Source of the DNA: Euzebya tangerina
Lineage (GTDB): Bacteria > Actinomycetota > Nitriliruptoria > Euzebyales > Euzebyaceae
Length of the DNA: 64,000 nt
NCBI RefSeq assembly: GCF_003074135.1
Contig: NZ_PPDK01000001.1
Location: 1,736,001-1,800,000 of the forward strand
Direction of reading: 5' to 3'
Numbering within the stretch: the stretch's first letter is position 1; the number at the start of each line of letters is the position of its first letter. Shown here in pieces: positions 1-64,000 of the stretch. Under the pieces are notes generated by a model, which made no database searches, had not been told where the DNA came from, and saw only the letters and a program-made list of their open reading frames with translations. Made by a program: the position numbers and the translations under genes.

Positions 1-23
1 TCGCCTCGCGGGTCGCCCAACCC

Positions 24-1130
24 GTGCCCGGCCTGCTGCTCGTCCTCGCCATCGTGGTCGGGTTCATCACCTGGCGGACCTACCAACCAGACGTCGGCCG
101 ACTGCTCGGCGCCAACCGACAGAACGTCCGCACACTCGAGGGCCTGCTGTTCGCCTCCCCGAACGTGCTCGGCTTCCTGGCCTTCTTCGCGGGGCCGTTG
201 CTGTTCTCCCTCTACGTCAGCTTGAACGAGTGGGACGCCTTCTCCGCTCCGGCCTTCATCGGTCTGGACAACTACGTCCGCATCCTCTCGCTCGACTTCG
301 CGCTGGCCGACGGGGGGTCCATCCAGTACGCCGACGGATATCGCGAGGCCTTCCGGTTCGGCAGCGTCGGCATCGGCGCGCGTGACCCGCTGTTCTGGAC
401 CTCGATCCGCAACATCGTCGTCTTCGCGGTCCTGGCCATCCCGGCAGCCGTGATCCCGGCCCTCGCCCTGGCCCAGCTCCTCAACGTGCGGGCGCCCGGG
501 ATGAAGATCTTCAGAGCCGTCTTCTTCGTCCCCTCGATCGCCGGTGTCGTCGCGGTCGCGTTGATCTGGAAGCAGTTGTTCAACGCCACCGTCGGGTGGC
601 TCAACTACCTCCTCGGGGAAGCCGCAAACCTCGTCAGCGTCCTCCCCGGCATCGAACTCGTGGCGCCGGAGCCACGGTGGTTGTCCGACGCCAGCGTGTC
701 TCTGTTGTCGCTGGTCATCGTCTTCGCCTGGCAGTACATCGGCTTCAACACCGTGCTGTTCCTGGCCGGTCTGCAGGGATTGGACGGCACCGTCTACGAG
801 GCAGCGACCCTCGACGGCGCCAACGCCTGGCAGAAGTTCCGCTACCTCACCTTGCCGGCACTCAGGCCCACCACGTTCTTCGTCGTCGCCTCCACCGGCA
901 TCCTGGCCCTGCAGCTCTTCGGTGAGGCCATCGTGTTGTTCCCGCCGATCGGCGCTGGTCCGCAGAACTCGACGCTGACGCCGGTCGTCTACCTCTACGA
1001 CCAGGGCTTCCGGCAGTTCTCCCAGGGCTACGCCTCGGCGGTCGCGTGGGTGCTGTTCGCGCTGATCTTCGCGTTCACGTTCGTGCAGTTCCGACGCCAG
1101 CGCGACGAGGCCACGGAGGGGGGCGTCTGA
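24..1130 (+). CDS. Carbohydrate ABC transporter permease (MalF/UgpA type), probably 5'-truncated by window edge
   Basis: Inner-membrane subunit of a binding-protein-dependent sugar importer. It would pair with the next gene to form the channel that an ATPase, not in the window, drives. Several hydrophobic segments are visible. The cytoplasmic EAA loop that docks the ATPase lies around residues 258-282 (EAATLDGANAWQKF, then LPAL), the family's diagnostic motif. The frame is open upstream to base 3, so the GTG at 24 is only the first start inside the window and the gene may begin earlier. The stop overlaps the following ATG as TGATG, indicating translational coupling. The substrate cannot be read from sequence; a sugar or polyol is the family expectation. 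Confidence 0.9.
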   Translation: MPGLLLVLAIVVGFITWRTYQPDVGRLLGANRQNVRTLEGLLFASPNVLGFLAFFAGPLLFSLYVSLNEWDAFSAPAFIGLDNYVRILSLDFALADGGSIQYADGYREAFRFGSVGIGARDPLFWTSIRNIVVFAVLAIPAAVIPALALAQLLNVRAPGMKIFRAVFFVPSIAGVVAVALIWKQLFNATVGWLNYLLGEAANLVSVLPGIELVAPEPRWLSDASVSLLSLVIVFAWQYIGFNTVLFLAGLQGLDGTVYEAATLDGANAWQKFRYLTLPALRPTTFFVVASTGILALQLFGEAIVLFPPIGAGPQNSTLTPVVYLYDQGFRQFSQGYASAVAWVLFALIFAFTFVQFRRQRDEATEGGV

Positions 1131-2329
1131 TGGCGGTTCAGAGTGGCAGCACCCGGCGCCGCATCCTGGGCCGCTTCGGGCTCTACGGCCTCCTGATCGT
1201 CATCGCGCTGATCATGCTGTTCCCGTTCCTGGTCGTGCTGGGGTCCTCCCTCAAGGCACGCGATGACATCTTCCGCTTCCCCCCGCGGCTGCTGCCCTAC
1301 GAGCAGACGACGGTCGAGATCGAGGAGGAGCCAGCGCCGCTCTACGTCATCGACGGCGAGGAGCGAGCCCTGGTCGGAGAGATCGATGTCGGCATCTACG
1401 CCCCACCCGCCGACTTGGACGACACCGTTCGACGGAACAGCCGTGACGTCGACCCGACCGGTGGCTTCACCAACCCCGAGAGCGTCGTGGTCGACGGTGA
1501 GGAACTCGATCTCTTCGACGTCGAGGTGGACGGCCAGATCGTGGAGATGGTCGAGGTGGGCAGCACCGTCGAGGGGGTCTTCGCCCTGACCGACGACCCG
1601 GACGACACGGTGACGGCGGTCACGCGAACCGCTGAGGCGGTGGAGACGGTCGGGTTCCAGCCGCAGAACTTCAGTGAGGTCCTGAATCGTCAGAACCTGG
1701 GGCGCTCGCTGTCCAACACCGTGTTGGTCACGCTGCTCGTCGTCGGCGGCACGATCCTGACCTCGATCCTCGGCGGGTACGCCTTCGCGCGGATCAGCTT
1801 CCCCGGCCGGGACGCGCTGTTCCTGATCTACATCGGCTCGATCATGGTGCCGTTCGTGATCCTCATCGTGCCGCTGTACCAGGTCATGGTCACGCTGGGC
1901 TGGGTCGACTCGTTGGCATCGCTGGTGTTCCCCTTCCTCTTCAACGCCTACGGGACGTTCCTCATCCGGCAGTTCTTCGTCTCGATCCCGGTGGAGCTCG
2001 AGGAGGCGGCGATCGTCGACGGTGCCTCCCGCTGGACGGTGTTGTGGCGCATCTTCGTCCCGCTGTCGACCCCGGCCATCGCGACGCTCGCCACGTTCAT
2101 GTTCCTGTACGCCTGGAACAGCTTCGTGTGGCCCTTCATCGTGATCAACGCCGGCAACACCGAGAACCACGTGCTGACGGTGTCGCTGCAGCAGCTCGGC
2201 GGGCGTGCCGCCGACGCGCCGAACCTCATCTTCGCCGCCGTCATGATCGCGATCGCCGTGCCCGTCACGGTGTTCGTGCTCGCCCAGCGCTACTTCACCG
2301 AGAACCTGGCGACCAGCGGCATCAAGTAG
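1130..2329 (+). CDS. Carbohydrate ABC transporter permease (MalG type) with large extracytoplasmic insertion
   Basis: Second channel subunit of the sugar importer. The ATG at 1130 overlaps the previous stop, giving 399 residues; a longer frame from 1046 would run through the end of the upstream permease. TM1 is near residues 17-39. The EAA loop (EEAAIVDGASRWTVLWRIF) is near residue 288 and is followed by the last membrane segments. Unlike ordinary MalG proteins of about 280 residues, roughly 120 acidic, polar residues (about 56-175) separate TM1 from the conserved core. By topology they would lie outside the membrane, where the binding protein docks. The insertion keeps frame and GC, so it does not look like an error. 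Its function is unknown. Confidence 0.9.
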   Translation: MAVQSGSTRRRILGRFGLYGLLIVIALIMLFPFLVVLGSSLKARDDIFRFPPRLLPYEQTTVEIEEEPAPLYVIDGEERALVGEIDVGIYAPPADLDDTVRRNSRDVDPTGGFTNPESVVVDGEELDLFDVEVDGQIVEMVEVGSTVEGVFALTDDPDDTVTAVTRTAEAVETVGFQPQNFSEVLNRQNLGRSLSNTVLVTLLVVGGTILTSILGGYAFARISFPGRDALFLIYIGSIMVPFVILIVPLYQVMVTLGWVDSLASLVFPFLFNAYGTFLIRQFFVSIPVELEEAAIVDGASRWTVLWRIFVPLSTPAIATLATFMFLYAWNSFVWPFIVINAGNTENHVLTVSLQQLGGRAADAPNLIFAAVMIAIAVPVTVFVLAQRYFTENLATSGIK

Positions 2330-2401
2330 GTCGGGTGGCCGGTCAGCCGGATGACGGACCGACGCTTGACTTGCCAGATGAGTCTCGCGAGTGTTTGCAA
2401 C

Positions 2402-4396
2402 ATGACCACAGTCAGTCACCGCGGTCCTCGGTCGCTCGTCCTCGGATGTGCCGGGGTCCTGCTCCTCACCGGCCTGTTCCTCGTCATGATCGCGGGATCC
2501 GCGGAGGCGCAGGAGGAGGTCGAGGTGCGCATGCTGGACAACTCCTACGATCCGCTCTCGATCAGCGTCGCGCCGGGCGGGGACGTGGTCTTCGTCAATG
2601 AGGGGCGGGTCGACCACAACGTCCTGGCCGTGGACGGCTCCTTCGACTCGACGGCCGAGGACGGCCAGAACACCGCGCCGGGCGAGGCGTTCACGGTCAC
2701 CGTCCCCGACGAGGACGGCGCCGTCGACTACTACTGCTCCCTGCACGCCACGCTGGACGAGTCGGGGGAGTGGCAGGGCATGGTCGGCACCCTGCTGGTC
2801 GGCAACGTCCAGCCGGAGGAGACCGGGGAGACCACGGGTGCCGGCGGTCGAGCGTCGACCTCACCGAGCGAGTGGACCGGCGACACCGTCCGGGTGCCCG
2901 AGGAGTTCCCGACCATCCAGTCAGGCGTGGACGCCGCGCTTCCCGGTGACCTGGTCCTGGTGGGACCTGGGATCTACCGCGAGGCCGTGTCCGTCACCAC
3001 GCCGGGACTCACCATCCGAGGCACGGACCGCAACACGGTCATCCTCGACGGCGAGTTGACCCGCGAGAACGGATTCGTCGTCACCGCGGACGGCGTGGCC
3101 ATCGAGAACATGACCGCTCGCGGGTACACCGTGAACGGCTTCTTCTGGAACGGCGTGGTGGGGTACCGCGGGTCCTACCTGACCGCGATCGACAACTGGG
3201 TGTACGGGATCTACGCCTTCGACTCGGTGGACGGTCTGTTCGAGCACTCCTATGGCTCGGGGTCCTATGACGCCGGGTTCTACATCGGCCAGTGCAACCC
3301 CTGCGATGCCGTCATCACCGACGTGGTCGCGGAGTACAACGGGCTCGGCTACAGCGGGACGAACGCCTCCGGCAACATCTGGATCGTGGACTCGGTCTGG
3401 CGGCACAACGTGGCGGGCATCGTGCCGAACACCCTGGACTCCGAGCTGCTCCCGCCCACCCGCGACGTGGTCGTGGCCGGCAACTACATCCACGACAGCG
3501 GCGAGGTGGGGCAGGCCCCCTCGAAGGTGGCGGAGTGGTCGGCCTACGGCAACGGCGTCGTCCTGGCCGGTGTCCGGAACACGCTCGTGCGCAACAACCT
3601 GATCGTGAACAGCCCGACGTCCGGCGTGCAGGTGGTGTCGAACATCGACGCGAGCTTCTGGCCATCGGGAGGCAACGAGGTTCGCGACAACGTCATCCGC
3701 GGATCCGGCCGGGCCGACATCACCTTCGGCGGGCCCGGAGAGGCTGGCTCGTGTGCGGCGGACAACGATGCCGACACGACCATCCCCTGGTCCGCTGGTC
3801 TCCTGCACAACTGCGACGGGATCAACCTGCCGTTGCCGTGGGGGCTGGCGACCTCCTCCGATGCGCTGGGCCGGATCGCCCAGGCGGTGCACGAGCAGAA
3901 CCCGCAGCTGGAGCACGGCGAGGCCCCCGACCCGGACCTCGACTTCGAGCAACTTCCCGGCGGGGAGGAGGCCGAGGTGACGCCGGCGGTGAACGTCTTC
4001 GACTCGCTGGACTTCGACCCGGATGAGATCACGACCCCGGTGCTGGACGAGGGGCTCGAGTTGGACGAGCGACGGCCTGTTGTGTTCGGGGTGGCGGTCG
4101 ACGGTGGGTTCTGGCCGGTGTGGATGGGCGCGCTGCTGTGGTGGGTGCCGCTGGCCGTCTGGGTGCTCGGTGGCGCGTGGATCATCTGGCGGGTCTGGCG
4201 CTCGGACCGCGGCGTCGTCGGGAAGATCGGCTGGTCGGTGGGTGCGGTGACCCTGCCGATGCTGGGTGTCGTGGGCTACGCGGTCGCCGGAAACCGCGCG
4301 GCGCCGCTGGGCCGCCGGCTCGCAGTCGGGCTGGGCGGGCTGGTTCTCTGGCTCGTCGTCGTCGTGGTCACGCTGCTGGTCGGAGGGGTCCTGTGA
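2402..4396 (+). CDS. Secreted cupredoxin / right-handed beta-helix protein with C-terminal membrane segments
   Basis: The start is taken at ATG 2402; ATGs at 2351 and 2378 are also in frame. The 664-residue product has a signal peptide (hydrophobic about 12-31, AEA near 36). A plastocyanin-like domain follows (about 38-135) with copper-ligand candidates: His in VDHNV near 71, then Cys and His of YYCSLH near 112 and Met in GMVG. A NosD/CASH-type parallel beta-helix covers about 170-500 (repeated motifs such as DNWVYGI and RNNLIVNSP). After an acidic linker come about three transmembrane helices and a short tail. It is probably anchored outside the cell. Its stop overlaps the start of the multicopper oxidase, so the two are likely co-translated. 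The substrate is unknown; electron transfer or copper delivery to the oxidase is inference. Confidence 0.82.
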   Translation: MTTVSHRGPRSLVLGCAGVLLLTGLFLVMIAGSAEAQEEVEVRMLDNSYDPLSISVAPGGDVVFVNEGRVDHNVLAVDGSFDSTAEDGQNTAPGEAFTVTVPDEDGAVDYYCSLHATLDESGEWQGMVGTLLVGNVQPEETGETTGAGGRASTSPSEWTGDTVRVPEEFPTIQSGVDAALPGDLVLVGPGIYREAVSVTTPGLTIRGTDRNTVILDGELTRENGFVVTADGVAIENMTARGYTVNGFFWNGVVGYRGSYLTAIDNWVYGIYAFDSVDGLFEHSYGSGSYDAGFYIGQCNPCDAVITDVVAEYNGLGYSGTNASGNIWIVDSVWRHNVAGIVPNTLDSELLPPTRDVVVAGNYIHDSGEVGQAPSKVAEWSAYGNGVVLAGVRNTLVRNNLIVNSPTSGVQVVSNIDASFWPSGGNEVRDNVIRGSGRADITFGGPGEAGSCAADNDADTTIPWSAGLLHNCDGINLPLPWGLATSSDALGRIAQAVHEQNPQLEHGEAPDPDLDFEQLPGGEEAEVTPAVNVFDSLDFDPDEITTPVLDEGLELDERRPVVFGVAVDGGFWPVWMGALLWWVPLAVWVLGGAWIIWRVWRSDRGVVGKIGWSVGAVTLPMLGVVGYAVAGNRAAPLGRRLAVGLGGLVLWLVVVVVTLLVGGVL

Positions 4397-5628
4397 GCAC
4401 GGATGAGCCCGGCTCACCGCATGGTGGGGAACCTGACCTTCGTGGTGGGGAACCTGACCTTCCTGGTGGGGAACCTCACGGTCCAGACCTGCAGCAGGGT
4501 CCCCCAGACCTGCAGCAGGGTTCCCCGCCGACGGGGGCCAGGCTGGATCGCAGAGCCGCCCTCCGCCGGGTCGGAGGTGGAGGCCTCTCCCTCTTGGGAG
4601 CTGGCATCGTCGCCGGGTCCGTCGGGACCCATGCGGCCGCCCACGCCACCGCTGGCTCCGACCAGGGCCCAGCCGATCTCTACGGCGGCACACACCCCGC
4701 CGGCCATCTGGGTGCCCAAGACCTGACCGTTCAGGGAGGCGACCGCGGCGGGGTCCTCTCCAGCGGCCTGCCGGTCGGCGATGCTGCTGGCCCGTACGCC
4801 GGCCCGTACGCCATGCCCGAGCGAATGCCGCCGGACGCCTTGGATGCGCTCACCGTCCCGCCACCTCCGACGACCGGCCCGGTCGACATCGAGATGGAGG
4901 TCGTCGAACGGCCCCACCAGATCTCCCGTTCCTTCACCCTCCCACAGGCCTGGACCTACAACGGAACCCTTCCCGGCCCCACCATCCGGGCCACCGAGGG
5001 CCAGACCGTCCGAGTGCACTTCACCAACCGGACCGCCCACGACCACAACCTGCACTTCCACGGCCGGCACGCACCCGTCATGGACGGCTGGGAACCGATT
5101 CCACCCGGCGGGGAGACCGTCTACGAGATCGAGGCCGGTCCCGCCGGCGTCCACCCCTACCACTGCCACACGATGCCCATCGACGCGCACATCGCGCGTG
5201 GCCTGTACGGGATGTTCATCGTCGACCCACGAGGGGGCCGGCCCGACGCGCACGAGGTCGCGCTGACGCTCGGCGGCTTTGACATCGATGGCAGCGGCCG
5301 GAACGATGTGTACGCCTACAACGGGATCGCCGGATTCTACGAGGCGCACCCGATCCGGATCCCCACCGGCGAGCCGGTCCGCGCCTATGTGATGAACTGC
5401 ATCGAGTACGACCCGTTGGCCTCGTTCCACCTGCACGCCCAGACCTTCGACGTGTACCCGGCGGGGATGGGTGACGCGCCGGCGTGGCACACCGATGTGC
5501 TGAGCCTGGGCCAGATGGAGCGGGCGATGCTCGAGTTCTCCCTTCCTGAGGTCGGCCGGTACATGTTCCACCCGCACCAGCACTCGATCGCCCATCGCGG
5601 GGCCATGGGTTGGTTCGCAGCAGTCTGA
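4393..5628 (+). CDS. Two-domain multicopper oxidase, Tat-exported
   Basis: The GTG at 4393 overlaps the preceding stop (GTGA), giving 411 residues. The first 50 residues are a Gly/Glu/Pro/Gln repeat (units GGEPDL and PDLQQG). They precede a twin-arginine signal (LDRRAALRR near 51-59 plus a hydrophobic stretch). Domain 1 holds HFHGRH and HPYHCHT (His257-Cys258-His259), then RGLYGMFIV. Domain 2 holds FHLHAQTF and HPHQH (393-397). The type-1 copper cysteine is therefore present only in domain 1. This resembles the type C two-domain oxidases described from Nitrosomonas and Arthrobacter. The enzyme oxidises a substrate and reduces O2 in the periplasm or outside the cell. The substrate is not predictable; phenols or Cu(I) are options. 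NirK-like nitrite reductase is less likely. Confidence 0.85.
   Translation: MSTDEPGSPHGGEPDLRGGEPDLPGGEPHGPDLQQGPPDLQQGSPPTGARLDRRAALRRVGGGGLSLLGAGIVAGSVGTHAAAHATAGSDQGPADLYGGTHPAGHLGAQDLTVQGGDRGGVLSSGLPVGDAAGPYAGPYAMPERMPPDALDALTVPPPPTTGPVDIEMEVVERPHQISRSFTLPQAWTYNGTLPGPTIRATEGQTVRVHFTNRTAHDHNLHFHGRHAPVMDGWEPIPPGGETVYEIEAGPAGVHPYHCHTMPIDAHIARGLYGMFIVDPRGGRPDAHEVALTLGGFDIDGSGRNDVYAYNGIAGFYEAHPIRIPTGEPVRAYVMNCIEYDPLASFHLHAQTFDVYPAGMGDAPAWHTDVLSLGQMERAMLEFSLPEVGRYMFHPHQHSIAHRGAMGWFAAV
4424..4532 (+). repeat. Short in-frame tandem repeats in the oxidase N-terminus
   Basis: Three 21-base units beginning GGTGGGGAACCT lie at about 4424-4484. Two 22-24-base units around AGACCTGCAGCAGGGT follow to 4532. 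They encode the GGEPDL and PDLQQG repeats before the Tat signal. Confidence 0.8.
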
Positions 5629-5670
5629 AGGAACGAGTTGCGGCAACCCCAAGCCGGGTAGGCAGAGACC

Positions 5671-5943
5671 ATGACGACACGATCCCGCAACCCCACCGGC
5701 GCCACTGATCCGATCGTTCCCGACCCGGGGGAGGAGCCCGCGCCGCCACCCGACCCGGGTGAGCCGACACCCGTGCCTGATCCGGGGAAGCCGACTCCCC
5801 TTCCTGATCCCGGCACGCCGACCCCCGTGCCCGATCCTGGGCGTCCGACCCCGCATCCCGGCAGACCCCAACCCACGCCGCCCGCGCCGGACCCGATCCC
5901 GGTTCCTGATCCGACACCCACGCCGGGCCAGCCGATCAGCTGA
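5671..5943 (+). CDS. Possible small Pro-rich repeat protein (PDPG repeats)
   Basis: A 90-residue frame starting MTTRSRNPTG and then almost entirely PDPG(E/K/T/R)PTP repeats of about ten residues. It follows the multicopper oxidase by 42 bases on the same strand and ends 21 bases before the convergent DUF2461 gene. No signal peptide, membrane segment or strong ribosome-binding site is visible. The repeat has regular codon periodicity in this frame, but the opposite strand is also open. It may be a real structural peptide or non-coding low-complexity DNA. Function unknown. Confidence 0.4.
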   Translation: MTTRSRNPTGATDPIVPDPGEEPAPPPDPGEPTPVPDPGKPTPLPDPGTPTPVPDPGRPTPHPGRPQPTPPAPDPIPVPDPTPTPGQPIS

Positions 5944-5964
5944 TCTGTACCGCTCGCCGTCCCG

Positions 5965-6648
5965 TCAGAACGGCAGGCCGTAGGAGGCGGCCAGGAAGCC
6001 CATGAAGGGGACGGTGTCCTTGGCTCGGTCCAGCAGCAGGTCTATGAACCCCTCGGACGTGACCTCATCCTCGGTCAGCGGTCGCATGACGACGAAGGAG
6101 GTTCGACGGAGGTCCTCGATGCGCTCATGGTCGCTGTCGAAGCCCTGCGGCGAGGTCTTGAGCTTGTCGCCGCCGAGCTCCAACCCGGCCTCATCGAGGG
6201 TCTCGACGACCCGATCCCACTCCTCCGTCCGGTCCACGATCCGCTCTCTGATCGGCGTCAGCGCCTTGACCGGCGGAGAGTGGACGCCCCCGCCGAAGAA
6301 GCAGTTGCCGGGCTCCAGGTGCAGGTACAGACCGGGAGCGTGGACGGCGCCCTCCCCACCCGCGTGCCGGAAGTAGGCAGCCATCGACGTGCGGTACGGC
6401 GTCTTGTCGTCGGAGAACCGCACGTCCCGGTTGATCTGCATGACCGAGCCGCGTTGGATCCGGCCGACGGATACGAGGTGTGGTGAGACGTTCTGCTTCA
6501 GCGGCTCGGCCCAGTCGTCACAGAACGCATACAGCGGGTCGCGGACGAAGGTCTCGTACCGGTCCCGGTTCTCGTCCATCCACGCCTTGTGGTTGTTGAT
6601 CTCGAGATCCATCAGGAAGTCGAAGGTCTCGGTGCTGAAGTACGCCAT
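5965..6648 (-). CDS. DUF2461 (TIGR02453) family protein
   Basis: A 227-residue protein starting MAYFSTETFDF; an upstream in-frame start would add 11 atypical residues. The family hallmarks are present: early FLMDLEINNHKAWMDENRDRY, then SDDKTPYRTSMAAYFRH and the LEPGNCFFGGGVH segment. DUF2461 proteins are soluble and widespread in bacteria and fungi, with no assigned activity. It is divergently transcribed from the pirin gene. No regulatory link is evident beyond the shared intergenic region. Confidence 0.88.
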   Translation of the reverse strand: MAYFSTETFDFLMDLEINNHKAWMDENRDRYETFVRDPLYAFCDDWAEPLKQNVSPHLVSVGRIQRGSVMQINRDVRFSDDKTPYRTSMAAYFRHAGGEGAVHAPGLYLHLEPGNCFFGGGVHSPPVKALTPIRERIVDRTEEWDRVVETLDEAGLELGGDKLKTSPQGFDSDHERIEDLRRTSFVVMRPLTEDEVTSEGFIDLLLDRAKDTVPFMGFLAASYGLPF

Positions 6649-6702
6649 GGGGCCGGTGTTCCCCGCCTGTTGGCGCGGCACACGCCCGTAGCATCGATGA
6701 GC

Positions 6703-7587
6703 ATGAGCAACGTGCTGGTGTCGAGCGGACGGACCGCCTCACTTCCCGGAGTCCGTGTGGTCCGGGTCCTTCCGGTGAAGGGGCGTCGGACCATCGGCCC
6801 GTGGTGCTTCGTGGACCAGATGCTGCCGCCCGAGGTCGAGGAACCGGATCCGATGGAGATCGGCCCGCACCCGCACATCGGGCTGCAGACCGTCACCTGG
6901 CTGTTCGAGGGGGAGGCCGTGCACGGCGACTCGCTGGGAACCGAGCAGACCATCCGTCCTGGCCAGCTGAACCTGATGACGGCCGGGCGGGGGATCGCCC
7001 ACGCGGAGCTGGGCCTTGGCGCCGGGCTGCGTGGGGTGCAGATGTGGGTGGCCCAGCCGGAGGAGACCCGGCACGGCGCCCCAGCATTCGAGCACCACGC
7101 CGACCTGCCGGTCCTCGACCTGGCCGCCGGGCCGGCGACGGTCTTCGTCGGGACGCTCCGTGACGCCGATGATGCCAGCCAGACCTCGCCGGCCCGCCAC
7201 GACACGCCGTCAGTTGGTGCCGAGCTGCGGCTCGGCACCGGGTCGGTGACGCTCCCCGCGGAAGACGGCTTCGAGTACGCCGTGGTACCGACCGATCACC
7301 CCGTCGAGGTGAACAGTGAGCTGGTCGCCGTCGGCGAACTCGGCTACATCGCCCCAGGCGATGACCACCTCCACCTGCAAAGCACTGGCGAGAACAACCG
7401 GATCATGCTCCTCGGCGGTGAGCCCATCGAGACGATCAGCATGTGGTGGAACTTCGTGGCCCGGAATCACGACGAGATCACTGAGGCGTTCGAGGCCTGG
7501 CAGGCCCACGACACCGACCGGTTCGGAACGGTCCCCAGCGACCTCGAGCGGATGGACGCGCCAACCCCGCCCTGGCTCCGCGGCTGA
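6703..7587 (+). CDS. Pirin family protein (bicupin)
   Basis: A cytoplasmic bicupin of 294 residues. The N-terminal cupin holds the metal-binding run PHPHIGLQTVTW, then HGDSLG and GRGIAHAE. Together these give the His/His/His/Glu set that binds iron in pirins. The C-terminal half has the pirin C domain, ending in GEPIETISMWWNFV. Bacterial pirins such as YhhW can act as quercetinases, and others bind metabolic enzymes; the role here is not predictable. ATG 6703 is preferred because a TAGCAT hexamer lies 8 bases upstream (6689-6694), suiting a leaderless transcript. ATG 6697 would almost touch that hexamer. Confidence 0.9.
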   Translation: MSNVLVSSGRTASLPGVRVVRVLPVKGRRTIGPWCFVDQMLPPEVEEPDPMEIGPHPHIGLQTVTWLFEGEAVHGDSLGTEQTIRPGQLNLMTAGRGIAHAELGLGAGLRGVQMWVAQPEETRHGAPAFEHHADLPVLDLAAGPATVFVGTLRDADDASQTSPARHDTPSVGAELRLGTGSVTLPAEDGFEYAVVPTDHPVEVNSELVAVGELGYIAPGDDHLHLQSTGENNRIMLLGGEPIETISMWWNFVARNHDEITEAFEAWQAHDTDRFGTVPSDLERMDAPTPPWLRG

Positions 7588-8022
7588 TCAGGAGCGCTCG
7601 AGGAGCAGGACCGGGATCTGGCGGTCGGTCTTCTCGGCGTACTCCTTGTACGGGGCGAAGGCCCTGACGCAGCGGTCCCACCACTCGGCACGCTCCTCGC
7701 CGTCGATCTCGCGTGCCGTTGCGGTCCACTCCTCGGTCCCGTCCTGCACCTTCACCTCCGGGTTGGCCTTGAGGTTGCCGTACCAGGCCGGATCGTCGGG
7801 TGCGCCGCCCTTGCTGGCCACCGCCGCGTAGACCCCGTCGTGTTCGACCCGCATGACCGGGACCTTGCGCACCTTGCCGGTGCTGGCCCCGATCATCGTC
7901 ATCAGGATGACCGGCAGGCCGCGGATGTTGACCGACTCCGTCGTGCCGGTCTCCATGATGGTTGCGACCTGGTCGCGTACCCACTCGGTGGGGCTGGGCT
8001 CGTACTCGCCGTCAAAGCTCAT
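7588..8022 (-). CDS. Deazaflavin (F420)-dependent nitroreductase-like protein (Ddn family)
   Basis: The product has 144 residues starting MSFDGEYEPSPTEWVRDQV. It carries the Ddn/PF04075 core: G(A)STGKVRKVPVMRVEHDG, YAAVASKGGAPDDPAWYGNL, and a VQDGTEEW strand. These proteins are small split-barrel F420H2-dependent reductases, typically acting on quinones or nitro compounds at the membrane. The gene is tail-to-tail with the pirin gene with no spacer. A second split-barrel protein (PPOX family) lies at 15292. F420 usage is inferred from family and phylum; no F420 synthesis gene is in the window. Confidence 0.88.
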   Translation of the reverse strand: MSFDGEYEPSPTEWVRDQVATIMETGTTESVNIRGLPVILMTMIGASTGKVRKVPVMRVEHDGVYAAVASKGGAPDDPAWYGNLKANPEVKVQDGTEEWTATAREIDGEERAEWWDRCVRAFAPYKEYAEKTDRQIPVLLLERS

Positions 8023-8116
8023 GGGCGGATCACAGCACCTCGTCGAGGCTCCCGCAAGGCGTTCACGCAACCGTGGCACTGGTGCTGTCGTTGGGATTGG
8101 CTCAAGATGGCGACGG

Positions 8117-8659
8117 ATGACGATGGACTTCCGACGACTCACCGACGACGACCTGCCGCTCATGCACGAGTGGCTGAACGAGCCAGGTGTGGTGGCCTGG
8201 TGGGAGGGCGAGGACGTCAGTTGGGACGCCGTCGTCGCGGAGTACGGGGCCCCCACCAGCGCACCGGTCGAGCACTGGATTGCCGTTGCTGACGGGCAGG
8301 ATGTCGGCTGGATCCAGTGCTACGCCATCGCCGAGCTGTTCGAGCACGAGGGGTACGACGCAGACGACCTGGCCGAGGCCCGCCACTGGCTGGAGCTGGG
8401 GATCCCGAACAGCGCCGCCGGCATCGACTATCTGATCGGCGCACCTGAGGCGCGGGGGAGGGGGCTCGGCAGTCAAATGATCGAGAGCTTCGTCGAGCAG
8501 ATCGTGTTCGGCCAGCACCCGACCTGGGATCCGTGCTGCGCCTCTCCCTACGAGGCCAACGAACCGTCCTGGAAGGCGCTCGCGGCAGCCGGCTTCGAGC
8601 ACCACGGCACGTTCGACGATGACGAGGGTCAGTGTCGACTGATGGCGAGGTGGCGCTGA
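8117..8659 (+). CDS. GNAT acetyltransferase of the aminoglycoside 6'-N-acetyltransferase type
   Basis: The product has 180 residues (ATG 8123 is an alternative start). It follows AAC(6')-Ib-like enzymes along its length: RLTDDDLPLMHEWLNEP, VAWWEG, the VGWIQCY strand, GIDYLIG, the acetyl-CoA loop ARGRGLGSQMI, and the C-terminal DP..(Y)EAN..S.KALAAAGFE. It would transfer acetyl from acetyl-CoA to an amino group. In environmental actinobacteria such chromosomal homologues may have another amine substrate, so resistance is not claimed. A hairpin overlaps the stop codon. Confidence 0.82.
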   Translation: MTMDFRRLTDDDLPLMHEWLNEPGVVAWWEGEDVSWDAVVAEYGAPTSAPVEHWIAVADGQDVGWIQCYAIAELFEHEGYDADDLAEARHWLELGIPNSAAGIDYLIGAPEARGRGLGSQMIESFVEQIVFGQHPTWDPCCASPYEANEPSWKALAAAGFEHHGTFDDDEGQCRLMARWR

Positions 8660-8677
8660 GCAACCTCAGCGACTTTC
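8654..8677 (+). terminator. Hairpin terminator of the GNAT gene
   Basis: CGCTGAG, a 4-base loop (CAAC), then CTCAGCG: a perfect 7-bp stem that includes the TGA stop. It is followed by a pyrimidine-rich ACTTTCT, so it is a plausible intrinsic terminator. Confidence 0.6.
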
Positions 8678-8684
8678 TGGTCAA

Positions 8685-8698
8685 GATTCGACCGAATC
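8685..8698. promoter_or_regulatory. 14-bp palindrome upstream of the cell-wall-binding gene
   Basis: GATTCG-AC-CGAATC, perfect 6-2-6 symmetry, lies 47 bases before the start of the 8745 gene. A half-site CGAATC recurs about 30 bases downstream. No cognate regulator is identified. Confidence 0.35.
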
Positions 8699-8744
8699 CG
8701 CCGAAGAGGAGATTCCGAAGCGTAGTCGAATCAAGGAGCCGAAC

Positions 8745-9503
8745 ATGTCACGTGCCAAGACGATGGGCCTGGTGCTCATCCTGCTGATGGGGTTGCTCGG
8801 CGTCGGGCAGATCGCCGTTGCCGACGAGAACGTCGACGACCCTGAAGCACCCGAGTTGCCAGACGATGACGACGATGACGATGACGACGACGACGATGAC
8901 AAGAACGACACCAACACCGACACCGGTGGTCCTCGTGTCGTGACCGACCGCGTGGCTGGCGAGACCCGGTTCGAGACCTCGGTCGCCATCAGCCAGTACG
9001 AGTTCCCCGGCGGTGCCTCCGAGGTGTACCTGGCCAACGCCGAGAGCTTCGCCGACGCCGTTGCTGCTGGCTCGCTGAAGAAGGGCCCCGTCCTGCTCGT
9101 GCCCAGCGAGGGCGAGATCCCGCAGGTTGTCCTCGATGAGATCGCTCGCCTGCACCCGCGCAAGGTCGTCGCGCTCGGCGGTGTCTTCGCCGTCAGCGAC
9201 GACGTGCTGGAGCAGGCCGCCGAAGCGGCCGGCCAGCGCGGCAACGGTCGACCCGATCATGACGACGACGAGTCCGATCACGACGACGACTCCGATCACG
9301 ACGACGAGTCCGATCACGACGACGAATCAGAGCACGACGGTGACGAGGGCGCTGGTGACGACGGTGATGACGGCCACCCGGGCGATGAGGGCGACGACGG
9401 TGATGAGGACGACGGTGACGAGGACGACGAGAGTGGCAGCGACGAAGAGACCGACGACGGTGGCGCGGCCGAGCAGCCCGGCGATGGCGAGGGCGAGGGG
9501 TAG
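8745..9503 (+). CDS. Secreted cell-wall-binding repeat 2 protein with Asp-rich and His/Asp-rich tails
   Basis: The 252-residue product starts with a signal peptide (hydrophobic about 8-25, AVADEN). A long run of Asp follows (about 39-52). A single CWB2 (PF04122) domain covers about 62-160 (RVAGETRFETSVAIS, then AVAAGSL and KVVALGGVFAVSDDV). The C-terminal third is a repeat of SDHDDD/E units, then Gly/Asp/Glu-rich sequence. CWB2 domains bind cell-wall polymer and usually occur as three copies; here there is one. The acidic and histidine repeats could bind Ca2+ or transition metals (inference). AAGGAG stands 8 bases before the ATG. Confidence 0.85.
   Translation: MSRAKTMGLVLILLMGLLGVGQIAVADENVDDPEAPELPDDDDDDDDDDDDDKNDTNTDTGGPRVVTDRVAGETRFETSVAISQYEFPGGASEVYLANAESFADAVAAGSLKKGPVLLVPSEGEIPQVVLDEIARLHPRKVVALGGVFAVSDDVLEQAAEAAGQRGNGRPDHDDDESDHDDDSDHDDESDHDDESEHDGDEGAGDDGDDGHPGDEGDDGDEDDGDEDDESGSDEETDDGGAAEQPGDGEGEG
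8866..8900 (+). repeat. GAC/GAT trinucleotide run encoding poly-Asp
   Basis: An uninterrupted series of GAT/GAC codons after the signal peptide of the cell-wall-binding protein. Such runs are prone to slippage in codon units. Confidence 0.8.
9256..9340 (+). repeat. 18-base tandem repeat encoding SDHDDD/E units
   Basis: Units of TCCGATCACGACGACGAC/G repeat about four to five times in frame, making the His/Asp-rich tail of the secreted protein. Confidence 0.75.
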
Positions 9504-9544
9504 GTAGCGAGGAGGAATGCACCTCACTCCTCATCCGATGCCCA

Positions 9545-9578
9545 CCGGGGGCGGAGCGCGAACTGCGCTCGCCTCCGG
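9545..9578. terminator. Bidirectional hairpin between convergent genes
   Basis: CCGGGGGC...GAGCGC, 5-base loop, GCGCTC then GCCTCCGG. This gives a 14-bp stem with one bulged base and one G-U pair, between the stops at 9503 and 9604. It probably terminates both genes. Confidence 0.6.
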
Positions 9579-9603
9579 CCCACCGACGCTCGCGCCGACC
9601 CCC

Positions 9604-10497
9604 TCAGATGATGCGGCGGGCGTCTTCCTCCGTTGGATCACCGACGACCGAGGGATGCAGGACACCGGCCAGCGCGCTCGCCGCTGCGGTGACCGCGGTC
9701 GGCGTACACCGGCTGAGCAGTCGAGTGGCGTCCAGCGCCCACAGCTCGGCACCGATGGATGTGCAGCGACGCTCCCATCGTCCCTGAGCATCGCTTGCGG
9801 CCTGCCCCAGCGAGTAGCCACAGGGCAGGAAGAGCACGACGTCCGGCGCTGCGCGCTCGATCTCCTGCCAGGTGATCCGGCGGGACATCGGGTCTGATGT
9901 GGCCAGGAGGTCTGTACCTCCGGCGACGTCGATCAGATCGGGTACCCAGTGGCCGGCGGCGTAGGGCGGGTCGCCCCAGTCCAGGGCCACCACACGACGA
10001 CGTGGCACGTCGGCAAGCGCCACCCGAGTGGCGTCGAGGGCGGCGCGGGCCGTCGCGATCACCTCCTCCGCGGCGCCCGTGGCCCCGGTTGCTCGGCCAA
10101 CCCGACGAAGATCGTCCCACAGGTCGTGCAGACGAACGGCGGTCAGCATCACCAGGTCCGTCCCGTCCGGCACGTCGCCACGGGCCACCTCACCGTTCAC
10201 CGCACACACGTCGCAGACGTCCTGGCTGAGCACGACGTCCGGCCGCAGCCGGTGCAGCGCCGCCCGGTCGGTCCGGTACAGCGAGTCACCCGAGGCCACC
10301 GAGGCCGACACCGCCGCATCGATCTCCGCAGCGCTCGACGACCTCGAGAGGCTCGAGCTGGTCAGCACCGGACGGCCCGATGCGATGGCGTGGTCGCACT
10401 CGTGAGACACGCCGACCAGTCGGTCGGCCAGCCCGAGCGCGGCCACGATGTCCGTGCCCGATGGGATCAGGCTCGCGATCGTGCCACTGCTCGCCAT
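9604..10497 (-). CDS. BtuF-like cobalamin/periplasmic-binding-fold protein
   Basis: A 297-residue protein of the TroA/BtuF fold starting MASSGTIASLIPSGTDIV. It has typical strands: IASLIPSGTDIVAALGLADRLVGVSHECDH, RPDVVLSQDVCDVCAV, and RRVVALDWGDPPYAAGHW. There is no signal peptide, and no permease or ATPase lies nearby. It therefore matches the stand-alone cytoplasmic cobalamin-binding-protein group rather than a transporter subunit. The DVCDVCAV cysteine pair is characteristic of that group. The ligand is unproven. TACGGT (10506-10511 on the complement) lies 8 bases before the ATG, consistent with leaderless transcription. Confidence 0.8.
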   Translation of the reverse strand: MASSGTIASLIPSGTDIVAALGLADRLVGVSHECDHAIASGRPVLTSSSLSRSSSAAEIDAAVSASVASGDSLYRTDRAALHRLRPDVVLSQDVCDVCAVNGEVARGDVPDGTDLVMLTAVRLHDLWDDLRRVGRATGATGAAEEVIATARAALDATRVALADVPRRRVVALDWGDPPYAAGHWVPDLIDVAGGTDLLATSDPMSRRITWQEIERAAPDVVLFLPCGYSLGQAASDAQGRWERRCTSIGAELWALDATRLLSRCTPTAVTAAASALAGVLHPSVVGDPTEEDARRII

Positions 10498-10650
10498 ACC
10501 CGGGCACCGTAGTCGATGGCTCGCTGGACGGCTGGCGCAACGCCGTCGAGCCCAGCATCGACACCACGCCGACCACGGGTCTGGCGATGCGCTCCCCACA
10601 GGTGGTCTAGCCTGCAATGGTCGACGTGCGACCCAACCGAAGGCGACACC

Positions 10651-11769
10651 ATGGCCAAGAGCATCGGGATACTCACTGCTGGCGGCGACGCCCCCGGCCT
10701 CAACGCTGCCATTCGGGCCATCGGCAAAGCGGCGCTGCGGACCCACGGCATGCAGGTGGTCGGGTTCCTGGACGGCTTCCGGGGCCTGATGGACAAGCGT
10801 CACATCAGGCTGGACTCCGACGCACTGTCGGGCATCCTCACGCAGGGCGGGACCATTCTCGGAACCAGCCGCAGCAAACCGCACAAGATGCAGATCGGTG
10901 ACCAGATCATCGACATGCGGGAAGCCATGGTCGAGAACACCCACCAGATGGGCGTCGAGGCCCTGATCTGCCTGGGCGGCGGTGGAACGCAGAAGAACGC
11001 CCTACGACTGGCCAAGCGAGGCATGAAGGTCATCACCCTGCCGAAGACCATCGACAACGACGTCTGGGGCACCGAGCGGACCTTCGGATTCGACACTGCG
11101 CTCAACATCGCAACCGAGGCGATCGACCGACTGCACTCAACAGCACACAGCCATCACCGCATCATCATCGTCGAGATCATGGGTCACAACACCGGATGGC
11201 TGGCCCTCGGCTCGGGCATCGCCGGCGGAGCAGACGTGGTCCTGCTCCCTGAGATCCCCTACGAGATCGACAAGATCGCCGAGAGCCTGACCCGCCGGAA
11301 GGCCAAGGGCAGCCGGTTCAGCATCGTCGCGGTCTCCGAGGGCGCCATCTCGGCGGACAAGGCCGAGGTGCTGAACACGCTGCGTGACGCGAAGGACAAC
11401 TCGAAGGGGGAGGAGAAGGAGGCCGCTCGAGCCAAACTGGCCGACTTCGAGCACACCCGAGAGGGCCACACCGCCCGACTGGCCGCCGAGCTCGAGCAGC
11501 TGACCGGCATCGAGACCAGGACCACGATCCTCGGTCACGTCCAGCGTGGTGGGACACCGTCGCCGAAGGACCGACTCCTCGCGACCCGTCTCGGCGTCGA
11601 AGCGGCATTGGCGGCCGCCGAAGACGACTTCGGCATCATGATCGCCGACCGCGACCGCACCACGACTCGGGTGCCTCTCGAGGAGGTGGCCGGGAACCGT
11701 CGCTCGGTCCCGCTCGACCATCCCTGGATCCTGACGGGTCGCCAGTTGGGCATGGGCTTCGGCGACTGA
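10651..11769 (+). CDS. pfkA: 6-phosphofructokinase
   Basis: Glycolytic enzyme converting fructose 6-phosphate to fructose 1,6-bisphosphate; 372 residues, cytoplasmic, homotetramer in the family. It has [16 protein letters not shown] at the N-terminus, the GGGGTQKNA nucleotide loop, and [12 protein letters not shown] with the catalytic TIDND aspartates. It also has [11 protein letters not shown] and [14 protein letters not shown]. The lysine before TIDND (PKTIDND) is the residue linked to PPi-type or group III enzymes, while the nucleotide loop has glycine where PPi enzymes have aspartate. The phosphate donor is therefore uncertain between ATP and PPi. A Lys/Glu-rich insertion precedes the GIETR segment. 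The leader contains GAAGG 10 bases before the ATG. Confidence 0.92.
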
Positions 11770-11892
11770 GCCCTCCCGGCGGAGGTTGGCACGATCGGGA
11801 CGGCATCTGGCACGCCAGCGTGTGGCTCCGGCCATGGGGTCCCCGAAGACTGCGGGTCAGCCCACTCCGACCCGACGATGGAGGTTCCGTCA

Positions 11893-12273
11893 ATGTCCCA
11901 GCCCACCCCTGCGGCGTTCTTCGCCGCCCGACTGGCGAACGAGACCGACTGCGCGGACGTGCACCTCTGGATGAGACGGGATCCGGACTCTGTGGTGGTG
12001 CTCGACGTCCGCAGTCGCGAGGCCTTCGACGACGGACACGTCCCGGGTGCGGTCAGCCTGCCGCACCAGCAGATCACCGCCGAGGCGTTGGCTGCTCTTG
12101 GACGTGATGTGACCTTCGTCACGTACTGCTGGGGTCCGCACTGCAACGGTGCGACCAAGGGTGCTGCGGCCATCGCCGCCCTGGGGCGGCCGGTCAAGGA
12201 GATGCTGGGCGGGGTGTGGGGTTGGGGGCAGGAGGGCTACGACCTGGCCGTGTCGGAGGTTTCCCGTCGGTGA
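11893..12273 (+). CDS. Rhodanese-domain protein
   Basis: A single rhodanese domain of 126 residues. It has VVLDVRSREAFDDGHVPGAVSLPH in the first half. The active-site loop follows FVTYC as CWGPHCNGATK, with the catalytic cysteine first. It belongs to the small family with WGPxCNGAT loops and GGVWGW near the end. Sulfurtransferase activity is possible, with substrate unknown. GGAGGT lies 8 bases upstream of the ATG. The stop overlaps the GTG of the next gene, implying coupled expression with the DJ-1 family protein. Confidence 0.88.
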   Translation: MSQPTPAAFFAARLANETDCADVHLWMRRDPDSVVVLDVRSREAFDDGHVPGAVSLPHQQITAEALAALGRDVTFVTYCWGPHCNGATKGAAAIAALGRPVKEMLGGVWGWGQEGYDLAVSEVSRR

Positions 12274-12887
12274 GCGCCGCCTCCGTCACCATCGGGATCC
12301 TGCTCTTCGACGGGTGTGACGTGATGGACGTCACCGGCCCGTATGAGGTGTTCCTGACCGCCGAGCGATTGGCTGGTCGCGAGGGCCGGGGCGGCCTGTT
12401 CGAGGTGAGGACGCTCTCAGCGGACGGCCAGGCTGTGGTGGGCTACGGCGGGCTCGGCCTGGTGCCCAGCCACGGGGACGTCCCCTCCGCCGACGATCTG
12501 GATGTCCTGGTGGTTCCTGGTCTGATCGATCTCGATGCGGCTCTGGCCGATCAGCCGTTCGTCGACGCGATCCGTGCGGCCTCGGCGGCGGCGGGTGTCA
12601 CCGCGTCGGTGTGCACCGGCACGTTCCTGCTGTCAGCCGCGGGTGTGCTGGGTGACCTACCGGTCACGACCCACTGGGAGGACGCGGCCGATCTGGCAGC
12701 CCGGCGTGATGGCGGTGCGGTCAGGGACGACGTGCGCTGGGTCGACAGTGGCGCTGTCGTGACGTCCGGCGGGCTGTCCAGCGGGATCGCGATGGCCCTG
12801 CACCTGGTGAACCGCTTTGCGGATCGTGAGCTGGCGGAGGCAACCGCACGACAGCTCGACTACGTGTGGACGGAGTCGCGACCCTAG
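12270..12887 (+). CDS. DJ-1/PfpI (class I glutamine amidotransferase-like) protein, isonitrile hydratase-like
   Basis: The GTG at 12270 overlaps the rhodanese stop; 205 residues. It has the DJ-1 fold with the nucleophile elbow ASVCTGTFLLSAAGVL and the downstream TTHWEDAADL, as in isonitrile hydratases and the N-terminal domains of FtrA-type regulators. No AraC DNA-binding domain follows, so it is a free enzyme or chaperone-like protein. Coupling to a rhodanese suggests a sulfur or electrophile detoxification role (inference). Its stop TAG overlaps the stop of the convergent methyltransferase by two bases. Confidence 0.85.
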   Translation: MSAASVTIGILLFDGCDVMDVTGPYEVFLTAERLAGREGRGGLFEVRTLSADGQAVVGYGGLGLVPSHGDVPSADDLDVLVVPGLIDLDAALADQPFVDAIRAASAAAGVTASVCTGTFLLSAAGVLGDLPVTTHWEDAADLAARRDGGAVRDDVRWVDSGAVVTSGGLSSGIAMALHLVNRFADRELAEATARQLDYVWTESRP

Positions 12888-13558
12888 GAGTCCTCGACGG
12901 ACCCCGAGGCGTCGGTCGCGCTCGCCTCAGGCCGCCCCGGCGTTCGAGCCCACACCCCCCAGACCGGATCCTTCCCTCGCGTCGGGCGCTGCGAGACCGT
13001 GATCTCACCGAATCCCCCGGCCCGCTGGATGTAGGCTGCCGCGATGCGCGGACGCTCGGACTCCGCGGCGTAGAGCCACCCGGCGATCGCCTTGGTGGGG
13101 AAGAGCCGGTTGGAGAAGGTGCAGCACCACAGCCCGCCGGGTACCAACACCCGACCGACATCACGGACCACCTCGACCGGTCGCGTGAGGTAGTCCACCG
13201 AGACCGTGCAGACCACCGCGTCGAAGCTGTGGTCATCGAACGGCAACACCGGATCGGCGTTCAGGTCGTGGACGACCACCTCGTCGGCCATGGGGTTGGC
13301 GGCCAGCTCCTCGTCGTTCATGCCGAGCACGGTCAGGTGATCGGGTGCCTGCCGGAGGTGACTCACCCATGAGCTGCACAGGTCCAGCACCCGGCCGTCC
13401 GCACCGAGTTGCTCGTACAACTCCCCGACCGCCTCGACCGCGCCGTCGTCGATGTGCTGCACCATGCGCGTCATCGCGTAGAAGTGCGAATCGGGCCGCT
13501 CGTCCTGCCGGGCGAAGAAGCCGGCCGGGAAGGGGTCGGGGTCGGGCGTCGCTGCCAT
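12884..13558 (-). CDS. Class I SAM-dependent methyltransferase
   Basis: The product has 224 residues from MAATPDPDPFPAGFF. It carries a SAM-binding GRVLDLCSSWVSHL motif (in place of the usual DxGxGxG), VLGMNDEEL, then FDDHSFDAVVCTVSVDYLTRP and VLVPGGLWCCTFSNRLFP. This is Methyltransf_11-like, with the glycine-rich loop replaced by CSSW, as in a known group of uncharacterised actinobacterial and algal proteins. A much longer frame continues upstream but reads antisense through the neighbouring hydrolase. Substrate unknown. Confidence 0.85.
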   Translation of the reverse strand: MAATPDPDPFPAGFFARQDERPDSHFYAMTRMVQHIDDGAVEAVGELYEQLGADGRVLDLCSSWVSHLRQAPDHLTVLGMNDEELAANPMADEVVVHDLNADPVLPFDDHSFDAVVCTVSVDYLTRPVEVVRDVGRVLVPGGLWCCTFSNRLFPTKAIAGWLYAAESERPRIAAAYIQRAGGFGEITVSQRPTRGKDPVWGVWARTPGRPEASATDASGSVEDS

Positions 13559-13642
13559 GTCACGACGGTGCCCACTCCGGACGGCGGTGACCCGAGCTGA
13601 CCCGTCAGCGCACGTCGCTGGTGGACGCGGCACAGTGGTTCG

Positions 13643-14527
13643 ATGCCGGAGGAGACGTCTGCACCCACGCGGCCGACCGACCGCCAGCTGGTGCTGGCCA
13701 GCAAGCTCCGTGAGGAACGGACCAACCTCCGTCGGCTGGCCGAGACCCGCGGGTGGGTGGGCGGGTTCCGAGCCCCCCATCGCGACCTCGCCCTCGCCAC
13801 CGACGACGGTGAGACACTCGCGGCATCGTGGCTGCCGGGACCGGCCGCCGACACCGCAGTCCTGCTGCTCCACGGCTTCGGTGCCCATCGAGCCAAACCG
13901 TCCTACGCGCTCCTGGCTGATCACCTGGCCAGCTCCGTCAACGTGCTGGCCATCGATCTTCGAGGCCACGGTGGCTCCACCGGTCGATCGACCCTTGGCG
14001 CCGAGGAGTGGCGGGACGTCGCAGCCGGCGCGAGGGCGCTGCGACGACGAGGTCAGCGGACGATCGTCGCGGTCGGGCTGTCGCTGGGCGCAACAGCGAT
14101 CTGCCACGCCCTGGGGCGGCGCGTGGATCTCGATGGCGTGGTGCTGATCTCCGGCAGCGCGCGCCACTGGGATCTGACCCAGCCGGGCATGCGAGCCCTC
14201 CACGGCCTGTGGTCCTCGACCGTCAAACGGTGGGCCTGGGAACGGGTCGGCCGGTTCCGCATGGTGGCCCCGGATCAGATCACGCCATACCCCGATCCGG
14301 TCGAGTTGCTGGCCGGTGTGACCGCACCGACGATGGTCATCCACGGCGAGGACGACGAGTACTTCTCGATGGAGCACGCGGAGTTGCTCGTGAACGGGGT
14401 GGCTGGTCCTGCCGAGCTGTGGCGGGAGCCGGTCGGGTTCGGCCACGCGGAGGACGGCATCACCCCGGCGTTCGCGGCCCGGCTGACGCAGGCCATCACC
14501 AGGATGGCGACGACGGGGACCACGTGA
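13643..14527 (+). CDS. Alpha/beta-hydrolase
   Basis: A 294-residue soluble serine hydrolase. An N-terminal helical extension of about 60 residues leads into AVLLLHGFGAHR (oxyanion strand) and AIDLRGHGGST. The nucleophile elbow is GLSLGAT, the acid lies in VIHGEDDEYF, and the catalytic histidine in GFGHAEDG, so the triad is complete. It could be an esterase, lipase or lysophospholipase-like enzyme. It is divergent from the methyltransferase with 84 bases between. Substrate unknown. Confidence 0.88.
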   Translation: MPEETSAPTRPTDRQLVLASKLREERTNLRRLAETRGWVGGFRAPHRDLALATDDGETLAASWLPGPAADTAVLLLHGFGAHRAKPSYALLADHLASSVNVLAIDLRGHGGSTGRSTLGAEEWRDVAAGARALRRRGQRTIVAVGLSLGATAICHALGRRVDLDGVVLISGSARHWDLTQPGMRALHGLWSSTVKRWAWERVGRFRMVAPDQITPYPDPVELLAGVTAPTMVIHGEDDEYFSMEHAELLVNGVAGPAELWREPVGFGHAEDGITPAFAARLTQAITRMATTGTT

Positions 14528-14583
14528 GCGATCGTGTCCCTCGAGTCGGGTGAGCAGGATCCGACGGGACCACGCCGGATGGG

Positions 14584-15234
14584 TCAGCTGACGAGATCTG
14601 CGATGGCCTGCTCGATCGGGATTGGCCCACCGACGAGTTCGGCGATGTGGCCGGCCGTCCGGGGCTCGGTCAGCATCGCGGCGAGGACCAACGCGACGTC
14701 CTCGCGAGTCACCGCGCCCCGGTCGACGTGGCGGGCCAGCGACACGGTCCCCGTTGCGGGGTCGTCGGTCAGGCGGCCAGGCCGGACGATCGTCCACGCC
14801 AGATCACTGTCCATGACGGCTTCGTCCGCCCGGGCCTTGGCGCGGAGGTACACCTCGAAGACGTCGTCACCCTCCGGTGGGTCATCAGTGCCCATGGCAC
14901 TGACCATCACGTACCGGTCGACACCGGCGCGCAGCGCGGCATCCCGCAGCTTGACCGCTGCCTCGTAGTCCACCGTCTCCTTGCGGGCGGCACCGCTGCC
15001 CGGGCCGGCCCCTGCGGCGAACACCACGGCATCGGCGCCTGCGATGGCCGTTGCGTACTCGTCGGCGTCGGCTGCCTCGAGGTCGAGGAGGACGCTCTCC
15101 GCCCCGACCTCCGACAGATCGGCCCGCTGGTCCTCCGATCTGATCAGACCACTGACCTGATGGCCTCGTCCACTCATGATGCGGCTCAGGTGCAGGGCGA
15201 TCTGTCCGTGCCCTCCGGCGATGACGATGTGCAT
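14584..15234 (-). CDS. NAD(P)-binding atypical short-chain dehydrogenase (NmrA/YwnB-like)
   Basis: The product has 216 residues starting MHIVIAGGHGQIALHL, the GxxGxxG nucleotide-binding motif. VFAAGAGPGSGAARKETVDYEA and VMVSAMGTDD follow, then a WTIVRPGRLTD segment. It is an atypical SDR like YwnB or BlvrB: it lacks the usual YxxxK pair and probably binds NADPH as a reductase or redox sensor. It is divergent from the PPOX gene with a 57-base gap. Substrate unknown. Confidence 0.88.
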   Translation of the reverse strand: MHIVIAGGHGQIALHLSRIMSGRGHQVSGLIRSEDQRADLSEVGAESVLLDLEAADADEYATAIAGADAVVFAAGAGPGSGAARKETVDYEAAVKLRDAALRAGVDRYVMVSAMGTDDPPEGDDVFEVYLRAKARADEAVMDSDLAWTIVRPGRLTDDPATGTVSLARHVDRGAVTREDVALVLAAMLTEPRTAGHIAELVGGPIPIEQAIADLVS

Positions 15235-15291
15235 GCCCCCTACCTACCCTGACCTACGATGGGATCAACCCGCCGAGCGAGGAGCCACCAC

Positions 15292-15714
15292 ATGGATCTG
15301 CAGACCGCCATCGCCTGGGCCGAGGATCGGAAGCACGCCGTACTGATCACGCTCCGTCAGGACGGGCGGGCCCAGTCCAGCGACATCTACTACGTCGCTC
15401 AGGACGGTTCGATGCTGATCTCGGTCACCGACAGCCGCGCGAAGACGACGAACATGCGACGCGACGACCGTGTGGTGCTGCACCTCACCGAGCCGGAGAC
15501 CTGGTCCTACGTGTCCTTCGACGGAACGGTCGAGCTGTCACCGGTGACCACCGATGTCGGCGACGACACCAACGACCGTCTGGTCGCCTACTACCGGGCC
15601 AGCGCCGCCAAGGAGCATCCGAACTGGGATGAGTACCGGCAGGCCATGGTCGATGAGGGACGCCTCCTGGTCACCTTCACGCCGACCTCTGCTGTCGGGC
15701 AGATCAACGGGTAG
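15292..15714 (+). CDS. PPOX-class (pyridoxamine-phosphate-oxidase-fold) F420- or flavin-dependent protein
   Basis: A 140-residue split beta-barrel protein. HAVLITLRQDGRAQSSDIYYVAQDG is the cofactor-facing start. TDSRAKTTNMRRDDRVVLHL and WSYVSFDGTVEL are typical of actinobacterial PPOX proteins related to Rv1155, many of which use F420. GAGGAG is 8 bases before the ATG, and a TACGAT hexamer at 15256-15261 suits a short leader. The cofactor (F420 against FMN) is inferred from the family only. Confidence 0.87.
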   Translation: MDLQTAIAWAEDRKHAVLITLRQDGRAQSSDIYYVAQDGSMLISVTDSRAKTTNMRRDDRVVLHLTEPETWSYVSFDGTVELSPVTTDVGDDTNDRLVAYYRASAAKEHPNWDEYRQAMVDEGRLLVTFTPTSAVGQING

Positions 15715-15731
15715 GGGAGGGGGCCAGCCGT

Positions 15732-15749
15732 CGCGGGGTCAGACCCGCG
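15732..15749. terminator. Hairpin between convergent genes
   Basis: CGCGGG, 6-base loop, CCCGCG, then GGTTTGCT. It lies between the PPOX stop (15714) and the stop of the convergent hydrolase (15756), so it may serve both strands. Confidence 0.5.
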
Positions 15750-15755
15750 GTTTGC

Positions 15756-16814
15756 TCAGGGTGCCTCGGTCACGAAGGTGAGGAACCGCTCATTGAAGTC
15801 GTCCGCGTGATCGATGTGGGGACCGTGGCCGCCTCCGTCGTAGACGACCTCCTCGATCCAGCCCCCTGCCGCCGCGTACGCCTCCAGGACGTCTCGGGTC
15901 TGGCTGACCATCTCCTGCACCGGGAAGGCCTCTTCCCCGGGATAGCCGGGAACCACGCCGGCCAGGCCGAGCGCCGCGATGTCCCACCCCGACCCGTCGG
16001 CCACGACCAGATCGGCCGAACCGCGGTGCCACATGATCGGCGGCTTCGGATCGACGTCGACGATGCCGGAGGTGTCCAGATAGAGCGGGGAGAGAGCATT
16101 GAGGATTCCGGTCGTCCCCGGTGCGAACCCCGGCCAGTTGTCACTGGCGGTCGCATCCCCCGGGTATCCCTCGTCGCCCAGCAGCGATGCGAGCACCTCG
16201 TCCGCCAGTTCGAGCTCGCGCTCCTCGTCCATGCTGAACTCAGCCGACCAGTAGAACGCCCGCATGACGTTGCGGATCCCCAGCGGATGGTCGAGGCCGG
16301 TGTCTCCGGCTCTCAGCTGCGCCACCATGTCGGGGTTCCCGCCCCCACCACCGGTCCCGGCGGCGTCCGCCGTGATCAGGGTGCCATCACGGCGTGTTCC
16401 GGCGAAGCCGTAGGGCGAGACCGTTCCGATCAGGCTGAGCGACGCCACACGTTCCGGATGGTCGATGAGGGCCTGCATGATCGCGCCGCCACCCGTGGAC
16501 CAGCCAGCCAGGTGGGCCGGCTCCGTCACCCCGAGTGCGTCGAGCAGCGCCATCGTGTCGTCGGACCAGTCGCGCAGGCCCCGGGTGGCGTCCAGTGCAA
16601 CCTTCTCCGAACCGCCGAACCCACGCATGTCCGGCGCGATGAAGCGATGGCTGTCGGGGCAGGCGGCCATCTGGTCGTCCATGAACCGGCAGGTGGAGAG
16701 GTTCCCGTGCAGCAGGACGACAGGGACACCGTCCTCCGGTCCGGCGGCTGTGTACCGCATCTCGATGCGGTCGGTCTGGATGGTGTGTTCGGTCACGCCG
16801 GGGGGCAGGGGCAT
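15756..16814 (-). CDS. Alpha/beta-hydrolase
   Basis: A 352-residue hydrolase. It has VPVVLLHGNLSTCRFMDD, FIAPDMRGFGGSE, the nucleophile elbow GWSTGGG, and the terminal histidine in GGGHGPHID. A long cap region (about 150-290) contains a Gly-rich stretch, GTGGGGGNPD. GAGGAGA precedes the ATG. The elbow Ser-Thr and the large cap resemble proline iminopeptidase-like or epoxide/ester hydrolases, but the substrate cannot be named. The next gene on the strand, 42 bases upstream, is a quinone oxidoreductase that may share its transcript. Confidence 0.87.
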   Translation of the reverse strand: MPLPPGVTEHTIQTDRIEMRYTAAGPEDGVPVVLLHGNLSTCRFMDDQMAACPDSHRFIAPDMRGFGGSEKVALDATRGLRDWSDDTMALLDALGVTEPAHLAGWSTGGGAIMQALIDHPERVASLSLIGTVSPYGFAGTRRDGTLITADAAGTGGGGGNPDMVAQLRAGDTGLDHPLGIRNVMRAFYWSAEFSMDEERELELADEVLASLLGDEGYPGDATASDNWPGFAPGTTGILNALSPLYLDTSGIVDVDPKPPIMWHRGSADLVVADGSGWDIAALGLAGVVPGYPGEEAFPVQEMVSQTRDVLEAYAAAGGWIEEVVYDGGGHGPHIDHADDFNERFLTFVTEAP

Positions 16815-16856
16815 CGTCGTCTCCTCAGGTCGGACGCGCTGACCCTACTGTGCCGA

Positions 16857-17792
16857 TCAGCTGACCGTCAGGGCCAACTTCCCGCGGACGTGGCCACCCT
16901 TGCTGGCCTCGAGGGCCGCGGCGGCCTCTGCCAGCGGATAGGTGTCCTGCACCTCGATGCGCACCGCACCCTCGTCCACCAGTCGGGACAGCGCCAGCAG
17001 ATCATCGGCTTGCGGTCGGACGAAGCTGTACCGGCCGCCCGCCTCGGTGATCGCCTGCCCGTCCACGTTGGACACGCTGCGGGACGGGTCGGTGATCAGC
17101 TCGCGGGCGGTCTGAATGGCTTCGGTGGTCCCGACGTAGTCCACCGACGCGGTGATCCGACCCTCCGGTGCGGCCGAACGGACCCGATCGGCCAGGCCGT
17201 CGCCGTACGTCACCGGGATCGCACCCAGATCCCGCAGATACGCGTGGTTGGACTCCGAGGCTGTGCCGATCACCGTCGCGCCTCGGTGGACGGCGATCTG
17301 GACGGCGAAGGAGCCGACCCCGCCGGCGGCGGCGTGCACCAGGACGACGTCATCCGGTCCGACACCAGCCAGGCGCAGTGACTGCAGTGCGGTCAGACCG
17401 GCCAGCGGTAGTGCCGAGGCCGTGACGGCGTCGACCGACTCGGGCTTGCGGGCGAGGTGGCGCGGGTGGGCCGCGACCAGCTCGGCGTAGCTGCCATTGT
17501 CGGCCACGTGATCGTGGCGGACGTAGCCGATCACCTCATCGCCCTCGGCCCACTCCTGCACCGCAGGGCCGACCGCGATGATCTCGCCCGAGACGTCCCA
17601 GCCGGGAACCAGTGGCAGGTAGTGGGGGAACGCTCCCTGCAGGAACCCGGCCACGATCTTCCAGTCGACCGGGTTCACCCCGGCGGCCGTGGTCTTGATG
17701 ATGACGGTGTCGGGGGCGGGGGTGGGATCGTCCAGTTCGGTCAGGGAGAGCACGGCGGGTTCGCCGTACTCGGTCAGAGCCATGGCGTGCAT
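16857..17792 (-). CDS. Zinc-independent NADP(H) quinone oxidoreductase (MDR superfamily)
   Basis: The product has 311 residues. The N-terminal GroES-like domain contains AGVNPVDWKIVAG and PGWDVSGEIIAVG. The Rossmann part has VLVHAAAGGVGSFAVQIA (AAxGGVG), and KGGHVRGKLAL closes the protein. Catalytic zinc ligands are absent, as in QOR/zeta-crystallin-like members. It would reduce quinones or enones with NADPH in the cytosol. GGAGG stands 8 bases before the ATG. It is downstream of the XRE regulator on the same strand, separated by a stable hairpin. Confidence 0.9.
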   Translation of the reverse strand: MHAMALTEYGEPAVLSLTELDDPTPAPDTVIIKTTAAGVNPVDWKIVAGFLQGAFPHYLPLVPGWDVSGEIIAVGPAVQEWAEGDEVIGYVRHDHVADNGSYAELVAAHPRHLARKPESVDAVTASALPLAGLTALQSLRLAGVGPDDVVLVHAAAGGVGSFAVQIAVHRGATVIGTASESNHAYLRDLGAIPVTYGDGLADRVRSAAPEGRITASVDYVGTTEAIQTARELITDPSRSVSNVDGQAITEAGGRYSFVRPQADDLLALSRLVDEGAVRIEVQDTYPLAEAAAALEASKGGHVRGKLALTVS

Positions 17793-17811
17793 GGGCTGGT
17801 CCTCCAGTGGT

Positions 17812-17843
17812 GGCGGCGGGCAGGGGGATCCTTGTCCGCCGCC
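17812..17843 (-). terminator. GC-rich hairpin between XRE gene and quinone oxidoreductase
   Basis: GGCGGCGG and CCGCCGCC form an 8-bp stem around a 16-base loop, after the XRE stop. There is no clear U-tract. It may terminate or attenuate transcription into the oxidoreductase. Confidence 0.45.
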
Positions 17844-17870
17844 TCGGTGCGCAAACGTCTGGAGTGAGGC

Positions 17871-18080
17871 TCAGGAGGAGCGAGCCTCCACGTCGGGGAA
17901 GAACAGTTCCTCGATGGTTCGTCCGAAGTGACGGGCGAGGCGGAACGCAAGATCGAGCGAGGGGTCGTAGCGGCCGTTCTCGAGCGAGTTGATGGTCTGT
18001 CGGGAGACCCCGACCGCGTCACCGAGTGCCGCCTGTGACAGACCCCGTTCGGTCCGCAACAGCCGTACGCCGTTGTGCAT
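17871..18080 (-). CDS. Small XRE-family (Cro/CI) transcriptional regulator
   Basis: A 69-residue protein that is essentially one helix-turn-helix. It reads RLLRTERGLSQAALGDAVGVSRQTINSLENGRYDPSLDLAFRLARHFGRTIEELFF, with the recognition helix around SRQTINSLE. The short acidic tail is typical of the YgzD-like mini-regulators that accompany small membrane proteins. Its ATG overlaps the stop of the upstream membrane-protein gene by one base, so it is the second gene of that operon. The tandem operator at 18481-18517 is its likely target (inference). Confidence 0.9.
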   Translation of the reverse strand: MHNGVRLLRTERGLSQAALGDAVGVSRQTINSLENGRYDPSLDLAFRLARHFGRTIEELFFPDVEARSS

Positions 18081-18469
18081 CAGAAGCGGCGGATCGCCAG
18101 ATGCTGGGCGGCGCCCCAGACCAGCATCGTGGCCAGGAGCACGCCGGTCGCCAACTCCGTCGCGTCGGACTCGAGCACCGCAGCGGCCAGGAATCCGACG
18201 CTGGTCAGCATGATCGCGAACTGACCGACGATGGCGAAGGAGTACTCGAGGGCTTGTTGCTCACGCTCATCAGCCGGTTGGACAGCCGCGACGCGTCCAT
18301 GATCGGTGTTCTGCGTGGCCTTCCACAGGCCCAGCGTGAGGAGCGGGATGACCAGCGCGACGAGACCGAGCGGGATCTGACCAGTGGCCAGCGCCGCGAT
18401 GCCACCGCCGATCCACACGAGTGCGTACAGACGATTGAACCAGGACAGCTGCCGAACGAACGTGACCAT
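18080..18469 (-). CDS. Small four-helix membrane protein partnered with XRE regulator
   Basis: A 129-residue integral membrane protein with about four hydrophobic segments (near 9-30, 32-50, 75-98 and 105-125). The sequence starts MVTFVRQLSWFNRLYALVW. The start at 18469 is chosen over 18505 because the longer frame would begin inside the tandem operator, and the promoter deduced there predicts a leaderless start at 18469. Such membrane proteins next to mini-XRE regulators may sequester or tune the regulator, but no function is proven. No Pfam family is recognised with certainty. Confidence 0.82.
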   Translation of the reverse strand: MVTFVRQLSWFNRLYALVWIGGGIAALATGQIPLGLVALVIPLLTLGLWKATQNTDHGRVAAVQPADEREQQALEYSFAIVGQFAIMLTSVGFLAAAVLESDATELATGVLLATMLVWGAAQHLAIRRF

Positions 18470-18476
18470 GTCGCCC

Positions 18477-18517
18477 ACTATGTCAAGTCTACTTGTCAAT
18501 GTCAAGCACGCTTGTCA
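18477..18517 (-). promoter_or_regulatory. Tandem operator and overlapping leaderless promoter of the membrane protein/XRE operon
   Basis: Two copies of the imperfect palindrome TGTCAAG-N4-CTTGTCA stand at 18481-18498 and 18500-18517, 19 bases apart. On the minus strand a perfect TTGACA (18505-18500), a 17-base spacer and CATAGT (18482-18477) form a promoter. Its predicted transcript begins about at the 18469 start codon. The operator covers both promoter elements, so XRE autorepression is likely. Confidence 0.7.
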
Positions 18518-18555
18518 TCTGGCGAGGGGGGCTGACGACCGAGTAGACCTACCGC

Positions 18556-19323
18556 ATGACCTCCACACTTCGTGTCGACACCGCCGGTCCGATCGGGACC
18601 ATCACGTTGGACCGCGCCGATCAGCTCAACGCCATGAATGCCGACATGCTGGGTGAACTGGCCGCTGCTGCGACGACCTTCAACGATCACCCCGAGGTTC
18701 GGGTGGTGATCGTCCGCGGCGCCGGCCGGGCGTTCTCCGCGGGGGCGGACCTCTCGTTGATCGCTGGTATGGACCAGGGGGCCGACCCGCGTGCGCAGGC
18801 CGACCTCGGCCGCAAGATGGCCGACGCGGTGGAGGCCATGGACGCCGTGACCATCGCCGCCATCCACGGGTGGTGTGTGGGTGGGGCGCTGGTGCTGGCG
18901 GCCGCCTGCGACCTGCGCGTCGCCGAGGCGGGTGCCCGGTTCTCCATCCCCGAGATCGACCTGGGCATCCCGCTTGCCTGGGGTGGGATCCCTCGGCTGG
19001 TCCGGGAGATCGGGCCGGCGCTGACCAAGGAGTTGGTGCTGACGGCCCGGCCGTTCGATGCCGCGGAGGCTGCGTCTGCCGGGTTCCTCAATCGCGTGGC
19101 AGCAGACGGTCGGTTGGAGGAGGAGGTCACCGAACTGGCCCGGAGGGTCGCATCGAAGGCTCCCCTGCCGATCCTCGCCACGAAGCGGCACACGAATGCC
19201 GTCACGGCGCAGATGGTCGGCGTGGACCGCAGTTGGTCGGACGCCGACGGGCTGCTGGCTGCGCTGACCGACCCCGCCTGCGTTGCGGCACGCGAGCGCT
19301 ACCTGGCCTCGAAGGGCCGATAG
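18556..19323 (+). CDS. Enoyl-CoA hydratase/isomerase family protein
   Basis: A crotonase-fold protein of 255 residues. The oxyanion-hole segments are FSAGADLSLIAGM and HGWCVGGALVLAAACDLRVA. Both glutamate positions used by hydratases appear kept, in IPEIDLGIPLAWGG and in LTKELVLTARPFDAAEA. It would hydrate 2-enoyl-CoA in fatty-acid degradation, though crotonase folds vary in reaction. No other beta-oxidation gene is adjacent. It is divergent from the XRE operon, and its promoter region abuts the tandem operator. Confidence 0.88.
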   Translation: MTSTLRVDTAGPIGTITLDRADQLNAMNADMLGELAAAATTFNDHPEVRVVIVRGAGRAFSAGADLSLIAGMDQGADPRAQADLGRKMADAVEAMDAVTIAAIHGWCVGGALVLAAACDLRVAEAGARFSIPEIDLGIPLAWGGIPRLVREIGPALTKELVLTARPFDAAEAASAGFLNRVAADGRLEEEVTELARRVASKAPLPILATKRHTNAVTAQMVGVDRSWSDADGLLAALTDPACVAARERYLASKGR

Positions 19324-19332
19324 ACCTCCCGC

Positions 19333-20001
19333 CTAGCTCGCGGCCGGCTCGAACCGGTATCCCGCCCCCCGCACCGTCTTGATGAAGTCCTCGCCCAGCT
19401 TCTGTCGCAGGTACCGGACGTAGACCTGCACCACGTTCGAGCCGGGGTCGAAGTCGTACCCCCAGACGTGACTGAGCAGCTGCTCCTGGCTGAGGACCTG
19501 ACCGGGATGGCGCAGGAAGGTCTCGGCCAAGGCAAACTCGCGAGCCGTCAGGTCCACCGTGCGGCCTGCGACGATGGCTCGACGGGTCCGGAGATCCAGC
19601 TCGACCGGTCCGTGCGTGATCACCGTGGTCTCACGGTGCCCGGTGTCACGCAGCTGCACTCGGACGCGGGCCAGCAGCTCCTCGAAGGCGAACGGCTTGG
19701 TGAGGTAGTCGTCTGCTCCGGCGTTCAGCCCGTCGACGCGGTCGTTGATCTCGTCCCGGGCCGTGAGGATGATCACCGGGATGGTCAGCTGTCGTTGCCG
19801 CAACGCCGAGAGGACCTGCATCCCGTCGACACCGGGCAGGCCCAGGTCCAGCAGCAGAAGGTCGTAGTCATCGTCGTTGACCAGGGCGAGCACGTCTGCA
19901 CCGTTGCTCAGGACCACCGTGCTGAACCCGTTGGACGTCAGGCCTCGTTGCAAGAACGAGGCGATTCGGTCTTCGTCCTCGGCGATCAGTATGCGGGGCA
20001 T
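19333..20001 (-). CDS. OmpR/PhoB-family response regulator
   Basis: The product has 222 residues. The receiver domain has the acidic pair at 8-10, phospho-acceptor Asp52 (LLLLDLGLPG), and TARDE and KPF motifs. A C-terminal winged helix follows (residues about 125-218: LDLRTRRAIVAGRTVDLTARE, then VVQVYVRYLRQKLG and TVRGAGYRF). It acts as a DNA-binding transcription factor phosphorylated by the kinase encoded just upstream, whose gene overlaps its start by 16 bases. The direct repeat at 22050-22067, with 11-base periodicity, is a candidate binding site in front of the operon. Confidence 0.94.
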   Translation of the reverse strand: MPRILIAEDEDRIASFLQRGLTSNGFSTVVLSNGADVLALVNDDDYDLLLLDLGLPGVDGMQVLSALRQRQLTIPVIILTARDEINDRVDGLNAGADDYLTKPFAFEELLARVRVQLRDTGHRETTVITHGPVELDLRTRRAIVAGRTVDLTAREFALAETFLRHPGQVLSQEQLLSHVWGYDFDPGSNVVQVYVRYLRQKLGEDFIKTVRGAGYRFEPAAS

Positions 20002-21431
20002 GGGGCCAACTCCTCGGCTGAGGTCGGAAGGGTCAGGATGAACGTCGCGCCCTGGCCGGGGCTGCTCTCGACCGACACCGTGCCGCCGTGGGCGGTGGCC
20101 ACTGCCGAGACGATGGCCAGGCCCAGACCAGCGGAGCCATCATGCGCGGTACCCCGCTGCGCGAGCCGATTGAAGATCCGGGCCTGCTCCTCCTGCGGGA
20201 TCCCCGGGCCCTGATCGCGGACGAATAGCACGAACTGGTCCTGCTCGAATCGGGCGCCCAACTCGATGGTGTCACCGGGCTCGGAGTGTCGTACTGCGTT
20301 CTCGATCAGGTTCATCACGGCCTGGGTGAGGCGCTGGGGGTCGGCTTCGATCACGCCGAACGCGGCCTCGGCCACGGCGAAGGTGTGATCGGGAAAGCCC
20401 TTGGTCTTCTCCATGAGCTCCGCGATCAGCAGATCCACGTCAACAGCCTCCAACCGCAGGAAGTCGGGTGCCTCGGCCTTGGCCATGAGCACCAGGTCGC
20501 CCACCAGTCGGTTCATCCGGTCCAACTCGTCGAAGATGATCGCGGTGGTGGCCTCGCGCTCTGCTGGGTCGTCGCTGAGCAGCTCGAGGTGGCCCCGGAT
20601 GATGGTGATGGGTGTCCGGAGCTCGTGGCCCACGTCGTTGAGGAACTCGCGTTGGCCAGTGAACGCCGACTCAAGACGTGCCAGCATCTCGTTGAACGTG
20701 CGGGCGAGGTAGGCCACCTCGTCGTCGGTCGAGGGGACGGTGATGCGACGGCTGAGATCGGTGTCGTTGATCGCACGAGCCGTGTCGGTCATGGTCCGGA
20801 TGGGGTCGAGCACACGTCCGGCGATGACCCAGGCGAGGCCGATCGCGAGCAGCATGACGGTGCTGAACACCAGCGCGCCGACCTGGGTCGCCTGTTGGAT
20901 CTCTGCGCGCTCGCCGTCCAGCAGGAACGCCACGACGAACGTCCCGCGGGGGGTCGCGCCATCGAAGAGGGGGACGGCCAAGTAGCGGACGTCGCCGGCC
21001 GGGGTCGTGGCAGAACCTCGTTGCGGTTCGAGCAGTGTCGTCCACCGACTGACCAGCTCCTGCTGCTCCAGTAGCCGCCCCGGGCCTCGGGCGGCCCGGA
21101 ACGGCTCGCCGTCCACGAACGTCAGCAGGCTCTCCCCGTCGTCCGGCACGTTGCGCTGCAGGAACGTCTCGAAGATGGCCTCGACGTCACCATCGAACGG
21201 CTCACCGGTTGTCGGGTTCGTGCCGCCGACCAGGCTGCGCAGCTCTTCGGTCTCCTGCACCAGCGCACTCTCGACCTCCTCCTCCAGCTGGGCGAGGAGC
21301 AGTTGGCGCTGCAGGAACAGGCTGGCGGCACCGGCCAGCAGGATGAGGAGCACGAACCAGCCGAGGATCTTGAGCCGTGCCGAGCGAGTCGCCGCGACCC
21401 GCTTGAGGGGTGATGCGCTAGTCATCGTCAT
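19986..21431 (-). CDS. Sensor histidine kinase (HAMP, HisKA, HATPase)
   Basis: A 481-residue kinase starting at ATG 21431 or 21425, within the 3' end of the upstream gene. TM1 is near residues 22-40. An extracytoplasmic sensor region follows (about 41-170, starting with an acidic LLAQLEEEVESALVQETEEL helix), then TM2 near 175-195 and a HAMP linker (DPIRTMTDTARAINDTDLSRRI). The HisKA box has His269 in NDVGHELRTP. The ATPase has NLIENAVRH, DQGPGIP and GLGLAIVSAVATAHGG. It phosphorylates the regulator encoded next. The signal is unknown; the acidic Pro/Asp-rich protein encoded first in the operon is a candidate partner (inference). Confidence 0.93.
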   Translation of the reverse strand: MTMTSASPLKRVAATRSARLKILGWFVLLILLAGAASLFLQRQLLLAQLEEEVESALVQETEELRSLVGGTNPTTGEPFDGDVEAIFETFLQRNVPDDGESLLTFVDGEPFRAARGPGRLLEQQELVSRWTTLLEPQRGSATTPAGDVRYLAVPLFDGATPRGTFVVAFLLDGERAEIQQATQVGALVFSTVMLLAIGLAWVIAGRVLDPIRTMTDTARAINDTDLSRRITVPSTDDEVAYLARTFNEMLARLESAFTGQREFLNDVGHELRTPITIIRGHLELLSDDPAEREATTAIIFDELDRMNRLVGDLVLMAKAEAPDFLRLEAVDVDLLIAELMEKTKGFPDHTFAVAEAAFGVIEADPQRLTQAVMNLIENAVRHSEPGDTIELGARFEQDQFVLFVRDQGPGIPQEEQARIFNRLAQRGTAHDGSAGLGLAIVSAVATAHGGTVSVESSPGQGATFILTLPTSAEELAPCPAY

Positions 21432-22014
21432 CGGGGCCGTCGTCATCGGGGCCGTCGTCGTCGGGGCCGTCGTCATCGCCACCGTCATCGTCGTCGACAG
21501 GTGGTGGTGGAGGTGGAGGTGGTGGAGGTGGAGGTGGCGCGGGTGCAGCTGGCGGCGGGGGCGGTGGTGGAGCGACGTTCTGAACCTCCTCCGGCCCGTC
21601 GTCATCGTCGTCGGGGCCGTCGTCATCGTCTTCGGGCTCAAGCCCGTCGTCGTCGTCTGCTGGCAGCGGTGGCGGCGGTGGCGGCGGTGCCGGCCGTGGC
21701 GGTGGAGCCGGGGCTGGCGCCGGTTGGGCGGGAACAGGACTCTGCGGTCCGGCGTCGTCACCGGGCGTGCCAGGCGTTGCGGTCTGCGTCGGGCGAGGCT
21801 CAGCCGGCTGTGTCGGGGTGGGGGCTGCAGTCGGAGTCGATCGTGGCGTCGTCGAGGAGTCGGGCTCCGCAGATGTCGGTTCTGGCTGCCGGAGTTGGAT
21901 GGGGTCGATCTCCACCGAACTGGCGGACGTGAGGGTGCCGGACACCCACGCCAGGGCAGCCCACACCACGCCGCCCACGAGGGCAGCAAGCAGAACACGA
22001 AGGGCAGCGGTCAC
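21418..22014 (-). CDS. Secreted Pro/Asp-rich protein, first gene of the two-component operon
   Basis: The 198-residue product starts with one hydrophobic segment (LLAALVGGVVWAALAWVSG, about 8-26), a signal peptide or anchor. A Pro/Thr-rich spacer follows. The C-terminal half alternates long Pro runs with Asp clusters (ADDDDG, EDDDDG) and ends in repeats of GPDDD. No folded domain is visible. Although low in complexity, the frame has an export signal and ends exactly where the kinase gene begins (13-base overlap), which argues it is real. Clustered aspartates suggest divalent-cation binding outside the cell. Together with the kinase this could be a cation- or wall-sensing unit (inference). Confidence 0.7.
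   Translation of the reverse strand: MTAALRVLLAALVGGVVWAALAWVSGTLTSASSVEIDPIQLRQPEPTSAEPDSSTTPRSTPTAAPTPTQPAEPRPTQTATPGTPGDDAGPQSPVPAQPAPAPAPPPRPAPPPPPPPLPADDDDGLEPEDDDDGPDDDDDGPEEVQNVAPPPPPPPAAPAPPPPPPPPPPPPPVDDDDGGDDDGPDDDGPDDDGPDDDD
21420..21480 (-). repeat. 18-base tandem repeat at the overlap of Pro/Asp-rich and kinase genes
   Basis: Units of GGGGCCGTCGTCATC on the plus strand (18-base period, three copies or more). They encode GPDDDD repeats and run into the kinase start codon region. Confidence 0.7.
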
Positions 22015-22049
22015 AACGCCAGTGAGATTGCCACCACTCGCGGCGGCGT

Positions 22050-22080
22050 GGATGAGTCCCAGATGAGAGTTCTCTCATCT
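22050..22080 (-). promoter_or_regulatory. Direct repeat and palindrome upstream of the two-component operon
   Basis: GGATGAG (22050-22056) and AGATGAG (22061-22067) are direct repeats 11 bases apart, the spacing bound by OmpR/PhoB regulators. Overlapping them, AGATGAGAG-TT-CTCTCATCT (22061-22080) is a palindrome with 9-base arms. It lies 36-66 bases before the 22014 start codon. Confidence 0.6.
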
Positions 22081-22111
22081 TCGCCTGCCAGCCCTGGCCT
22101 GCAGCGTCATC

Positions 22112-24196
22112 TCAATCGTCCAGCGTCACGACACCCGATTCCCCATCCAGGGTGATGTGGTCGCCGGTGGAGAGGCGACGTTGGACGTCGACGATCCCGG
22201 TGAGCGTCGGCACGCCCATCTCCCGCAGGATCAGCGCGCCATGCGACAGGTCACCACCCAGGTGCAGCAGCACCCCATCGACCTGACTGAAGGCGGTGGC
22301 CCAGCCCCCGTCGATCGCACGGGCGACCAGGATGACCGGCCCCTCCACCGGAGGGACGTCAGTCGGAGGTTCATGGCACACCCACGCCGTCCCCGACACC
22401 GAGCCGGCCACCAGCACCCGACCGGCCAACGGACCCTCGGCATCCTCCGGTCCGATGAGCGGAGCCGTCCGACCGACCGGGTCGGGCACGTAGACCGCTG
22501 CACGTCGTTCGCGCCGTGACCGCCGCTCCGCCAGGAAGTCAGCGTCCGGCCGCCATCCGTCATCCAGCGAGCGGGCCTCGTCGGTGGTCAACAGCCAGAC
22601 GTCCTCCGGGTTCTCCAGGACGTTCGCGGCCGCCTGCAGGACCATGCGCCGGACCGTGCCGAACGCCTGCATGCCCTCGTCACGAAGTTGCTCGCGTGCA
22701 GTCAGGGACCGGCGCGCCGTCCACCACAAGGGCAGTGCCAGTGTTCCGGCAATCGTCGATCCGACGTCCGAGGAGCGTCCAGTTCGGTGCATCGCCGCTG
22801 CTCGTGCCCGCTCGAGCAGTTCGGGCTGCTCGGCGAACCGCGGCCGGGCCAGGTCAGACTCGTAGACCCCCCGGTGGCCATGCCGTGCCACCAGTGCGGT
22901 CGGTGAGACCCCTGCGGCCAGGTCACGGGCCAGTTGACCCGCTGGCGTCGGCGCTCGTCGCTGGACCTCGTCCAGCAATCCGAGCCGGCTGAGCAGGGAG
23001 ACCTGCACCGCGTGCGCATTGGCCAGGGCGAACATGCCGGTCACCAAGCCGGCATAGGCTGCGGCCGCCGCATCGACGGCAGCCGACATCGCCGGCCCGT
23101 CCACCGACGTGGCAGACCTCGCGGCCAGTCGCGCGTCACGCTGCAGGGCGTGGCCTCGTGCCGCGGCGTCTCCCACGGCCGTGATCTGGCGTCGGGCGAC
23201 ACCGAGCAGGGCGGGGAGACTGCGCGCCAGGCGCGCCGGTGACAGCGGCTCGCCATCGGCCTCTCCCCCCATCGAATCGGCCAGCAGCGAGGTGGGCAGC
23301 CCCCAGGTGCGCAGGATGTCCTGCAGCAGCGAGTTGTTGAGCAGTGGTCGCCCGGCCCGCTCGACCATCAGGTCCCGCTGCACCGGCAGGCGCGGATCCA
23401 ACGAGCCATACCACTCCAGCAACCGCGGACCGCATTCCACGATCAGCGACGTCATGAAGTCGCTCGGCAGATCAGGGAGGATCTCCGCGTGGTTGGCCAG
23501 CGTCAGGGTCTCGTTGCGGATGGTGGGCTGGAGCAGCGGCCGGACCTGGAGGAGCCAGCACGTCTCGCCGTCGTCTGCCCACTCCACATCCCAACCCGCT
23601 GAAGGCTCCACATCCCAACCCACCGCCGGATCGGGATTGCCCAGGACATGCCCGGGTCGCCGGCCGAACACCTGCCTCACCCCCGCCAGCAGATCGGCCA
23701 GACGACGCTGCCACGCCTCGTCGGCGTCGAGGTGCCTGTCCCGCCGTGGGAGCAGCACCTGATCGCCTTCCACGGAACCGCCGACCAGTCCGTCGGCCAG
23801 GCCCTCGGTGACCTCGATCAGATCGTCCAGGTACGGCTCCTCCAGCACCGCAACCCCGGCGTGCTGTGCCGCCACCTGGGTCATCACCAGCACCTCGGTC
23901 TGGGTCACCGACTCGTCTGCGGACGCCCGCACGCGCTGGACGGCCCCGGACAGACCCGCGTGACTCACCCCGAGCTCGGAGTGGAACCGGCCCGCGGCGC
24001 TGGTATCGAGCCCGTCCTCGGCATCGAAGGACGACCGGACGGCCAGTGGCTCACCCAGTGCACTGAGGACGGGGACGAGTTCGGCGGCGTCGACACCTGG
24101 TTGCAGGACGGCGAAGAGCGGTACGCGTAGGCCCGCGTCGGCGGCGAGCTGCAGCATCCGCGACTTGGGTGTCGTCGCGTGACCGGCGGCCCTCAC
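22112..24196 (-). CDS. PEP synthase / rifampin phosphotransferase-like protein
   Basis: The GTG at 24196 overlaps the upstream hydrolase stop, with GGGGAGG 6 bases before it; 694 residues. The N-terminal PPDK_N ATP-grasp region (about 1-250) has LAVRSSFDAEDG...AGRFHS, LVMTQVAAQHAGVAVL and WLLQVRPL. A mostly helical middle (about 260-590) is not recognised. The C-terminal swivelling domain carries the phospho-histidine His652 in GGDLSHGALILREMGVPT. Two ATP-driven phosphotransfer families share this order: PEP synthase (about 790 residues, TIM-barrel end) and rifampin phosphotransferase (about 865). The TIM-barrel PEP-binding domain is absent, so the phosphotransferase layout fits better. The N-terminus is shorter than usual (no GGKGANL). 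Substrate unknown. Confidence 0.78.
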   Translation of the reverse strand: MRAAGHATTPKSRMLQLAADAGLRVPLFAVLQPGVDAAELVPVLSALGEPLAVRSSFDAEDGLDTSAAGRFHSELGVSHAGLSGAVQRVRASADESVTQTEVLVMTQVAAQHAGVAVLEEPYLDDLIEVTEGLADGLVGGSVEGDQVLLPRRDRHLDADEAWQRRLADLLAGVRQVFGRRPGHVLGNPDPAVGWDVEPSAGWDVEWADDGETCWLLQVRPLLQPTIRNETLTLANHAEILPDLPSDFMTSLIVECGPRLLEWYGSLDPRLPVQRDLMVERAGRPLLNNSLLQDILRTWGLPTSLLADSMGGEADGEPLSPARLARSLPALLGVARRQITAVGDAAARGHALQRDARLAARSATSVDGPAMSAAVDAAAAAYAGLVTGMFALANAHAVQVSLLSRLGLLDEVQRRAPTPAGQLARDLAAGVSPTALVARHGHRGVYESDLARPRFAEQPELLERARAAAMHRTGRSSDVGSTIAGTLALPLWWTARRSLTAREQLRDEGMQAFGTVRRMVLQAAANVLENPEDVWLLTTDEARSLDDGWRPDADFLAERRSRRERRAAVYVPDPVGRTAPLIGPEDAEGPLAGRVLVAGSVSGTAWVCHEPPTDVPPVEGPVILVARAIDGGWATAFSQVDGVLLHLGGDLSHGALILREMGVPTLTGIVDVQRRLSTGDHITLDGESGVVTLDD

Positions 24197-24936
24197 CGAT
24201 CCTCCCCGACCAGATCCCTGATCGCCTCCGCCACGACGCGGGCGTACTCGGGCGGGTCGTCGATCATCGGGAAGTGATCCCACGCCGGAATGGTGCGGAC
24301 CTCGGCTTCGGGAAGGACGGCTCTGACGTCGTCTGCCATGTCCGCCGCAAGGACCTGCTCCTCCGCTCCCCACAGCACCACCGCGGGGGTCCGGCGCTGG
24401 GGTAGTGAGTCCCACCAGGCCGCGTTGATGATCTGGAACTGCTGGGCAAACGATTGGCACTCCGCATAGGCCGCCAGCACCGGGTCGACCCGTTCGGCTG
24501 GCGTTGAGTCCGCGAAGAAGCGACGCCTGATCAGCGGTCGCAGCAGCGGCGTGGCGATGCCCCGACGGACGATCTCGGCCACGGGCCGCTTGTTCATCAC
24601 CCGGGGGATCACACGCGTGTCCAGTCGTGGGCCCACCGGCGCGTGCAGGATCACAGCGTCGACCAGGTCGTCGTGGTCGCGCAGGACCTCGAGGACGTGC
24701 GAGCCACCGATGCCGGTCCCGAGCGCGACCACGGGAGAGGGCAGTCCTTCCAGCCGACCTGCCAAGAAGTCGGCGTAGCCGGCCATGTCGGTGATCGTCG
24801 GGTCTGCGGCGGTCCCGCCGAAGCCGGGAAGGGTGGGCGCCATCACGTGCACGTCCTCGGGCAGGTGTGGGGTCATCCAGTCGAAGCGCTCACCACCGCC
24901 GCCGTTGCCGTGTACGGCGAGCAAGGAGATCGTCAT
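24193..24936 (-). CDS. Alpha/beta-hydrolase-fold protein with glycine at the nucleophile position
   Basis: The product has 247 residues: LLAVHGNGGGGERFDW, MAPTLPGFGGTA, then the elbow LGTGIGGSHV, where Gly75 stands at the position of the catalytic serine. The acid strand reads VVLWGAEEQVL (Glu in place of Asp), and the histidine is kept in AWDHFPMIDDP. Serine hydrolysis by the usual mechanism is therefore doubtful. It may be a non-hydrolytic member, or Ser79 may substitute. The start has GGGGAGAG 10 bases upstream. It is coupled by a GTGA overlap to the PEP-synthase-like gene, suggesting joint function. Confidence 0.82.
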   Translation of the reverse strand: MTISLLAVHGNGGGGERFDWMTPHLPEDVHVMAPTLPGFGGTAADPTITDMAGYADFLAGRLEGLPSPVVALGTGIGGSHVLEVLRDHDDLVDAVILHAPVGPRLDTRVIPRVMNKRPVAEIVRRGIATPLLRPLIRRRFFADSTPAERVDPVLAAYAECQSFAQQFQIINAAWWDSLPQRRTPAVVLWGAEEQVLAADMADDVRAVLPEAEVRTIPAWDHFPMIDDPPEYARVVAEAIRDLVGEDR

Positions 24937-24975
24937 GCGCCAACTCTCCCCGTCTGTCGCTGGAATGATCCAGGG

Positions 24976-25383
24976 TCAGGATCGAGGGACGACGTAGGTC
25001 CCCTGGGCGGTCGAGACGGGGCGATCGCGGTCCTCGTCACACCACACCCGCACGGTCCCGACGATCGTGCGCCTGCCGGGCTTGTCCAGCGTTGCCCTGG
25101 CCCACAGCACCGTGCCCTGGGCGGGGCGGAGGAAGCGGATGGACAGTTCCGAGGTGACGGCCATCAACTCGATCCGGCCGAGCACGACGAAGCTCAGGTA
25201 CCACAGCGCACCGTCACACATGGCGAACTGCGTGGGTCCGCTGACCAACTCGCCGGGCCGCAGGACCTCGGGGCCGATCTCCTGCCGACAGACCACGTAG
25301 TCCTCGCCGATCTCGTGGCAGACGTACTGCTTCCCGGGCAACTCGTTGGCCAGGGAGGTGTTGATGAGGTCGGGGGTCAGCAT
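24976..25383 (-). CDS. Hotdog-fold thioesterase-like protein (PaaI type)
   Basis: The product has 135 residues, starting at the ATG that overlaps the LuxR stop (TGATG). A TTG just before it is less likely. The sequence has LRPGELVSGPTQFAMCDGALWYLSF, the hotdog helix with Asp at the usual catalytic position. SELSIRFLRPAQGTVLWARATLDKPGRR and VGTVRVW follow, matching PaaI/4HBT proteins. It would cleave an acyl-CoA or related thioester. It is translationally coupled to the large LuxR regulator and 39 bases from the serine-less hydrolase gene. Confidence 0.85.
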   Translation of the reverse strand: MLTPDLINTSLANELPGKQYVCHEIGEDYVVCRQEIGPEVLRPGELVSGPTQFAMCDGALWYLSFVVLGRIELMAVTSELSIRFLRPAQGTVLWARATLDKPGRRTIVGTVRVWCDEDRDRPVSTAQGTYVVPRS

Positions 25384-27932
25384 CAACCCAAACTACCCAA
25401 CAGGACGAGGGCCTCGGTCCGCGAGCGCACATCGAGCGTGGCGTAGGCGTGCTGGAGGTGCTTGCGGACGGTGGCCGGCGAGATCCCCAGGCTGGCGCCG
25501 ATCTCGGCGTTCGACCCGCCGGTTCGCAGCGCCAGCAGCACCTCTGCCTCACGCGGCCGGAGACCGAACTGGGAGGTCAGCAGTGTGCTCAGATCCGCCG
25601 TGCTGAGCGGCTCGCTGCCGGGCCCGTTGCTGCTGCCTGGATCCACGGGGCTCGAGGCAACCTGGGGGACCACGCCACCAGCCGCCCGCACGAGCGGGAC
25701 CAGTTCACGGCACGCCTCCCGCTCCGCGACGGGTGCCGCCTCCAGCAGCCCGATGGCGGCGTAGGCAGCGAATGCCCGGCCGGCCTCATCGGTTGCATCC
25801 TCGCCGCCCCGGTGCCGGGCCAGTGCTCGCAGCAGCATGATCCGCGGGACCTCGAACGGCTCCTGCTCGTCAAGGTCGATCGAGTGGGCCAACTCGAGCG
25901 CCGTGACGGGGTCGCCCAGCCGAGCCTCCAGCCCGAGCTCCGCGACGGCCACGGCCCGGGGGTCCTCGGCCCGGCGGTCCTGCGCGCGTGCCAGTCGCGC
26001 TCGGGCATCGGCCTCCAGCCCCGCGCGTGCCAGCGCGTCCGCGACCTGTGCGTAGAACAGCACACCGGTGACGGTCTCGAGCCAGTCCCCGGCGACGGCC
26101 TCAGCTCGTTGCACGGCGGCGAGCGTGGCCAGGCCCCGCCCGCGCATCGACTCACACGTCGCGCGGGCCCAGGCGGCGTACGCCACGTGTTGGTCGTCGT
26201 GCTGCAGCTCGGCCAACCGGGAGGCGATGTCGAGGTCTTGCTCGGCAGCCTCCAGGTCACCCAGCCACAGGTGCGTCTCCGCCCGATTGATCCGCCAGGC
26301 CGTCGCCTGTGTGTCGGGGCCGAGCATCGCCTCGATGCGATCGAAGGTCTCGACGACCTGCCGCAGCCGCCCCAGCTCGAGGAGCACCACCCACGCGAGG
26401 TCCCGCAACACCAGCGCCGCCTGCTCCAGGTCCCCGGCCCGCTCCGCGGCCTCAGCTGCGCGGCGCAGGCCCGCCTCAGCGGCCGCCACGCCGTCGCGAC
26501 GTGCCAGCAGCAGCGCCAGCCCCTGCTCGAGGCGGCTGCGCGTTGCCAGGTCGCGGACGCTGCCAAGGAGCTCCTCGGCGGCATCGATGTCCGCCGGGTC
26601 GGGGGTCGGGGAGAAGTACGCCAGGTCGCGGAAGCGCTCTGCCTGCAGGGCAGCCGCGACCTCTGGAGCGTCGTCACGCAGCTTCGGCGCCCACGTCCGG
26701 ACGTAGCTGTTGCGCTCCTCGTATCTCGCACTGGCCGTGAGCAGTCGGGCGATCTGGGTGTGGATGCCTGGCTGCGCGGCCCGGACCTGATCGTCGAAGG
26801 ATCGCAGGACGGCCAGAACGGACGGCGTGAACGCGGCGGTGAGCTCATGCGACGGAGCGGCGGCCAGGCTGGCCGCAGCCAACTCCGCCTGATCGTTGGC
26901 CACCGCGTACCTCGCGGCCTCCAGATGCAACCCGCTGGCTGCGTAGACCTGTACGACCAGATCCACGACATCGTCGGTTGCGCGTGGGGGCGCGAGCAGG
27001 TCAGCGACCGGATCAGGCAACGTCCACAGACCGATCTCCGGGGTCTCCCACGGCAGTCCGGCGCGGACGACGGCTCTGACCGCATCATCGACCGCCAGCC
27101 GACGTGCCAGTCGCGCGTCCAGGACGGGGAGTCCAGCGGCCACGCCGGCGGCCTCCCTGGTCGCGGCCGGTACATCCGTCAGCATCCCGGAGACGACGGT
27201 TTCCAGCGCCACGTTGCTGTGGGCCAACTGGCGGGCCAGCTGGTCCGGGGAGGGGCTGGTGGCCAGAGCCCCGAGAATCGACCGGAGCACGGTCAGCCAA
27301 CCACCGGTTCGCCGCACGAGCAGCTCGGACAGACCACGCGTCAGACCTGACGGCACCACGTCGGTCAGTAGCAGGTCGAACTCCTCGACCGTGAGCGCGA
27401 GATCGGCACCCCCCAGCACCACTCCCCGACGGCGTGCTGCGGCCACGTCGAGCTCTCTGCCCAGTGCGATCAACCGGTGCCGGCTGCCCTCGGCCTCGTG
27501 CAGCAGGGTGATCGAGTGGGCGATCGCCGCAACGGCCGGCCAGGTGAGTGGTGTGACCTCGTCGATCACGATCAAGTGCGGCCGGCGACGACGGCGCAGC
27601 GCCTCGGCCACACGGTCGGCAAGCCGGCTCCACGCCGCGTCCGCGGTGCCGGAGCCATCCAACTCCGTGTCACCCGGGGCGAGATCGGACAGACCGAGCG
27701 GATCGAGGATGCGGCCGGCTGCGTCAGCGACCCCCGTCATCTGGGCACCCGAGGTCCAGGCGACGTTGCCGCGGAAGCTGGCCGCGACCTCGCTGGCGAG
27801 GGTCGACTTGCCCCAGCCGCCACCAGCCACCACAACCGTTACCGCGTGGTCGGTGACACGACGGACCAACGCCGGCCGCGCCACGTGAGCATCGGGCAGG
27901 GGCGGCGGGGTCGACAGGACTGCCCGCGTCAT
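25383..27932 (-). CDS. LuxR-family ATP-dependent transcriptional regulator (MalT/LAL-like)
   Basis: The product has 849 residues. The Walker A motif is VVAGGGWGKST (35-44). An NTPase region with ARD/TPR-like helical repeats covers about 330-760 (many Ala/Arg/Glu/Leu helices). A C-terminal LuxR HTH runs from about 790 to 848 (LRPREAEVLLALRTGGSNAEIGASLGIS, then ATVRKHLQHAYATLDVRSRTEAL). LAL regulators bind ATP and an inducer before activating target promoters. It is the first gene of a chain with the thioesterase, hydrolase and PEP-synthase-like genes, which are its likely targets. TAGGAT (27941-27946 on the complement) sits 8 bases before the ATG. A 7-7-7 inverted repeat lies over this promoter. 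Confidence 0.92.
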   Translation of the reverse strand: MTRAVLSTPPPLPDAHVARPALVRRVTDHAVTVVVAGGGWGKSTLASEVAASFRGNVAWTSGAQMTGVADAAGRILDPLGLSDLAPGDTELDGSGTADAAWSRLADRVAEALRRRRRPHLIVIDEVTPLTWPAVAAIAHSITLLHEAEGSRHRLIALGRELDVAAARRRGVVLGGADLALTVEEFDLLLTDVVPSGLTRGLSELLVRRTGGWLTVLRSILGALATSPSPDQLARQLAHSNVALETVVSGMLTDVPAATREAAGVAAGLPVLDARLARRLAVDDAVRAVVRAGLPWETPEIGLWTLPDPVADLLAPPRATDDVVDLVVQVYAASGLHLEAARYAVANDQAELAAASLAAAPSHELTAAFTPSVLAVLRSFDDQVRAAQPGIHTQIARLLTASARYEERNSYVRTWAPKLRDDAPEVAAALQAERFRDLAYFSPTPDPADIDAAEELLGSVRDLATRSRLEQGLALLLARRDGVAAAEAGLRRAAEAAERAGDLEQAALVLRDLAWVVLLELGRLRQVVETFDRIEAMLGPDTQATAWRINRAETHLWLGDLEAAEQDLDIASRLAELQHDDQHVAYAAWARATCESMRGRGLATLAAVQRAEAVAGDWLETVTGVLFYAQVADALARAGLEADARARLARAQDRRAEDPRAVAVAELGLEARLGDPVTALELAHSIDLDEQEPFEVPRIMLLRALARHRGGEDATDEAGRAFAAYAAIGLLEAAPVAEREACRELVPLVRAAGGVVPQVASSPVDPGSSNGPGSEPLSTADLSTLLTSQFGLRPREAEVLLALRTGGSNAEIGASLGISPATVRKHLQHAYATLDVRSRTEALVLLGSLG

Positions 27933-27946
27933 CGCCCCGAATCCTA

Positions 27947-27967
27947 GTGACCTCTGACTCAGGTCAC
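27947..27967 (-). promoter_or_regulatory. Inverted repeat over the LuxR gene promoter
   Basis: GTGACCT, 7-base spacer, AGGTCAC: perfect arms. It lies between the deduced -10 (TAGGAT, 27946-27941) and the -35 region of the LuxR gene. It is a candidate operator for this regulator or for the SARP protein encoded upstream. Confidence 0.55.
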
Positions 27968-28019
27968 GAGTGCCGGTTCCGGCGCGCTGACCGGTTGGAG
28001 TGCCCTGAGCGTTATCGCA

Positions 28020-29777
28020 TCAGGCGGCCAGCGGGGTGGACCGCGGTGCCGCGCGGACCGCCGGCGCATCGGTCGATCGCAGTGCGGTCAGCAGGAGCGC
28101 CTCCTCGCGCAGACCTGGAGGCAGCCGGTCGAGGACCAACCGGCGCAGGAGCGGGTGGGTGAACACCAGGTGCCCGTGCGCGTCGTGCCGCAGCGGCCCA
28201 TCTGCTGCGACGGCCTCGTCCAGGGTGTGCTGGTCGACTGCAGTTGGCTCTCGGACCACACCGAGCGCAACCTGCTCGACCAACGCGATGACGCCGCGGC
28301 TGTGGCGCCCGAGGCCCTTGCCGATGGCGGTGACGATCGGTGAGGGCACTCGCTCGGTGGTGCTCAGATGAGCCAGAGCGCCAGGAGTGACCCGTGTTGT
28401 CCGACAGATGTCGGCCAGGCCGATCACGGGGTCGGGCGAGTGGCCGACCAGTGTCATCAGGATCCGCACGTCAGATGCTGGGACCTTGGCCAACCGCGCC
28501 AACTCCTGGACGGCCAGCGGGCTCAGCTCGGAGAGGGCAACCTCCGACCGTCCGGGAACCCCGCAGCTGGCGGTCCGGCTGGTGGCCAGCACGCGACAGT
28601 CCACCTGGCGAAGGGCATCCACGAGCACCTCGCGGCTGAGCGGTGCCAGCCGGTCGACATCATCCAGCACCAGCAGCGAGGTGTCCCGCAGCCTGAGCGT
28701 GAGCCGCTGGACCAGGTCCTCCAGCCGGCTCGGGCCCGACGTTCGGTCCATCTCCTCCGGCGAGCTGTCCGTTGAGCCCGCCTGCGCCACAGCATCACGG
28801 ATGCTGGCCAGCGCGGTCATCCGGCTCTGGCCGCACGCCATCGTCATCGTCGGTCCGGGCCAGTCCCGCGCGAGGGCCTGGACGATCCTGCTCTTGCCCG
28901 ACCCAGAGGTACCGACGAGGAGCACAGTGGCGCCACTCGTGAGCCGGCGTCGGATCAGGTTGATGTCCTCCGTCCGGCCGACCAGCGGCTGCGTTGCCGT
29001 CTCGGCCTGGCTCCGAGTGGTCTCCCAGATCCACGCCTCCAGGCCACGCAGCGCCGGCCCGGGCGACTCGCCACGCAGGTCGGCGATGCTGCGGCACGCC
29101 TTGCGGTAGAGCGCCGCGGCATCCAGTCGGCGGCCCAGTGCGAGCAGCAGCTCGACCTCCTGGACCCACGGGTCGTCCAGCTGCGGGGCGGAGATGCGGC
29201 GCCTGGTGGCCAGCACGAGGGCATCGGTGATCTTGCCGGCTTGCTGGAGGATGCGAACCTGCTGGCCCAGCGCCTCGTCGAACGCACGATGCAACCGGCT
29301 GCGCTCGCCGAGGACCTCCGGAAGGTCCGGCAGATCGGCGAACCACGATGGTCGTCCGACCTGGGTGCCCCCCAGCTCGCTGGATCCAGCCAGGCCGTCG
29401 CCCACCCGGATCGTCATCTCGTCAAGCCAATCGATGTCGGTGGTTGCCGTCGATGGGAGCCGATATCGACCGTGATCCAGTGTCAGGTTGAGCCCAGTCT
29501 TCCGACGGATCCGGGAGATCGAGTTGTGCAGGGACTGCCGGGCGGCCTTGGGTGCCTGACCGTCCGGCCAGCGCATCTCGGACAGACCATCGAGGGTGAG
29601 GCCCCGGTCGCGATGCAGGACCAGTGCGGCCACGACGACTCGTTCGCCGGGCGAGAGGGGGACGGCGGTCCCGTCGACGGTCACCGTCGTGGGGCCGTCG
29701 ACCGTGATCAGGGTGGTCCGGGATCGTGAGGATGTGGGGGCGTTCTCGGCTGGTGGGCTGACTGCGAAGGTGCTCAT
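28020..29777 (-). CDS. SARP/AfsR-like regulator with BTAD and ATPase domains
   Basis: The product has 585 residues. An N-terminal winged-helix DNA-binding domain covers about 20-105 (TVTVDGTAVPLSPGERVVVAALVL, then ARQSLHNSISRIRRKTG). The BTAD helical domain follows (about 115-265: QVRILQQAGKITDALVLATRR, then RLDAAALYRKACRSIADLRG). The NTPase has Walker A LVGTSGSGKSR near 287 and Walker B LLVLDDVDRL. These proteins activate secondary-metabolite or stress gene clusters in actinobacteria. The C-terminal TPR region of full AfsR is missing. It is followed on the same strand by the LuxR regulator, so two STAND-type ATPase regulators lie in tandem. Two palindromes stand directly upstream. Confidence 0.9.
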   Translation of the reverse strand: MSTFAVSPPAENAPTSSRSRTTLITVDGPTTVTVDGTAVPLSPGERVVVAALVLHRDRGLTLDGLSEMRWPDGQAPKAARQSLHNSISRIRRKTGLNLTLDHGRYRLPSTATTDIDWLDEMTIRVGDGLAGSSELGGTQVGRPSWFADLPDLPEVLGERSRLHRAFDEALGQQVRILQQAGKITDALVLATRRRISAPQLDDPWVQEVELLLALGRRLDAAALYRKACRSIADLRGESPGPALRGLEAWIWETTRSQAETATQPLVGRTEDINLIRRRLTSGATVLLVGTSGSGKSRIVQALARDWPGPTMTMACGQSRMTALASIRDAVAQAGSTDSSPEEMDRTSGPSRLEDLVQRLTLRLRDTSLLVLDDVDRLAPLSREVLVDALRQVDCRVLATSRTASCGVPGRSEVALSELSPLAVQELARLAKVPASDVRILMTLVGHSPDPVIGLADICRTTRVTPGALAHLSTTERVPSPIVTAIGKGLGRHSRGVIALVEQVALGVVREPTAVDQHTLDEAVAADGPLRHDAHGHLVFTHPLLRRLVLDRLPPGLREEALLLTALRSTDAPAVRAAPRSTPLAA

Positions 29778-29782
29778 GGCCG

Positions 29783-29802
29783 CAGCGTCGGGCCCGACGC
29801 TG
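29783..29802 (-). promoter_or_regulatory. Perfect 20-bp palindrome before the SARP gene
   Basis: CAGCGTCGGG followed directly by its reverse complement CCCGACGCTG, ending 6 bases before the ATG at 29777. It could be an operator, or a hairpin that masks the start site in the mRNA. Confidence 0.5.
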
Positions 29803-29806
29803 TGAC

Positions 29807-29825
29807 CGCGCTTCGCGGAAGCGCG
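29807..29825 (-). terminator. Hairpin between PT-repeat protein and SARP genes
   Basis: CGCGCTT, 5-base loop, AAGCGCG. It lies 38 bases after the stop of the 31038-29863 gene and may end its transcript. No U-tract follows. Confidence 0.4.
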
Positions 29826-29862
29826 TAGTACCGCCGAACCTCGCCGATGATCGCGGGCGGGA

Positions 29863-31038
29863 TCAGAGCCCTTCGATGGTCTCGAGCATGACGTTCACAC
29901 CCTGCCGGCGGTACTGCTCCCCACCCAATTGGTCTGGGACAAGTTGAGGGTCGGTGTTCGCCAGCATCGTGCCGCTGAAGTTGACCCGTTGTCCGGCCAC
30001 CGGGACGTAGTTGCCGGGGACCGACTCGCCGTAGCAGACGAACACCCGGTTGGCGTCGTTCGTGCCGATCCAGAAACCAGCACCATCGACGACCTGCTGG
30101 ATGAGTGCCTGGGTCCCGATGATGGTCTGGTCGGTGAAGCTGACCAGTGCGGCATCGTCGACCGGGAAGAGGCTCCTGCCGTCGGCGGCCGTCACCATCC
30201 CGGGGTTGTCGGCCGGGACCGGTGGCGGATCGACCGGGGCGTTCGGATCAGGCGGTGCCGCCGGGTCGGCGGGCGCGTTCGGGTCGGCCGGCGCGTTCGG
30301 ATCAGGCGGTGGCGCCGGGTCGGCCGGGGCGTTCGGGTCCACCGGCTCGGGGGTTGGTGCGGGTGTCGGCGTCGGGGTTGGTGTGGGGGTTGGCGTTGGC
30401 GTCGGTGTGGGCGTAGGGGTTGGTGTGGGGGTTGGCGTTGGCGTGGGCGTCGGGGTCGGCGTGGGGGTCGGTGTGGGCGTTGGCGTTGGCGTCGGGGTCG
30501 GCGCCTCGACAACGCTGGGCGTCGGCGTCGGACCCGCATCCTCGTCCGCGTCGTCGTTCACGAGCAGGGCCGCGAGCAGGCCCAGGATGATGAGGCTCTG
30601 GATGGCGATGATCGCGTACAGCACCGACCGCTTGACCCGCACCTTCTGCGCTGGTTGGGCGTCAGGGTCGGCCGCGGGGTCGCCGGGCAGTCCCTCCTCG
30701 CCGCCGGGCGTGTCCGATGGCAGTGACGAGATCGTGTCCGCTGCGGTCGGCCCGGCGACGGCCGGCCCGGCGGGGCCGCCTGGCTGTTCTGGCCCAGGCC
30801 CACCCGGACCGGGTGGGGCAGTGGGCGGCACGGTCGGGGGTTCATCGGGCGGTGCGGCGGGGCGGGGAGCCCCGGGCGGTGGCGTCGGCGGGGCTGGTGG
30901 AGGCGTGGCCGACCAGCCATCGGACCGACCGCGAACAGGCGTGCGGGCAATCGTCTCGTCGATCGGCCGGCCGCCCGGCGCTCCAGGAGGCGGCGGTGGA
31001 GGTGGTGACGACGGCGGTGGTCCCGGGGTGCTGCTCAT
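29863..31038 (-). CDS. Single-pass membrane protein with Pro-rich cytoplasmic arm and Pro-Thr repeat stalk
   Basis: The product has 391 residues. A long Pro/Gly-rich N-terminal arm (about 1-130) leads through a basic KVRVKRS to one transmembrane helix ([20 protein letters not shown], about 140-160). An acidic patch and a stalk of PTPT dipeptides (about 180-225) follow, then DPNAPADP repeats. The C-terminal folded domain of about 110 residues ([11 protein letters not shown], then [30 protein letters not shown]) looks like a small beta domain outside the cell. No enzymatic motif is seen. The layout suggests a surface protein spanning the wall. The family is unknown. Confidence 0.8.
30350..30515 (-). 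repeat. Hexanucleotide array encoding the Pro-Thr stalk
   Basis: A tract of alternating GGTGTN/GGCGTN hexamers (plus strand) encodes about 24 Pro-Thr pairs. On the other strand it reads Gly-Val. It is a likely site of copy-number variation. Confidence 0.8.
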
Positions 31039-31126
31039 CGCCCTTACTGTGCCAAGAGTCGCCCCCGATTTCGCATGTCCGGTGCGAGGAGCTGTGGTGA
31101 GGAAGGCCCCTCGCTACTGTTCCGAC

Positions 31127-32383
31127 GTGTCTGCATCGACCGGGATCGAGAAGGCCCGGTCGGTCGGCGGGGCAGGCATCAGTGACCGGGAACGCACCGT
31201 GCTGTTGGCCATGTCGATGGCACTCGTCGCTCTTGGCATCGACCTGTTGCTGCCGGCCTTCCCCGAGATCCGTGCCGATCTCGGGCTGGCGGCTGACTCC
31301 AACGCCGTGGCTGGCCTGGTCACCACCTACTTCGTCGGGCTGGCCGTCGGGCAGCCGCTGTTCGGGCCGCTGTCCGATCAGTTCGGCCGCAAGCCGCTGT
31401 TGCACGCCTCGTTCGTGCTGTACGGCCTGGGCGCGGTCATCACAGCGGTTGCGCCGTCGCTCCCCCTCCTGTTGGCGGCGCGCTTCCTCTGGGGTCTGGG
31501 AGCCGCTGGGCCTCGGGTCCTCACCATCGCCATCGTCCGAGACCGGTACGAGGGCGAGGCGATGTCGCGCGCCATGTCGCTCATCATGTCGATCTTCATC
31601 CTGGTCCCCGCCGTGGCGCCGAGCCTCGGCGCGCTCGGCGTTGCCCTCGTCTCCTGGCGCTGGATGGCGGTGGCCTGCCTGCTCGCCGGCTTGGCGATGC
31701 TGGGCTGGGCGACCCGGCTGCGAGAGTCGCTGGCGCCGGAGCATCGTCGACCGATGAGCCTCGGCTCCCTCGTGGAGGCGGCGAAGATCGTGCTGTCGGA
31801 CCGCCAGACCGTGCTGTTCAGCCTCGCGATGACGATGCTCTACGGCAGCTTCACGTCCTACATCGGCTCCTCAGAGCTCATCTACGCCGACGTCTTCGAC
31901 GCCGAGGCTCTATTCCCGATCCTGTTCGGTGGAGTGGCGCTGCTGATGGGCGGGGCCATGTTGGTCAACGCGCGGTTCGTCCACCGGTTCGGATCACGAC
32001 GGCTCTCCGTGTCGGCAATGGGCGTCTATCTGTCCGCAGCGGCGCTCATGGTCGCCTCGGCGGTGCTGACGAACGGTCGTCCGCCCCTCGTCGTCTATCT
32101 GATCGCCGTGTCCCTCGCGATGGGCTGCCACGCGATCCTCATCCCCAACCTCAACGCCATGGCAATGATCCCGATGGCTGCCGTGGCGGGGATGGCCTCC
32201 TCGATCATCGGAGCCGTCCAGATCGCGGCTGGTGCGCTGATCGGGTCGCTGATCGATCGGGCCTTCGACGGAACGGTGACGCCGTTGTCGGCCGGGTTCG
32301 CACTGCTCGGTGCTGTTGCGGCGGTGCTGATGGGGGCCGGGTTGCGGGAGAAGGCGCCGGCGCCAGCTGAACTCGTGGGGTGA
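31127..32383 (+). CDS. MFS drug-resistance-type transporter (Bcr/CflA, DHA1 family)
   Basis: A 418-residue protein with about 12 hydrophobic segments. It reads AMSMALVALGIDLLLPAFPEIRADLG at the first helix, the loop 2-3 motif GPLSDQFGRKPLL, and the TM4 ARFLWGLGAAGPRV motif of the 12-TM DHA1 group. It probably exports small molecules by proton antiport. A frame continuing far upstream is only the antisense of the Pro-Thr protein. TACTGT (31115-31120) lies 6 bases before GTG 31127, which supports this start and a leaderless mRNA. GTG 31094 is an alternative. Confidence 0.88.
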   Translation: MSASTGIEKARSVGGAGISDRERTVLLAMSMALVALGIDLLLPAFPEIRADLGLAADSNAVAGLVTTYFVGLAVGQPLFGPLSDQFGRKPLLHASFVLYGLGAVITAVAPSLPLLLAARFLWGLGAAGPRVLTIAIVRDRYEGEAMSRAMSLIMSIFILVPAVAPSLGALGVALVSWRWMAVACLLAGLAMLGWATRLRESLAPEHRRPMSLGSLVEAAKIVLSDRQTVLFSLAMTMLYGSFTSYIGSSELIYADVFDAEALFPILFGGVALLMGGAMLVNARFVHRFGSRRLSVSAMGVYLSAAALMVASAVLTNGRPPLVVYLIAVSLAMGCHAILIPNLNAMAMIPMAAVAGMASSIIGAVQIAAGALIGSLIDRAFDGTVTPLSAGFALLGAVAAVLMGAGLREKAPAPAELVG

Positions 32384-32392
32384 GCGCCTCGC

Positions 32393-32647
32393 TCAGCCTC
32401 TGCGGTTGGTCGGGCTATAGCCCTCGACGACTGTGGTCGACCGGGCTTGTGCTGAGTCGGGGTCCTCGCCGAACTCCCGCTTCGCACGCCGCTGACGGAG
32501 CAGATCCCAGCACTGGTCAAGCCCCTCTTCGAGCTCCGTCATGCGGGCGCGCTCATCCTCGTCGAGGGCGTGATCGGGCTGTGCGCGCAGCTCGTCCTCC
32601 TCGTCGACGAGTTGGTGGATGCGGCGGAGGATGGCAGCGTCGTCCAT
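32393..32647 (-). CDS. DUF2630 family protein
   Basis: An 84-residue soluble helical protein with the family signature: ILRRIHQLVDEEDELRA, LEEGLDQCWDLLRQRRAKREFGEDPD, and VEGY near the end. Function unknown; it is common as a single gene in actinobacteria. TAGCAT (32654-32659 on the complement) precedes the ATG by 6 bases, so it is probably leaderless. It converges with the MFS gene with a 9-base gap. Confidence 0.88.
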   Translation of the reverse strand: MDDAAILRRIHQLVDEEDELRAQPDHALDEDERARMTELEEGLDQCWDLLRQRRAKREFGEDPDSAQARSTTVVEGYSPTNRRG

Positions 32648-32703
32648 TGCGCGATGCTACGCCGTAGCGGGCAATCCCGGCGTGGATGACGCTGCGAACG
32701 GTC

Positions 32704-32922
32704 CTAGCCGGCTCGATCAGACGCCGTCTGCAGCTCATCGATGAGGCTGGACGCCTCGGCCTTGGTGAGGTCGGCCGGAACCGTCTGTCCGGTCTCCTCG
32801 GCGAGGGTGGCCAGGTAGGACTGCTGGGCGCCCGTCATGGGTTCGTCGCCGGTCACCCACGTGTCAGGGTCCTTCTCGGTGTTGGAGTGGTCGGGGTCGG
32901 GCCGGGTGATGTTGGTGGTCAT
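32704..32922 (-). CDS. DUF3072 family protein
   Basis: A 72-residue protein whose core DPDTWVTGDEPMTGAQQSYL, then LAEETG and LTKAEASSLIDELQ, matches DUF3072. These small actinobacterial proteins have no known function. The start is the ATG at 32922; a longer frame upstream crosses the divergent OsmC gene. TACTAC lies 6 bases before the ATG, and the region 17 bases further upstream falls inside the LexA-like box. Expression may therefore be SOS-controlled (inference). Confidence 0.85.
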   Translation of the reverse strand: MTTNITRPDPDHSNTEKDPDTWVTGDEPMTGAQQSYLATLAEETGQTVPADLTKAEASSLIDELQTASDRAG

Positions 32923-32950
32923 GGCGGAGTAGTACCCGCTGGTGCGGCTC

Positions 32951-32968
32951 AACGAACGTGTGTTCGTT
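32951..32968. promoter_or_regulatory. LexA (SOS)-type box between DUF3072 and OsmC genes
   Basis: AACGAAC-GTGT-GTTCGTT, a perfect inverted repeat. Its core CGAACGTGTGTTCG fits the Gram-positive LexA consensus CGAACRNRYGTTYG. It is 29 bases upstream of the DUF3072 start and 48 bases from the OsmC start, overlapping the predicted -35 of DUF3072. Confidence 0.65.
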
Positions 32969-33015
32969 TCTTGGATCTCGATCAGCAGGGGATTGGTCGT
33001 GAGAGAATCGCTCAC

Positions 33016-33438
33016 ATGGCATCTGACTCGCACCGCTCGATCACGCTCACCCGACTGGACACTGGGGTGTATCGCGCCACGAATCCGACTGGTGCCAGCA
33101 TCGAGTTCGGCAGTCTCATGGAGGACGGGTTGAGCCCGGTCGAGCTGCTCCTCGCAGCGATCGCCGGGTGTTCCGCCGTCGATGTGGACGTCGTCACCAG
33201 CCGCCGGACCGAGCCGGAGGACTTCACCGTCCGAATCGGGGCGGAGTACGTCCGGGACGACAGCGGCAACATCCTGACCGACATCCGCATGACCTTCGAC
33301 CTCACGTTCCCCGAGGGGGAGGATGGCGACAAGGCCCGGCGGGTGATCCCGGGTGCGGTGAAGACCTCCCACGACCGCACCTGCACGGTCAGTCGGACGG
33401 TCGAGGCAGCTACGCCGGTGGTCGTGGACATCCTCTGA
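33016..33438 (+). CDS. OsmC/Ohr family protein
   Basis: The product has 140 residues, with the two redox cysteines of the family in LAAIAGCSAVDVD and HDRTCTVSRT. Thiol-dependent reduction of organic hydroperoxides is the family activity; the GCS/RTC contexts place it with YhfA-like OsmC proteins. GAGAAT (33003-33008) lies 7 bases before the ATG, consistent with a leaderless start. It shares its upstream region, including the LexA-like box, with DUF3072. Confidence 0.9.
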   Translation: MASDSHRSITLTRLDTGVYRATNPTGASIEFGSLMEDGLSPVELLLAAIAGCSAVDVDVVTSRRTEPEDFTVRIGAEYVRDDSGNILTDIRMTFDLTFPEGEDGDKARRVIPGAVKTSHDRTCTVSRTVEAATPVVVDIL

Positions 33439-33445
33439 TCGGATG

Positions 33446-33546
33446 CCAGTGGGATTCTCAGTCGGCTGCGCGTGCTGTGTTCGTGGTCGCACGCGCCGAG
33501 ACGCTGGCCTCCGAGCCGGTGGGGTTCTCAGCCAGCTGCGCGTGCT
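33446..33546. repeat. Direct repeat of the SRPBCC gene's 3' end
   Basis: A 31-base segment at 33516-33546, containing the SRPBCC stop codon, recurs at 33446-33476 with four mismatches (70-base period). It is a partial tandem duplication between convergent genes. Confidence 0.6.
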
Positions 33547-34040
33547 CGGATCGCGGCCGTGCCCCAGCGCGCGAACCGCTTCCAGAACCACCGCTGGACC
33601 AGCCGTGACGCACCCCGCCAACCCTTGCGCATCTGGGCGTCGACGCCGATCCGAACCCGAGTTGCAGCACCGCCCGACGTCTCCTCCAGCCAGAACTGCA
33701 ACCTGACCGGTCGACAGATCCGCGGGGAGATCATGTAGGCACCGTAGGTGTAGGCCAGATCGCGGTACCGCGGCGCGTCGACCTCGCCGATCACGCCCGA
33801 GAAGTTCATCAGCGGACCGTGGTGGGTGGTGAGCACCCCCTCGGTGAACCCTGCGGCGGCGCCAGTCCGGGGATCGAGGAACTCCACCCGCCAGGGCCAG
33901 ATCTGACCCTCGATGAACGTTGCCGGATCGCAGATCCACGCCCAGACGTCATCTCGTGGATGCGGGATGGTGACGGTGGTCTCCAGGTGTTGCAGACGAT
34001 GCGTCGGAGGGCAGGCGGCCACGGGCAGTTGGTGATCCAT
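33528..34040 (-). CDS. SRPBCC-fold (START/polyketide-cyclase-like) protein
   Basis: The product has 170 residues: LETTVTIPHPRDDVWAWICDPATF at the start of the fold, GFTEGVLTTHHGPLMNFSGVIGEVD in the middle, and a closing helix WRGASRLVQRWFWKRFARWG. SRPBCC proteins form a hydrophobic ligand cavity. No catalytic residues can be assigned. It converges on the OsmC gene, with a duplicated stretch of its own 3' end between them. Confidence 0.8.
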   Translation of the reverse strand: MDHQLPVAACPPTHRLQHLETTVTIPHPRDDVWAWICDPATFIEGQIWPWRVEFLDPRTGAAAGFTEGVLTTHHGPLMNFSGVIGEVDAPRYRDLAYTYGAYMISPRICRPVRLQFWLEETSGGAATRVRIGVDAQMRKGWRGASRLVQRWFWKRFARWGTAAIRARAAG

Positions 34041-34395
34041 GCGTCAATACTCCCCACCAACAGATGGTCCATGCGGCACGCGGTCCTGCGGCAGGCGACA
34101 GATGGCCCACCGCCATGGACGGGCCATCTGGTGGCAAGCCAGGTGACTGCGCTCATCCTGCTCGCCTCGAAGCCCCGCCCCCTACCAGCTTCGCAGGGTC
34201 CATCCTGACTCAGTCGACGCCGGTGGGACAATCATCACTTCGGACCAGACTCGCGTGGTCCCCGTGCACTACTCCTGCGACGGGCAACGCGTGGGCGGGT
34301 GTCGCAGGTTGCCCTGGCCACGTGGAAGGGGCGGGCCCGATCCGGGTACACTGCCCGCCCGACCGGCCGACCTACATCCCACAAGGTTCCACCAG
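34041..34395. other. Intergenic region with two hairpins, no gene seen
   Basis: 355 bases between divergent genes. It holds CAGATGGCCC...GGGCCATCTG (10-bp stem, 34099-34130) and GGGCGGGC...GCCCGCCC (8-bp stem, 34329-34360), the latter enclosing a TACACT hexamer. Short frames here lack coding character. Confidence 0.6.
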
Positions 34396-34698
34396 ATGCT
34401 CAAGCGTTCGATCGCTGTACTCATGCTCTCCGGGCTCCTGCTCGTGGGGGCCGTGGCCACGACCGCGGGTGCTGCAGAGGGCGGCGGAGAGTTCACGGAG
34501 TACGAGGAGATCGTCGAGGGTGCCGGTGAAGCGGGGGGCGAGTTCCTGCCGGACGAGTACGAGATCCCCGGGTTCTTCGACTACATCCGGTTCCCCCTGA
34601 TCGCCCTCGGCGTGGTGGTCACCGGCGGCGTCCTGAGCTACTACCTGATCGCCCAGCCACGGTTCCAACGAGAGGCTGAAGAGAAATCTCGTCGGTAA
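34396..34698 (+). CDS. Small acidic membrane protein with signal peptide
   Basis: The product has 100 residues. It has an N-terminal signal (MLKRSIAVLMLSGLLLVGAVATTAGAAEGG), an acidic middle rich in Glu and Gly (EYEEIVEGAGEAGGEF), and one membrane helix (FPLIALGVVVTGGVLSYYLI, about 68-88). A short basic cytoplasmic tail ends in KSRR. No family is recognised. It directly precedes the DUF2342 gene by 26 bases and probably shares its transcript. AAGG lies 11 bases before the ATG. Confidence 0.75.
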   Translation: MLKRSIAVLMLSGLLLVGAVATTAGAAEGGGEFTEYEEIVEGAGEAGGEFLPDEYEIPGFFDYIRFPLIALGVVVTGGVLSYYLIAQPRFQREAEEKSRR

Positions 34699-34724
34699 CG
34701 CCCGTCCCGGAGGGCTCCGCCGAG

Positions 34725-35795
34725 GTGGGCAAGGCCACCCTTGCTGACTGGGCGTTGGCGGGCAGGGTCGGGCGCCAGGTCGCGGCGTTGTCCGCCGTCA
34801 AGGCCACGGGCGAGGACGTTGCTCGCATCCGCGCGTCGGTCGATCGGTCGGTGCGTCTGGCCGATGAGCCGAGTCGCGCCGCAACCGGGCTGGGGGACGG
34901 CCTCGGTGCGGCGACGGCGCGTGTGGTCAGCCGGGGCCAGTGGATCGACGCCAACCTCTCCTCGATGCAGTACCTGACCGACCCGCACGCCGAACGGCTG
35001 CTCCGTCGGTCGAGTTTCCCCGCCGGTCTGTCGCGCCGCGCCGTGGCGGTTCAGGTCGGCTCGGTCTTCGGCTACCTGTCCACCCGCGTCCTGGGGCAGT
35101 ACGAGGTCTTCCTGCCAGGCGGTGAGACGCCCGGCCGGCTCACCCTGGTGGGCCCGAACCTCTTGCAGGTCGAGCGCGACCTGGCGGGCGAGTCCGACAT
35201 CGACGCCGACGAGTTGATCCTCGGCATCGTCCTGCACGAGCTGGGACATCGGCTGCAGTTCGAGGCCGTCCCGTGGCTGCGGCCGCACCTCCGCGGGATC
35301 ATGGACGAGTACCTCTCCGGCACCCAGATCGATCCCGAGCGGGTCCGGGCGGGCCTTGCCAGCATCGTCAGCCGGGCCACCAGCGGTGACCTCGGCCTGC
35401 GGGATGTGATGGAGGCATTCCTGACGCCGGAGCAAGCCGACAAACTCGAGGACGCCCAGGCGGTCATGAGCCTGCTGGAGGGGCACGGCAACGTCGTCAT
35501 GGACTGGGGCGCCGAGATCATGGGCCCCAAGGGGGTCGACCCCGCCCGGGTCCGGACAGCGCTCAACCGCCGGCGGGCCGCGACCGGTGGGGCGGGCAAG
35601 CTGGTCGGCAAGGCCCTCGGAATGGGCCTGAAGGCCGCGCAGTACTCGATGGGCGAGACGTTCATCGCCGAGGTCGCCGAACGTCACGGCCGCGAGGCGT
35701 TCAACCGGGTCTGGGAGTCCCCGGACCACATCCCGACCCTCGAGGAGTTGGCCGACCCCGACGGCTGGGCCGAGCGGATCGCGCCGGCGGCCTGA
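34725..35795 (+). CDS. DUF2342/TIGR03624 zinc-dependent metalloprotease-like (zincin) protein
   Basis: The product has 356 residues from a GTG start. It matches the actinobacterial family once annotated as F420-biosynthesis-associated. DWALAGRVGRQV is at the start, a YLTDPH segment follows, and the zinc motif is HELGH at 171-175 with downstream Glu/His. The sequence continues through SLLEGHGNVVMD and NRVWESPDHIPTLEEL at the end. In mycobacteria the homologue also neighbours tilS. Peptidase activity is inferred from the zincin motif; a role is unproven. Confidence 0.9.
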   Translation: MGKATLADWALAGRVGRQVAALSAVKATGEDVARIRASVDRSVRLADEPSRAATGLGDGLGAATARVVSRGQWIDANLSSMQYLTDPHAERLLRRSSFPAGLSRRAVAVQVGSVFGYLSTRVLGQYEVFLPGGETPGRLTLVGPNLLQVERDLAGESDIDADELILGIVLHELGHRLQFEAVPWLRPHLRGIMDEYLSGTQIDPERVRAGLASIVSRATSGDLGLRDVMEAFLTPEQADKLEDAQAVMSLLEGHGNVVMDWGAEIMGPKGVDPARVRTALNRRRAATGGAGKLVGKALGMGLKAAQYSMGETFIAEVAERHGREAFNRVWESPDHIPTLEELADPDGWAERIAPAA

Positions 35796-35814
35796 GTGAC
35801 TCGGGTCGGACGAC

Positions 35815-37236
35815 GTGGCCTCTGCGCCTGACGGCGCCCTAGCGGATCTGGTCGACCGGGTTCGGAACGCCTCGTTCGGTGAGGCGGCCGTTGCCGAGGG
35901 GGCCTCCGTCGTGGTCGGGGTGTCCGGAGGCCCCGACAGCGTGGCGCTGCTGCACCTGCTGCGGCTGGCCCGCCCGGACCTCCACCTCCTGGCCGCCCAC
36001 GTCCGGCATGGACTGCGGGATGACTCGGAGGACGCGGCGGCGGCTGCGGCGTCGGCGGCAACTCTCGGGGTTCCCTTCGTCGAGCGGTCCGTGACCGTCG
36101 AGGAGGGGTCGGGGCCGGAGGACTCGGCTCGGCGAGCGCGGTGGGGAGCACTGGCGCGGGAGGCCCAGCGCGTCGGGGCGACCGCCGTCGCCGTGGGTCA
36201 CACGATGGACGACCAGGCTGAGACCGTGCTGCTCCGCATTGCCCGGGGGACGGGGATCGGCGGACTCGGTGGGATGGCGCCCACGTCCCCGCTCCCGGTT
36301 GCGCCTGGTGCCGATGCTGCTGATCACGCCGGACAGGTCGTGGTGATCCGACCCTTGCTGGGCGAGCGACGCGAGGTGGTCCGCCAGGCCGCCGCCGGGT
36401 ACCGGACCGTGGCGGATCCGACGAATGCCGATGCCGACCAACGTCGTGCTCGCGCGCGGGCCGAGGCCCTCCCAGCGCTTCGCCGGTTGCACCCGAGCGA
36501 GGCCGACGTGGTGCCGCTGCTGGCGCGGCTGGCCGGGTTCGCTCGAGCTGGCTCGGGTGCGGGCCGCGAGTGGTCGCCGGAACGGCCGGAGGAGCAGGCC
36601 GCCGTGTCGCGCTTCGGATGTGCCGTCGACCTGACCACGACCCGGGATCGTCCGTTGCACGAGGACGACGACGCTCTCCGGATCGCGTGGCGGCTGTTGC
36701 CGGATGGGCCGGTGTGGCCGGGACCGGGTGTGTTGACCCGGCTGGGCCGGCTGGGCCCCGGTGAGCGGTGCGATCTGCCCTCCGGTGTGCGCGCCACCCG
36801 CGTGGGGAGGGTCACTGCGCCGGTGACCGACCGCGTGGTGCTGTGCCCGGTGGATCGTCTCTGGCTGCCTCGGCTCTCGGTGCCGCGAGACCAGGACGTA
36901 CTCGTTCCCGGCTTCGGACTGCTGCGCTGGACCGTCGTCGGGGCGTGGGGGGCATCTGACCAGCTGCCGGCTGGTCCGGACCCGGTGGCCTGGTCGGCCT
37001 GGAACTGGCAGATCGAGCTGCCGGTGGCAGGGACGGTCCTCGCGGTTCGCGGCCGGCGTGCCGAGGGGGAGCGGTCCCTCCGGCGGGTCCTGCAGCGCTA
37101 CCCCGAACCCCTCCGTGGGCAGGTTCCGCTGCTGGTCGATGACGCAGACCGGGTGGTGATGGCCGGCCCGGTGCCGCTCCGACCACCCGGCCGGCCCGCG
37201 GATCACCGCATTCGGGTGGTGGCGAGTCCGGGGTGA
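35815..37236 (+). CDS. tilS: tRNA(Ile)-lysidine synthase
   Basis: TilS attaches lysine to C34 of the CAU-anticodon tRNA-Ile using ATP, an essential step for AUA decoding. The P-loop SGGPDS is at 37-42, with HVRHGLRDDSEDAA and GHTMDDQAETVLLRIARGTG following as expected. The substrate-binding linker and a C-terminal TilS_C domain (RALEGE-like ERSLRRVLQRYPEPLRGQVPLL) complete 473 residues, a full-length enzyme. It begins at GTG 35815, 20 bases after the DUF2342 stop. Confidence 0.93.
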   Translation: MASAPDGALADLVDRVRNASFGEAAVAEGASVVVGVSGGPDSVALLHLLRLARPDLHLLAAHVRHGLRDDSEDAAAAAASAATLGVPFVERSVTVEEGSGPEDSARRARWGALAREAQRVGATAVAVGHTMDDQAETVLLRIARGTGIGGLGGMAPTSPLPVAPGADAADHAGQVVVIRPLLGERREVVRQAAAGYRTVADPTNADADQRRARARAEALPALRRLHPSEADVVPLLARLAGFARAGSGAGREWSPERPEEQAAVSRFGCAVDLTTTRDRPLHEDDDALRIAWRLLPDGPVWPGPGVLTRLGRLGPGERCDLPSGVRATRVGRVTAPVTDRVVLCPVDRLWLPRLSVPRDQDVLVPGFGLLRWTVVGAWGASDQLPAGPDPVAWSAWNWQIELPVAGTVLAVRGRRAEGERSLRRVLQRYPEPLRGQVPLLVDDADRVVMAGPVPLRPPGRPADHRIRVVASPG

Positions 37237-37302
37237 CCCGTAGGGGAAGTCCGGAGTGCGCACGGTCCTGATGCTGCGCCGGTCCGCGGCCAGGCTGGTC
37301 GC

Positions 37303-37653
37303 ATGCGTCTCGTTCCCGTGGTCCTCCTGGTGCTCGTCCTCGCAGCCTGCTCCAGCACGCCGCCACCCACCGCCAACGTTGCAACCGGGCCAGCGGCTGA
37401 CGCCGATGTCCAGATCATCATGATCGACGATGCCTTCTCGCCCGAGCAGACTGAGGTGGAGGGGAATGGGCCGGTGACCGTCGACGTCCGGAATGATGGC
37501 GAAGACGCACACAACCTCGTGTCGGCAGACGGAACCGTCGTGACGCCGCTCCTGGAGCCTGGTGACGTGGTGTCTTTCTCGGTTCCCATCGATGGTGAGT
37601 GGCGCTTCCGCTGCACCCTGCACGGCGGGATGGAGGGAACGATCTCGCGGTAG
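37303..37653 (+). CDS. Cupredoxin (plastocyanin-like) lipoprotein
   Basis: The product has 116 residues. The lipobox LAAC at residues 13-16 gives a lipid anchor on Cys16. A single cupredoxin domain follows with type-1 copper ligands: His in EDAHNLV, then Cys, His and Met in FRCTLHGGMEG. It is a small electron carrier or copper-binding protein at the outer face of the membrane. It is unlinked to the cupredoxin fusion at 2402, which it resembles in the copper-site layout. Confidence 0.88.
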   Translation: MRLVPVVLLVLVLAACSSTPPPTANVATGPAADADVQIIMIDDAFSPEQTEVEGNGPVTVDVRNDGEDAHNLVSADGTVVTPLLEPGDVVSFSVPIDGEWRFRCTLHGGMEGTISR

Positions 37654-37656
37654 GAC

Positions 37657-38094
37657 TCAGTCCCCGTGATCGATGTCGGGCACCAACTGCGGCCAGACCG
37701 GGTCCCCCGTCGCCAGACGCTCGGCATCACTTCGCAGGACGCAGAACAGGTTGCCGATCGGGTCGGCGAGCACCACCCAGCCCAGACCGTCCCCGGATCG
37801 ATGATCGGCGACCACTGGTGCGCCGTGCGCCACGAGGCGGTCGACCTCCTCGTCGCGGGTGCGGTCGCGGGGTACCAGGTCGAGATGCACTCGGTTGCTC
37901 GCCGGGGGCAGCTCGTCGACCTCGAGGAAGAGCAGCACGTGGCCGCTCTCGCGGTCGACGATCGCGCACTCCGGGTCTCCCGGCTCGTTGGGGTCGCCCG
38001 GGATGTCGGCGTAGCCGACCGCGGTCTTCCACCACTCCGAGAGCGTGAAGGCGTCCAGGCACGAGAAGGTGGTGTGGCTGACGCGAGAGCTCAT
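37657..38094 (-). CDS. VOC superfamily (glyoxalase-like) protein
   Basis: The product has 145 residues. It has a VOC fold: VSHTTFSCLDAFTLSEWWKTAVGY, then HVLLFLEVDELPPASNRVHLDLVPRDRT, and VLADPIGNLFCVL. Closest in style to the Glyoxalase_6 group of actinobacteria. TAGAAT (38103-38108 on the complement) lies 8 bases before ATG 38094. A second VOC gene lies 18 bases upstream on the same strand. Substrate unknown. Confidence 0.87.
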   Translation of the reverse strand: MSSRVSHTTFSCLDAFTLSEWWKTAVGYADIPGDPNEPGDPECAIVDRESGHVLLFLEVDELPPASNRVHLDLVPRDRTRDEEVDRLVAHGAPVVADHRSGDGLGWVVLADPIGNLFCVLRSDAERLATGDPVWPQLVPDIDHGD

Positions 38095-38111
38095 CAGCTG
38101 GAATTCTACGG

Positions 38112-38519
38112 TCAGGTCGGCAGCGGGTAGGACCGGGACGGGTCCTGCGGACTCTTCAAGCCGATCCGGTTGCCATCCTGATCGCACACGATGGCGTAGC
38201 GGGCGCCGAAGAACGTGTCCCACGGGGCGACGCTGCTCTCGAACCCGGCTTCCACCACCCGTTCGTGGACCTGGTCGACGGCGTCTCGGGAAGAAAGGTT
38301 GACATCGACGACCGTCGAACCGGCCGAGGGCCCGTCGAAGACCGGATCCCACAGCCTCGCGAACTCCGGTTGGTGCAACACGAGGTTGAACCCGCTGTCG
38401 AACGACACCACCGCGGCGTGGGTGTGACGGGGCTCGCTCTGCCACCCCAGCAACGCCCAGAAGGTCTTCGCGCGCTCCAAGTCGGTGACGATCAGGTTCA
38501 CCTGAGCCAGGCCGTCCAT
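38112..38519 (-). CDS. VOC superfamily (glyoxalase/bleomycin-resistance-like) protein
   Basis: The product has 135 residues: VNLIVTDLERAKTFWALLGW at the start, VVSFDSGFNLVLHQPEF, a second half TVVDVNLSSRDAVDQVHERVVEAGFE, and YAIVCDQDGNRIGL. Metal-dependent chemistry is possible. The start is the ATG at 38519, with CAGAAT 6 bases upstream; the longer frame behind it is antisense to the HNH gene. It pairs with the VOC gene downstream. Confidence 0.87.
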   Translation of the reverse strand: MDGLAQVNLIVTDLERAKTFWALLGWQSEPRHTHAAVVSFDSGFNLVLHQPEFARLWDPVFDGPSAGSTVVDVNLSSRDAVDQVHERVVEAGFESSVAPWDTFFGARYAIVCDQDGNRIGLKSPQDPSRSYPLPT

Positions 38520-38816
38520 GCCCCTATTCTGCGTGTCGGCCTGCCCCCACGACAAGCGCCAGGTCGTGCTGACGGATCGCCGGACCGTGTGGCTCACACG
38601 CTGAGGGGGCTTCTGCCGGACGATGGGCGAGCGACCTGCCTGCTGAGGTGCGGCGGGCTGGCTGGATGCCGCACTGGGCTCTTCATGCGCCGCATCCACC
38701 CAACGAGGCGAGGGGCGACGTGGCTGGTGTTCCAGGCCGGTGTCGGTTCGTCCGAAGTGGCTCTGAGCAGGGGTTTTGCCTCGATCTGTCCGTCCCTGTC
38801 GCGTAGAATGAGCGGT

Positions 38817-40295
38817 ATGGGAACGGGTGTGTTGGAGGCGGCAGAGGTGACCCACCTCGTTGGTGTGATGCAGCGTCTCGCGGCTCGCCTGGATCCCGAT
38901 TCGATCCCCGATGTTGAGGTGGGTGGGCTCCTGACCGATCTGGGTCAGCTGGCCCGGCTGGCGGAGGGGATGACGACGCTGCTTGCCCGTCGGGCGTTCG
39001 ACACCGCGACGGCCACAGGTCCTGCCGCATCCCGTGAGGTGCGCGAGCAGGTGGCAGCAGCCACAGGAACCACGGTGCGCCAGGCCGCGACCCGGTTGGA
39101 GACCTCCATCCGACTTGGCGAGAACCAACAGGTGGCTGCCGCGGTGCGGGCCGGAAGCTTGTCGACCGCTCAGGCGGACGCGGTCACGGACGCGGCAGCG
39201 GCAGCGCCGGACATGACCGGCATGTTGTTGGCGGCCGCGCAGACCCAGTCGGTGCAGGATCTCAAGCGAACCTGTCGTGATGCACGTGTGGCGGCCGATC
39301 CTGACCTGGCGGCGACCCGGCGTCGCCATCACCGTGATCGGTGCTTTCGGGCCTGGTCGGAGTCTGACGGGGAGTGGAAGGCATACCTGTCCGGCCCCGC
39401 TGATGCCGGTGCCAGGATCGAGGCCGCCATCCGTGGCGTCCACGACCAGGTGTTCAAGGCCGCCCACGCCGAGGGTCGGCGGGAGCAGGATGCGGCCTAC
39501 CGATTTGATGCGCTGCTCGCCACCCTGGCGGGTGCGGCGACGGATGCTGATGGCACACACTCCGATGACGTCCAGTCCAGGCAGCAACCGTCAGGGTCAT
39601 CCCGGCGACTCAGCGGCCGACAGACCAAGGTGATCGTGACCATCGACGCTGCGGCGCTCAAGCGTGGGGAGGCCCAGCCGGGAGAGCGGTGTGAGATCGC
39701 CGGCGTTGGCCAGGTACCGGTCGACGCCGTTCGCGAGCTGATCCCGGACGCACATCTGGCCTACGTCATCCGCAACGCGGTCGATGCCTCGGTCGCCCAT
39801 GTGGGTCGCCAGGTGACTGCCCATCAGCGCACCGCCTTGGAGGCCCGAGGGTACGAGTGCGAGGTGCCTGGGTGCCGGGCAACGCATCTGCTGGAGATCG
39901 ATCACGTCACCGAGTGGGCCATCTCCAAGCAGACTCGGCTGGACCAACTGGCGTGGCTGTGTCGGCATCACCATCGCGATAAGACCCGCGGTGACCACCG
40001 GCTCACGGGGCCGCCCGGCGGACGTCGGTGGGTGACAACCGATTCCGGAGTGGCTGATCGGCCGGGCCGAACAGACGGTCTGGGCGCCGGTCTGGGCTCA
40101 CTCCTGCGCACACGCGATCGGCTGCTGAAGATCGCGCGGAGCTACGCCGAGCAACCATGGATCGGGCAGTGGCGCGGCCACCCGGTCCGTTGTGACCCAC
40201 ACGGTGGGTACACGCCAAGCTCGGCGGAGCGTCCCAGCGCCCGACTCGCCCATGCGGGCGCCCACGGGTGGACGTCCGTGTCAGATCTCGCCTGA
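38817..40295 (+). CDS. DUF222 (13E12-repeat) / HNH endonuclease-domain protein
   Basis: The product has 492 residues. The N-terminal two-thirds is a helical DUF222 domain (GLLTDLGQLARLAEGMTTLLARRAFD, then VRAGSLSTAQADAVTDAA and RFDALLATLAG). The C-terminal HNH reads CEVPGC, then LLEIDHVTEW and LCRHHHRDKT, with cysteines placed to bind a structural zinc. Members are multi-copy in mycobacteria and relatives. Function is unclear, and no mobility genes accompany it. TAGAAT (38804-38809) lies 7 bases before ATG 38817 and overlaps the earlier ATG 38808, favouring 38817. Confidence 0.87.
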   Translation: MGTGVLEAAEVTHLVGVMQRLAARLDPDSIPDVEVGGLLTDLGQLARLAEGMTTLLARRAFDTATATGPAASREVREQVAAATGTTVRQAATRLETSIRLGENQQVAAAVRAGSLSTAQADAVTDAAAAAPDMTGMLLAAAQTQSVQDLKRTCRDARVAADPDLAATRRRHHRDRCFRAWSESDGEWKAYLSGPADAGARIEAAIRGVHDQVFKAAHAEGRREQDAAYRFDALLATLAGAATDADGTHSDDVQSRQQPSGSSRRLSGRQTKVIVTIDAAALKRGEAQPGERCEIAGVGQVPVDAVRELIPDAHLAYVIRNAVDASVAHVGRQVTAHQRTALEARGYECEVPGCRATHLLEIDHVTEWAISKQTRLDQLAWLCRHHHRDKTRGDHRLTGPPGGRRWVTTDSGVADRPGRTDGLGAGLGSLLRTRDRLLKIARSYAEQPWIGQWRGHPVRCDPHGGYTPSSAERPSARLAHAGAHGWTSVSDLA

Positions 40296-42490
40296 GACGG
40301 TCCGGAGCACCTGTCGGACTCACTCGATGAGGCCGGCGTCTCGCTGCCACCCTCTGACGTAGGCGACGATGTCGGCCACGTCCTGATCAGAGAGGCCGGG
40401 CTGAGGGGGCATGGGGCCGGACGAAGGGACCGCGTCGTCCGTCGCTGGCCCGGATCCTCATCGGGTGGGCCCCCGAGATGGGCGATCTGGGTCCGACGCA
40501 ACAGTTGCGCGTTCAGCGCCACGATGACCGTGGACGCGCTCATCAGGGTGGCACCGACGGCGATCGGCAGGACGAAGCCGATGGGAGCCAGGATCCCGGC
40601 AGCCAGCGGGATGGCCGCCAGGTTGTACCCGGCCGCCCACCACAGGTTCTGGATCATCTTCCGGTACGTCTCCGTCGAGAGATCACGGATTGCGACGACC
40701 CCACGCGGATCGTCCGAGGCCAGGACCAGCCCGGCGGACTCGATGGCAACGTCGGTGCCCGCACCGATGGCGATGCCGACATCGGCCCGCGCGAGCGCCG
40801 GGGCGTCGTTCACGCCGTCCCCGACCATCGCAACCCGCTTGCCGTCGTCCTGGAGCTGCTTGACCTTCTCGTCCTTGTCCTCCGGGAGCACCTCGGCGAA
40901 CACCCGGTCGAGGCCAAGCTCCTGACCAACTGCCTCAGCGACCGGGCGGGCGTCACCGGTGATCATCACCACTTCGACGCCGTCGTTGTGCAGGGCGTCG
41001 ACCGCTTCCGCGGACTCCGGCCGGATCTCGTCGGCCAGCGTGATGGCGCCGATGACGGCATCACCACGCATGACGTGGAGCACCGCTGCGCCGCGATCGG
41101 AGGCCGCCTGCGTCTCCTCCGACAGGCTCTCGGGCGACTCGACCTCCCGTTCCCGGAGCAGGCTCGGCCCGCCCACGAACACGTCCTCGCCATCCACCGT
41201 GCCCCTGACCCCTCGTCCGGTCATCGAGGTGAAGTCACCGGCCTCCGGGATGGACAGCTCGCGGTCCTGTGCCCGGGTGACGATGGCGCGGGCGAGCGGG
41301 TGCTCCGAAGACCGTTCGACCGCAGCCGCGGCCCGCAGGACATCGTCGGGATCAGCCCCCTCCACGGCGAAGACGTCCGCGACGGCATGTTCACCCTTGG
41401 TGAGGGTGCCCGTCTTGTCGAAGAACACGACGTCGACCAGTCGCATCGTCTCCAGGGCCTTCCGGTCGCGGACGAGCACGCCGGCCTTCGCGGAGCGGGA
41501 GGTCGAGATGGCGGTGACCAGCGGGATGGCCAAGCCCAGCGCGTGGGGGCAGGCGATCACGAGGACGGCGACGGTCCGGTCCACGGCCTGGTCGGTCTGA
41601 CCGACGACGATCCAGACCACGGCGGTGATGGCCGCGGCCGCCAGCGCCACGTAGAACAGCAGCGCGGCGGCGCGGTCGGCCAGGATCTGCGTCCGCGACT
41701 GCGACTGCTGTGCCTCGCTCACCATGCGCTGGATGCCGGCCAGGGTGGTGTCATCTCCGGTGGCGTCGACCCGCACCTCGATGGCTGACTCCGCGACGAC
41801 GGTTCCGGCCACGACGGTGTCCCCCTCACTGCGGGCGACCGGGCTGGACTCGCCGGTGATCATCGACTCGTCGACGTCGGCCGATCCATCGACGATCTCG
41901 CCGTCTGCCGGCACACGGCCCCCGGGGCGCACGAGGACCACGTCACCACTGGACAACTCGGCGGCGCTCACGGTCCGGGTCTCGCCGTCCTCATCGACCA
42001 CCTCGGCCTCGTCCGGCAGCAGCTCAGCCAGCGCCTCCAGCGCACCACGGGCCCGGCCGACCGCACGCATCTCCACGAAGTGTCCCAGGAGCATCACGTC
42101 GATGAGGAGAGCCAGTTCCCACCAGATGGCCCGGTCGAAGACACCAGCAGCCTCTGCCATCGACGCGACGTAGGCGACGGTGATGGCCAGCGTGATCAGC
42201 AGCATCATGCCCGGCTGGCGCTGCCGCAGTTCGCTGAGGCCACCCGTCAGGAACGGCCACCCGCCGTAGAAGAACAGCACGGTCCCGAGCACCGGGAGCA
42301 ACAGCGCCGAGCCGGGGAACACCGGCGCGGTGTAGCCCAGCCAGGACTGCACCACGTCGGAGTAGACCAGGATGGGAATCGTCAGCAGCGCTGAGAGGAG
42401 CAGCCGGTCCAGGAACATCTTCGCGTGATCGCTGTGGCCGCCAGAGTCCCCCGCATGCTGGTCGTGGCTGCTCTCTGCTGTCGTGGACAT
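40142..42490 (-). CDS. Copper-translocating P-type ATPase (CopB-like, CPH motif), with aberrant C-terminal run-on
   Basis: A PIB-type ATPase pumping copper out of the cell. It has a His-rich N-terminus (about 8-25, no CxxC domain) and six to eight transmembrane segments. The phosphatase loop is TGESSP, the ion-site motif CPH is at Cys314-His316, the phospho-Asp is Asp358 (DKTGTLT), and SSEHPLA and GDGVNDAP are present. The CPH motif is typical of CopB. The recognisable protein ends near ALNAQLLRR (about residue 667). The frame then continues about 115 residues with no homology, through a cytochrome remnant in another frame and 154 bases into the antisense of the HNH gene. A lost stop is likely. 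A CsoR-like palindrome lies 23 bases upstream of the ATG. Confidence 0.9.
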   Translation of the reverse strand: MSTTAESSHDQHAGDSGGHSDHAKMFLDRLLLSALLTIPILVYSDVVQSWLGYTAPVFPGSALLLPVLGTVLFFYGGWPFLTGGLSELRQRQPGMMLLITLAITVAYVASMAEAAGVFDRAIWWELALLIDVMLLGHFVEMRAVGRARGALEALAELLPDEAEVVDEDGETRTVSAAELSSGDVVLVRPGGRVPADGEIVDGSADVDESMITGESSPVARSEGDTVVAGTVVAESAIEVRVDATGDDTTLAGIQRMVSEAQQSQSRTQILADRAAALLFYVALAAAAITAVVWIVVGQTDQAVDRTVAVLVIACPHALGLAIPLVTAISTSRSAKAGVLVRDRKALETMRLVDVVFFDKTGTLTKGEHAVADVFAVEGADPDDVLRAAAAVERSSEHPLARAIVTRAQDRELSIPEAGDFTSMTGRGVRGTVDGEDVFVGGPSLLREREVESPESLSEETQAASDRGAAVLHVMRGDAVIGAITLADEIRPESAEAVDALHNDGVEVVMITGDARPVAEAVGQELGLDRVFAEVLPEDKDEKVKQLQDDGKRVAMVGDGVNDAPALARADVGIAIGAGTDVAIESAGLVLASDDPRGVVAIRDLSTETYRKMIQNLWWAAGYNLAAIPLAAGILAPIGFVLPIAVGATLMSASTVIVALNAQLLRRTQIAHLGGPPDEDPGQRRTTRSLRPAPCPLSPASLIRTWPTSSPTSEGGSETPASSSESDRCSGPSQARSDTDVHPWAPAWASRALGRSAELGVYPPCGSQRTGWPRHCPIHGCSA
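40320..40457 (-). pseudogene. C-terminal remnant of a c-type cytochrome
   Basis: In a frame different from the ATPase there are 45 codons ending in TGA. They encode SGPMPPQPGLSDQDVADI, then VAYVRGW, the Met-ligand loop and last helix of a small cytochrome c. The haem-binding CxxCH half is absent, and a stop lies just upstream (40458-40460). It appears to be a decayed fragment joined to the ATPase 3' end. Confidence 0.6.
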
Positions 42491-42512
42491 ACATTGCCCT
42501 TCGAAGTCGGCA

Positions 42513-42529
42513 ATACCCCTGGGGGGTAT
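42513..42529 (-). promoter_or_regulatory. CsoR-type copper operator upstream of the ATPase
   Basis: ATACCCC-TGG-GGGGTAT, a perfect 7-3-7 palindrome 23 bases before the ATPase ATG. It matches the G-tract palindromes bound by CsoR repressors. No csoR gene is in the window. Confidence 0.7.
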
Positions 42530-42562
42530 CTACCCAATGTAGGTCCCTAGACAACACGTCGA

Positions 42563-42579
42563 CCGTCTGGCCCAGACGG
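42563..42579. promoter_or_regulatory. Inverted repeat upstream of hpt
   Basis: CCGTCTG-GCC-CAGACGG, 7-base arms, 31 bases before the hpt start and near the expected -35 region. Function unknown. Confidence 0.4.
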
Positions 42580-42609
42580 CAGCACGAAACTTCGTTACGC
42601 TCCCGGGCC

Positions 42610-43167
42610 ATGACGTCGCACACTGCGCCCGATCATCCCGACATCGAGAAGGTCCTGATCTCGCAAGCGCAGATCCAGGACCGGTTGGCCGAGTTGGGCG
42701 CGGAGGTCTCGTCCCACTACGGCGACGACGAGGTCGTCGTGGCCGCGGTCCTCAAGGGCGCCTTCATCGTCCTGGCCGACTTCTCGCGCCACCTGTCGAC
42801 CAACACGGTGTTCGACTTCATGGCGGTCTCGAGCTACGGCGCCTCGACCAAGAGCAGCGGCGTCGTCCGCATCCTGAAGGATCTCGACGCCGAGATCGAG
42901 GGCCGCCACCTCCTCATCGTCGAGGACATCATCGACTCCGGTCTGACCCTCTCCTACCTCCTCAAGAACCTCAAGACCCGCAAGCCAGCCTCGATCGAGA
43001 TCATGTCGCTGCTGATGAAGCCGGAGCAGCTCAAGGTCGATCTGCCCGTCCGCTGGGTCGGCTTCGAGGTCCCCAACGAGTTCGTCGTCGGGTACGGGCT
43101 GGACTACGCCGAGCGATACCGCACCCTCCGATACATAGGGACCCTGAAGCCCGAGGTCTACAGCTGA
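42610..43167 (+). CDS. hpt: Hypoxanthine(-guanine) phosphoribosyltransferase
   Basis: A purine salvage enzyme forming IMP or GMP from the base and PRPP; 185 residues, normal length. It has VVAAVLKGAFIVLADFSRHL and the PRPP loop LLIVEDIIDSGLTLSYLL with its acidic pair. The flexible loop FMAVSSYG and the purine-binding KVDLPVRWVGFEVPNEFVVGYGLDY follow. TACGCT (42596-42601) lies 8 bases before the ATG. It precedes ftsH, as in many actinobacteria and firmicutes. Confidence 0.94.
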   Translation: MTSHTAPDHPDIEKVLISQAQIQDRLAELGAEVSSHYGDDEVVVAAVLKGAFIVLADFSRHLSTNTVFDFMAVSSYGASTKSSGVVRILKDLDAEIEGRHLLIVEDIIDSGLTLSYLLKNLKTRKPASIEIMSLLMKPEQLKVDLPVRWVGFEVPNEFVVGYGLDYAERYRTLRYIGTLKPEVYS

Positions 43168-43242
43168 GCCGTCCGGCCCGTGCCCAGCCGGAGCTAAAGA
43201 GGCGGCAAAGCCCCGGGGCGCTCGGGGATCACTGGTGGCTCG

Positions 43243-43255
43243 CTGATATCATCAG
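43243..43255 (+). promoter_or_regulatory. Palindrome in the ftsH leader/promoter region
   Basis: CTGAT-ATC-ATCAG, 50 bases before the ftsH ATG and overlapping a GATATC hexamer that could act as a -10 element. Weak evidence only. Confidence 0.3.
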
Positions 43256-43304
43256 ACCGTAGTCGCCGGCCGGTCCGGCTCCTACGTCCCAGGGACCCTC
43301 GTCC

Positions 43305-45292
<1,988 letters not shown>

Positions 45293-45296
<4 letters not shown>

Positions 45297-45952
45297 CCGC
45301 CCTCGAGCAGGGCTCGGAGGCATCCACCGACCGCGTCCGGGTCCTGACCAACGCCGAGCCGCGTGGCGCGTTCGACCACGACAAGATCCGACAGGGGGTC
45401 CGCCTGCTGTTCTCCGGGCTCGGGCTGGATCCCGATGACCCCCGCATTGCCGGCACGCCCGACCGCGTTGCGCGGATGTACGACGAGATCTTCGGCGGCC
45501 TCCTGGTGGACCCGGCTGACGTCGTGGACACGATGTTCGACGAAGGTCATGACGAGATCGTCATCGTCCGGGACATCCCCTTCGCCTCCGTGTGCGAACA
45601 CCACCTCGTGCCGTTCGTGGGACGCGCCCACGTCGGCTACCTGCCGTCGAAGGACGGCCAGGTGACCGGCCTGTCGAAGCTGGCGCGGCTGGTCGACGTC
45701 ATCGCGAAGCGTCCCAACCTGCAGGAGCGGATCACCGCACAGGTGGCCGACACCCTCGAGCGGGTCCTCGAGCCACGAGGCGTGATCGTCCAGATCGAGG
45801 CGGAGCACTTCTGCATGACCATGCGCGGGGTGCGCAAGCCCGGTGCGATGACCGTGACGAGCGCCGTGCGCGGCCTCATCCGCAAGGATCCCCGCACCCG
45901 CACCGAAGCCATGATGCTCATCGGTGGGCCGCGGCCGAGCACCTACGGCTAA
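45293..45952 (+). CDS. folE: GTP cyclohydrolase I
   Basis: The first enzyme of tetrahydrofolate synthesis, turning GTP into 7,8-dihydroneopterin triphosphate. The product has 219 residues starting from GTG 45293, inside the ftsH end. Zinc ligands are visible in [12 protein letters not shown] (Cys, His) and [13 protein letters not shown] (Cys). [23 protein letters not shown] and the closing [18 protein letters not shown] complete the type I fold. It is a decamer in the family. Confidence 0.95.
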
Positions 45953-46017
45953 CGGGCACGCACCGACGGATCACGGCCGGCCGTACGCGCCCGTACCGGA
46001 TTCGGTAGCCTGCGGGA

Positions 46018-47154
46018 ATGCCGGCCCCGCCCCTCATACGCATCGTTGATGCCAGCCTCGGCAGCGACGCTCAGGTCCGCGTGGTGGTCAGCCGGGTGTC
46101 CGATCCCGACAAGCTCCAGCGGGCATGGTCCTCGTCCGGCGCGACCATCGACCAGGTCGGTGACCGCATCCATGCGATCACGACCGTGGAGGCGCTGGCA
46201 CGGGCGGCCGGACGGTCGTTGGACCGGGACGAGGCCATGCTCATCGACCGTGGGCTGCGGGATGCCGTCAGCGCGTGGACCGGACCCACACCGGGCCTCA
46301 AGGCCCGCGGCCGACCACTGCCCACCGATCACCGTCCACTGGTGATGGGCATCATCAACATCACCCCTGACTCCTTCGCGGATGGCGGGTCGATTTACCC
46401 CGACGGACACCCGGGCAAGGCGATCGACGCGGCCAGGGCGTTGGTGGCCGAGGGCGCCGACGTGATCGATGTCGGAGGTGAGAGCACCCGGCCAGGTGCG
46501 GAGCCGGTGGCGGCTGATGTCGAACTCAGTCGGGTCATACCGATCGTCCGGGCGCTGGTCAGCGATGGTGTCTGCGTCTCGATCGATACGCGCAAGGCCG
46601 CCGTGGCCGAGCAGGCGTTGGCCGAGGGAGCGAGCATCGTCAACGACGTCGGCGGCGCGTCCGAGCCGGACCTGCTGGCCGTGACCGCCAAGGCCGGTGC
46701 CGTGTACGTGCTGATGCACACCCGCGGGACGCCGCAGGACATGGCCGGCCAGGTCGAGTACGAGGACGTGGTCGCAGAGGTCTACGAGTTCCTGGTCGAC
46801 GGTCTGGCCCGCTGCGACGAGGCCGGGGTCGACCCCGAGCAGATCGTGGTCGATCCGGGCATCGGCTTCGCCAAGACCGCTGAGCAGAGCCTGACTCTGC
46901 TCCGAGCAACCGCGCAGTTCCGCGGCCTGGGCCGCCCGGTGCTGGTCGGCGCCTCACGCAAGAGCTTCATGCGCTCGGTCGGAGCTGAGACCCCAACCGA
47001 TCGGTTGCCGGGCAGCCTGGCGACCGCCGCGGTGACCACGGCAGCGGGCGCCGCGTTCCTTAGGGTCCACGACGTCGCCTCGACCGTGGCCGCGGCCAGG
47101 ACCGCTCACGCGATCGCCACCGGCGAGACCGCCTGGAACCCCATCAACCGCTGA
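46018..47154 (+). CDS. folP: Dihydropteroate synthase with N-terminal extension
   Basis: Joins p-aminobenzoate to dihydropterin pyrophosphate. The TIM-barrel core starts at about residue 108 with VMGIINITPDSFADGG. It continues with GADVIDVGGESTRPGA, VSIDTRKAAVAEQAL, IVNDVGGA, a GxGF-like DPGIGFAKT, and LVGASRKSFM, all conserved. The first 105 residues form an extension absent from ordinary 270-280-residue enzymes. TAGCCT (46006-46011) lies 6 bases before the ATG, so folP probably also has its own leaderless transcript. Confidence 0.94.
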   Translation: MPAPPLIRIVDASLGSDAQVRVVVSRVSDPDKLQRAWSSSGATIDQVGDRIHAITTVEALARAAGRSLDRDEAMLIDRGLRDAVSAWTGPTPGLKARGRPLPTDHRPLVMGIINITPDSFADGGSIYPDGHPGKAIDAARALVAEGADVIDVGGESTRPGAEPVAADVELSRVIPIVRALVSDGVCVSIDTRKAAVAEQALAEGASIVNDVGGASEPDLLAVTAKAGAVYVLMHTRGTPQDMAGQVEYEDVVAEVYEFLVDGLARCDEAGVDPEQIVVDPGIGFAKTAEQSLTLLRATAQFRGLGRPVLVGASRKSFMRSVGAETPTDRLPGSLATAAVTTAAGAAFLRVHDVASTVAAARTAHAIATGETAWNPINR

Positions 47155-47244
47155 TCGCGCCGATCGGGTGAGCGTGCGGTGCCGCGGGACGCGATGTCCG
47201 CTGGTCGCCGAAGTGGACTGCTCTCCGGTGGCACCATCGACGTC

Positions 47245-48198
47245 ATGAGCAATCGAGAGTTAGACCCTTTCACGCTCTCCGACTGGGGTCTGTTGGGAGG
47301 GCTGGCGCTCATCTGGGGATCGTCCTTCGTCCTGATCGAGATCGGGCTGGACAACTTCACCCCGGCCCAGATCGCGTTCCTGCGGATCGCGCTCGGAACG
47401 ATCGCACTCGTGTTGGTTCCGGTCGCGCGGCACGGCGTGGGCGGGGCGGGTGTGGATCGGTCGGCGTGGCCGAGGCTCGCGTGGCTCGGGCTGCTCTGGA
47501 TGGGCATCCCCTTCCTGCTGTTCCCGCTGGCCCAGCAGTGGATCGACTCGTCGTTGGCCGGGATGCTGAACGGTGGTGTCCCGCTGTGGGCCGCTCTTGT
47601 TGCCACGCTCCTCGCCCGGCGGCTGCCGCCACGTGGCGTCATCGTCGGGTTGGTCGCCGGCTTCGTCGGCATCATCCTGATCTCTCTGCCGACCCTGGAC
47701 ACCGAGGGCAACATCGCACTCGGGGCGGGTCTGATCGTGTTGGCCACCGTCTTCTACGGCATCTCGCTGAACATCGCCGTGCCGCTGCAGCGGCAGTACG
47801 GGTCGCTTGCGGTGATGCTCCGGGCCCAAGCCGTCGCGGCGGTGTTCACCCTTCCCTTCGCCGCGGGAGGCCTCGGTGAGGCGACGTTCGGCTGGTCATC
47901 CCTGATGGCGGTGGCCGTCCTGGGTGTGTTCGGGACCGGGATCGCGTTGGCCATGATGGCCACGCTGGCCGGCCGCGTCGGCGCAGCCCGGGGGTCGATC
48001 GCGATCTACCTGGTTCCCGTTGTCGCGATCGTCCTCGGGGTCGTCTTCCGGGACGAGCGGGTTGCAGGCGTGGCATTGGCCGGCACGGCCCTGGTGATCC
48101 TGGGGGCCTACATCACCTCTCGGGCGCAGGCCGAGCGGACGACCGCCGCCGTCGTGCCCCGCGTCGGGCACGCAACCAAGGATCACGTGCGGACCTAG
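47245..48198 (+). CDS. EamA/DMT-family transporter
   Basis: A 317-residue membrane protein with about ten transmembrane helices in two EamA repeats: WGLLGGLALIWGSSFVLIEIGL for the first, then GAGLIVLATVFYGISLNIAV for the second. It probably exports metabolites. It lies between folP and folB but has no obvious link to folate. The start is set at the ATG 47245; a GTG at 47179 would add 22 residues without membrane character. Confidence 0.86.
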   Translation: MSNRELDPFTLSDWGLLGGLALIWGSSFVLIEIGLDNFTPAQIAFLRIALGTIALVLVPVARHGVGGAGVDRSAWPRLAWLGLLWMGIPFLLFPLAQQWIDSSLAGMLNGGVPLWAALVATLLARRLPPRGVIVGLVAGFVGIILISLPTLDTEGNIALGAGLIVLATVFYGISLNIAVPLQRQYGSLAVMLRAQAVAAVFTLPFAAGGLGEATFGWSSLMAVAVLGVFGTGIALAMMATLAGRVGAARGSIAIYLVPVVAIVLGVVFRDERVAGVALAGTALVILGAYITSRAQAERTTAAVVPRVGHATKDHVRT

Positions 48199-48211
48199 GC
48201 TTCTGCTCGCC

Positions 48212-48607
48212 ATGGCTCAACACGAGATCGATCCGGACAACCCGCCGTACGCTCCCGCGACCCTCGACGCCAAGGCCGACATCGACCCGGCTGACTTCTT
48301 CGCCGTCGACATGCGAACCGGCGTAGTCACTGAGGTCGAGGCGTTCCCGGAGGCGCGCAAGCCGGCGTGGAAGATCACCGTGGACTTCGGCCCGGTGATC
48401 GGGACACTGCGCACCAGCGCCCAGATCACCAACTACACCCGTGAGGAGCTCCTCGGCCGGACGGTCGTGGGAGCCCTCAACCTCGGGACCAAGCGGATCG
48501 CCGGCTTCACCAGCGAGTTCCTGATCCTGGGGGCGCTCGACCCCGACGGGACGGTGCGGCTGCTCGAGCTGCCCGACGGCGTGCAGCCGGGCGCGCCCGT
48601 CGCGTGA
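48212..48607 (+). CDS. csaA: CsaA-like tRNA-binding-domain protein
   Basis: A 131-residue OB-fold protein. The CsaA pattern is FFAVDMRTGVVTEVEAFPEARKPAWKI, then FGPVIGTLRTSAQITNYTREELLGR and KRIAGFTSEFLILG. CsaA has tRNA-binding and chaperone-like activities reported in Bacillus, where it helps export. An N-terminal 28-residue extension precedes the fold. TAGGCT lies 10 bases before the ATG. A strong hairpin follows the stop. Confidence 0.88.
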   Translation: MAQHEIDPDNPPYAPATLDAKADIDPADFFAVDMRTGVVTEVEAFPEARKPAWKITVDFGPVIGTLRTSAQITNYTREELLGRTVVGALNLGTKRIAGFTSEFLILGALDPDGTVRLLELPDGVQPGAPVA

Positions 48608-48656
48608 ACGCATGCGTGACTTCGCCCGCTGACAGCCGGGCAGCTCACGCATGCGT
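48608..48656 (+). terminator. Large hairpin between csaA and folB
   Basis: ACGCATGCGTGA (48608-48619) pairs fully with TCACGCATGCGT (48645-48656). An inner GCCCG/CGGGC stem lies in the 25-base loop. It begins just after the csaA stop and lacks a U-tract. Confidence 0.55.
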
Positions 48657-48691
48657 CGACGCAGTCGAGCAGGCCGTACCATCACCCGGAC

Positions 48692-49051
48692 ATGGACAGC
48701 ATCGAGATCCGCGGCCTGCGGGTGTTCGCTCACCACGGCGTCTTCCGCGAGGAGAAGCGGGACGGACAGACCTTCGTGATCGACGTGACGCTCACGGCGG
48801 ACCTGGCCGCCGCCTCGACCAGCGATGACCTCGCCGACACGATCAACTACGGCGAGCTCTCCCATCGCGTCGCAGACGCCGTCCGCGACACCCAGTTCGA
48901 CCTGATCGAGCGGCTCGCGGGGCACCTCCTCGACCTGGTCATGGCCGATGAGCGGGTCCAGACCGCCGAGGTCCGCATCGCAAAGCCTTCCGCGCCCGTC
49001 GGGGTCGATCTTGACGAGGTGGCCGTCCGGCTGACGCGCCACCGCCCATGA
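48692..49051 (+). CDS. folB: Dihydroneopterin aldolase
   Basis: Cleaves dihydroneopterin to 6-hydroxymethyl-dihydropterin in folate synthesis; 119 residues, normal length. It has IEIRGLRVFAHHGVFREEKRDGQTFVID at the start, INYGELSHRVADAV in the middle, and the conserved KPSAPVGVDLDEVAV at the end. TACCAT (48677-48682) 9 bases before the ATG may provide a promoter after the hairpin. The stop overlaps folK (ATGA). Confidence 0.94.
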   Translation: MDSIEIRGLRVFAHHGVFREEKRDGQTFVIDVTLTADLAAASTSDDLADTINYGELSHRVADAVRDTQFDLIERLAGHLLDLVMADERVQTAEVRIAKPSAPVGVDLDEVAVRLTRHRP

Positions 49052-49644
49052 CCGGGGGCCTGGCCCGGCGGGTGCGGTCCTACGTTGATATGCGCCAACC
49101 TCCGGCCGGGCGTGAGGTCGCATTCCTGGGCCTCGGCGGCAACATGAGCGACCGCATCTACTACCTGAACCGGGCCGTGCGCTTCCTGGACGCGGATCCC
49201 GAGGTGGAGATCGACGACATCTCGAGCGTCTACCAGACCGAGCCCGTCGGCCCCTCAGAGGATCCCTTCTACAACGTGGCGGTCCGTGTCCTGACCCGCC
49301 TGTCTCCCCTCCGGCTGTTGCGGGCCTGCCAGCAGGTCGAGGACCGGCTGGGTCGCGTCCGAACCGTCCGCTGGGGACCACGGACGATCGACGTGGATGT
49401 GCTGCTGTACGGGGACCGGGTGATCACCACCTCGACGCTGACCGTGCCGCATCCGGAGTTGACGGGCCGCGCGTTCGCCATGGTGCCGCTGCTGGAGGTG
49501 GCGACGGGCTGGCAACTCCCCGACGGCCGGTCCCTGGCCTCGGTGATCGCCGACCTGGCCCCGATCGAAGGGGTCCAGGCCATCGGGCGACAGGTGTCAC
49601 TGGAGGACCTTCCGGACGGGCCACCCGAGGGCTCGCAGGCATGA
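49048..49644 (+). CDS. folK: 2-amino-4-hydroxy-6-hydroxymethyldihydropteridine pyrophosphokinase
   Basis: Transfers pyrophosphate from ATP to hydroxymethyl-dihydropterin, supplying FolP. The product has 198 residues. The fold has FLGLGGNMSDRIYYLNRAV, VYQTEPVG...FYNVAVRV, and the signature RWGPRTIDVDVLLYGD with catalytic Asp residues, then HPELTGRAFAMVPLLEV. It starts inside the folB stop and ends overlapping the DUF2520 gene, a tight operon. Confidence 0.95.
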   Translation: MTGGLARRVRSYVDMRQPPAGREVAFLGLGGNMSDRIYYLNRAVRFLDADPEVEIDDISSVYQTEPVGPSEDPFYNVAVRVLTRLSPLRLLRACQQVEDRLGRVRTVRWGPRTIDVDVLLYGDRVITTSTLTVPHPELTGRAFAMVPLLEVATGWQLPDGRSLASVIADLAPIEGVQAIGRQVSLEDLPDGPPEGSQA

Positions 49645-50585
49645 GCCGCGTCGCGATCATCGGACCCGGCCGGGTGGGGACGGCCGTTGCGCTCGGCCTG
49701 CAGCACGCCGGCCACACCATCGTGGCCGTCGCTGGCTCCTCCGACCCGCCGCTGGATTCGACACGATCGGGGCCTAACCCGCACATGCGCGGCTCAGGCC
49801 CCGATCGTGCGACCATCTCAGCCTCACTCGCGCGGTTCCGCCGATTGCTGCCCGACGTCCCCGTCACGGCCGCAACGGCAGCCCCAGCCGACGCCGACCT
49901 CGTCGTCGTGGCGACACCCGATGACGCGCTCGCCCAGGTCGCCGGTCAGATCGCGCTGGCGGAGGCGGTCCAGCCCGGCCAGCGCTGGGTCCACCTGGCC
50001 GGCGCGCACGGCCCCGAGGTCCTGGGGCCGATCACTGCCGCAGGCGGCCGGGTTGCCGCCTGTCATCCCGCCATGACCTTCCCCGACCCCCAGACCGGCT
50101 TCGAACGCCTGCCGGGCACGTCCTGGGCCGTCACCGCCGATCCGGACGACCTGGACTGGGCACGACTGCTCGTCGTGGACCTCCGCGGCTCGCCGGTCAC
50201 GGTGGCCGGGTCGAATCGGACCCTGTACCACGCGGGATTGGCGGTCGGCAGCAACGGGACGACGGCTGTGGTGACCATGGCGCGAGACCTGTTGCTGGGG
50301 GCTGGCATCGACGACCCGTCCGCGTTCCTGACTCCGCTGGTCGCGGCCTCGGCCGAGGGAGGAGCGACCTCCGGGGTCGCCGCCCTCACCGGCCCGATCC
50401 GCCGCGGCGACGAGGCAACCGTGGCCGGCCATCTCCAAGAGCTGCGGACTTCCTTCCCGGAGGCCGTCCAGTCCTACGTCGCCCTCGGTCGCCTGATCCT
50501 CGGCCACGCCGCTCGGGCGGGGCTGGCAGACGATCGGATCGCCGCCGTCAGGACCGTGCTCGACCGGGCCACCCACCCGAGGTGA
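49641..50585 (+). CDS. Rossmann-like/DUF2520 oxidoreductase-like protein
   Basis: The product has 314 residues. The N-terminal NAD(P)-binding motif is VAIIGPGRVGTAVALGL, with DLVVVATPDDAL and WVHLAGAHGPEVLGPI. The C-terminal DUF2520 part has HPAMTFPDP, YHAGLAVGSNGTTAVV and ALTGPIRRGD. Homologues follow folK in actinobacteria, often before panC, so a link to pantothenate is possible. An extra segment (about residues 39-60) is encoded by a 48-base palindromic insert. The start overlaps the folK stop. Confidence 0.88.
   Translation: MSRVAIIGPGRVGTAVALGLQHAGHTIVAVAGSSDPPLDSTRSGPNPHMRGSGPDRATISASLARFRRLLPDVPVTAATAAPADADLVVVATPDDALAQVAGQIALAEAVQPGQRWVHLAGAHGPEVLGPITAAGGRVAACHPAMTFPDPQTGFERLPGTSWAVTADPDDLDWARLLVVDLRGSPVTVAGSNRTLYHAGLAVGSNGTTAVVTMARDLLLGAGIDDPSAFLTPLVAASAEGGATSGVAALTGPIRRGDEATVAGHLQELRTSFPEAVQSYVALGRLILGHAARAGLADDRIAAVRTVLDRATHPR
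49762..49809. repeat. Palindromic element inside the DUF2520 gene
   Basis: CACGATCGGGGCCT (49762-49775) and AGGCCCCGATCGTG (49796-49809) are perfect inverted 14-mers around a 20-base loop. The element keeps the reading frame and encodes a low-homology loop. Confidence 0.75.
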
Positions 50586-50620
50586 CCACATGGCGCGGTC
50601 ACCAAAACCTCGACTGACTA

Positions 50621-50649
50621 TTGCATTCCTCTAGAAGAATATGTACTGT
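50621..50649 (+). promoter_or_regulatory. Promoter with embedded palindromic operator of the ArsR-family gene
   Basis: TTGCAT (50621-50626), 17-base spacer, TACTGT (50644-50649), 8 bases before the ATG. The spacer holds ATTCCTCTAGAAGAAT (50625-50640), a 16-base palindrome with one mismatched pair. It stands in a locally AT-rich patch, as expected for ArsR autoregulation. Confidence 0.65.
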
Positions 50650-50657
50650 TCAGCGGC

Positions 50658-51065
50658 ATGAGCCCCGACACGGTCCTGGACGCCCTCGGCGAGCCGGGCC
50701 GCCGCCAGCTGATGGTCCTGTTGCACGAGCGCGGTGAGTCAACCGTCACCGCGCTGGTGGACGCGTCGGGGATCCGGCAACCCCAGGTCTCCAAGCACCT
50801 GAAGGTCCTGTCACACGCCGAACTCGTCTCGGTCAGACCGGACGGTCGCCGCCGCTACTACCGACTTCGGCCCAACGGCCTGAAGGCAGCCCACGACTGG
50901 TTCGGCCAGTTCGAGGACGTCTGGCAGGACCGCTTCGATGCCCTCGACGCACTTGTCTCGGGCCCCGACCCCACACCCGATGTGACCGGTCTCGATCAGT
51001 CCGATCCACAGCCAGAACCCCAATCAGAAACCCCGCCCGACCCCGACACCACGAAGGACACCTGA
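50658..51065 (+). CDS. ArsR-family winged-helix regulator
   Basis: A 135-residue regulator. The HTH reads LDALGEPGRRQLMVLLHERGESTVTALVDASGIRQPQVSKHLKVL, with the wing VRPDGRRRYYRL. The metal-binding ELCVCDL motif of arsenic or cadmium sensors is absent, so it belongs to the SdpR-like group paired with SRPBCC proteins. The C-terminal 35 residues are Pro/Asp/Glu-rich and probably disordered. The SRPBCC gene follows after 5 bases, and a palindrome overlaps the promoter. Confidence 0.9.
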   Translation: MSPDTVLDALGEPGRRQLMVLLHERGESTVTALVDASGIRQPQVSKHLKVLSHAELVSVRPDGRRRYYRLRPNGLKAAHDWFGQFEDVWQDRFDALDALVSGPDPTPDVTGLDQSDPQPEPQSETPPDPDTTKDT

Positions 51066-51070
51066 GCACC

Positions 51071-51613
51071 ATGACCGACACCACCACCCGCCCGACCCTG
51101 ACCTCACACCCGACCGTCGACTCCCGAGTGGGGACGGCCACCATCGAGATCGCCGAGGACGGCGGGTCCTACACCGCCGTCCGGCTCTTCGGCGCCCCGC
51201 CAGACCGGATCTTCCGGGCCTTCACCGATCCCGACGACCTGCGACAGTGGTTCCCCGCCGGAGCCCCCGAGGGCAGCGTGCTGATCACCTGCGAGTCCGA
51301 CCCGACGGAGGGCGGCACCTACTTCTACGTGATGGAGATCCCCGAGTACGGCCGGATGGCATGGCACGGTAACTACACCGGCGTCAGCAGGCCCGACCGG
51401 ATCGATGCCGAGGAGTGGTTCGTCATGGGTGAGCAGGAACCCGATGGCCCACCGTCGGTCCAGACCCTGGTCTTCGACCCCGTCGACGGGGGCGGCACGC
51501 TGATGACCATGACCGTCACGTTGGGCGAGCCCGAGGATCCCGAGGTCCTGATCGAGCAGACCGCCGGTGGTCTGGGCAGCTCCTTGGATGCCATGGACGC
51601 CCTGACCAGCTGA
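51071..51613 (+). CDS. SRPBCC/AHSA1-domain protein
   Basis: The product has 180 residues. It has an AHSA1-type fold: AVRLFGAPPDRIFRAFTDPDDLRQWFPAGAPEGSV, TYFYVMEIPEYGRMAWHG, and the closing helix EDPEVLIEQTAGGLGSSLDAMDAL. It is an apparent partner of the ArsR regulator in a common two-gene arrangement. It may bind a hydrophobic ligand or assist a target protein; the role is unproven. Confidence 0.87.
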   Translation: MTDTTTRPTLTSHPTVDSRVGTATIEIAEDGGSYTAVRLFGAPPDRIFRAFTDPDDLRQWFPAGAPEGSVLITCESDPTEGGTYFYVMEIPEYGRMAWHGNYTGVSRPDRIDAEEWFVMGEQEPDGPPSVQTLVFDPVDGGGTLMTMTVTLGEPEDPEVLIEQTAGGLGSSLDAMDALTS

Positions 51614-51733
51614 GCTGAATTCACGGAGGCGGGAACGCTCGGCCGGAGGGCGACGTCCAACGTTGCACGACAGCTCGGCAGGACAGGTCCGGCTGTCGGA
51701 ATGTGAGGATCCGTCAAGCCTGAAGGGCCACCG

Positions 51734-54700
51734 ATGAGCGAGGGTGCCAGTTCGAACCGACCCATGCGCCGGGTCCTGCTCGCGGTGGCGACCGTCCTGG
51801 CCGTCGTCGCGACCTTCTGTGCCGTGACCGATGACTCGGACGAGACCACCTCGTCGTCCGCGGGACCGGAGGCCGAAGACGACGACGAGGCGGACGGCAC
51901 CGACCAGGACCCCCGCCCGTTCCGAATCCAACTCCGGGAGGGAACGGCCGACCCGACAGCTACGGACGGCGATGACGTGGCCCAGGTCACGGGAACCGGC
52001 CTGGACCCGACCCGGATCGCCGAGATCACCGGACGCTTGGACCCCCTGGAGTCCGAGGCGGACGACCAGCAGGACTTCAGCCGTCCGCCCGAATCATTGC
52101 CGCCACCAACCACGGGAGAGGCGCTGGAGGTGGCGTTCCCTCTGGCCGACACGCCGACGTCGACGGCCACTCCCGACTCCGACGGACCGCTGGAGGTCCT
52201 GCGTGTCCAGCCTGACGGCGCAGTGGACATCGCCCCCTTCCTGGCCGTCACGTTCAACCAGCCGATGATCCCGCTGGCCACCCTCGACCAGCTGGACCAA
52301 GAGGACGTCCCGGTGACCGTCAGCCCCGAACTGGACGGTCGGTGGCGCTGGCTCGGGACCCGGACTGTCCGCTTCGAGCACAGCCAGCTCGACGGCGCCC
52401 CCGTGGACGGCCTCGACCGGCTGCCGATGGCCACCGAGTACACGGTCACCATTCCGGCCGGCACCACCTCCGAGACCGGCGGAGTCCTGGCCGAGGACGT
52501 GACGTTCTCCTTCTCCACCCCACCACCAACGGTCACCCAGTTCGGCCCGCAGAGCGACAGCCTGCCGCTCGAGCCCGTCTTCGTCGCCACCTTCGACCAG
52601 CAGGTCGAGCCGGAGGCCGTCATCGACCGCATCATCCTCGACGCCGACGGCGAGCGGCCGGTCCGGATCGCCACGGCTGATGAGATCGAGGCCGACGAGA
52701 CGGCCAGCGACCTGGTGGCCCGGGCCCAGGACCGACGCTGGGTTGCCTTCCGACCGGTCGACCCGCTGCCCCCGGACACTCGAGTGCGGGTTGACGTGGG
52801 GGAGGGGACACCATCGGCCGAGGGGCCGCTGACCACCACCTCGGCGCGAAGCTTCACCGGCCAGACCTACCCGGCTCTGCGAATCCTCCGAGGCGACTGC
52901 GGCCGCGGCAGCAGCGACTGCGGTCCGGGATCGGCACTGGTGCTCCAGCTGTCCAACCCGCTGGACCCCGCCTCAATCGACCCCGACCAGGTGACCGTCG
53001 AGCCCGACGTGCCGGGCGTCCAGGTCGTCCTCGAGTTCGACAACGTGATCGTCCGCGGCGCCACCCAACCCAACACGACCTACGAGGTGACCCTGCCAGC
53101 CGAGCTGACCGATCAGTTCGGACAGACTCTCGGCGAGCCGGCGAGCTGGACCTTCGGTACCGGCGACCCGCGGCCGTTCGTGCGCCAGCCCGGACGGGAG
53201 TTGGTGACGCTCGATCCGCTGGCCGAGCAGCCATCGCTCTCCCTCGTCAGCGCGGGCCACGAGGAGTTCCGCGTGGTCGCCTACGACGTCAGCCCTGACG
53301 ACTGGCCCGCGTACTGGCGGGAGCTTCGCCGGTCCGAGGAGCTTCGCGAGCCCGACTTCCCGGTCCACAGCGACCGCATGATCAGTACCGGCGCGGAGGA
53401 CGCCGGCACCGTCGAGACCGTCATCGACCTCAGCGACGTCCTGCCGGATGGCACCGGCCACGTGGTCCTGCTCATCGAGCCGGAGCGGACCTTCCCACGG
53501 AACAGCGAGCAGTTCTGGGAGAACCGCCCGTTCCTGATCTGGGTGCAGGCCACGACGGTCGGGATCGACGTCATCTCGGACGCGGACATGCTGCTGGCGT
53601 GGGCCACCGACCTGCGTGACGGGCAGCCAATGGCGGATGCGGAGGTCGCCTACGCCGGCTCGACGGGCCTCACCGACGGTCAGGGTCGGGCCTCCCTCCA
53701 ACTGGACGGAACGGGGGCCGAGTACCTCACCGTCACGACGGAGGGACAGGCCGCCATCCTCCCATCAGGGTGGCCCGAGCGATGGGTGGAGCGGAGCCAG
53801 ATTGACGAGACCCGCTGGCACGTCTTCGACGACCGCGGCCTGTACCGGCCGGGAGAGACCGTGCACCTGAAGGGCTGGGTGCGGGAACTCCAACTCTCCG
53901 GCGACGCCGACCTCGCGCTGCTCCCCGAGAACACGACCATGAGCTACCAGGTGTACGACGGCCAGTTCGTCGAGCTCGAAGCAGGTGAGGTGACGCTGAA
54001 CCGGCTGGGCGGCTTCGACCTCGAGATCGAGCTGCCGGCCGGTGCCAACCTCGGCTTCGGCGCCGTGCAGTTCCAGCTGATCGAGAACGCCGACGGCCTG
54101 GCCAATCCCTTCTGGGAGCACCCACTCCGCATCGAGGAGTTCCGTCGACCCGAGTTCGAGGTCACCACGCAGGTCGTCTCGCCCGAGCCGAACGTCCTGA
54201 CCCGCCCGGTGACCGTCCAGGCGGAGGCGAGCTTCTTCTCCGGCGGCGCACTACCCGCCGCCCCGGTCACTTGGACCGTCACCAACCAGCCGACGTCCTA
54301 CAACCCGCCCGGCTGGCGGGAGTTCACGTTCGGCCGGTTCATCCCGTGGTGGCGGTCCGGTGGCTTCGGCCAGACCACGACGACCGGAGCAGGGTTCGAG
54401 GACGGGTTCGGCCCTGGGTTCGGACCGGGCCCCGACGATCGTGCGTCGACCGAGGTGCTGACCGGGATCACGGACGCCAGCGGCCGTCACCAGCTGGACC
54501 TGACCTTCGAGGGCGACACGCCCGACGAGCCACTCCTGGTGAGCGCCAACGCGACAGTCGAGGACGTGAACCGTCAGGCCTTCAGCTCGACCAGCGATCT
54601 GCTGGTCCACGCCGGCGAGCGGTACATCGGCCTCCGCAGCGACCGTGCCTTCGTCCGGCAGGGCGATCCGCTGCGGATCCAGACGATCCTGACCGACATC

Positions 54701-57700
54701 GACGGCGAGGTGATCCCCGACCAGGACGTCGAGTTGGTCGCGGAGCGACTCGTCATCAGCGTCGAGAACGGCGAGCAGGTCGAGACCGGCGTCGACGCCC
54801 AGACCTGCACGGTCACCACCAGCCTCGGGCCGGTCGAGTGCGAGTTCGACACCGAGGTGGGCGGGCAGTACCGCGTCTGGACGACCGCGACCGACGATGG
54901 CGGCGGCACGAATCGAACGGAGCTCGAGATCTGGGTCAGTGGCGCCGAGGCGGTACCCAGCCGCGATGTCACGCAGGACCAGTTGACCCTCATCCCGTCT
55001 CAGCAGGAGTACCACGCGGGAGACGTGGCCGAGATCCTGGTCCCCGCCCCGTTCAGCCCGGCCACGGGTCTGGTCACACTCAGCCGGAACGGCATCACCT
55101 CCACCCAGGTCGTCGACGTGGTCGACGGCAGCGCGATCGTCGAGATACCCGTGACCGACGAGATGGTGCCGGGCATCACGGTGCAGGTCGACCTGGTCGG
55201 ATCGGCACCACGTGTCCTGGACGACGGCTCTCCCGCGCCTGACCTGCCTGACCGTCCGGCGTTTGCCGCCGGGCAGATCGAGCTTGCGGTCCCACCGACC
55301 ACTCGCGCTCTGACGGTCCAGGCCGAGCCGGAGGCCGACCGGGTGCTGCCCGGCACCCAGACCGCGGTGGAGGTCACCGTGACCGGCCCGGATGGAGCGG
55401 CGGTCGAGGGCGCCGACGTGGCCCTGGCCGTGGTCGACGACGCGGTGCTCTCGCTGGTCGACTACCAGCTGGCCGACCCACTCGACAGCTTCTACCGCCC
55501 CCTCGGATCGTTCCTGGACAGCGAGTACCTCCGCCACACCATCCAGCTCGCCCGAGCTGATGCTGTGGGTTCGGAGGGTCGGTCGAGCGGAGAGGACGCA
55601 GCCATGGAGGACGAAGCCGCCGCCGGAGCCGCCACCGCGGAGGCGATGACCGACGACGCGATGGACGAGGAGGAGTCGGCCGGCGACGCGGCGGCCGGCA
55701 CCAGCGCGCTGGCCGCCCCCGCCGTGGTCCAGGCCACCGGCGGCCAGGGGGCCCCGCCGATCGAGGTCCGGTCCAACTTCGACGCGCTTGCTGTCTTCGC
55801 CCCTGAGGCGACGACCGACGCGCAGGGTCGGGCCACGGTCCAGGTGGACCTGCCCGACAGCCTGACCCGTTATCGGGTCATCGCCGTCGCTGCAGCCGGT
55901 GAGGACCAGTTCGGCAGCGACGAGAGCACGCTCGAGGCCGCGCTGCCCGTCCAGGTCCGTCCCTCACCGCCACGGTTCGCGAACTTCGGTGACACCTTCG
56001 AGTTCCCCGTCGTGGTGCAGAACACCACCGAGGAGGAGGTGACGGCCGAGGTGGTCTTGGAGGTGACGAACCTGGAGGCGACCGACACCGGTCTAGAGGT
56101 CAGTGTCCCGGCGGGGGATCGGGTCGAGGTCCGCTTCCCCATCAGCGTCGCCGATGCCGGCACCGCCCGGTTCCGCACGACCGTGGTGGCGGGCGACGCA
56201 ACCGACTCGGCCAGCGGCGACTTCCCCGTCTACACCCCGGCTACCTCGGAGTCCTTCGCGACCTACGGGGTCCTCGACGGCGGGGTCGTCAGCCAACCCG
56301 TCCTGAGCCCGACCGACGTCGTGCCGCAGTTCGGCGGTCTCGAGGTGACCACCTCCTCGACGGCATTGCAGTCGCTGACCGATGCCCTGCTGTACCTGAC
56401 CACCTATGAGTACGACTCCTCAGACGCGTTGGCCTCTCGAGTCCTGGCGATCGCCGCGCTGCGCGACGTCCTGGCCGCGTTCGACGCAAGCCTCCTGCCG
56501 TCGGCGGGGGAGATCGAGGCGACCGTCGCCAGCGACCTCGAGGGCCTGGCCGGTCTGCAGAACCCCGATGGCGGCTGGCCCGTGTGGCAGCGGGGCCGGT
56601 CCAGTGAGCCGTTCCACTCCATCCAGGCCACCCACGCGCTGCTCGCCGCTCGAGCAGCCGGCTACGCCGTCCCGGAGGAGACGCTGCGCCGCGGGCTCGA
56701 GCTGCTTCAGGGCATCGAGAACATCATCCACCCGCGTGTCAGCGAGACCACCCGGCAGAGCCTGCGCGCGTACGCCGTCCACGTCCGGAACCTGGCTGGT
56801 GATCCCGACCCCGCCCGGGCAGTGGCGATCTACCGGGCCCTGCAGGACGCCAGCGGTGGCGAACCCGGGGCGCTACCGCTGGACGCGGTCGCCTGGCTCT
56901 GGCCTGTCCTCGACACCACCTCTCCCGATGGGTCGGCCGTCGACGCCGAGATCGAGGTCGTGCTGGGCAATCGGGTGACCGAGACGCCGTCGGCGGCCAC
57001 GTTCACGACCGGATACGGCGAGGACGGCTATCTGGTCCTCGGCTCGGACCGTCGGACAGACGGCATCATCCTCGACGCCCTCTTGGATCGGCGGCCGGAC
57101 AGCGACCTCATCGTCAAGGTCGTGAATGGTCTGCTCGCGAATCAACGCCAGGGCCGGTGGACCAACGTCCAAGAGAACGCCTTCATCCTGCTGGCCGTCA
57201 AGCGCTACTTCGACACCTTCGAGGCGACGCCCCCGGACTTCGTGGCCCGGGTGTGGTTGGGTGACCTGTACGCGGCAGAGCACACCTTCGAAGGCCGTTC
57301 AACGGACTCATCGCTGACCGTGATACCGACCTCGGAACTGCTCGCCGCCGCAGATGATCCCGGCCTGGTCATCCAACAGGACGGCGAGGGCCGGCTGTAC
57401 TACCGGCTCGGGCTGCAGACCGCGCCGGCCAGCCTGCAGGTCGACGCCCGCGACGAGGGGTTCGTCGTCCAGCGGGTCTACGAACCGGTCGGTGATCCCG
57501 AGGACGTCATCCGGGACGACGACGGCATCTGGCGGATCCGGGCGGGTGCCCAGGTACGGGTCCGGGTGAGCCTGGTGGCCGACAGCCGGCGCGTGAACAT
57601 GGCACTGGTCGATCCGCTCCCCGCCGGGCTGGAGCCGGTCAACCCCGCCCTGGCGGCCTCCCCCGCCCCTCCGCCCGAGCCCGATGAGCCAGAAGCAGCG

Positions 57701-57946
57701 ACCGAGGGCCCCGTGGCGAGCACGATCGACGTGACGTTCATCGGCCCGTGGTTCGAGCATCAGAACCTGCGGGACGACCGCGCCGAGGCCTTCAGCGGCC
57801 TGCTCCAGGGCGGCACCTACGAGTACACCTACATCGCCCGGGCGACGACACCCGGCACCTTCGTCGTGCCGCCTACAGTGGCCGAGGAGATCTACACCCC
57901 CGAGGTCTTCGGCCGCACCGCCACCGACACCGTCGTGATCGACTGA
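51734..57946 (+). CDS. Bacterial alpha-2-macroglobulin-like protein lacking the thioester motif
   Basis: A 2070-residue exported protein. A membrane segment at about 12-30 is followed by a disordered acidic linker. Several macroglobulin beta-domains include DDRGLYRPGETVHLKGW near 700. A low-complexity Ala/Glu/Asp bait-like region covers about 1275-1340. The A2M domain begins at about 1345 (FDALAVFAPEATTD and SLTRYRVIAVAA). The helical thioester-domain fold spans about 1540-1800, with GLAGLQNPDGGWPVW kept. At the thioester site the usual C-x-E-Q is replaced: Ser1562, Asp1564 and Ala1565 (TYEYDSSDALASRVLAIAAL). Covalent trapping is therefore not expected. E. coli YfaS also lacks the motif. There is no adjacent pbpC. 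It is probably a periplasmic protease inhibitor or structural protein. Confidence 0.9.
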   Translation: MSEGASSNRPMRRVLLAVATVLAVVATFCAVTDDSDETTSSSAGPEAEDDDEADGTDQDPRPFRIQLREGTADPTATDGDDVAQVTGTGLDPTRIAEITGRLDPLESEADDQQDFSRPPESLPPPTTGEALEVAFPLADTPTSTATPDSDGPLEVLRVQPDGAVDIAPFLAVTFNQPMIPLATLDQLDQEDVPVTVSPELDGRWRWLGTRTVRFEHSQLDGAPVDGLDRLPMATEYTVTIPAGTTSETGGVLAEDVTFSFSTPPPTVTQFGPQSDSLPLEPVFVATFDQQVEPEAVIDRIILDADGERPVRIATADEIEADETASDLVARAQDRRWVAFRPVDPLPPDTRVRVDVGEGTPSAEGPLTTTSARSFTGQTYPALRILRGDCGRGSSDCGPGSALVLQLSNPLDPASIDPDQVTVEPDVPGVQVVLEFDNVIVRGATQPNTTYEVTLPAELTDQFGQTLGEPASWTFGTGDPRPFVRQPGRELVTLDPLAEQPSLSLVSAGHEEFRVVAYDVSPDDWPAYWRELRRSEELREPDFPVHSDRMISTGAEDAGTVETVIDLSDVLPDGTGHVVLLIEPERTFPRNSEQFWENRPFLIWVQATTVGIDVISDADMLLAWATDLRDGQPMADAEVAYAGSTGLTDGQGRASLQLDGTGAEYLTVTTEGQAAILPSGWPERWVERSQIDETRWHVFDDRGLYRPGETVHLKGWVRELQLSGDADLALLPENTTMSYQVYDGQFVELEAGEVTLNRLGGFDLEIELPAGANLGFGAVQFQLIENADGLANPFWEHPLRIEEFRRPEFEVTTQVVSPEPNVLTRPVTVQAEASFFSGGALPAAPVTWTVTNQPTSYNPPGWREFTFGRFIPWWRSGGFGQTTTTGAGFEDGFGPGFGPGPDDRASTEVLTGITDASGRHQLDLTFEGDTPDEPLLVSANATVEDVNRQAFSSTSDLLVHAGERYIGLRSDRAFVRQGDPLRIQTILTDIDGEVIPDQDVELVAERLVISVENGEQVETGVDAQTCTVTTSLGPVECEFDTEVGGQYRVWTTATDDGGGTNRTELEIWVSGAEAVPSRDVTQDQLTLIPSQQEYHAGDVAEILVPAPFSPATGLVTLSRNGITSTQVVDVVDGSAIVEIPVTDEMVPGITVQVDLVGSAPRVLDDGSPAPDLPDRPAFAAGQIELAVPPTTRALTVQAEPEADRVLPGTQTAVEVTVTGPDGAAVEGADVALAVVDDAVLSLVDYQLADPLDSFYRPLGSFLDSEYLRHTIQLARADAVGSEGRSSGEDAAMEDEAAAGAATAEAMTDDAMDEEESAGDAAAGTSALAAPAVVQATGGQGAPPIEVRSNFDALAVFAPEATTDAQGRATVQVDLPDSLTRYRVIAVAAAGEDQFGSDESTLEAALPVQVRPSPPRFANFGDTFEFPVVVQNTTEEEVTAEVVLEVTNLEATDTGLEVSVPAGDRVEVRFPISVADAGTARFRTTVVAGDATDSASGDFPVYTPATSESFATYGVLDGGVVSQPVLSPTDVVPQFGGLEVTTSSTALQSLTDALLYLTTYEYDSSDALASRVLAIAALRDVLAAFDASLLPSAGEIEATVASDLEGLAGLQNPDGGWPVWQRGRSSEPFHSIQATHALLAARAAGYAVPEETLRRGLELLQGIENIIHPRVSETTRQSLRAYAVHVRNLAGDPDPARAVAIYRALQDASGGEPGALPLDAVAWLWPVLDTTSPDGSAVDAEIEVVLGNRVTETPSAATFTTGYGEDGYLVLGSDRRTDGIILDALLDRRPDSDLIVKVVNGLLANQRQGRWTNVQENAFILLAVKRYFDTFEATPPDFVARVWLGDLYAAEHTFEGRSTDSSLTVIPTSELLAAADDPGLVIQQDGEGRLYYRLGLQTAPASLQVDARDEGFVVQRVYEPVGDPEDVIRDDDGIWRIRAGAQVRVRVSLVADSRRVNMALVDPLPAGLEPVNPALAASPAPPPEPDEPEAATEGPVASTIDVTFIGPWFEHQNLRDDRAEAFSGLLQGGTYEYTYIARATTPGTFVVPPTVAEEIYTPEVFGRTATDTVVID

Positions 57947-57974
57947 CTCGCCAACCGCGGGGGACCCGCCTCGG

Positions 57975-59480
57975 TCACTCCCCGGTCCGTCGAGCCATGG
58001 CGCCGACGGTGCGGGCCATGATCGCCAGGTCGTGCCAGGGCCGCCAGTCGTCGATGTAGGCCAGGTCCTTCTCGACCCAGGACTCGAACGTGGACTCGGC
58101 CCGGCCTTCGACCTGCCACAGACCCGTGATGCCCGGCTTGACCGACAGCCGACGACGCTGCGCCGGGTTGTACAGGTCCACCTCTCGCCGAAGCGCTGGT
58201 CGCGGTCCGACGATCGACATGTCACCACGCAGGACGTTCAGGAACTGCGGGACCTCATCCAGGCTGGTCCGCCGCAGTACCCGACCGAAGCGGGTGATCC
58301 TCGGGTCATTGGTCGCCTTGAACGTGATGCCGTCCCGGGTGTTCAGGTGCTGCACCTCGGCCAGGCGCTCCTCGGCATCGACGGTCATCGTCCGCAGCTT
58401 GAGCATCCGGAAGACCCGGCCGTTCAGGCCGATCCGGTCCTGGCTGAAGAAGACCGGGCCCCGGTCGGTGAACCTGGCGACGGCCGCGGCGACGAGGATC
58501 ACCGGGCTGAAGACGAGCAGACCGGCAAGCGCCCCGACGACGTCGAAGGTGCGCTTGAACCCGTTCTGGATGACGTCGTCGGGGGTGCTGACGAACGCCA
58601 GTTGCGGCACCCCGCCCAGCTTGTCGACCCGGCTCCGCGAGCGAAGCTGCTCGGCCATCCAGAGCGGGATGCGGACCTTCTTGCCCTGCTCCTCGGCGGT
58701 CTGCGCCACATGGCGGATCAGCGGCCACTGCTCGAACGGCAGACAGATCACCACCTCGTCGATGACCCGCTGCGTCAGAACGGCATCGATGTCGCCGATG
58801 CCACCCAGGCGCGGCTGCTCGGGCAGCGACGCATCACCACCCAGGAAACCGATCGGTTGCAGGCCGAGTTCAGGCTGCCCGGTGACCGTCGCGAGGAACC
58901 GCTGCGCGCCGATGCCATCGCCGACGACCAGCAGCCGACTGACGGCGCCACGCCGCGGCTCACGCGAACGACCAGCCAGGATCGTGGCCACCCTCCGACT
59001 GCAGACCAGCCACAGCAGCACCACCCCGGCAACTGCCAGCAGGTGGAGGCGACGGATGGCGGTCGCCTCGAAGGCAGCGATCAGCGTGAGGATGGCCCCG
59101 AGCACCACGACGGTACCGAGCACGGACCGGGCGACCAGCTGCCGGAGCCGCCGCGATGTCACGATGCGGTACAGACCGAACTGCGACCAGACCGGGGGAA
59201 CGGCTGCGAGCAGGAGGAGCAGTGAGGCCGAGGGCGCCACACGTCCGTCGCCGACCATGAACATCGGACCCGCCACGCGGGCCAGGACGAGGAACACCGA
59301 GACGAGCACGGTCAGGTCCAGGCAGACCATGACCAGCTTGGCCCAGATCAGTTGATCCCGGCCCAGTCCATCACGTGTGCTGTCCGGCTGGCCGGCGTGC
59401 ACCATGGGAGCATCCGCGGCCTCGGGTTCGGCGTGGCTGAGGTCGATGACCCGATCAGAGTGAACGGTTGGCTGGCTCAC
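57975..59480 (-). CDS. Polyprenyl-phosphate sugar-1-phosphate transferase (exopolysaccharide priming enzyme)
   Basis: The product has 501 residues from GTG 59480, with GAGGGGG 5-11 bases upstream; a start at 59528 has no such site. Four N-terminal membrane helices are followed by a nucleotide-binding-like domain (LLVVGDGIGAQRFLATV). The C-terminal Bac_transf catalytic part has KRTFDVVGALAGLLVFSP, KLRTMTVDAEE, LRRTSLDEVPQFLNVLRGDMSIVGPRP, and a final GLWQVEGR. It resembles WcaJ/WbaP, linking a sugar phosphate to undecaprenyl phosphate in the membrane. It converges with the macroglobulin gene and opens the polysaccharide region. Confidence 0.93.
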   Translation of the reverse strand: MSQPTVHSDRVIDLSHAEPEAADAPMVHAGQPDSTRDGLGRDQLIWAKLVMVCLDLTVLVSVFLVLARVAGPMFMVGDGRVAPSASLLLLLAAVPPVWSQFGLYRIVTSRRLRQLVARSVLGTVVVLGAILTLIAAFEATAIRRLHLLAVAGVVLLWLVCSRRVATILAGRSREPRRGAVSRLLVVGDGIGAQRFLATVTGQPELGLQPIGFLGGDASLPEQPRLGGIGDIDAVLTQRVIDEVVICLPFEQWPLIRHVAQTAEEQGKKVRIPLWMAEQLRSRSRVDKLGGVPQLAFVSTPDDVIQNGFKRTFDVVGALAGLLVFSPVILVAAAVARFTDRGPVFFSQDRIGLNGRVFRMLKLRTMTVDAEERLAEVQHLNTRDGITFKATNDPRITRFGRVLRRTSLDEVPQFLNVLRGDMSIVGPRPALRREVDLYNPAQRRRLSVKPGITGLWQVEGRAESTFESWVEKDLAYIDDWRPWHDLAIMARTVGAMARRTGE

Positions 59481-59619
59481 GATGCCCCCTCGGAACGGCG
59501 GGTACAGGGCTACGAGCGTGCGCTGCACGGTAGCGGCCGTTCGTTACCGCAGTGTGATCGATCAGCCACTGTCCGATGACGTGGTCATCTGGATTGCTAT
59601 GGCGGACGTCGCGGGGGCC

Positions 59620-61053
59620 TCAGTTCCTGACGAAGTGCGTGTGCCGCCGGGTGCCACCGTCGTCCGCGCTGTCGGGTGGCGTCTGCTCGCCGGGTGTCTC
59701 GATGTCGACCGCGCCCGTCTGCGGCAGCTCGTCCTGCCGTCCGGACGTCCCGTCGACACCCCCGGGTGCGGGCACGGTCGAGTCGGTGACCGGATCACCT
59801 TCCGGCAGCGCCGGCGGGACCGGTCCGTCAGGGCTTTCCCCGCCACTTGACCGGTCGGAGAACCCCAGAACCCGGTCCAGTTCGGCCTGCCACGCCGCCG
59901 GGACGTGTGAGTCGATGGTCACCGTGGCCGTGGGATCGATGCGGTCAGGGTCGGCCGGACCGACGAACTCGCAGCCGTAGAGGTCAACGACCGCGTCGGC
60001 GCCAGCGTTCAGGTGGACGGACTCACCGATCCCGCCCCGCTTCACCGGATCGACGCTGTCGCAGCCGACGATGGTGGCGCTGGCCCAGATCCGGTAGTTG
60101 CGCTTGTTGTCCGCGGCGTACGGCGCGATCAGCAGCGTCTCCTCGGACTTCAGGTCGTACCCACCATCGGTGCTGCCCGTGGCGGACGTCGCCTCGAAGG
60201 TGATCCGGTAGGTCCCCCGTTCGGTGGCGAACCCGTCGCCGTTCCAGTACTCGTTCTGGGTGTCGTGGCTGTTGTGCATCCCGACCCGTCGCAGGACGAC
60301 CTCATGGACCGAGTCGATCAGGTGCACCCCCATGGCGAAGTTGTCTCCGTCCTGCCGCTGCGAGTCACCAACCACGTCCTCGACGAGCACGTCGTGGCTG
60401 TTGTAGGCCAGACGGATCACGTTCTTGCTGAACCCGGCCACCCGGACCTCGGTGATGCTCGAGTTGGTCAACGAGGCGGAGGGTTCCGAGCCCGAGAGGT
60501 GCGTCGTCAGGAAACGCCGGATGTTGGTGGCGGACATGTCGCGCAGGTGCAGGTTGTCGACGTCTCCCATGATCCGGAAGGCCGTTCCGACATCGGCGAA
60601 CGAGAGGTTCTCGACGTGCAGGTTGTCGGCCCCGGAGCTGAGCCGGAAGATCTCACCACCATGCTTGCCGTCGGGCGTCCAGGGGTTGGAGCGGGTGGAC
60701 TGGATGAGCGGCGTCGCCGGGGAGCCGTCCGCGGCGCCTCCCCGGATCGTGATCGGTGCCTCCGGCGTACCACCACGCCAGATCGTTGCGGAGGACTGGT
60801 CCAGGTACGGCCCGCGATCCGCCAGGATCACGATCTCATCGCCCGGGCTGGCCGCCTTGATGACCCGGTTGATGCGGGTGAGGGACTGCGCGTCATCCGG
60901 GCTCGAGCCGCTGGCGTCCCCACTGGCGGAGGGTGCGATGTACCAGGTCGTGGGGGAGGGTTGAGCCGCCGCGGGCATGGCGAGGAGCGCCAGCAGCAGC
61001 GTGGGGGCGAGGAGTCCCCCCATGAGGCGACGGAGCACAACGACTGAAGACAC
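59620..61053 (-). CDS. Secreted right-handed beta-helix protein with LPQTG motif
   Basis: The product has 477 residues from GTG 61053 (a TTG at 61065 and ATG at 61023 are alternatives). The signal peptide is LLAPTLLLALLAMPAAAQ. The beta-helix (about 40-380) shows repeated NLHVENLSF, NLHLRDMSA and HDVLVEDVVGDS coils, as in pectate-lyase or polysaccharide-processing folds. It is likely to act on, or bind, the surface polymer. Near the end is LPQTG (sortase-like), but no hydrophobic stretch or basic tail follows, only about 30 polar residues. Sortase anchoring is therefore doubtful, or the 3' end is altered. Confidence 0.82.
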   Translation of the reverse strand: MSSVVVLRRLMGGLLAPTLLLALLAMPAAAQPSPTTWYIAPSASGDASGSSPDDAQSLTRINRVIKAASPGDEIVILADRGPYLDQSSATIWRGGTPEAPITIRGGAADGSPATPLIQSTRSNPWTPDGKHGGEIFRLSSGADNLHVENLSFADVGTAFRIMGDVDNLHLRDMSATNIRRFLTTHLSGSEPSASLTNSSITEVRVAGFSKNVIRLAYNSHDVLVEDVVGDSQRQDGDNFAMGVHLIDSVHEVVLRRVGMHNSHDTQNEYWNGDGFATERGTYRITFEATSATGSTDGGYDLKSEETLLIAPYAADNKRNYRIWASATIVGCDSVDPVKRGGIGESVHLNAGADAVVDLYGCEFVGPADPDRIDPTATVTIDSHVPAAWQAELDRVLGFSDRSSGGESPDGPVPPALPEGDPVTDSTVPAPGGVDGTSGRQDELPQTGAVDIETPGEQTPPDSADDGGTRRHTHFVRN

Positions 61054-61173
61054 GGATCTCGACAATCTGTAGCGAAGGGTTGCACAGAGTGACTCGACTG
61101 GTCGTCGTCGAAGCTTGAGCCGTTATTGGCCGATCTCGTGGGACCCGGGCCGACGGCGCTCAGGCTGGCCGGG

Positions 61174-62256
61174 TTACTCGCTGGACGTGTGGCTCTGCTG
61201 TGACCGGAAGGCGGCCAGCCAGTCGACGAAGTGGCTCATGCCCTCCTCCAACTCCGTATCTGGTCGGAAGCCGGTCACCTGGATGAGTTCGTCGGTCCGG
61301 GCCCGCGTGATCGGCACGTCGCCATCGGCGGCGGGCTGGTAGTTGATGACGGCCTTGGTGCCGATCAGGTGTTCGAGCAACTCGATGAGCTCGCGGATGG
61401 TGGCCTGGCCACCGTGGCCGATGTTGAACAGGCGAAAGGGTCCCGGCGCCGTGGCGGGATCGGGGTCCTCGGCTGTCCACGCCTGGTTGGGGCCGGTCGG
61501 GTTGCCGGCCACCCGGACCACACCCTCGACGATGTCATCGACGTAGGTGAAGTCGCGGACCACCGACCCGTCGCCGTACAGCGTCAGAGGCCGGCCTGAC
61601 ATGATCGCGCTGGCGAAGGCGTAGTAGGCCATGTCGGGGCGCCCCCAGGGGCCGTAGACGGTGAAGAACCGCAGGCCCGTGGTGGGCAACTGGAACAGGT
61701 GGCTGTAGCTGTGAGCCATCAGCTCGTTGGAGCGCTTGGTCGCCGCGTACAGGCTGACCGGGTGGTCGGCCGGGTCGTGGACATCGAAGGGCAGCCGCCC
61801 GGTCGTGCCGTAGACGCTCGAGGAGGAGGCGTAGACCAGGTGCTCGACATCGCCTCGCCGCGCGACCTCCAGCACCGTGGCGAAGCCGGTGAGGTTGGAG
61901 TGCACGTAGGCAGCGGGGTTGTGCAGGGAGTACCGCACGCCGGCCTGGGCCGCCATGTGGATGATCACCCGGGGACGACGCTGGGCCGCCAGCAGCCCCA
62001 TCGCCTCGGCGTTGGCGCAGTCCATCCGGTGGAAGGAGAAGTTGGGATCCTGCTGCAGCTTCGCCAGGCGGCCCTGTTTCAGCGCCGGGTCGTAGTAGGT
62101 GTTCAGCGCGTCGACCCCGATGACCTCGATGCCCTCGGCCAGCAGGCGCTGGGCCAGGTGGAAGCCGATGAAGCCGGCAGCTCCGGTCACCAACCATGGT
62201 CCAGGTGAGATCCGGTTGCGCCACCCCTGGGGGTCAACCGACGATGTGTGTTCCAT
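61174..62256 (-). CDS. NAD-dependent nucleotide-sugar epimerase (UDP-glucuronate 4-epimerase-like)
   Basis: An extended SDR of 360 residues. The NAD motif VTGAAGFIGFHLA starts at about 23. VDALNTYYDPALKQGRL is typical of UDP-glucuronate epimerases. Catalysis: Ser-Ser-Ser in YASSSSVYG and YAATKRS (YxxxK), then RFFTVYGPWGRPDMA and FTYVDDIVEGV. It would supply UDP-galacturonate for polysaccharide synthesis. The assignment to this sugar is from the family pattern. It is divergent from the sulfotransferase. Confidence 0.9.
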   Translation of the reverse strand: MEHTSSVDPQGWRNRISPGPWLVTGAAGFIGFHLAQRLLAEGIEVIGVDALNTYYDPALKQGRLAKLQQDPNFSFHRMDCANAEAMGLLAAQRRPRVIIHMAAQAGVRYSLHNPAAYVHSNLTGFATVLEVARRGDVEHLVYASSSSVYGTTGRLPFDVHDPADHPVSLYAATKRSNELMAHSYSHLFQLPTTGLRFFTVYGPWGRPDMAYYAFASAIMSGRPLTLYGDGSVVRDFTYVDDIVEGVVRVAGNPTGPNQAWTAEDPDPATAPGPFRLFNIGHGGQATIRELIELLEHLIGTKAVINYQPAADGDVPITRARTDELIQVTGFRPDTELEEGMSHFVDWLAAFRSQQSHTSSE

Positions 62257-62282
62257 GATCAGCCCTGTTCGACGTCATCACT

Positions 62283-63266
62283 GTGCGGTTGCCGTACGGT
62301 AGGCCCTCAGTGCTGCTGCGCCGCACGATCACCCGTGTCCGCCGGTCCACCATCCTCGACCGTCCGGACGTCCGACGGACGGGCCTGTTGGCCGGGAGTG
62401 CGCGCAGCGGGACCACGTGGGTGGCTGGCCTGCTCAATGCGGAGAACGCTTATCGGGACATGTTCGAGCCCTTCCACCCGGGGAAGGTCGACCGGATCTC
62501 ACACTTCGCGTTTCGTCAGTACCTTCGTGCTGACGAGATGAGGCCGCGCTTCACCGAGCCGATCATGTCCATCCTCGCGGGCGACATCCGGCATCCCTGG
62601 GTCGACAAGCACAACGAGCGTCTGTGGGTCAGGTATCGACTGATCAAGGAGATCCGCGCCAACCTGTTCCTCGGGTTCATCCGGGCGGCAGTCGCGAACC
62701 TGCCGATCGTCCTGTTGCTGCGCCACCCGGTTGCCGTGGCGGCGTCACGGGCGGAGCTGGGCTGGAGCGTGGACCTCCGCTCCTTCCTCGCCCAGTCGGA
62801 CCTGGTCGAGGATCACCTGGCCCCGTTCGTCGACGTGATCAGCTCCACCAGCGACCCATTCCTGCAGCACGTGGTCCTGTGGTGCATCGAGAACCGGGTG
62901 GCGCTGCGCGACCTCGGTGCCGCGTCGCCGGCACGCACCCACGTCTGCTACTACGAGCACTTCTGCGCCGACCCCGTCGCCGAGACGACGGCGGTGCTCG
63001 AGCTGTTCGCCCGCGCCGGGCTGGTCCCACCGAGCGCGGAGCACACGGCGTCGGTCAGGCAGGTTGCGGATCGCCCCTCACCCCTCGCCAAGGCACACAG
63101 CGCGGTCAACACGGGGGACGACCGCATCCGCGGCTGGCGAAGCCGGGTGTCTGTCGAGCAGGTGCGGCTCGCCCTGGACCTGGTCACGGCGTTCGGGCTG
63201 GACGGGATCTACTCGGACGACGTGCTGCCGCACCAGTCGTCAGGCGGGTGTCCGACCATCCACTGA
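62283..63266 (+). CDS. Sulfotransferase-family protein
   Basis: The product has 327 residues. The 5'-phosphosulfate-binding loop is GLLAGSARSGTTWVAGLL (about 34-51). The 3'-phosphate site is IVLLLRHPVAVAASR (about 140-154). Together these define PAPS-dependent sulfotransferases. Its place in a surface-polysaccharide region suggests sulfation of a glycan or lipid, an inference. The GTG at 62283 is the first start; a GTG about 30 bases later is possible. It converges with the methyltransferase, with a 27-base overlap. Confidence 0.86.
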   Translation: MRLPYGRPSVLLRRTITRVRRSTILDRPDVRRTGLLAGSARSGTTWVAGLLNAENAYRDMFEPFHPGKVDRISHFAFRQYLRADEMRPRFTEPIMSILAGDIRHPWVDKHNERLWVRYRLIKEIRANLFLGFIRAAVANLPIVLLLRHPVAVAASRAELGWSVDLRSFLAQSDLVEDHLAPFVDVISSTSDPFLQHVVLWCIENRVALRDLGAASPARTHVCYYEHFCADPVAETTAVLELFARAGLVPPSAEHTASVRQVADRPSPLAKAHSAVNTGDDRIRGWRSRVSVEQVRLALDLVTAFGLDGIYSDDVLPHQSSGGCPTIH

Positions 63267-63962
63267 GACGTCCCCAGGTGCGCGGTGCAGCACGAACGCG
63301 CCCTTCTCCAGTTCGAGGTAGGTCGAGCTGAGCTCGGGGTGGACCTGCGTCCACCGGGTCACCATCTCAGCCTCGTCCGGCCGTGCGCCGTCATCGGCCA
63401 CGATCGTCACCGAGGACGACAGGTGGTCCCACAGCAGCGGGACGGCGGGGAAGCGAGCCAGCGGCTGGATCGTTCCGGGCGGCCCGTCGATCACGAGCAG
63501 GTCGATCGGGTGGTCCAGCTCCACCTGCTCGAGGTCGTACCAGCGCCATGTCTCGCCGTCGATCTCGTACGCCCGCAGGGGCGCGTCGATCACGCTGGCA
63601 ACGTCCTCCAGCCCGTGGGCTCGGACCTGGCGGCGTGTCTCCTCAGCCCACTCCGGGCTGCTCTCCAGGGAGACGACACGGCCGTGCCCGCGCTGCTGCA
63701 ACGCGTAGCCGATCGCCACCGTCGAGGTGCCACTGCTGGCTTCCACGACCAGCGTCGGTTCGCGCCGCTTGACCTGATCGACCAGGACGGTGAGCAGGTC
63801 GGCTGATGCCGCCCAGCCACCGAGCGGCAGGAGTGGCGCCCGCGGTGAGAGCAGCGCGTACAGCGCGCCGAGTGCCTCGGTCTGCTTGCTGGCGTTCAGC
63901 TGGGCTGCCATGGCCTCGACCGCGTGACTGCGCAGACGTCGGTAGACCTCCAGCGCCACCAT
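63240..63962 (-). CDS. Class I SAM-dependent methyltransferase, possibly 5'-truncated by window edge
   Basis: The product has 240 residues from ATG 63962. The SAM-binding fold reads LVVEASSGTSTVAIGYALQQRGHGRVVSLESSP, with acidic ESS at the ribose position. PIDLLVIDGPPGTIQPLARFPAVPLLWDHL and VADDGARPDEAEMV follow, as in Methyltransf_24/FkbM-like proteins. It probably modifies a sugar or other polymer unit in this region. The frame stays open to the window edge with hydrophobic codons (AATTAIIMVALEV), so the true start may lie outside. Confidence 0.85.
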   Translation of the reverse strand: MVALEVYRRLRSHAVEAMAAQLNASKQTEALGALYALLSPRAPLLPLGGWAASADLLTVLVDQVKRREPTLVVEASSGTSTVAIGYALQQRGHGRVVSLESSPEWAEETRRQVRAHGLEDVASVIDAPLRAYEIDGETWRWYDLEQVELDHPIDLLVIDGPPGTIQPLARFPAVPLLWDHLSSSVTIVADDGARPDEAEMVTRWTQVHPELSSTYLELEKGAFVLHRAPGDVSVDGRTPA

Positions 63963-64000
63963 GATGATCGCGGTCGTCGCAGCGCCGAGGCCGGTGGCGA

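Follow-up and report, generated by a model that had tools for sequence, protein, structure and literature searches.

Two overlapping genes on the forward strand of a 64,000-nucleotide stretch of the Euzebya tangerina genome (the whole of this stretch is termed the window here; its host genome comprises 4.78 Mb in 12 contigs) encode a cupredoxin/beta-helix membrane protein and a multicopper oxidase. The first, protein 1, extends from an ATG at position 2402 to a stop codon ending at 4396 (664 residues), and the second, protein 2, from a GTG at 4393 to a stop codon ending at 5628 (411 residues). The stop of one and the start of the other are thus combined in the four bases GTGA (4393–4396, forward strand), and the open reading frame coordinates agree exactly with the overlapping pair that a first-pass annotation had placed at 2402–5628.

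Protein 1 begins with a predicted signal peptide (residues 1–36; 2402–2509, forward strand, as are all features of the two genes given here) that contains a hydrophobic segment at residues 12–30. A loose lipobox pattern is present in 76 of 101 relatives; unlike most of these, the window's own copy appears to lack a lipobox, because its pattern match falls inside the hydrophobic core and was judged false. The signal is followed by a type-1 copper cupredoxin domain (2510–2809) with the ligands H72, C112, H115, and M127, recognized from Pfam and from plastocyanin-like matches. A score of 29 bits for Copper-bind (PF00127), against a cut-off of 21.2, together with the Cys/His/His/Met ligand set, places it among the plastocyanin/azurin-type cupredoxins. 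The ligand spacing, C-x2-H-x11-M, is longer than that of plastocyanin, and many relatives have a shorter one. The four ligands themselves, on whose retention in orthologues the first-pass annotation had staked its reading, are invariant in 41 of 41 rows of the protein 1 alignment and in every homologue group aligned.

The next domain is a right-handed beta-helix (2879–3826), delimited from Pfam (Beta_helix, PF13229, 38.2 bits against a cut-off of 25.9), a structural model, VIA-align, and conservation. It carries a CxxC motif, C298 and C301, that is invariant across all aligned homologues, as well as a near-invariant row of residues (W249, Y271, D274, Y294, Q297, N321, and N343) running along successive coils. 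A C-terminal membrane tail (4109–4384), evident from hydropathy and from the helices of the model, resembles PLDc_N (PF13396), although the match lies below the cut-off of 23.3 bits in the window's protein (16.3 bits) and above it in the separate tail gene of one Pelagibacterales locus, L096 (27.6 bits). An AlphaFold2 model built with 41 diverse homologues (mean pLDDT 86.8) places the cupredoxin at residues 37–136, the beta-helix at 160–475, and the C-terminal helices at 570–661, so that the three-part architecture read by the first-pass annotation is borne out by both Pfam and model. Protein 1 is shown by these features to carry the signals expected of an exported, membrane-anchored protein in which a complete type-1 copper site is fused to a beta-helix.

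NosD takes part in the maturation of nitrous oxide reductase, and this component of the NosDFYL system shares with protein 1 the right-handed beta-helix fold class in a copper context: the NosD structure 7osf aligns with a Z score of 27.2 (rmsd 5.6, 294 residues aligned) and 7o17 with one of 25.2 (rmsd 2.7, 268 aligned). Unlike NosD, protein 1 has its own cupredoxin and membrane tail, and it falls well short of the cut-offs of the NosD models (TIGR04247, 28.2 against 300 bits; PF05048, 14.5 against 23.6), so that membership of the family was rejected by score and the earlier label "NosD-like" holds for the fold but not for the family. Among curated NCBIfam models, the helix scores best against the TIGR03805 parallel beta-helix family, but its 70.2 bits likewise lie below the cut-off of 141.5.

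The closest solved folds are instead those of the AlgE4/AlgE6 mannuronan C-5 epimerases (AlgE4, 2pyg: Z score 31.5, 18% identity). This closeness in fold to alginate epimerases and further enzymes that act on polysaccharides, and the row of aromatic and amide/acid residues conserved over successive coils, are consistent with a polysaccharide-linked redox activity in which the helix would bind or cleave a polysaccharide while the copper proteins oxidize the glycan or an attached aromatic group. The catalytic set of mannuronan C-5 epimerases is Tyr/Asp/His, but no invariant histidine was seen in the beta-helix in the sequence alignment of homologues, and the same fold is common in non-enzymes. 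The activity had been raised as a question because the pair follows sugar permeases. Genes resembling sugar ABC permeases (by Pfam and NCBIfam) do lie upstream of the window pair, yet no homologue of the adjacent permease stands beside it in three genus-mates or in any other relative examined, and the genes upstream differ even among those three genus-mates. The sugar-permease link was accordingly dropped, and with no support from the neighborhood a polysaccharide-linked redox role is improbable. Glycan binding by the beta-helix is a possible function, given that its fold is common to polysaccharide enzymes.

Protein 2 (4393–5628) carries a twin-arginine signal (RRAAL..., 4540–4632), a motif that all 41 paired relatives share at this place, and has only two cupredoxin domains, matched by Cu-oxidase_3 (80.9 bits) and Cu-oxidase_2 (71.9 bits) in Pfam. 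In alignment with the solved enzymes 3gdc and 7rab, domain 1 (4876–5241) provides a type-1 site composed of H218, C258, and H266 with leucine L271 in the axial position, along with the trinuclear ligands H221, H223, H257, and H259; domain 2 (5242–5625) provides H346, H348, H393, and H395 and has no conserved type-1 cysteine motif. All eight trinuclear histidines are present, seven being invariant in the oxidase alignment and H259 conserved in at least 90% of it; in the oxidases of two Gemmatimonadetes loci (L093 and L102), HCD replaces HCH and one trinuclear-site histidine is lost. In this alignment, none of the copper ligands of the closest solved relatives is missing from protein 2. The two-domain oxidase 3gdc shares with it both cupredoxin domains, the domain-1 type-1 copper, and the trinuclear histidines at 36–37% identity over the core, and is matched by the oxidase model with a TM-score of up to 0.88 over the target; the dodecameric oxidase of M. 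hydrothermalis, 7rab, has the same copper layout at 39–40% identity over the core.

The earlier description of a Tat-exported two-domain oxidase is upheld by these matches: judged from its sequence, protein 2 has the layout of a type-C two-domain multicopper oxidase, a type also marked by homotrimeric assembly and O2 reduction, and it is Tat-exported by its signal and predicted to reduce O2. Its placement in type C follows the domain in which the type-1 copper is held, which we take to be the basis of the scheme. The terms type B and type C are used as in PMC3192119. The copper nitrite reductase NirK is also a two-domain cupredoxin relative, from which protein 2 differs by its full oxidase histidine set; with that set present and a score of 79.1 against 296.3 bits for TIGR02376, a NirK function was rejected. 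The nearest solved relatives of the oxidase and of the protein 1 cupredoxin occur within one natural chain, a multicopper oxidase of N. maritimus that ends in a cupredoxin domain (9cck); it is among the top matches of protein 2, and in the profile comparison it is what the protein 1 cupredoxin matches best. That enzyme has neither beta-helix nor membrane tail, whereas the window system consists of two proteins.

How widely the two genes are kept together was assessed with six-frame profiles, independent of gene calls. Among 62 distinct loci in which protein 1 is full-length and strong-scoring and is followed by no less than 2.5 kb of sequence, the oxidase is next on the same strand in 37, spread over at least seven taxonomic groups and always in the order protein 1, protein 2; twelve more strong loci were left unscored because their downstream sequence was too short. 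By the same profiles, this oxidase comes next in none of 32 weaker-scoring homologues. Within 61 genomes of relatives, the window's own included, full-length protein 1 occurs in 18, and the oxidase is adjacent in 16 of these. A wider scan of 84,980 species genomes found loci under the labels Acidimicrobiia, Nitriliruptoraceae, Chloroflexi/Caldilineaceae, Leptospiraceae, Spirochaetaceae, Gemmatimonadetes, Myxococcota, delta- and gammaproteobacterial metagenome-assembled genomes (MAGs), Pelagibacteraceae, and one haloarchaeon, these labels being those of the records, many of which are MAGs.

The association is tightest when viewed from the oxidase. In a set of 396 Actinomycetota genomes, the strong oxidase clade (above 490 bits) is found in ten, which span six genera and are not fully independent, and in all ten its gene comes directly after that of protein 1; a strong-scoring protein 1 (above 680 bits) is found in 20, half of them also with the oxidase. 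In the Actinomycetota sampled, this oxidase clade thus occurs only adjoining a cupredoxin/beta-helix protein; for the solved enzymes 3gdc and 7rab, no description of a comparable partner was found. Since the linkage is conserved, as the first-pass annotation had demanded of its own proposal, pairing by chance is excluded, and the genes of protein 1 and the oxidase are shown to be evolutionarily coupled.

The gene trees point the same way. For the same 41 loci, the trees of proteins 1 and 2 correlate with r of 0.84 (the highest value in 2,000 permutations was 0.23), although such a correlation is also expected from shared vertical descent. In both trees, the genus Euzebya groups with Acidimicrobiia and not with its class-mates, the Nitriliruptoraceae, so the pair has moved between classes as a unit. 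In a tree of 106 protein 1 homologues, the oxidase-bearing loci fall within one clade, inside which absences are nested (SAR11, two order-mates, and others). Across several bacterial phyla, the two genes are passed on together, both by descent and by transfer.

Variations on this arrangement reveal a modular construction. In 101 of 106 loci the cupredoxin and the helix are no more than 4 kb apart, and in 29 the cupredoxin is a separate reading frame, although some of these may be draft frameshifts. The membrane tail is a separate gene of about 100 residues in Pelagibacteraceae and in L088; an extra tail-like gene stands between the protein 1 and oxidase genes in L039, L045, L048, L100, and L101, and a second tail match occupies that position in L068. 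In a distant family, a cupredoxin/beta-helix homologue directly follows a different two-domain oxidase, with overlapping genes (L193, 5392–8071; L194, 6397–8894; L195, 393–2862). The type-1 site of these oxidases appears, from sequence, to be in domain 2, and they represent an independent pairing of the cupredoxin/beta-helix module with another two-domain oxidase.

Protein 1 is also found alone. Whole-genome searches of 19 genomes whose protein 1 locus had no adjacent oxidase recovered a strong oxidase elsewhere in two (in one of which, L097, protein 1 is at a contig edge) and no oxidase match at all in nine, and the oxidase was absent from five of six Pelagibacterales genomes with protein 1, the assemblies in both cases being incomplete. 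In the Pelagibacterales (SAR11) loci L096, L098, L103, L104, L105, and L107, from which the oxidase is absent, protein 1 is accompanied by a separate tail gene and a downstream NlpC/P60 gene. As unpaired genomes often have no such oxidase, protein 1 is best regarded as a wider unit, with the oxidase its frequent but not obligatory partner, and not only as an accessory of that enzyme. The proposal of a dedicated copper or redox pair is supported by linkage and ligands.

The frequent absence of the oxidase also bears, not decisively, against the main rival explanation, copper handover, in which the cupredoxin, the helix CxxC, or both would receive copper at the cell surface and pass it to the oxidase in the manner of NosD, with the oxidase perhaps also detoxifying Cu(I). 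A fold comparable to NosD, the CxxC invariant in every homologue, and the partnering of two different two-domain oxidases all fit a copper donor, as do the SCO1/SenC copper chaperone genes that immediately follow the oxidase gene in L078, L079, and L088 (Pfam having been run on the L079 copy); these neighbors and the CxxC fit copper handling at least as well as electron transfer. The NosD family scores, however, tell against it, and the window genome's own SCO1 gene is located elsewhere, away from the pair. Moreover, a complete Cys/His/His/Met site typically serves electron transfer and not copper donation. Copper handover is best viewed as rather unlikely.

A sister clade of the oxidase in other Actinomycetota (L196, L197, L198, L210, and L211) occurs without protein 1. 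A DtxR-type metal repressor stands beside it in L211 (by Pfam) and in L196, L198, and L210 (by eye), a ZIP-like transporter in L211 (by Pfam, below cut-off) and in L197 and L198 (by eye), and a cytochrome c follows in L211. This neighborhood suggests metal-regulated oxidation for the sister clade and, by extension, that protein 2 might be an oxidase of Fe, Mn, or Cu for which protein 1 is merely a surface anchor. Yet the sister clade has no protein 1, and a mere anchor would need no invariant type-1 copper site; this alternative is very unlikely.

Other neighbors are more restricted. Just upstream of protein 1, genes for CoxG, XdhC/CoxI, MoCF_biosynth, or a Mo-hydroxylase large subunit are found in L061–L063, L069, L073, L074, L085, L086, and L207 and in L119 and L121; this link, confined to one Acidimicrobiia clade and the latter two freshwater loci, was not used. 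In place of the oxidase, a DUF1996 gene follows the freshwater actinobacterial beta-helix homologues L112, L116, L119, L121, L122, L124–L126, and L128–L132, but it was rejected as a copper clue because fungal DUF1996 mutants are unaltered in Cu2+ sensitivity (PMC4738358). In the window itself, a short protein encoded at positions 8745–9503 combines a cell-wall-binding repeat (CWB2) with very long tracts of Asp and of His/Asp.

The reading favored here, tentatively and at somewhat short of even confidence, is that the pair forms a cell-surface copper electron-transfer system running from the cupredoxin through the oxidase to O2. The cupredoxin of protein 1 would hand electrons singly to protein 2 at the type-1 copper of its domain 1, and protein 2 would collect four and reduce O2 to water at its trinuclear center; the beta-helix would hold or select the electron donor or position the cupredoxin, the membrane tail would retain the pair at the surface, and where a lineage has no such oxidase, its surface cupredoxin would pass electrons to a different acceptor. 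The contact between the proteins, the direction of flow, and the donor are steps that we infer. Electron transfer is supported by copper sites that are complete in both proteins and kept throughout the family; by directional linkage, congruent trees, and an oxidase clade never seen without protein 1 in the 396 genomes; by pairing that is restricted to a single clade in the tree of protein 1, inside which absences are nested; and by the independent pairing of the module with a second two-domain oxidase. The natural joining of a related oxidase and cupredoxin in 9cck, and a cupredoxin that stays beside the helix even where it is a separate reading frame, argue in the same direction. Against it, the beta-helix has no known redox cofactor that would point to the electron source, the oxidase cannot be the only acceptor of protein 1 given the several genomes (of incomplete assembly) that have protein 1 without one, and two Gemmatimonadetes oxidases depart from the HCH motif with HCD. 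A role of the conserved helix row in docking the oxidase is not favored, as most of its residues are equally invariant in lineages without the enzyme.

A broader proposal, speculative and held with distinctly less confidence, is that of a widely transferred, undescribed surface redox module in which the CxxC and groove of the helix would take electrons or copper from an extracellular donor and deliver them through the fused type-1 domain to interchangeable two-domain oxidases, with the same core serving without this oxidase in SAR11 and others. Searches of open-licence papers on the cupredoxin/beta-helix and oxidase pair, on TIGR03805, and on the Euzebya multicopper oxidase returned nothing on the pair, nor was a described function for the invariant-CxxC beta-helix family found in that literature. 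The separate domains are known, whereas the fused family and its conserved pairing with two-domain oxidases of two kinds appear to be undescribed. Annotation domain by domain would yield a "beta-helix protein" beside a "multicopper oxidase" and so hide a single unit, one that spans several phyla and whose first half is also carried by SAR11 lineages of very small genome size. For type-C two-domain oxidases, a defined partner offers a direct route to the physiological electron donor or copper source.

Follow-up and report, generated by a model that had tools for sequence, protein, structure and literature searches.

The locus lies on the minus strand of a 64,000-nt stretch of the Euzebya tangerina contig NZ_PPDK01000001.1 (the window, whose positions are used throughout), and re-reading of the sequence and frames bore out the four tightly packed genes at 22112-27932 described in the first-pass annotation. 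In the order of transcription, they encode an 849-aa LAL-type LuxR regulator (25383..27932), a 135-aa 4HBT hotdog thioesterase-like protein (24976..25383), a 247-aa partner with an alpha/beta-hydrolase fold and Gly75 at the nucleophile position (24193..24936), and a 694-aa small-molecule dikinase with a GTG start (22112..24196), a designation that draws on its frame, Pfam, profile alignment, and predicted fold. The junctions were also as described: the LAL and 4HBT genes have one base in common at a TGATG, 39 bases separate the 4HBT and alpha/beta genes, and the GTG at 24196-24194, where the kinase starts, forms a four-base overlap, GTGA, with the alpha/beta stop. A SARP-like BTAD/AAA regulator (28020..29777, same strand) lies upstream of the LAL gene and is context, outside the kinase unit. 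Between 21950 and 28200, the absence of a sigma-70-like promoter and of a minus-strand terminator-like site (there is one on the plus strand) tells little, as shuffled sequences give 0.0 and 0.9 such sites. Base composition gives no sign of recent import, as the GC content of the kinase (70.6%), alpha/beta (68.7%), and 4HBT (67.6%) genes is near that of the window (69%), and a plasmid home is ruled against by the lack of any match at 1e-40. A defence system was also considered, and PADLOC returned no match for the kinase, the partner, the thioesterase, or one peroxiredoxin-like protein found beside the pair in relatives. The single PADLOC match, weak and of CARF type, was to the helix-turn-helix of the LAL regulator.

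The regulator carries a C-terminal LuxR-type GerE domain over the Pfam cut-off (44.2 bits vs 23.5, 1.5e-11), and its N-terminus has a visible Walker A-like motif, GGGWGKST, with AAA_22 at 20.2 bits, under the cut-off of 27; the acyl-thioesterase call is upheld by a 4HBT domain over its cut-off (44.5 bits vs 20.6, 2e-11). Neither gene follows the other two across genomes. Two genus mates have a LAL gene that directly adjoins a SARP-like gene (LAL identity 55.7% in G002 and 55.6% in G003); in the third, G001, the LAL protein is more distant (43.5%) and no SARP-like gene was seen in the fetched stretch. Around the LAL gene of all three mates, in stretches of 17,000 bases for G002 and 16,000 for G003, no member of the kinase, alpha/beta, or 4HBT families appeared even at E 1. 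These stretches are the scope of the alpha/beta search in the mates; for the kinase, the best genome-wide matches (8.9e-14 in G001, 4.3e-14 in G002, 1.0e-17 in G003) cover the C-terminal part only. The 4HBT protein had no relative at E<=1e-10 in 80 related genomes; among the 81 searched, its own genome included, it matched only itself. The LAL gene set apart in genus mates and the thioesterase without relatives indicate that both are particular to the window locus, so the idea of one conserved four-gene system had to be given up: the regulator and the thioesterase drop out, scattered or absent in relatives, and the co-occurrence check passes strongly for the alpha/beta and kinase genes alone. 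Conservation as a unit is confined to the alpha/beta partner and the kinase, the two genes at the end of the chain. Speculatively, the window thioesterase could draw on an acyl-CoA or acyl-carrier to provide the acceptor, and the LAL protein could control the gene set.

The pairing of these two genes is fixed across distant lineages. A kinase scan of species genomes gave 20 loci, under the names Acidimicrobiales/Acidimicrobiia, Ilumatobacter, Thermoleophilia, Nitriliruptoraceae, Egibacter, Gemmatimonadaceae, Anaerolineae, Acidobacteria, Bryobacterales, Eremiobacterota, Obscuribacterales, and Thermochlorobacteriaceae; the pair itself is spread over Actinomycetota, Chloroflexi, Acidobacteria, Chlorobi-like, Eremiobacterota, and Obscuribacterales genomes. 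The kinase family is rare and patchy. At 1e-60, at least 10 of the 396 genomes searched in the phylum carry it, two of them distant; at 1e-100, it is in at least 11 of 395 genomes of the class of G203 and in 5 of 98 in that of G424. The figures for the phylum and the G203 class are lower bounds, no more than two candidates having been scored per genome, and several genomes recur between searches. After duplicate contigs were removed by hand and two distant loci (L126 and L127) set apart, a core set of 36 kinase loci was obtained, which includes two loci ending at a contig edge (L006 and L060). The partner is present at 30 of the 36. At nine core loci, both proteins share one open frame, with the fusion at the ATP-grasp N-terminus of the kinase; at 20, the stop-to-stop frame of the partner touches or overlaps that of the kinase, both being on one strand; and at L047, it lies 2,039 bases from the kinase. 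When 12 carrier genomes were searched whole at 1e-20, the partner was found exactly once and near the kinase in nine (2 kb off in G421) and was absent from three. Distances between kinases and between their partners correlate (Mantel r 0.895, 0/5000 permutations, 27 pairs), which partly reflects shared species history. Four loci (L044, L050, L052, and L124) carry the kinase without a partner, so whatever the kinase does at these four, it can do unaided; at 1e-20, no partner was found anywhere in the genomes of L044, L050, and L052. Other neighbours vary: an enoyl-CoA hydratase lies upstream in two Gemmatimonadaceae loci, and two Acidimicrobiia loci have an SRPBCC protein next to the pair. Such recurrent close neighbours are few and indicate no common pathway, and the attempt to read a substrate from the neighbourhood was abandoned. 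Five loci have, kilobases away, a group of proteins judged by eye to be of signalling type.

The kinase has, in order, an ATP-grasp domain (~1-222), a helical acceptor domain (~223-585), and a phospho-His swivel domain (~590-694), with approximate limits and His652 placed 42 residues before the C-terminus. In Pfam, PEP-utilizers is over the cut-off (3.7e-15) and PPDK_N, with 26.2 bits, narrowly misses its cut-off of 27; across 24 kinase members at E<=0.01, these two were the only domains. Two further proteins of the window genome have a strong PPDK_N domain. An AlphaFold2 model of the kinase (24 rows) reached a mean pLDDT of 88.5 and a pTM of 0.87, and Foldseek with the whole chain placed rifampin phosphotransferase (RPH) first (5hv1, E 2.7e-25). 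In VIA, RPH was also top over the full chain (5hv1, Z 26.1, rmsd 13.3, 601 aligned). We read the large rmsd as differing domain placement because the middle and swivel domains of a fused homologue alone align to 5fbu with an rmsd of 3.9 (Z 25.2, 422 aligned). Sequence profile and predicted fold confirm the likeness to RPH, and the earlier proposal of a small-molecule modifying system with an RPH-like ATP-dependent His phosphotransferase is supported. As to the helical middle, for which the first-pass annotation proposed a comparison with RPH structures, the middle and swivel of the fused homologue superpose, but residues ~223-400 show no sequence alignment with RPH and have conserved blocks of their own (GRPxINLSLL...), so acceptor chemistry is not transferable from RPH.

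A profile alignment to RPH-Lm, in which kinase residues were counted by hand, pairs Lys11 with Lys22, Arg54 with Arg117, Glu205 with Glu297, Gln217 with Gln309, and Arg219 with Arg311 in the ATP-grasp domain, and Arg501 with Arg666, Glu502 with Glu667, Arg505 with Lys670, and His652 with His825 in the rest of the chain. These nine positions are identical in all core kinases that cover them (34 or 35 of 36 each). According to the accessible part of the RPH study, mutants link Lys22, Arg117, and Arg666/Glu667 to the two half reactions, His825 is likewise catalytic, and Glu297 is dispensable (PMC4844700), so the conservation of Glu205 tells little.

The partner belongs to the alpha/beta-hydrolase fold (Abhydrolase_6 over cut-off, 4.1e-18), and the missing nucleophile proved real: alignments put Gly75 where GxSxG hydrolases have Ser, and a Gly is found in 28/28 covering relatives. 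In an alignment of 31 rows (L040 and L157 being parts of one gene), the remainder of the pocket is kept, with His98 in 29/29, Trp219 and His221 each in 30/30, and Asp or Glu at 193 in 30/30, and the oxyanion loop (HGNGG) retains His9 in 25/27 and Gly10-Asn11-Gly12 in 27/27. The alpha/beta domain of the fused homologue, taken from a model with a mean pLDDT of 92.3 and a pTM of 0.81 (34 rows), matches esterases and haloperoxidase-like hydrolases by predicted fold and aligns to 5h3h_B with Z 23.9 and rmsd 2.9 over 236 residues. A pocket kept without its nucleophile would favour binding or acid-base chemistry over acyl-enzyme hydrolysis. With the usual residue gone, an acyl-enzyme cannot arise there, and the partner most likely binds the acceptor or performs acid-base chemistry on it or on the phosphorylated product.

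Directly upstream of the partner, 15 genomes have a peroxiredoxin-like gene. In G724 and G663, two of these, it is followed at the contig end by the start of the partner, within which the contig is broken. The product is an AhpC-TSA_2 protein (PF13911), over the cut-off in both proteins scanned. A search of 30 genomes, 27 kinase carriers and the three genus mates, found a close member in 16, a 17th match (G008, 4.7e-16) being left out as distant; in G883, the gene lies elsewhere in the genome, and the kinase there has no adjoining partner. Ten of the 16 genomes have an in-frame TGA at the first Cys of the CxxC (HFG-U-LFPKE and similar). SelB is over its curated cut-off in 10/10 TGA genomes vs 0/6 Cys genomes, a split with odds of one in 8,008 (calculated by hand) that is confounded by kinship, as nine of the ten TGA genomes come from the class of G203 (the tenth, G429, bears the name Acidimicrobiales) and a different class supplies five of the six Cys genomes. 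The tRNA-Sec scores 64.8-75.2 bits in the ten TGA genomes, above a 60-bit line for strong matches that was set after the scores were known; among the Cys genomes, G359 and G882 clear the Rfam threshold of 47 with 49 bits each, and the other four fall below it. Sec machinery also occurs in at least six genomes without the peroxiredoxin-like gene (e.g. G000, G012, G037, G420, G618, and G705).

Downstream of the TGA, eight loci share a bSECIS-type hairpin with a 7-bp stem in which 87.5% of cells are paired, seven cells are changed on both sides, and the covariation score is 0.352, each reached in 0/500 shuffles, with the stem derived from the same sequences it was tested on and L118 fitting poorly. 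Sliding the stem along the alignment gave 30-50% pairing. Against the hairpin, shuffles did as well in 193/500 cases for the number of pairs with double change, an ordinary outcome, and in 268/500 for pair types. The upstream protein with the TGA is, judging from these features, probably a selenoprotein. A Sec-containing Prx-like protein is a known kind, since a 2026 review lists a Sec-containing cd02970 Prx-like family (PMC13188914); the accessible main text of that review mentions neither a dikinase nor a hydrolase, and titles and abstract starts among the matches listed in our literature searches held no link between a selenoprotein and a dikinase. The window has no peroxiredoxin-like gene, and the window genome has both tRNA-Sec and SelB.

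Taking the kinase and its partner together, we consider it rather probable that they form a two-protein enzyme in which an RPH-type dikinase phosphorylates an acceptor that the alpha/beta protein binds or subjects to acid-base chemistry. The reaction chemistry of the kinase we infer by homology with RPH. ATP would be held by the ATP-grasp domain through Lys11, Arg54, Glu205, Gln217, and Arg219, and its beta-phosphate attacked by His652 of the swivel domain, which would then carry pyrophosphate until the gamma-phosphate leaves as Pi. The swivel would next swing over to the helical middle, and there Arg501-Glu502, together with Arg505, may help transfer the phosphate onto the acceptor, for a predicted net reaction of ATP + H2O + X-OH -> X-OPO3 + AMP + Pi via phospho-His652. 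The partner, encoded just upstream or fused N-terminally, would work on the acceptor X or on X-phosphate, and in the 15 relatives the peroxiredoxin-like, often selenocysteine-containing protein may add a redox step. The most likely acceptor is a small molecule, hydroxylated or enolic, which the partner would bind or process. We tentatively extend this to a portable pathway, doubtful as it stands, in which a Sec/Cys peroxiredoxin-like enzyme, a nucleophile-less hydrolase fold, and an RPH-type dikinase would act in sequence on one metabolite over distant phyla, with the window copy having swapped the redox step for the thioesterase under a resident LAL regulator.

Several other readings of the pair were weighed against the two-protein enzyme. 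Loss of the nucleophile in all 28 covering relatives, together with fusion to the ATP-grasp N-terminus, which suits a structural subunit, speaks for an alpha/beta protein that performs no chemistry itself and serves as a binding or scaffold subunit, offering the acceptor to the swivel. We regard this as possible without leaning towards it, as the full retention of His98, Trp219, His221, and the acid, and the near-complete retention of the oxyanion loop, exceeds the needs of a bare scaffold. It is unlikely that the pair is a phosphorylation-driven ligase like PigC or RedH, where the kinase would activate one molecule and the partner condense it with a second: the PigC and RedH models do match 24/24 members (best 6.3e-38 and 6.8e-35), as do RPH and PEP-synthase-like models, but the window kinase scores 70.1 bits of the curated 1300 and 48 of 1350, and no biosynthetic gene set was recognised by eye among the neighbours listed, which are mostly without tool annotation.

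An antibiotic-inactivating kinase, that is, a strict rifamycin phosphotransferase, would account for the RPH fold, domain order, and catalytic residues, but the window kinase reaches 60.5 bits against a curated 999 in RIF_Ptrans_rph and 39.5 against 1700 in a second NCBIfam model for RPH. This score, far below the cut-off, and the partly unaligned acceptor domain suggest that the acceptor is probably no rifamycin; in their accessible parts, the RPH and HpeHI papers (PMC4844700, PMC12167813) also mention no alpha/beta partner, and we hold this reading to be very improbable. That the two genes are ordinary neighbours with no functional link could be argued from the loci with a kinase alone and from the wide variation of the other neighbours, but it is close to untenable, being already contradicted by the presence of the partner at 30/36 loci, by the nine fusions, and by the single partner near the kinase in 9/12 genomes.

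The fixed and often fused nucleophile-less partner hints at a new metabolite and possibly at new alpha/beta-fold chemistry. The probable selenoprotein upstream is a redox clue, and the natural fusions are one-gene targets for expression. Prodigiosin ligation is one of the reactions of small-molecule dikinases. The class is known for few reactions, on rifamycins (PMC4844700) and on several phenols (PMC12167813), as far as the accessible parts of these papers go.

Compared with known systems, the kinase is closest in layout to RPH-Lm (5hv1, 5fbs-5fbu), with which it shares a single chain running from ATP-grasp through acceptor domain to C-terminal His swivel and the same catalytic residues, so that both the RPH-type predicted fold and the catalytic set place it among small-molecule dikinases in the broad sense. 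It is shorter than RPH, at 694 vs 867 residues, and lacks a large piece of the ATP-grasp N-lobe; it also differs in the stretch of the acceptor domain without sequence alignment and in having an alpha/beta partner. PEP synthase and PPDK likewise combine ATP-grasp and phospho-His swivel domains, but here the His domain is C-terminal and Pfam detected no pyruvate/PEP-binding domain in the 24 members, whose only domains, PPDK_N and PEP-utilizers, speak against a PEP synthase or PPDK proper. PigC and RedH belong to the same broad dikinase family by profile, but the scores of the window kinase are far under their cut-offs. The partner resembles aryl esterases, haloperoxidase-like perhydrolases, and D14/KAI2 receptors in its complete fold and its His and acid, and departs from these alpha/beta hydrolases in having Gly for the Ser, Cys, or Asp nucleophile in every covering row. 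The literature searched, in which subscription journals were mostly outside reach so that the result is weak, held no dikinase with a hydrolase-fold partner, and no paper on Euzebya with a PEP synthase was found. The two-component phenolic dikinases HpeHI, CreHI, and PpsAB are also small-molecule dikinases with RPH-type domains, and HpeI (9goj) matches the ATP-grasp part of the kinase (Z 12.9, rmsd 4.7, 192 aligned). According to the accessible part of PMC12167813, the ATP-grasp domain of these systems is a chain of its own, whereas here a single frame encodes all three domains and the accompanying protein has an alpha/beta fold. The unit is a variant of the small-molecule dikinases, and the combination of a one-chain kinase with an alpha/beta partner sets it off from RPH, HpeHI, CreHI, and PpsAB.

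Directly upstream of the pair formed by the RPH-type dikinase and its alpha/beta-hydrolase-fold partner, eight loci from relatives carry a peroxiredoxin-like gene whose redox cysteine position is occupied by an in-frame TGA (L045:1383-1910, L114:7935-8462, L105:1774-2307, L116:5896-6435, L036:7601-8155, L039:7471-8049, L117:6249-6782 and L118:9096-9617). The TGA-containing proteins share the motif U-x-x-P/Y/R, a hairpin, poor in L118, lies 3′ of the TGA in these eight loci, and their genomes carry Sec machinery. These genes probably encode selenoproteins. Even though the Euzebya tangerina genome (G000) has a tRNA-Sec (C1:1437790-1437881) and a SelB scoring over the cut-off (C1:1328534-1329580), a search of this genome at 1e-15 found no member of the peroxiredoxin-like family.

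Whole-genome searches did not find the alpha/beta partner in two kinase-carrying Gemmatimonadaceae, where an enoyl-CoA hydratase gene stands in its stead upstream of the kinase (L044:7881-8753 and L050:8145-8912; Pfam assignment on the L044 copy only). Two more distant kinase relatives (E about 1e-60 to 1e-70) lie with a neighbouring gene at L126:6730-10319 and L127:6018-10555. These neighbours, of 374-380 residues, resemble each other by eye, and the L126 copy had no Pfam match.

Genus mate G003 has, downstream of its LAL gene, a reading frame named integrase-like by eye (L085:5470-6369), on the same side of LAL as the three-gene block (thioesterase, partner and kinase) in the window. The spot downstream of LAL may be an acceptor of insertions. 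The adjoining LAL and SARP-like regulators themselves are common to the window (25383-29777) and two genus mates (L084:8550-13551 and L085:8658-13218).
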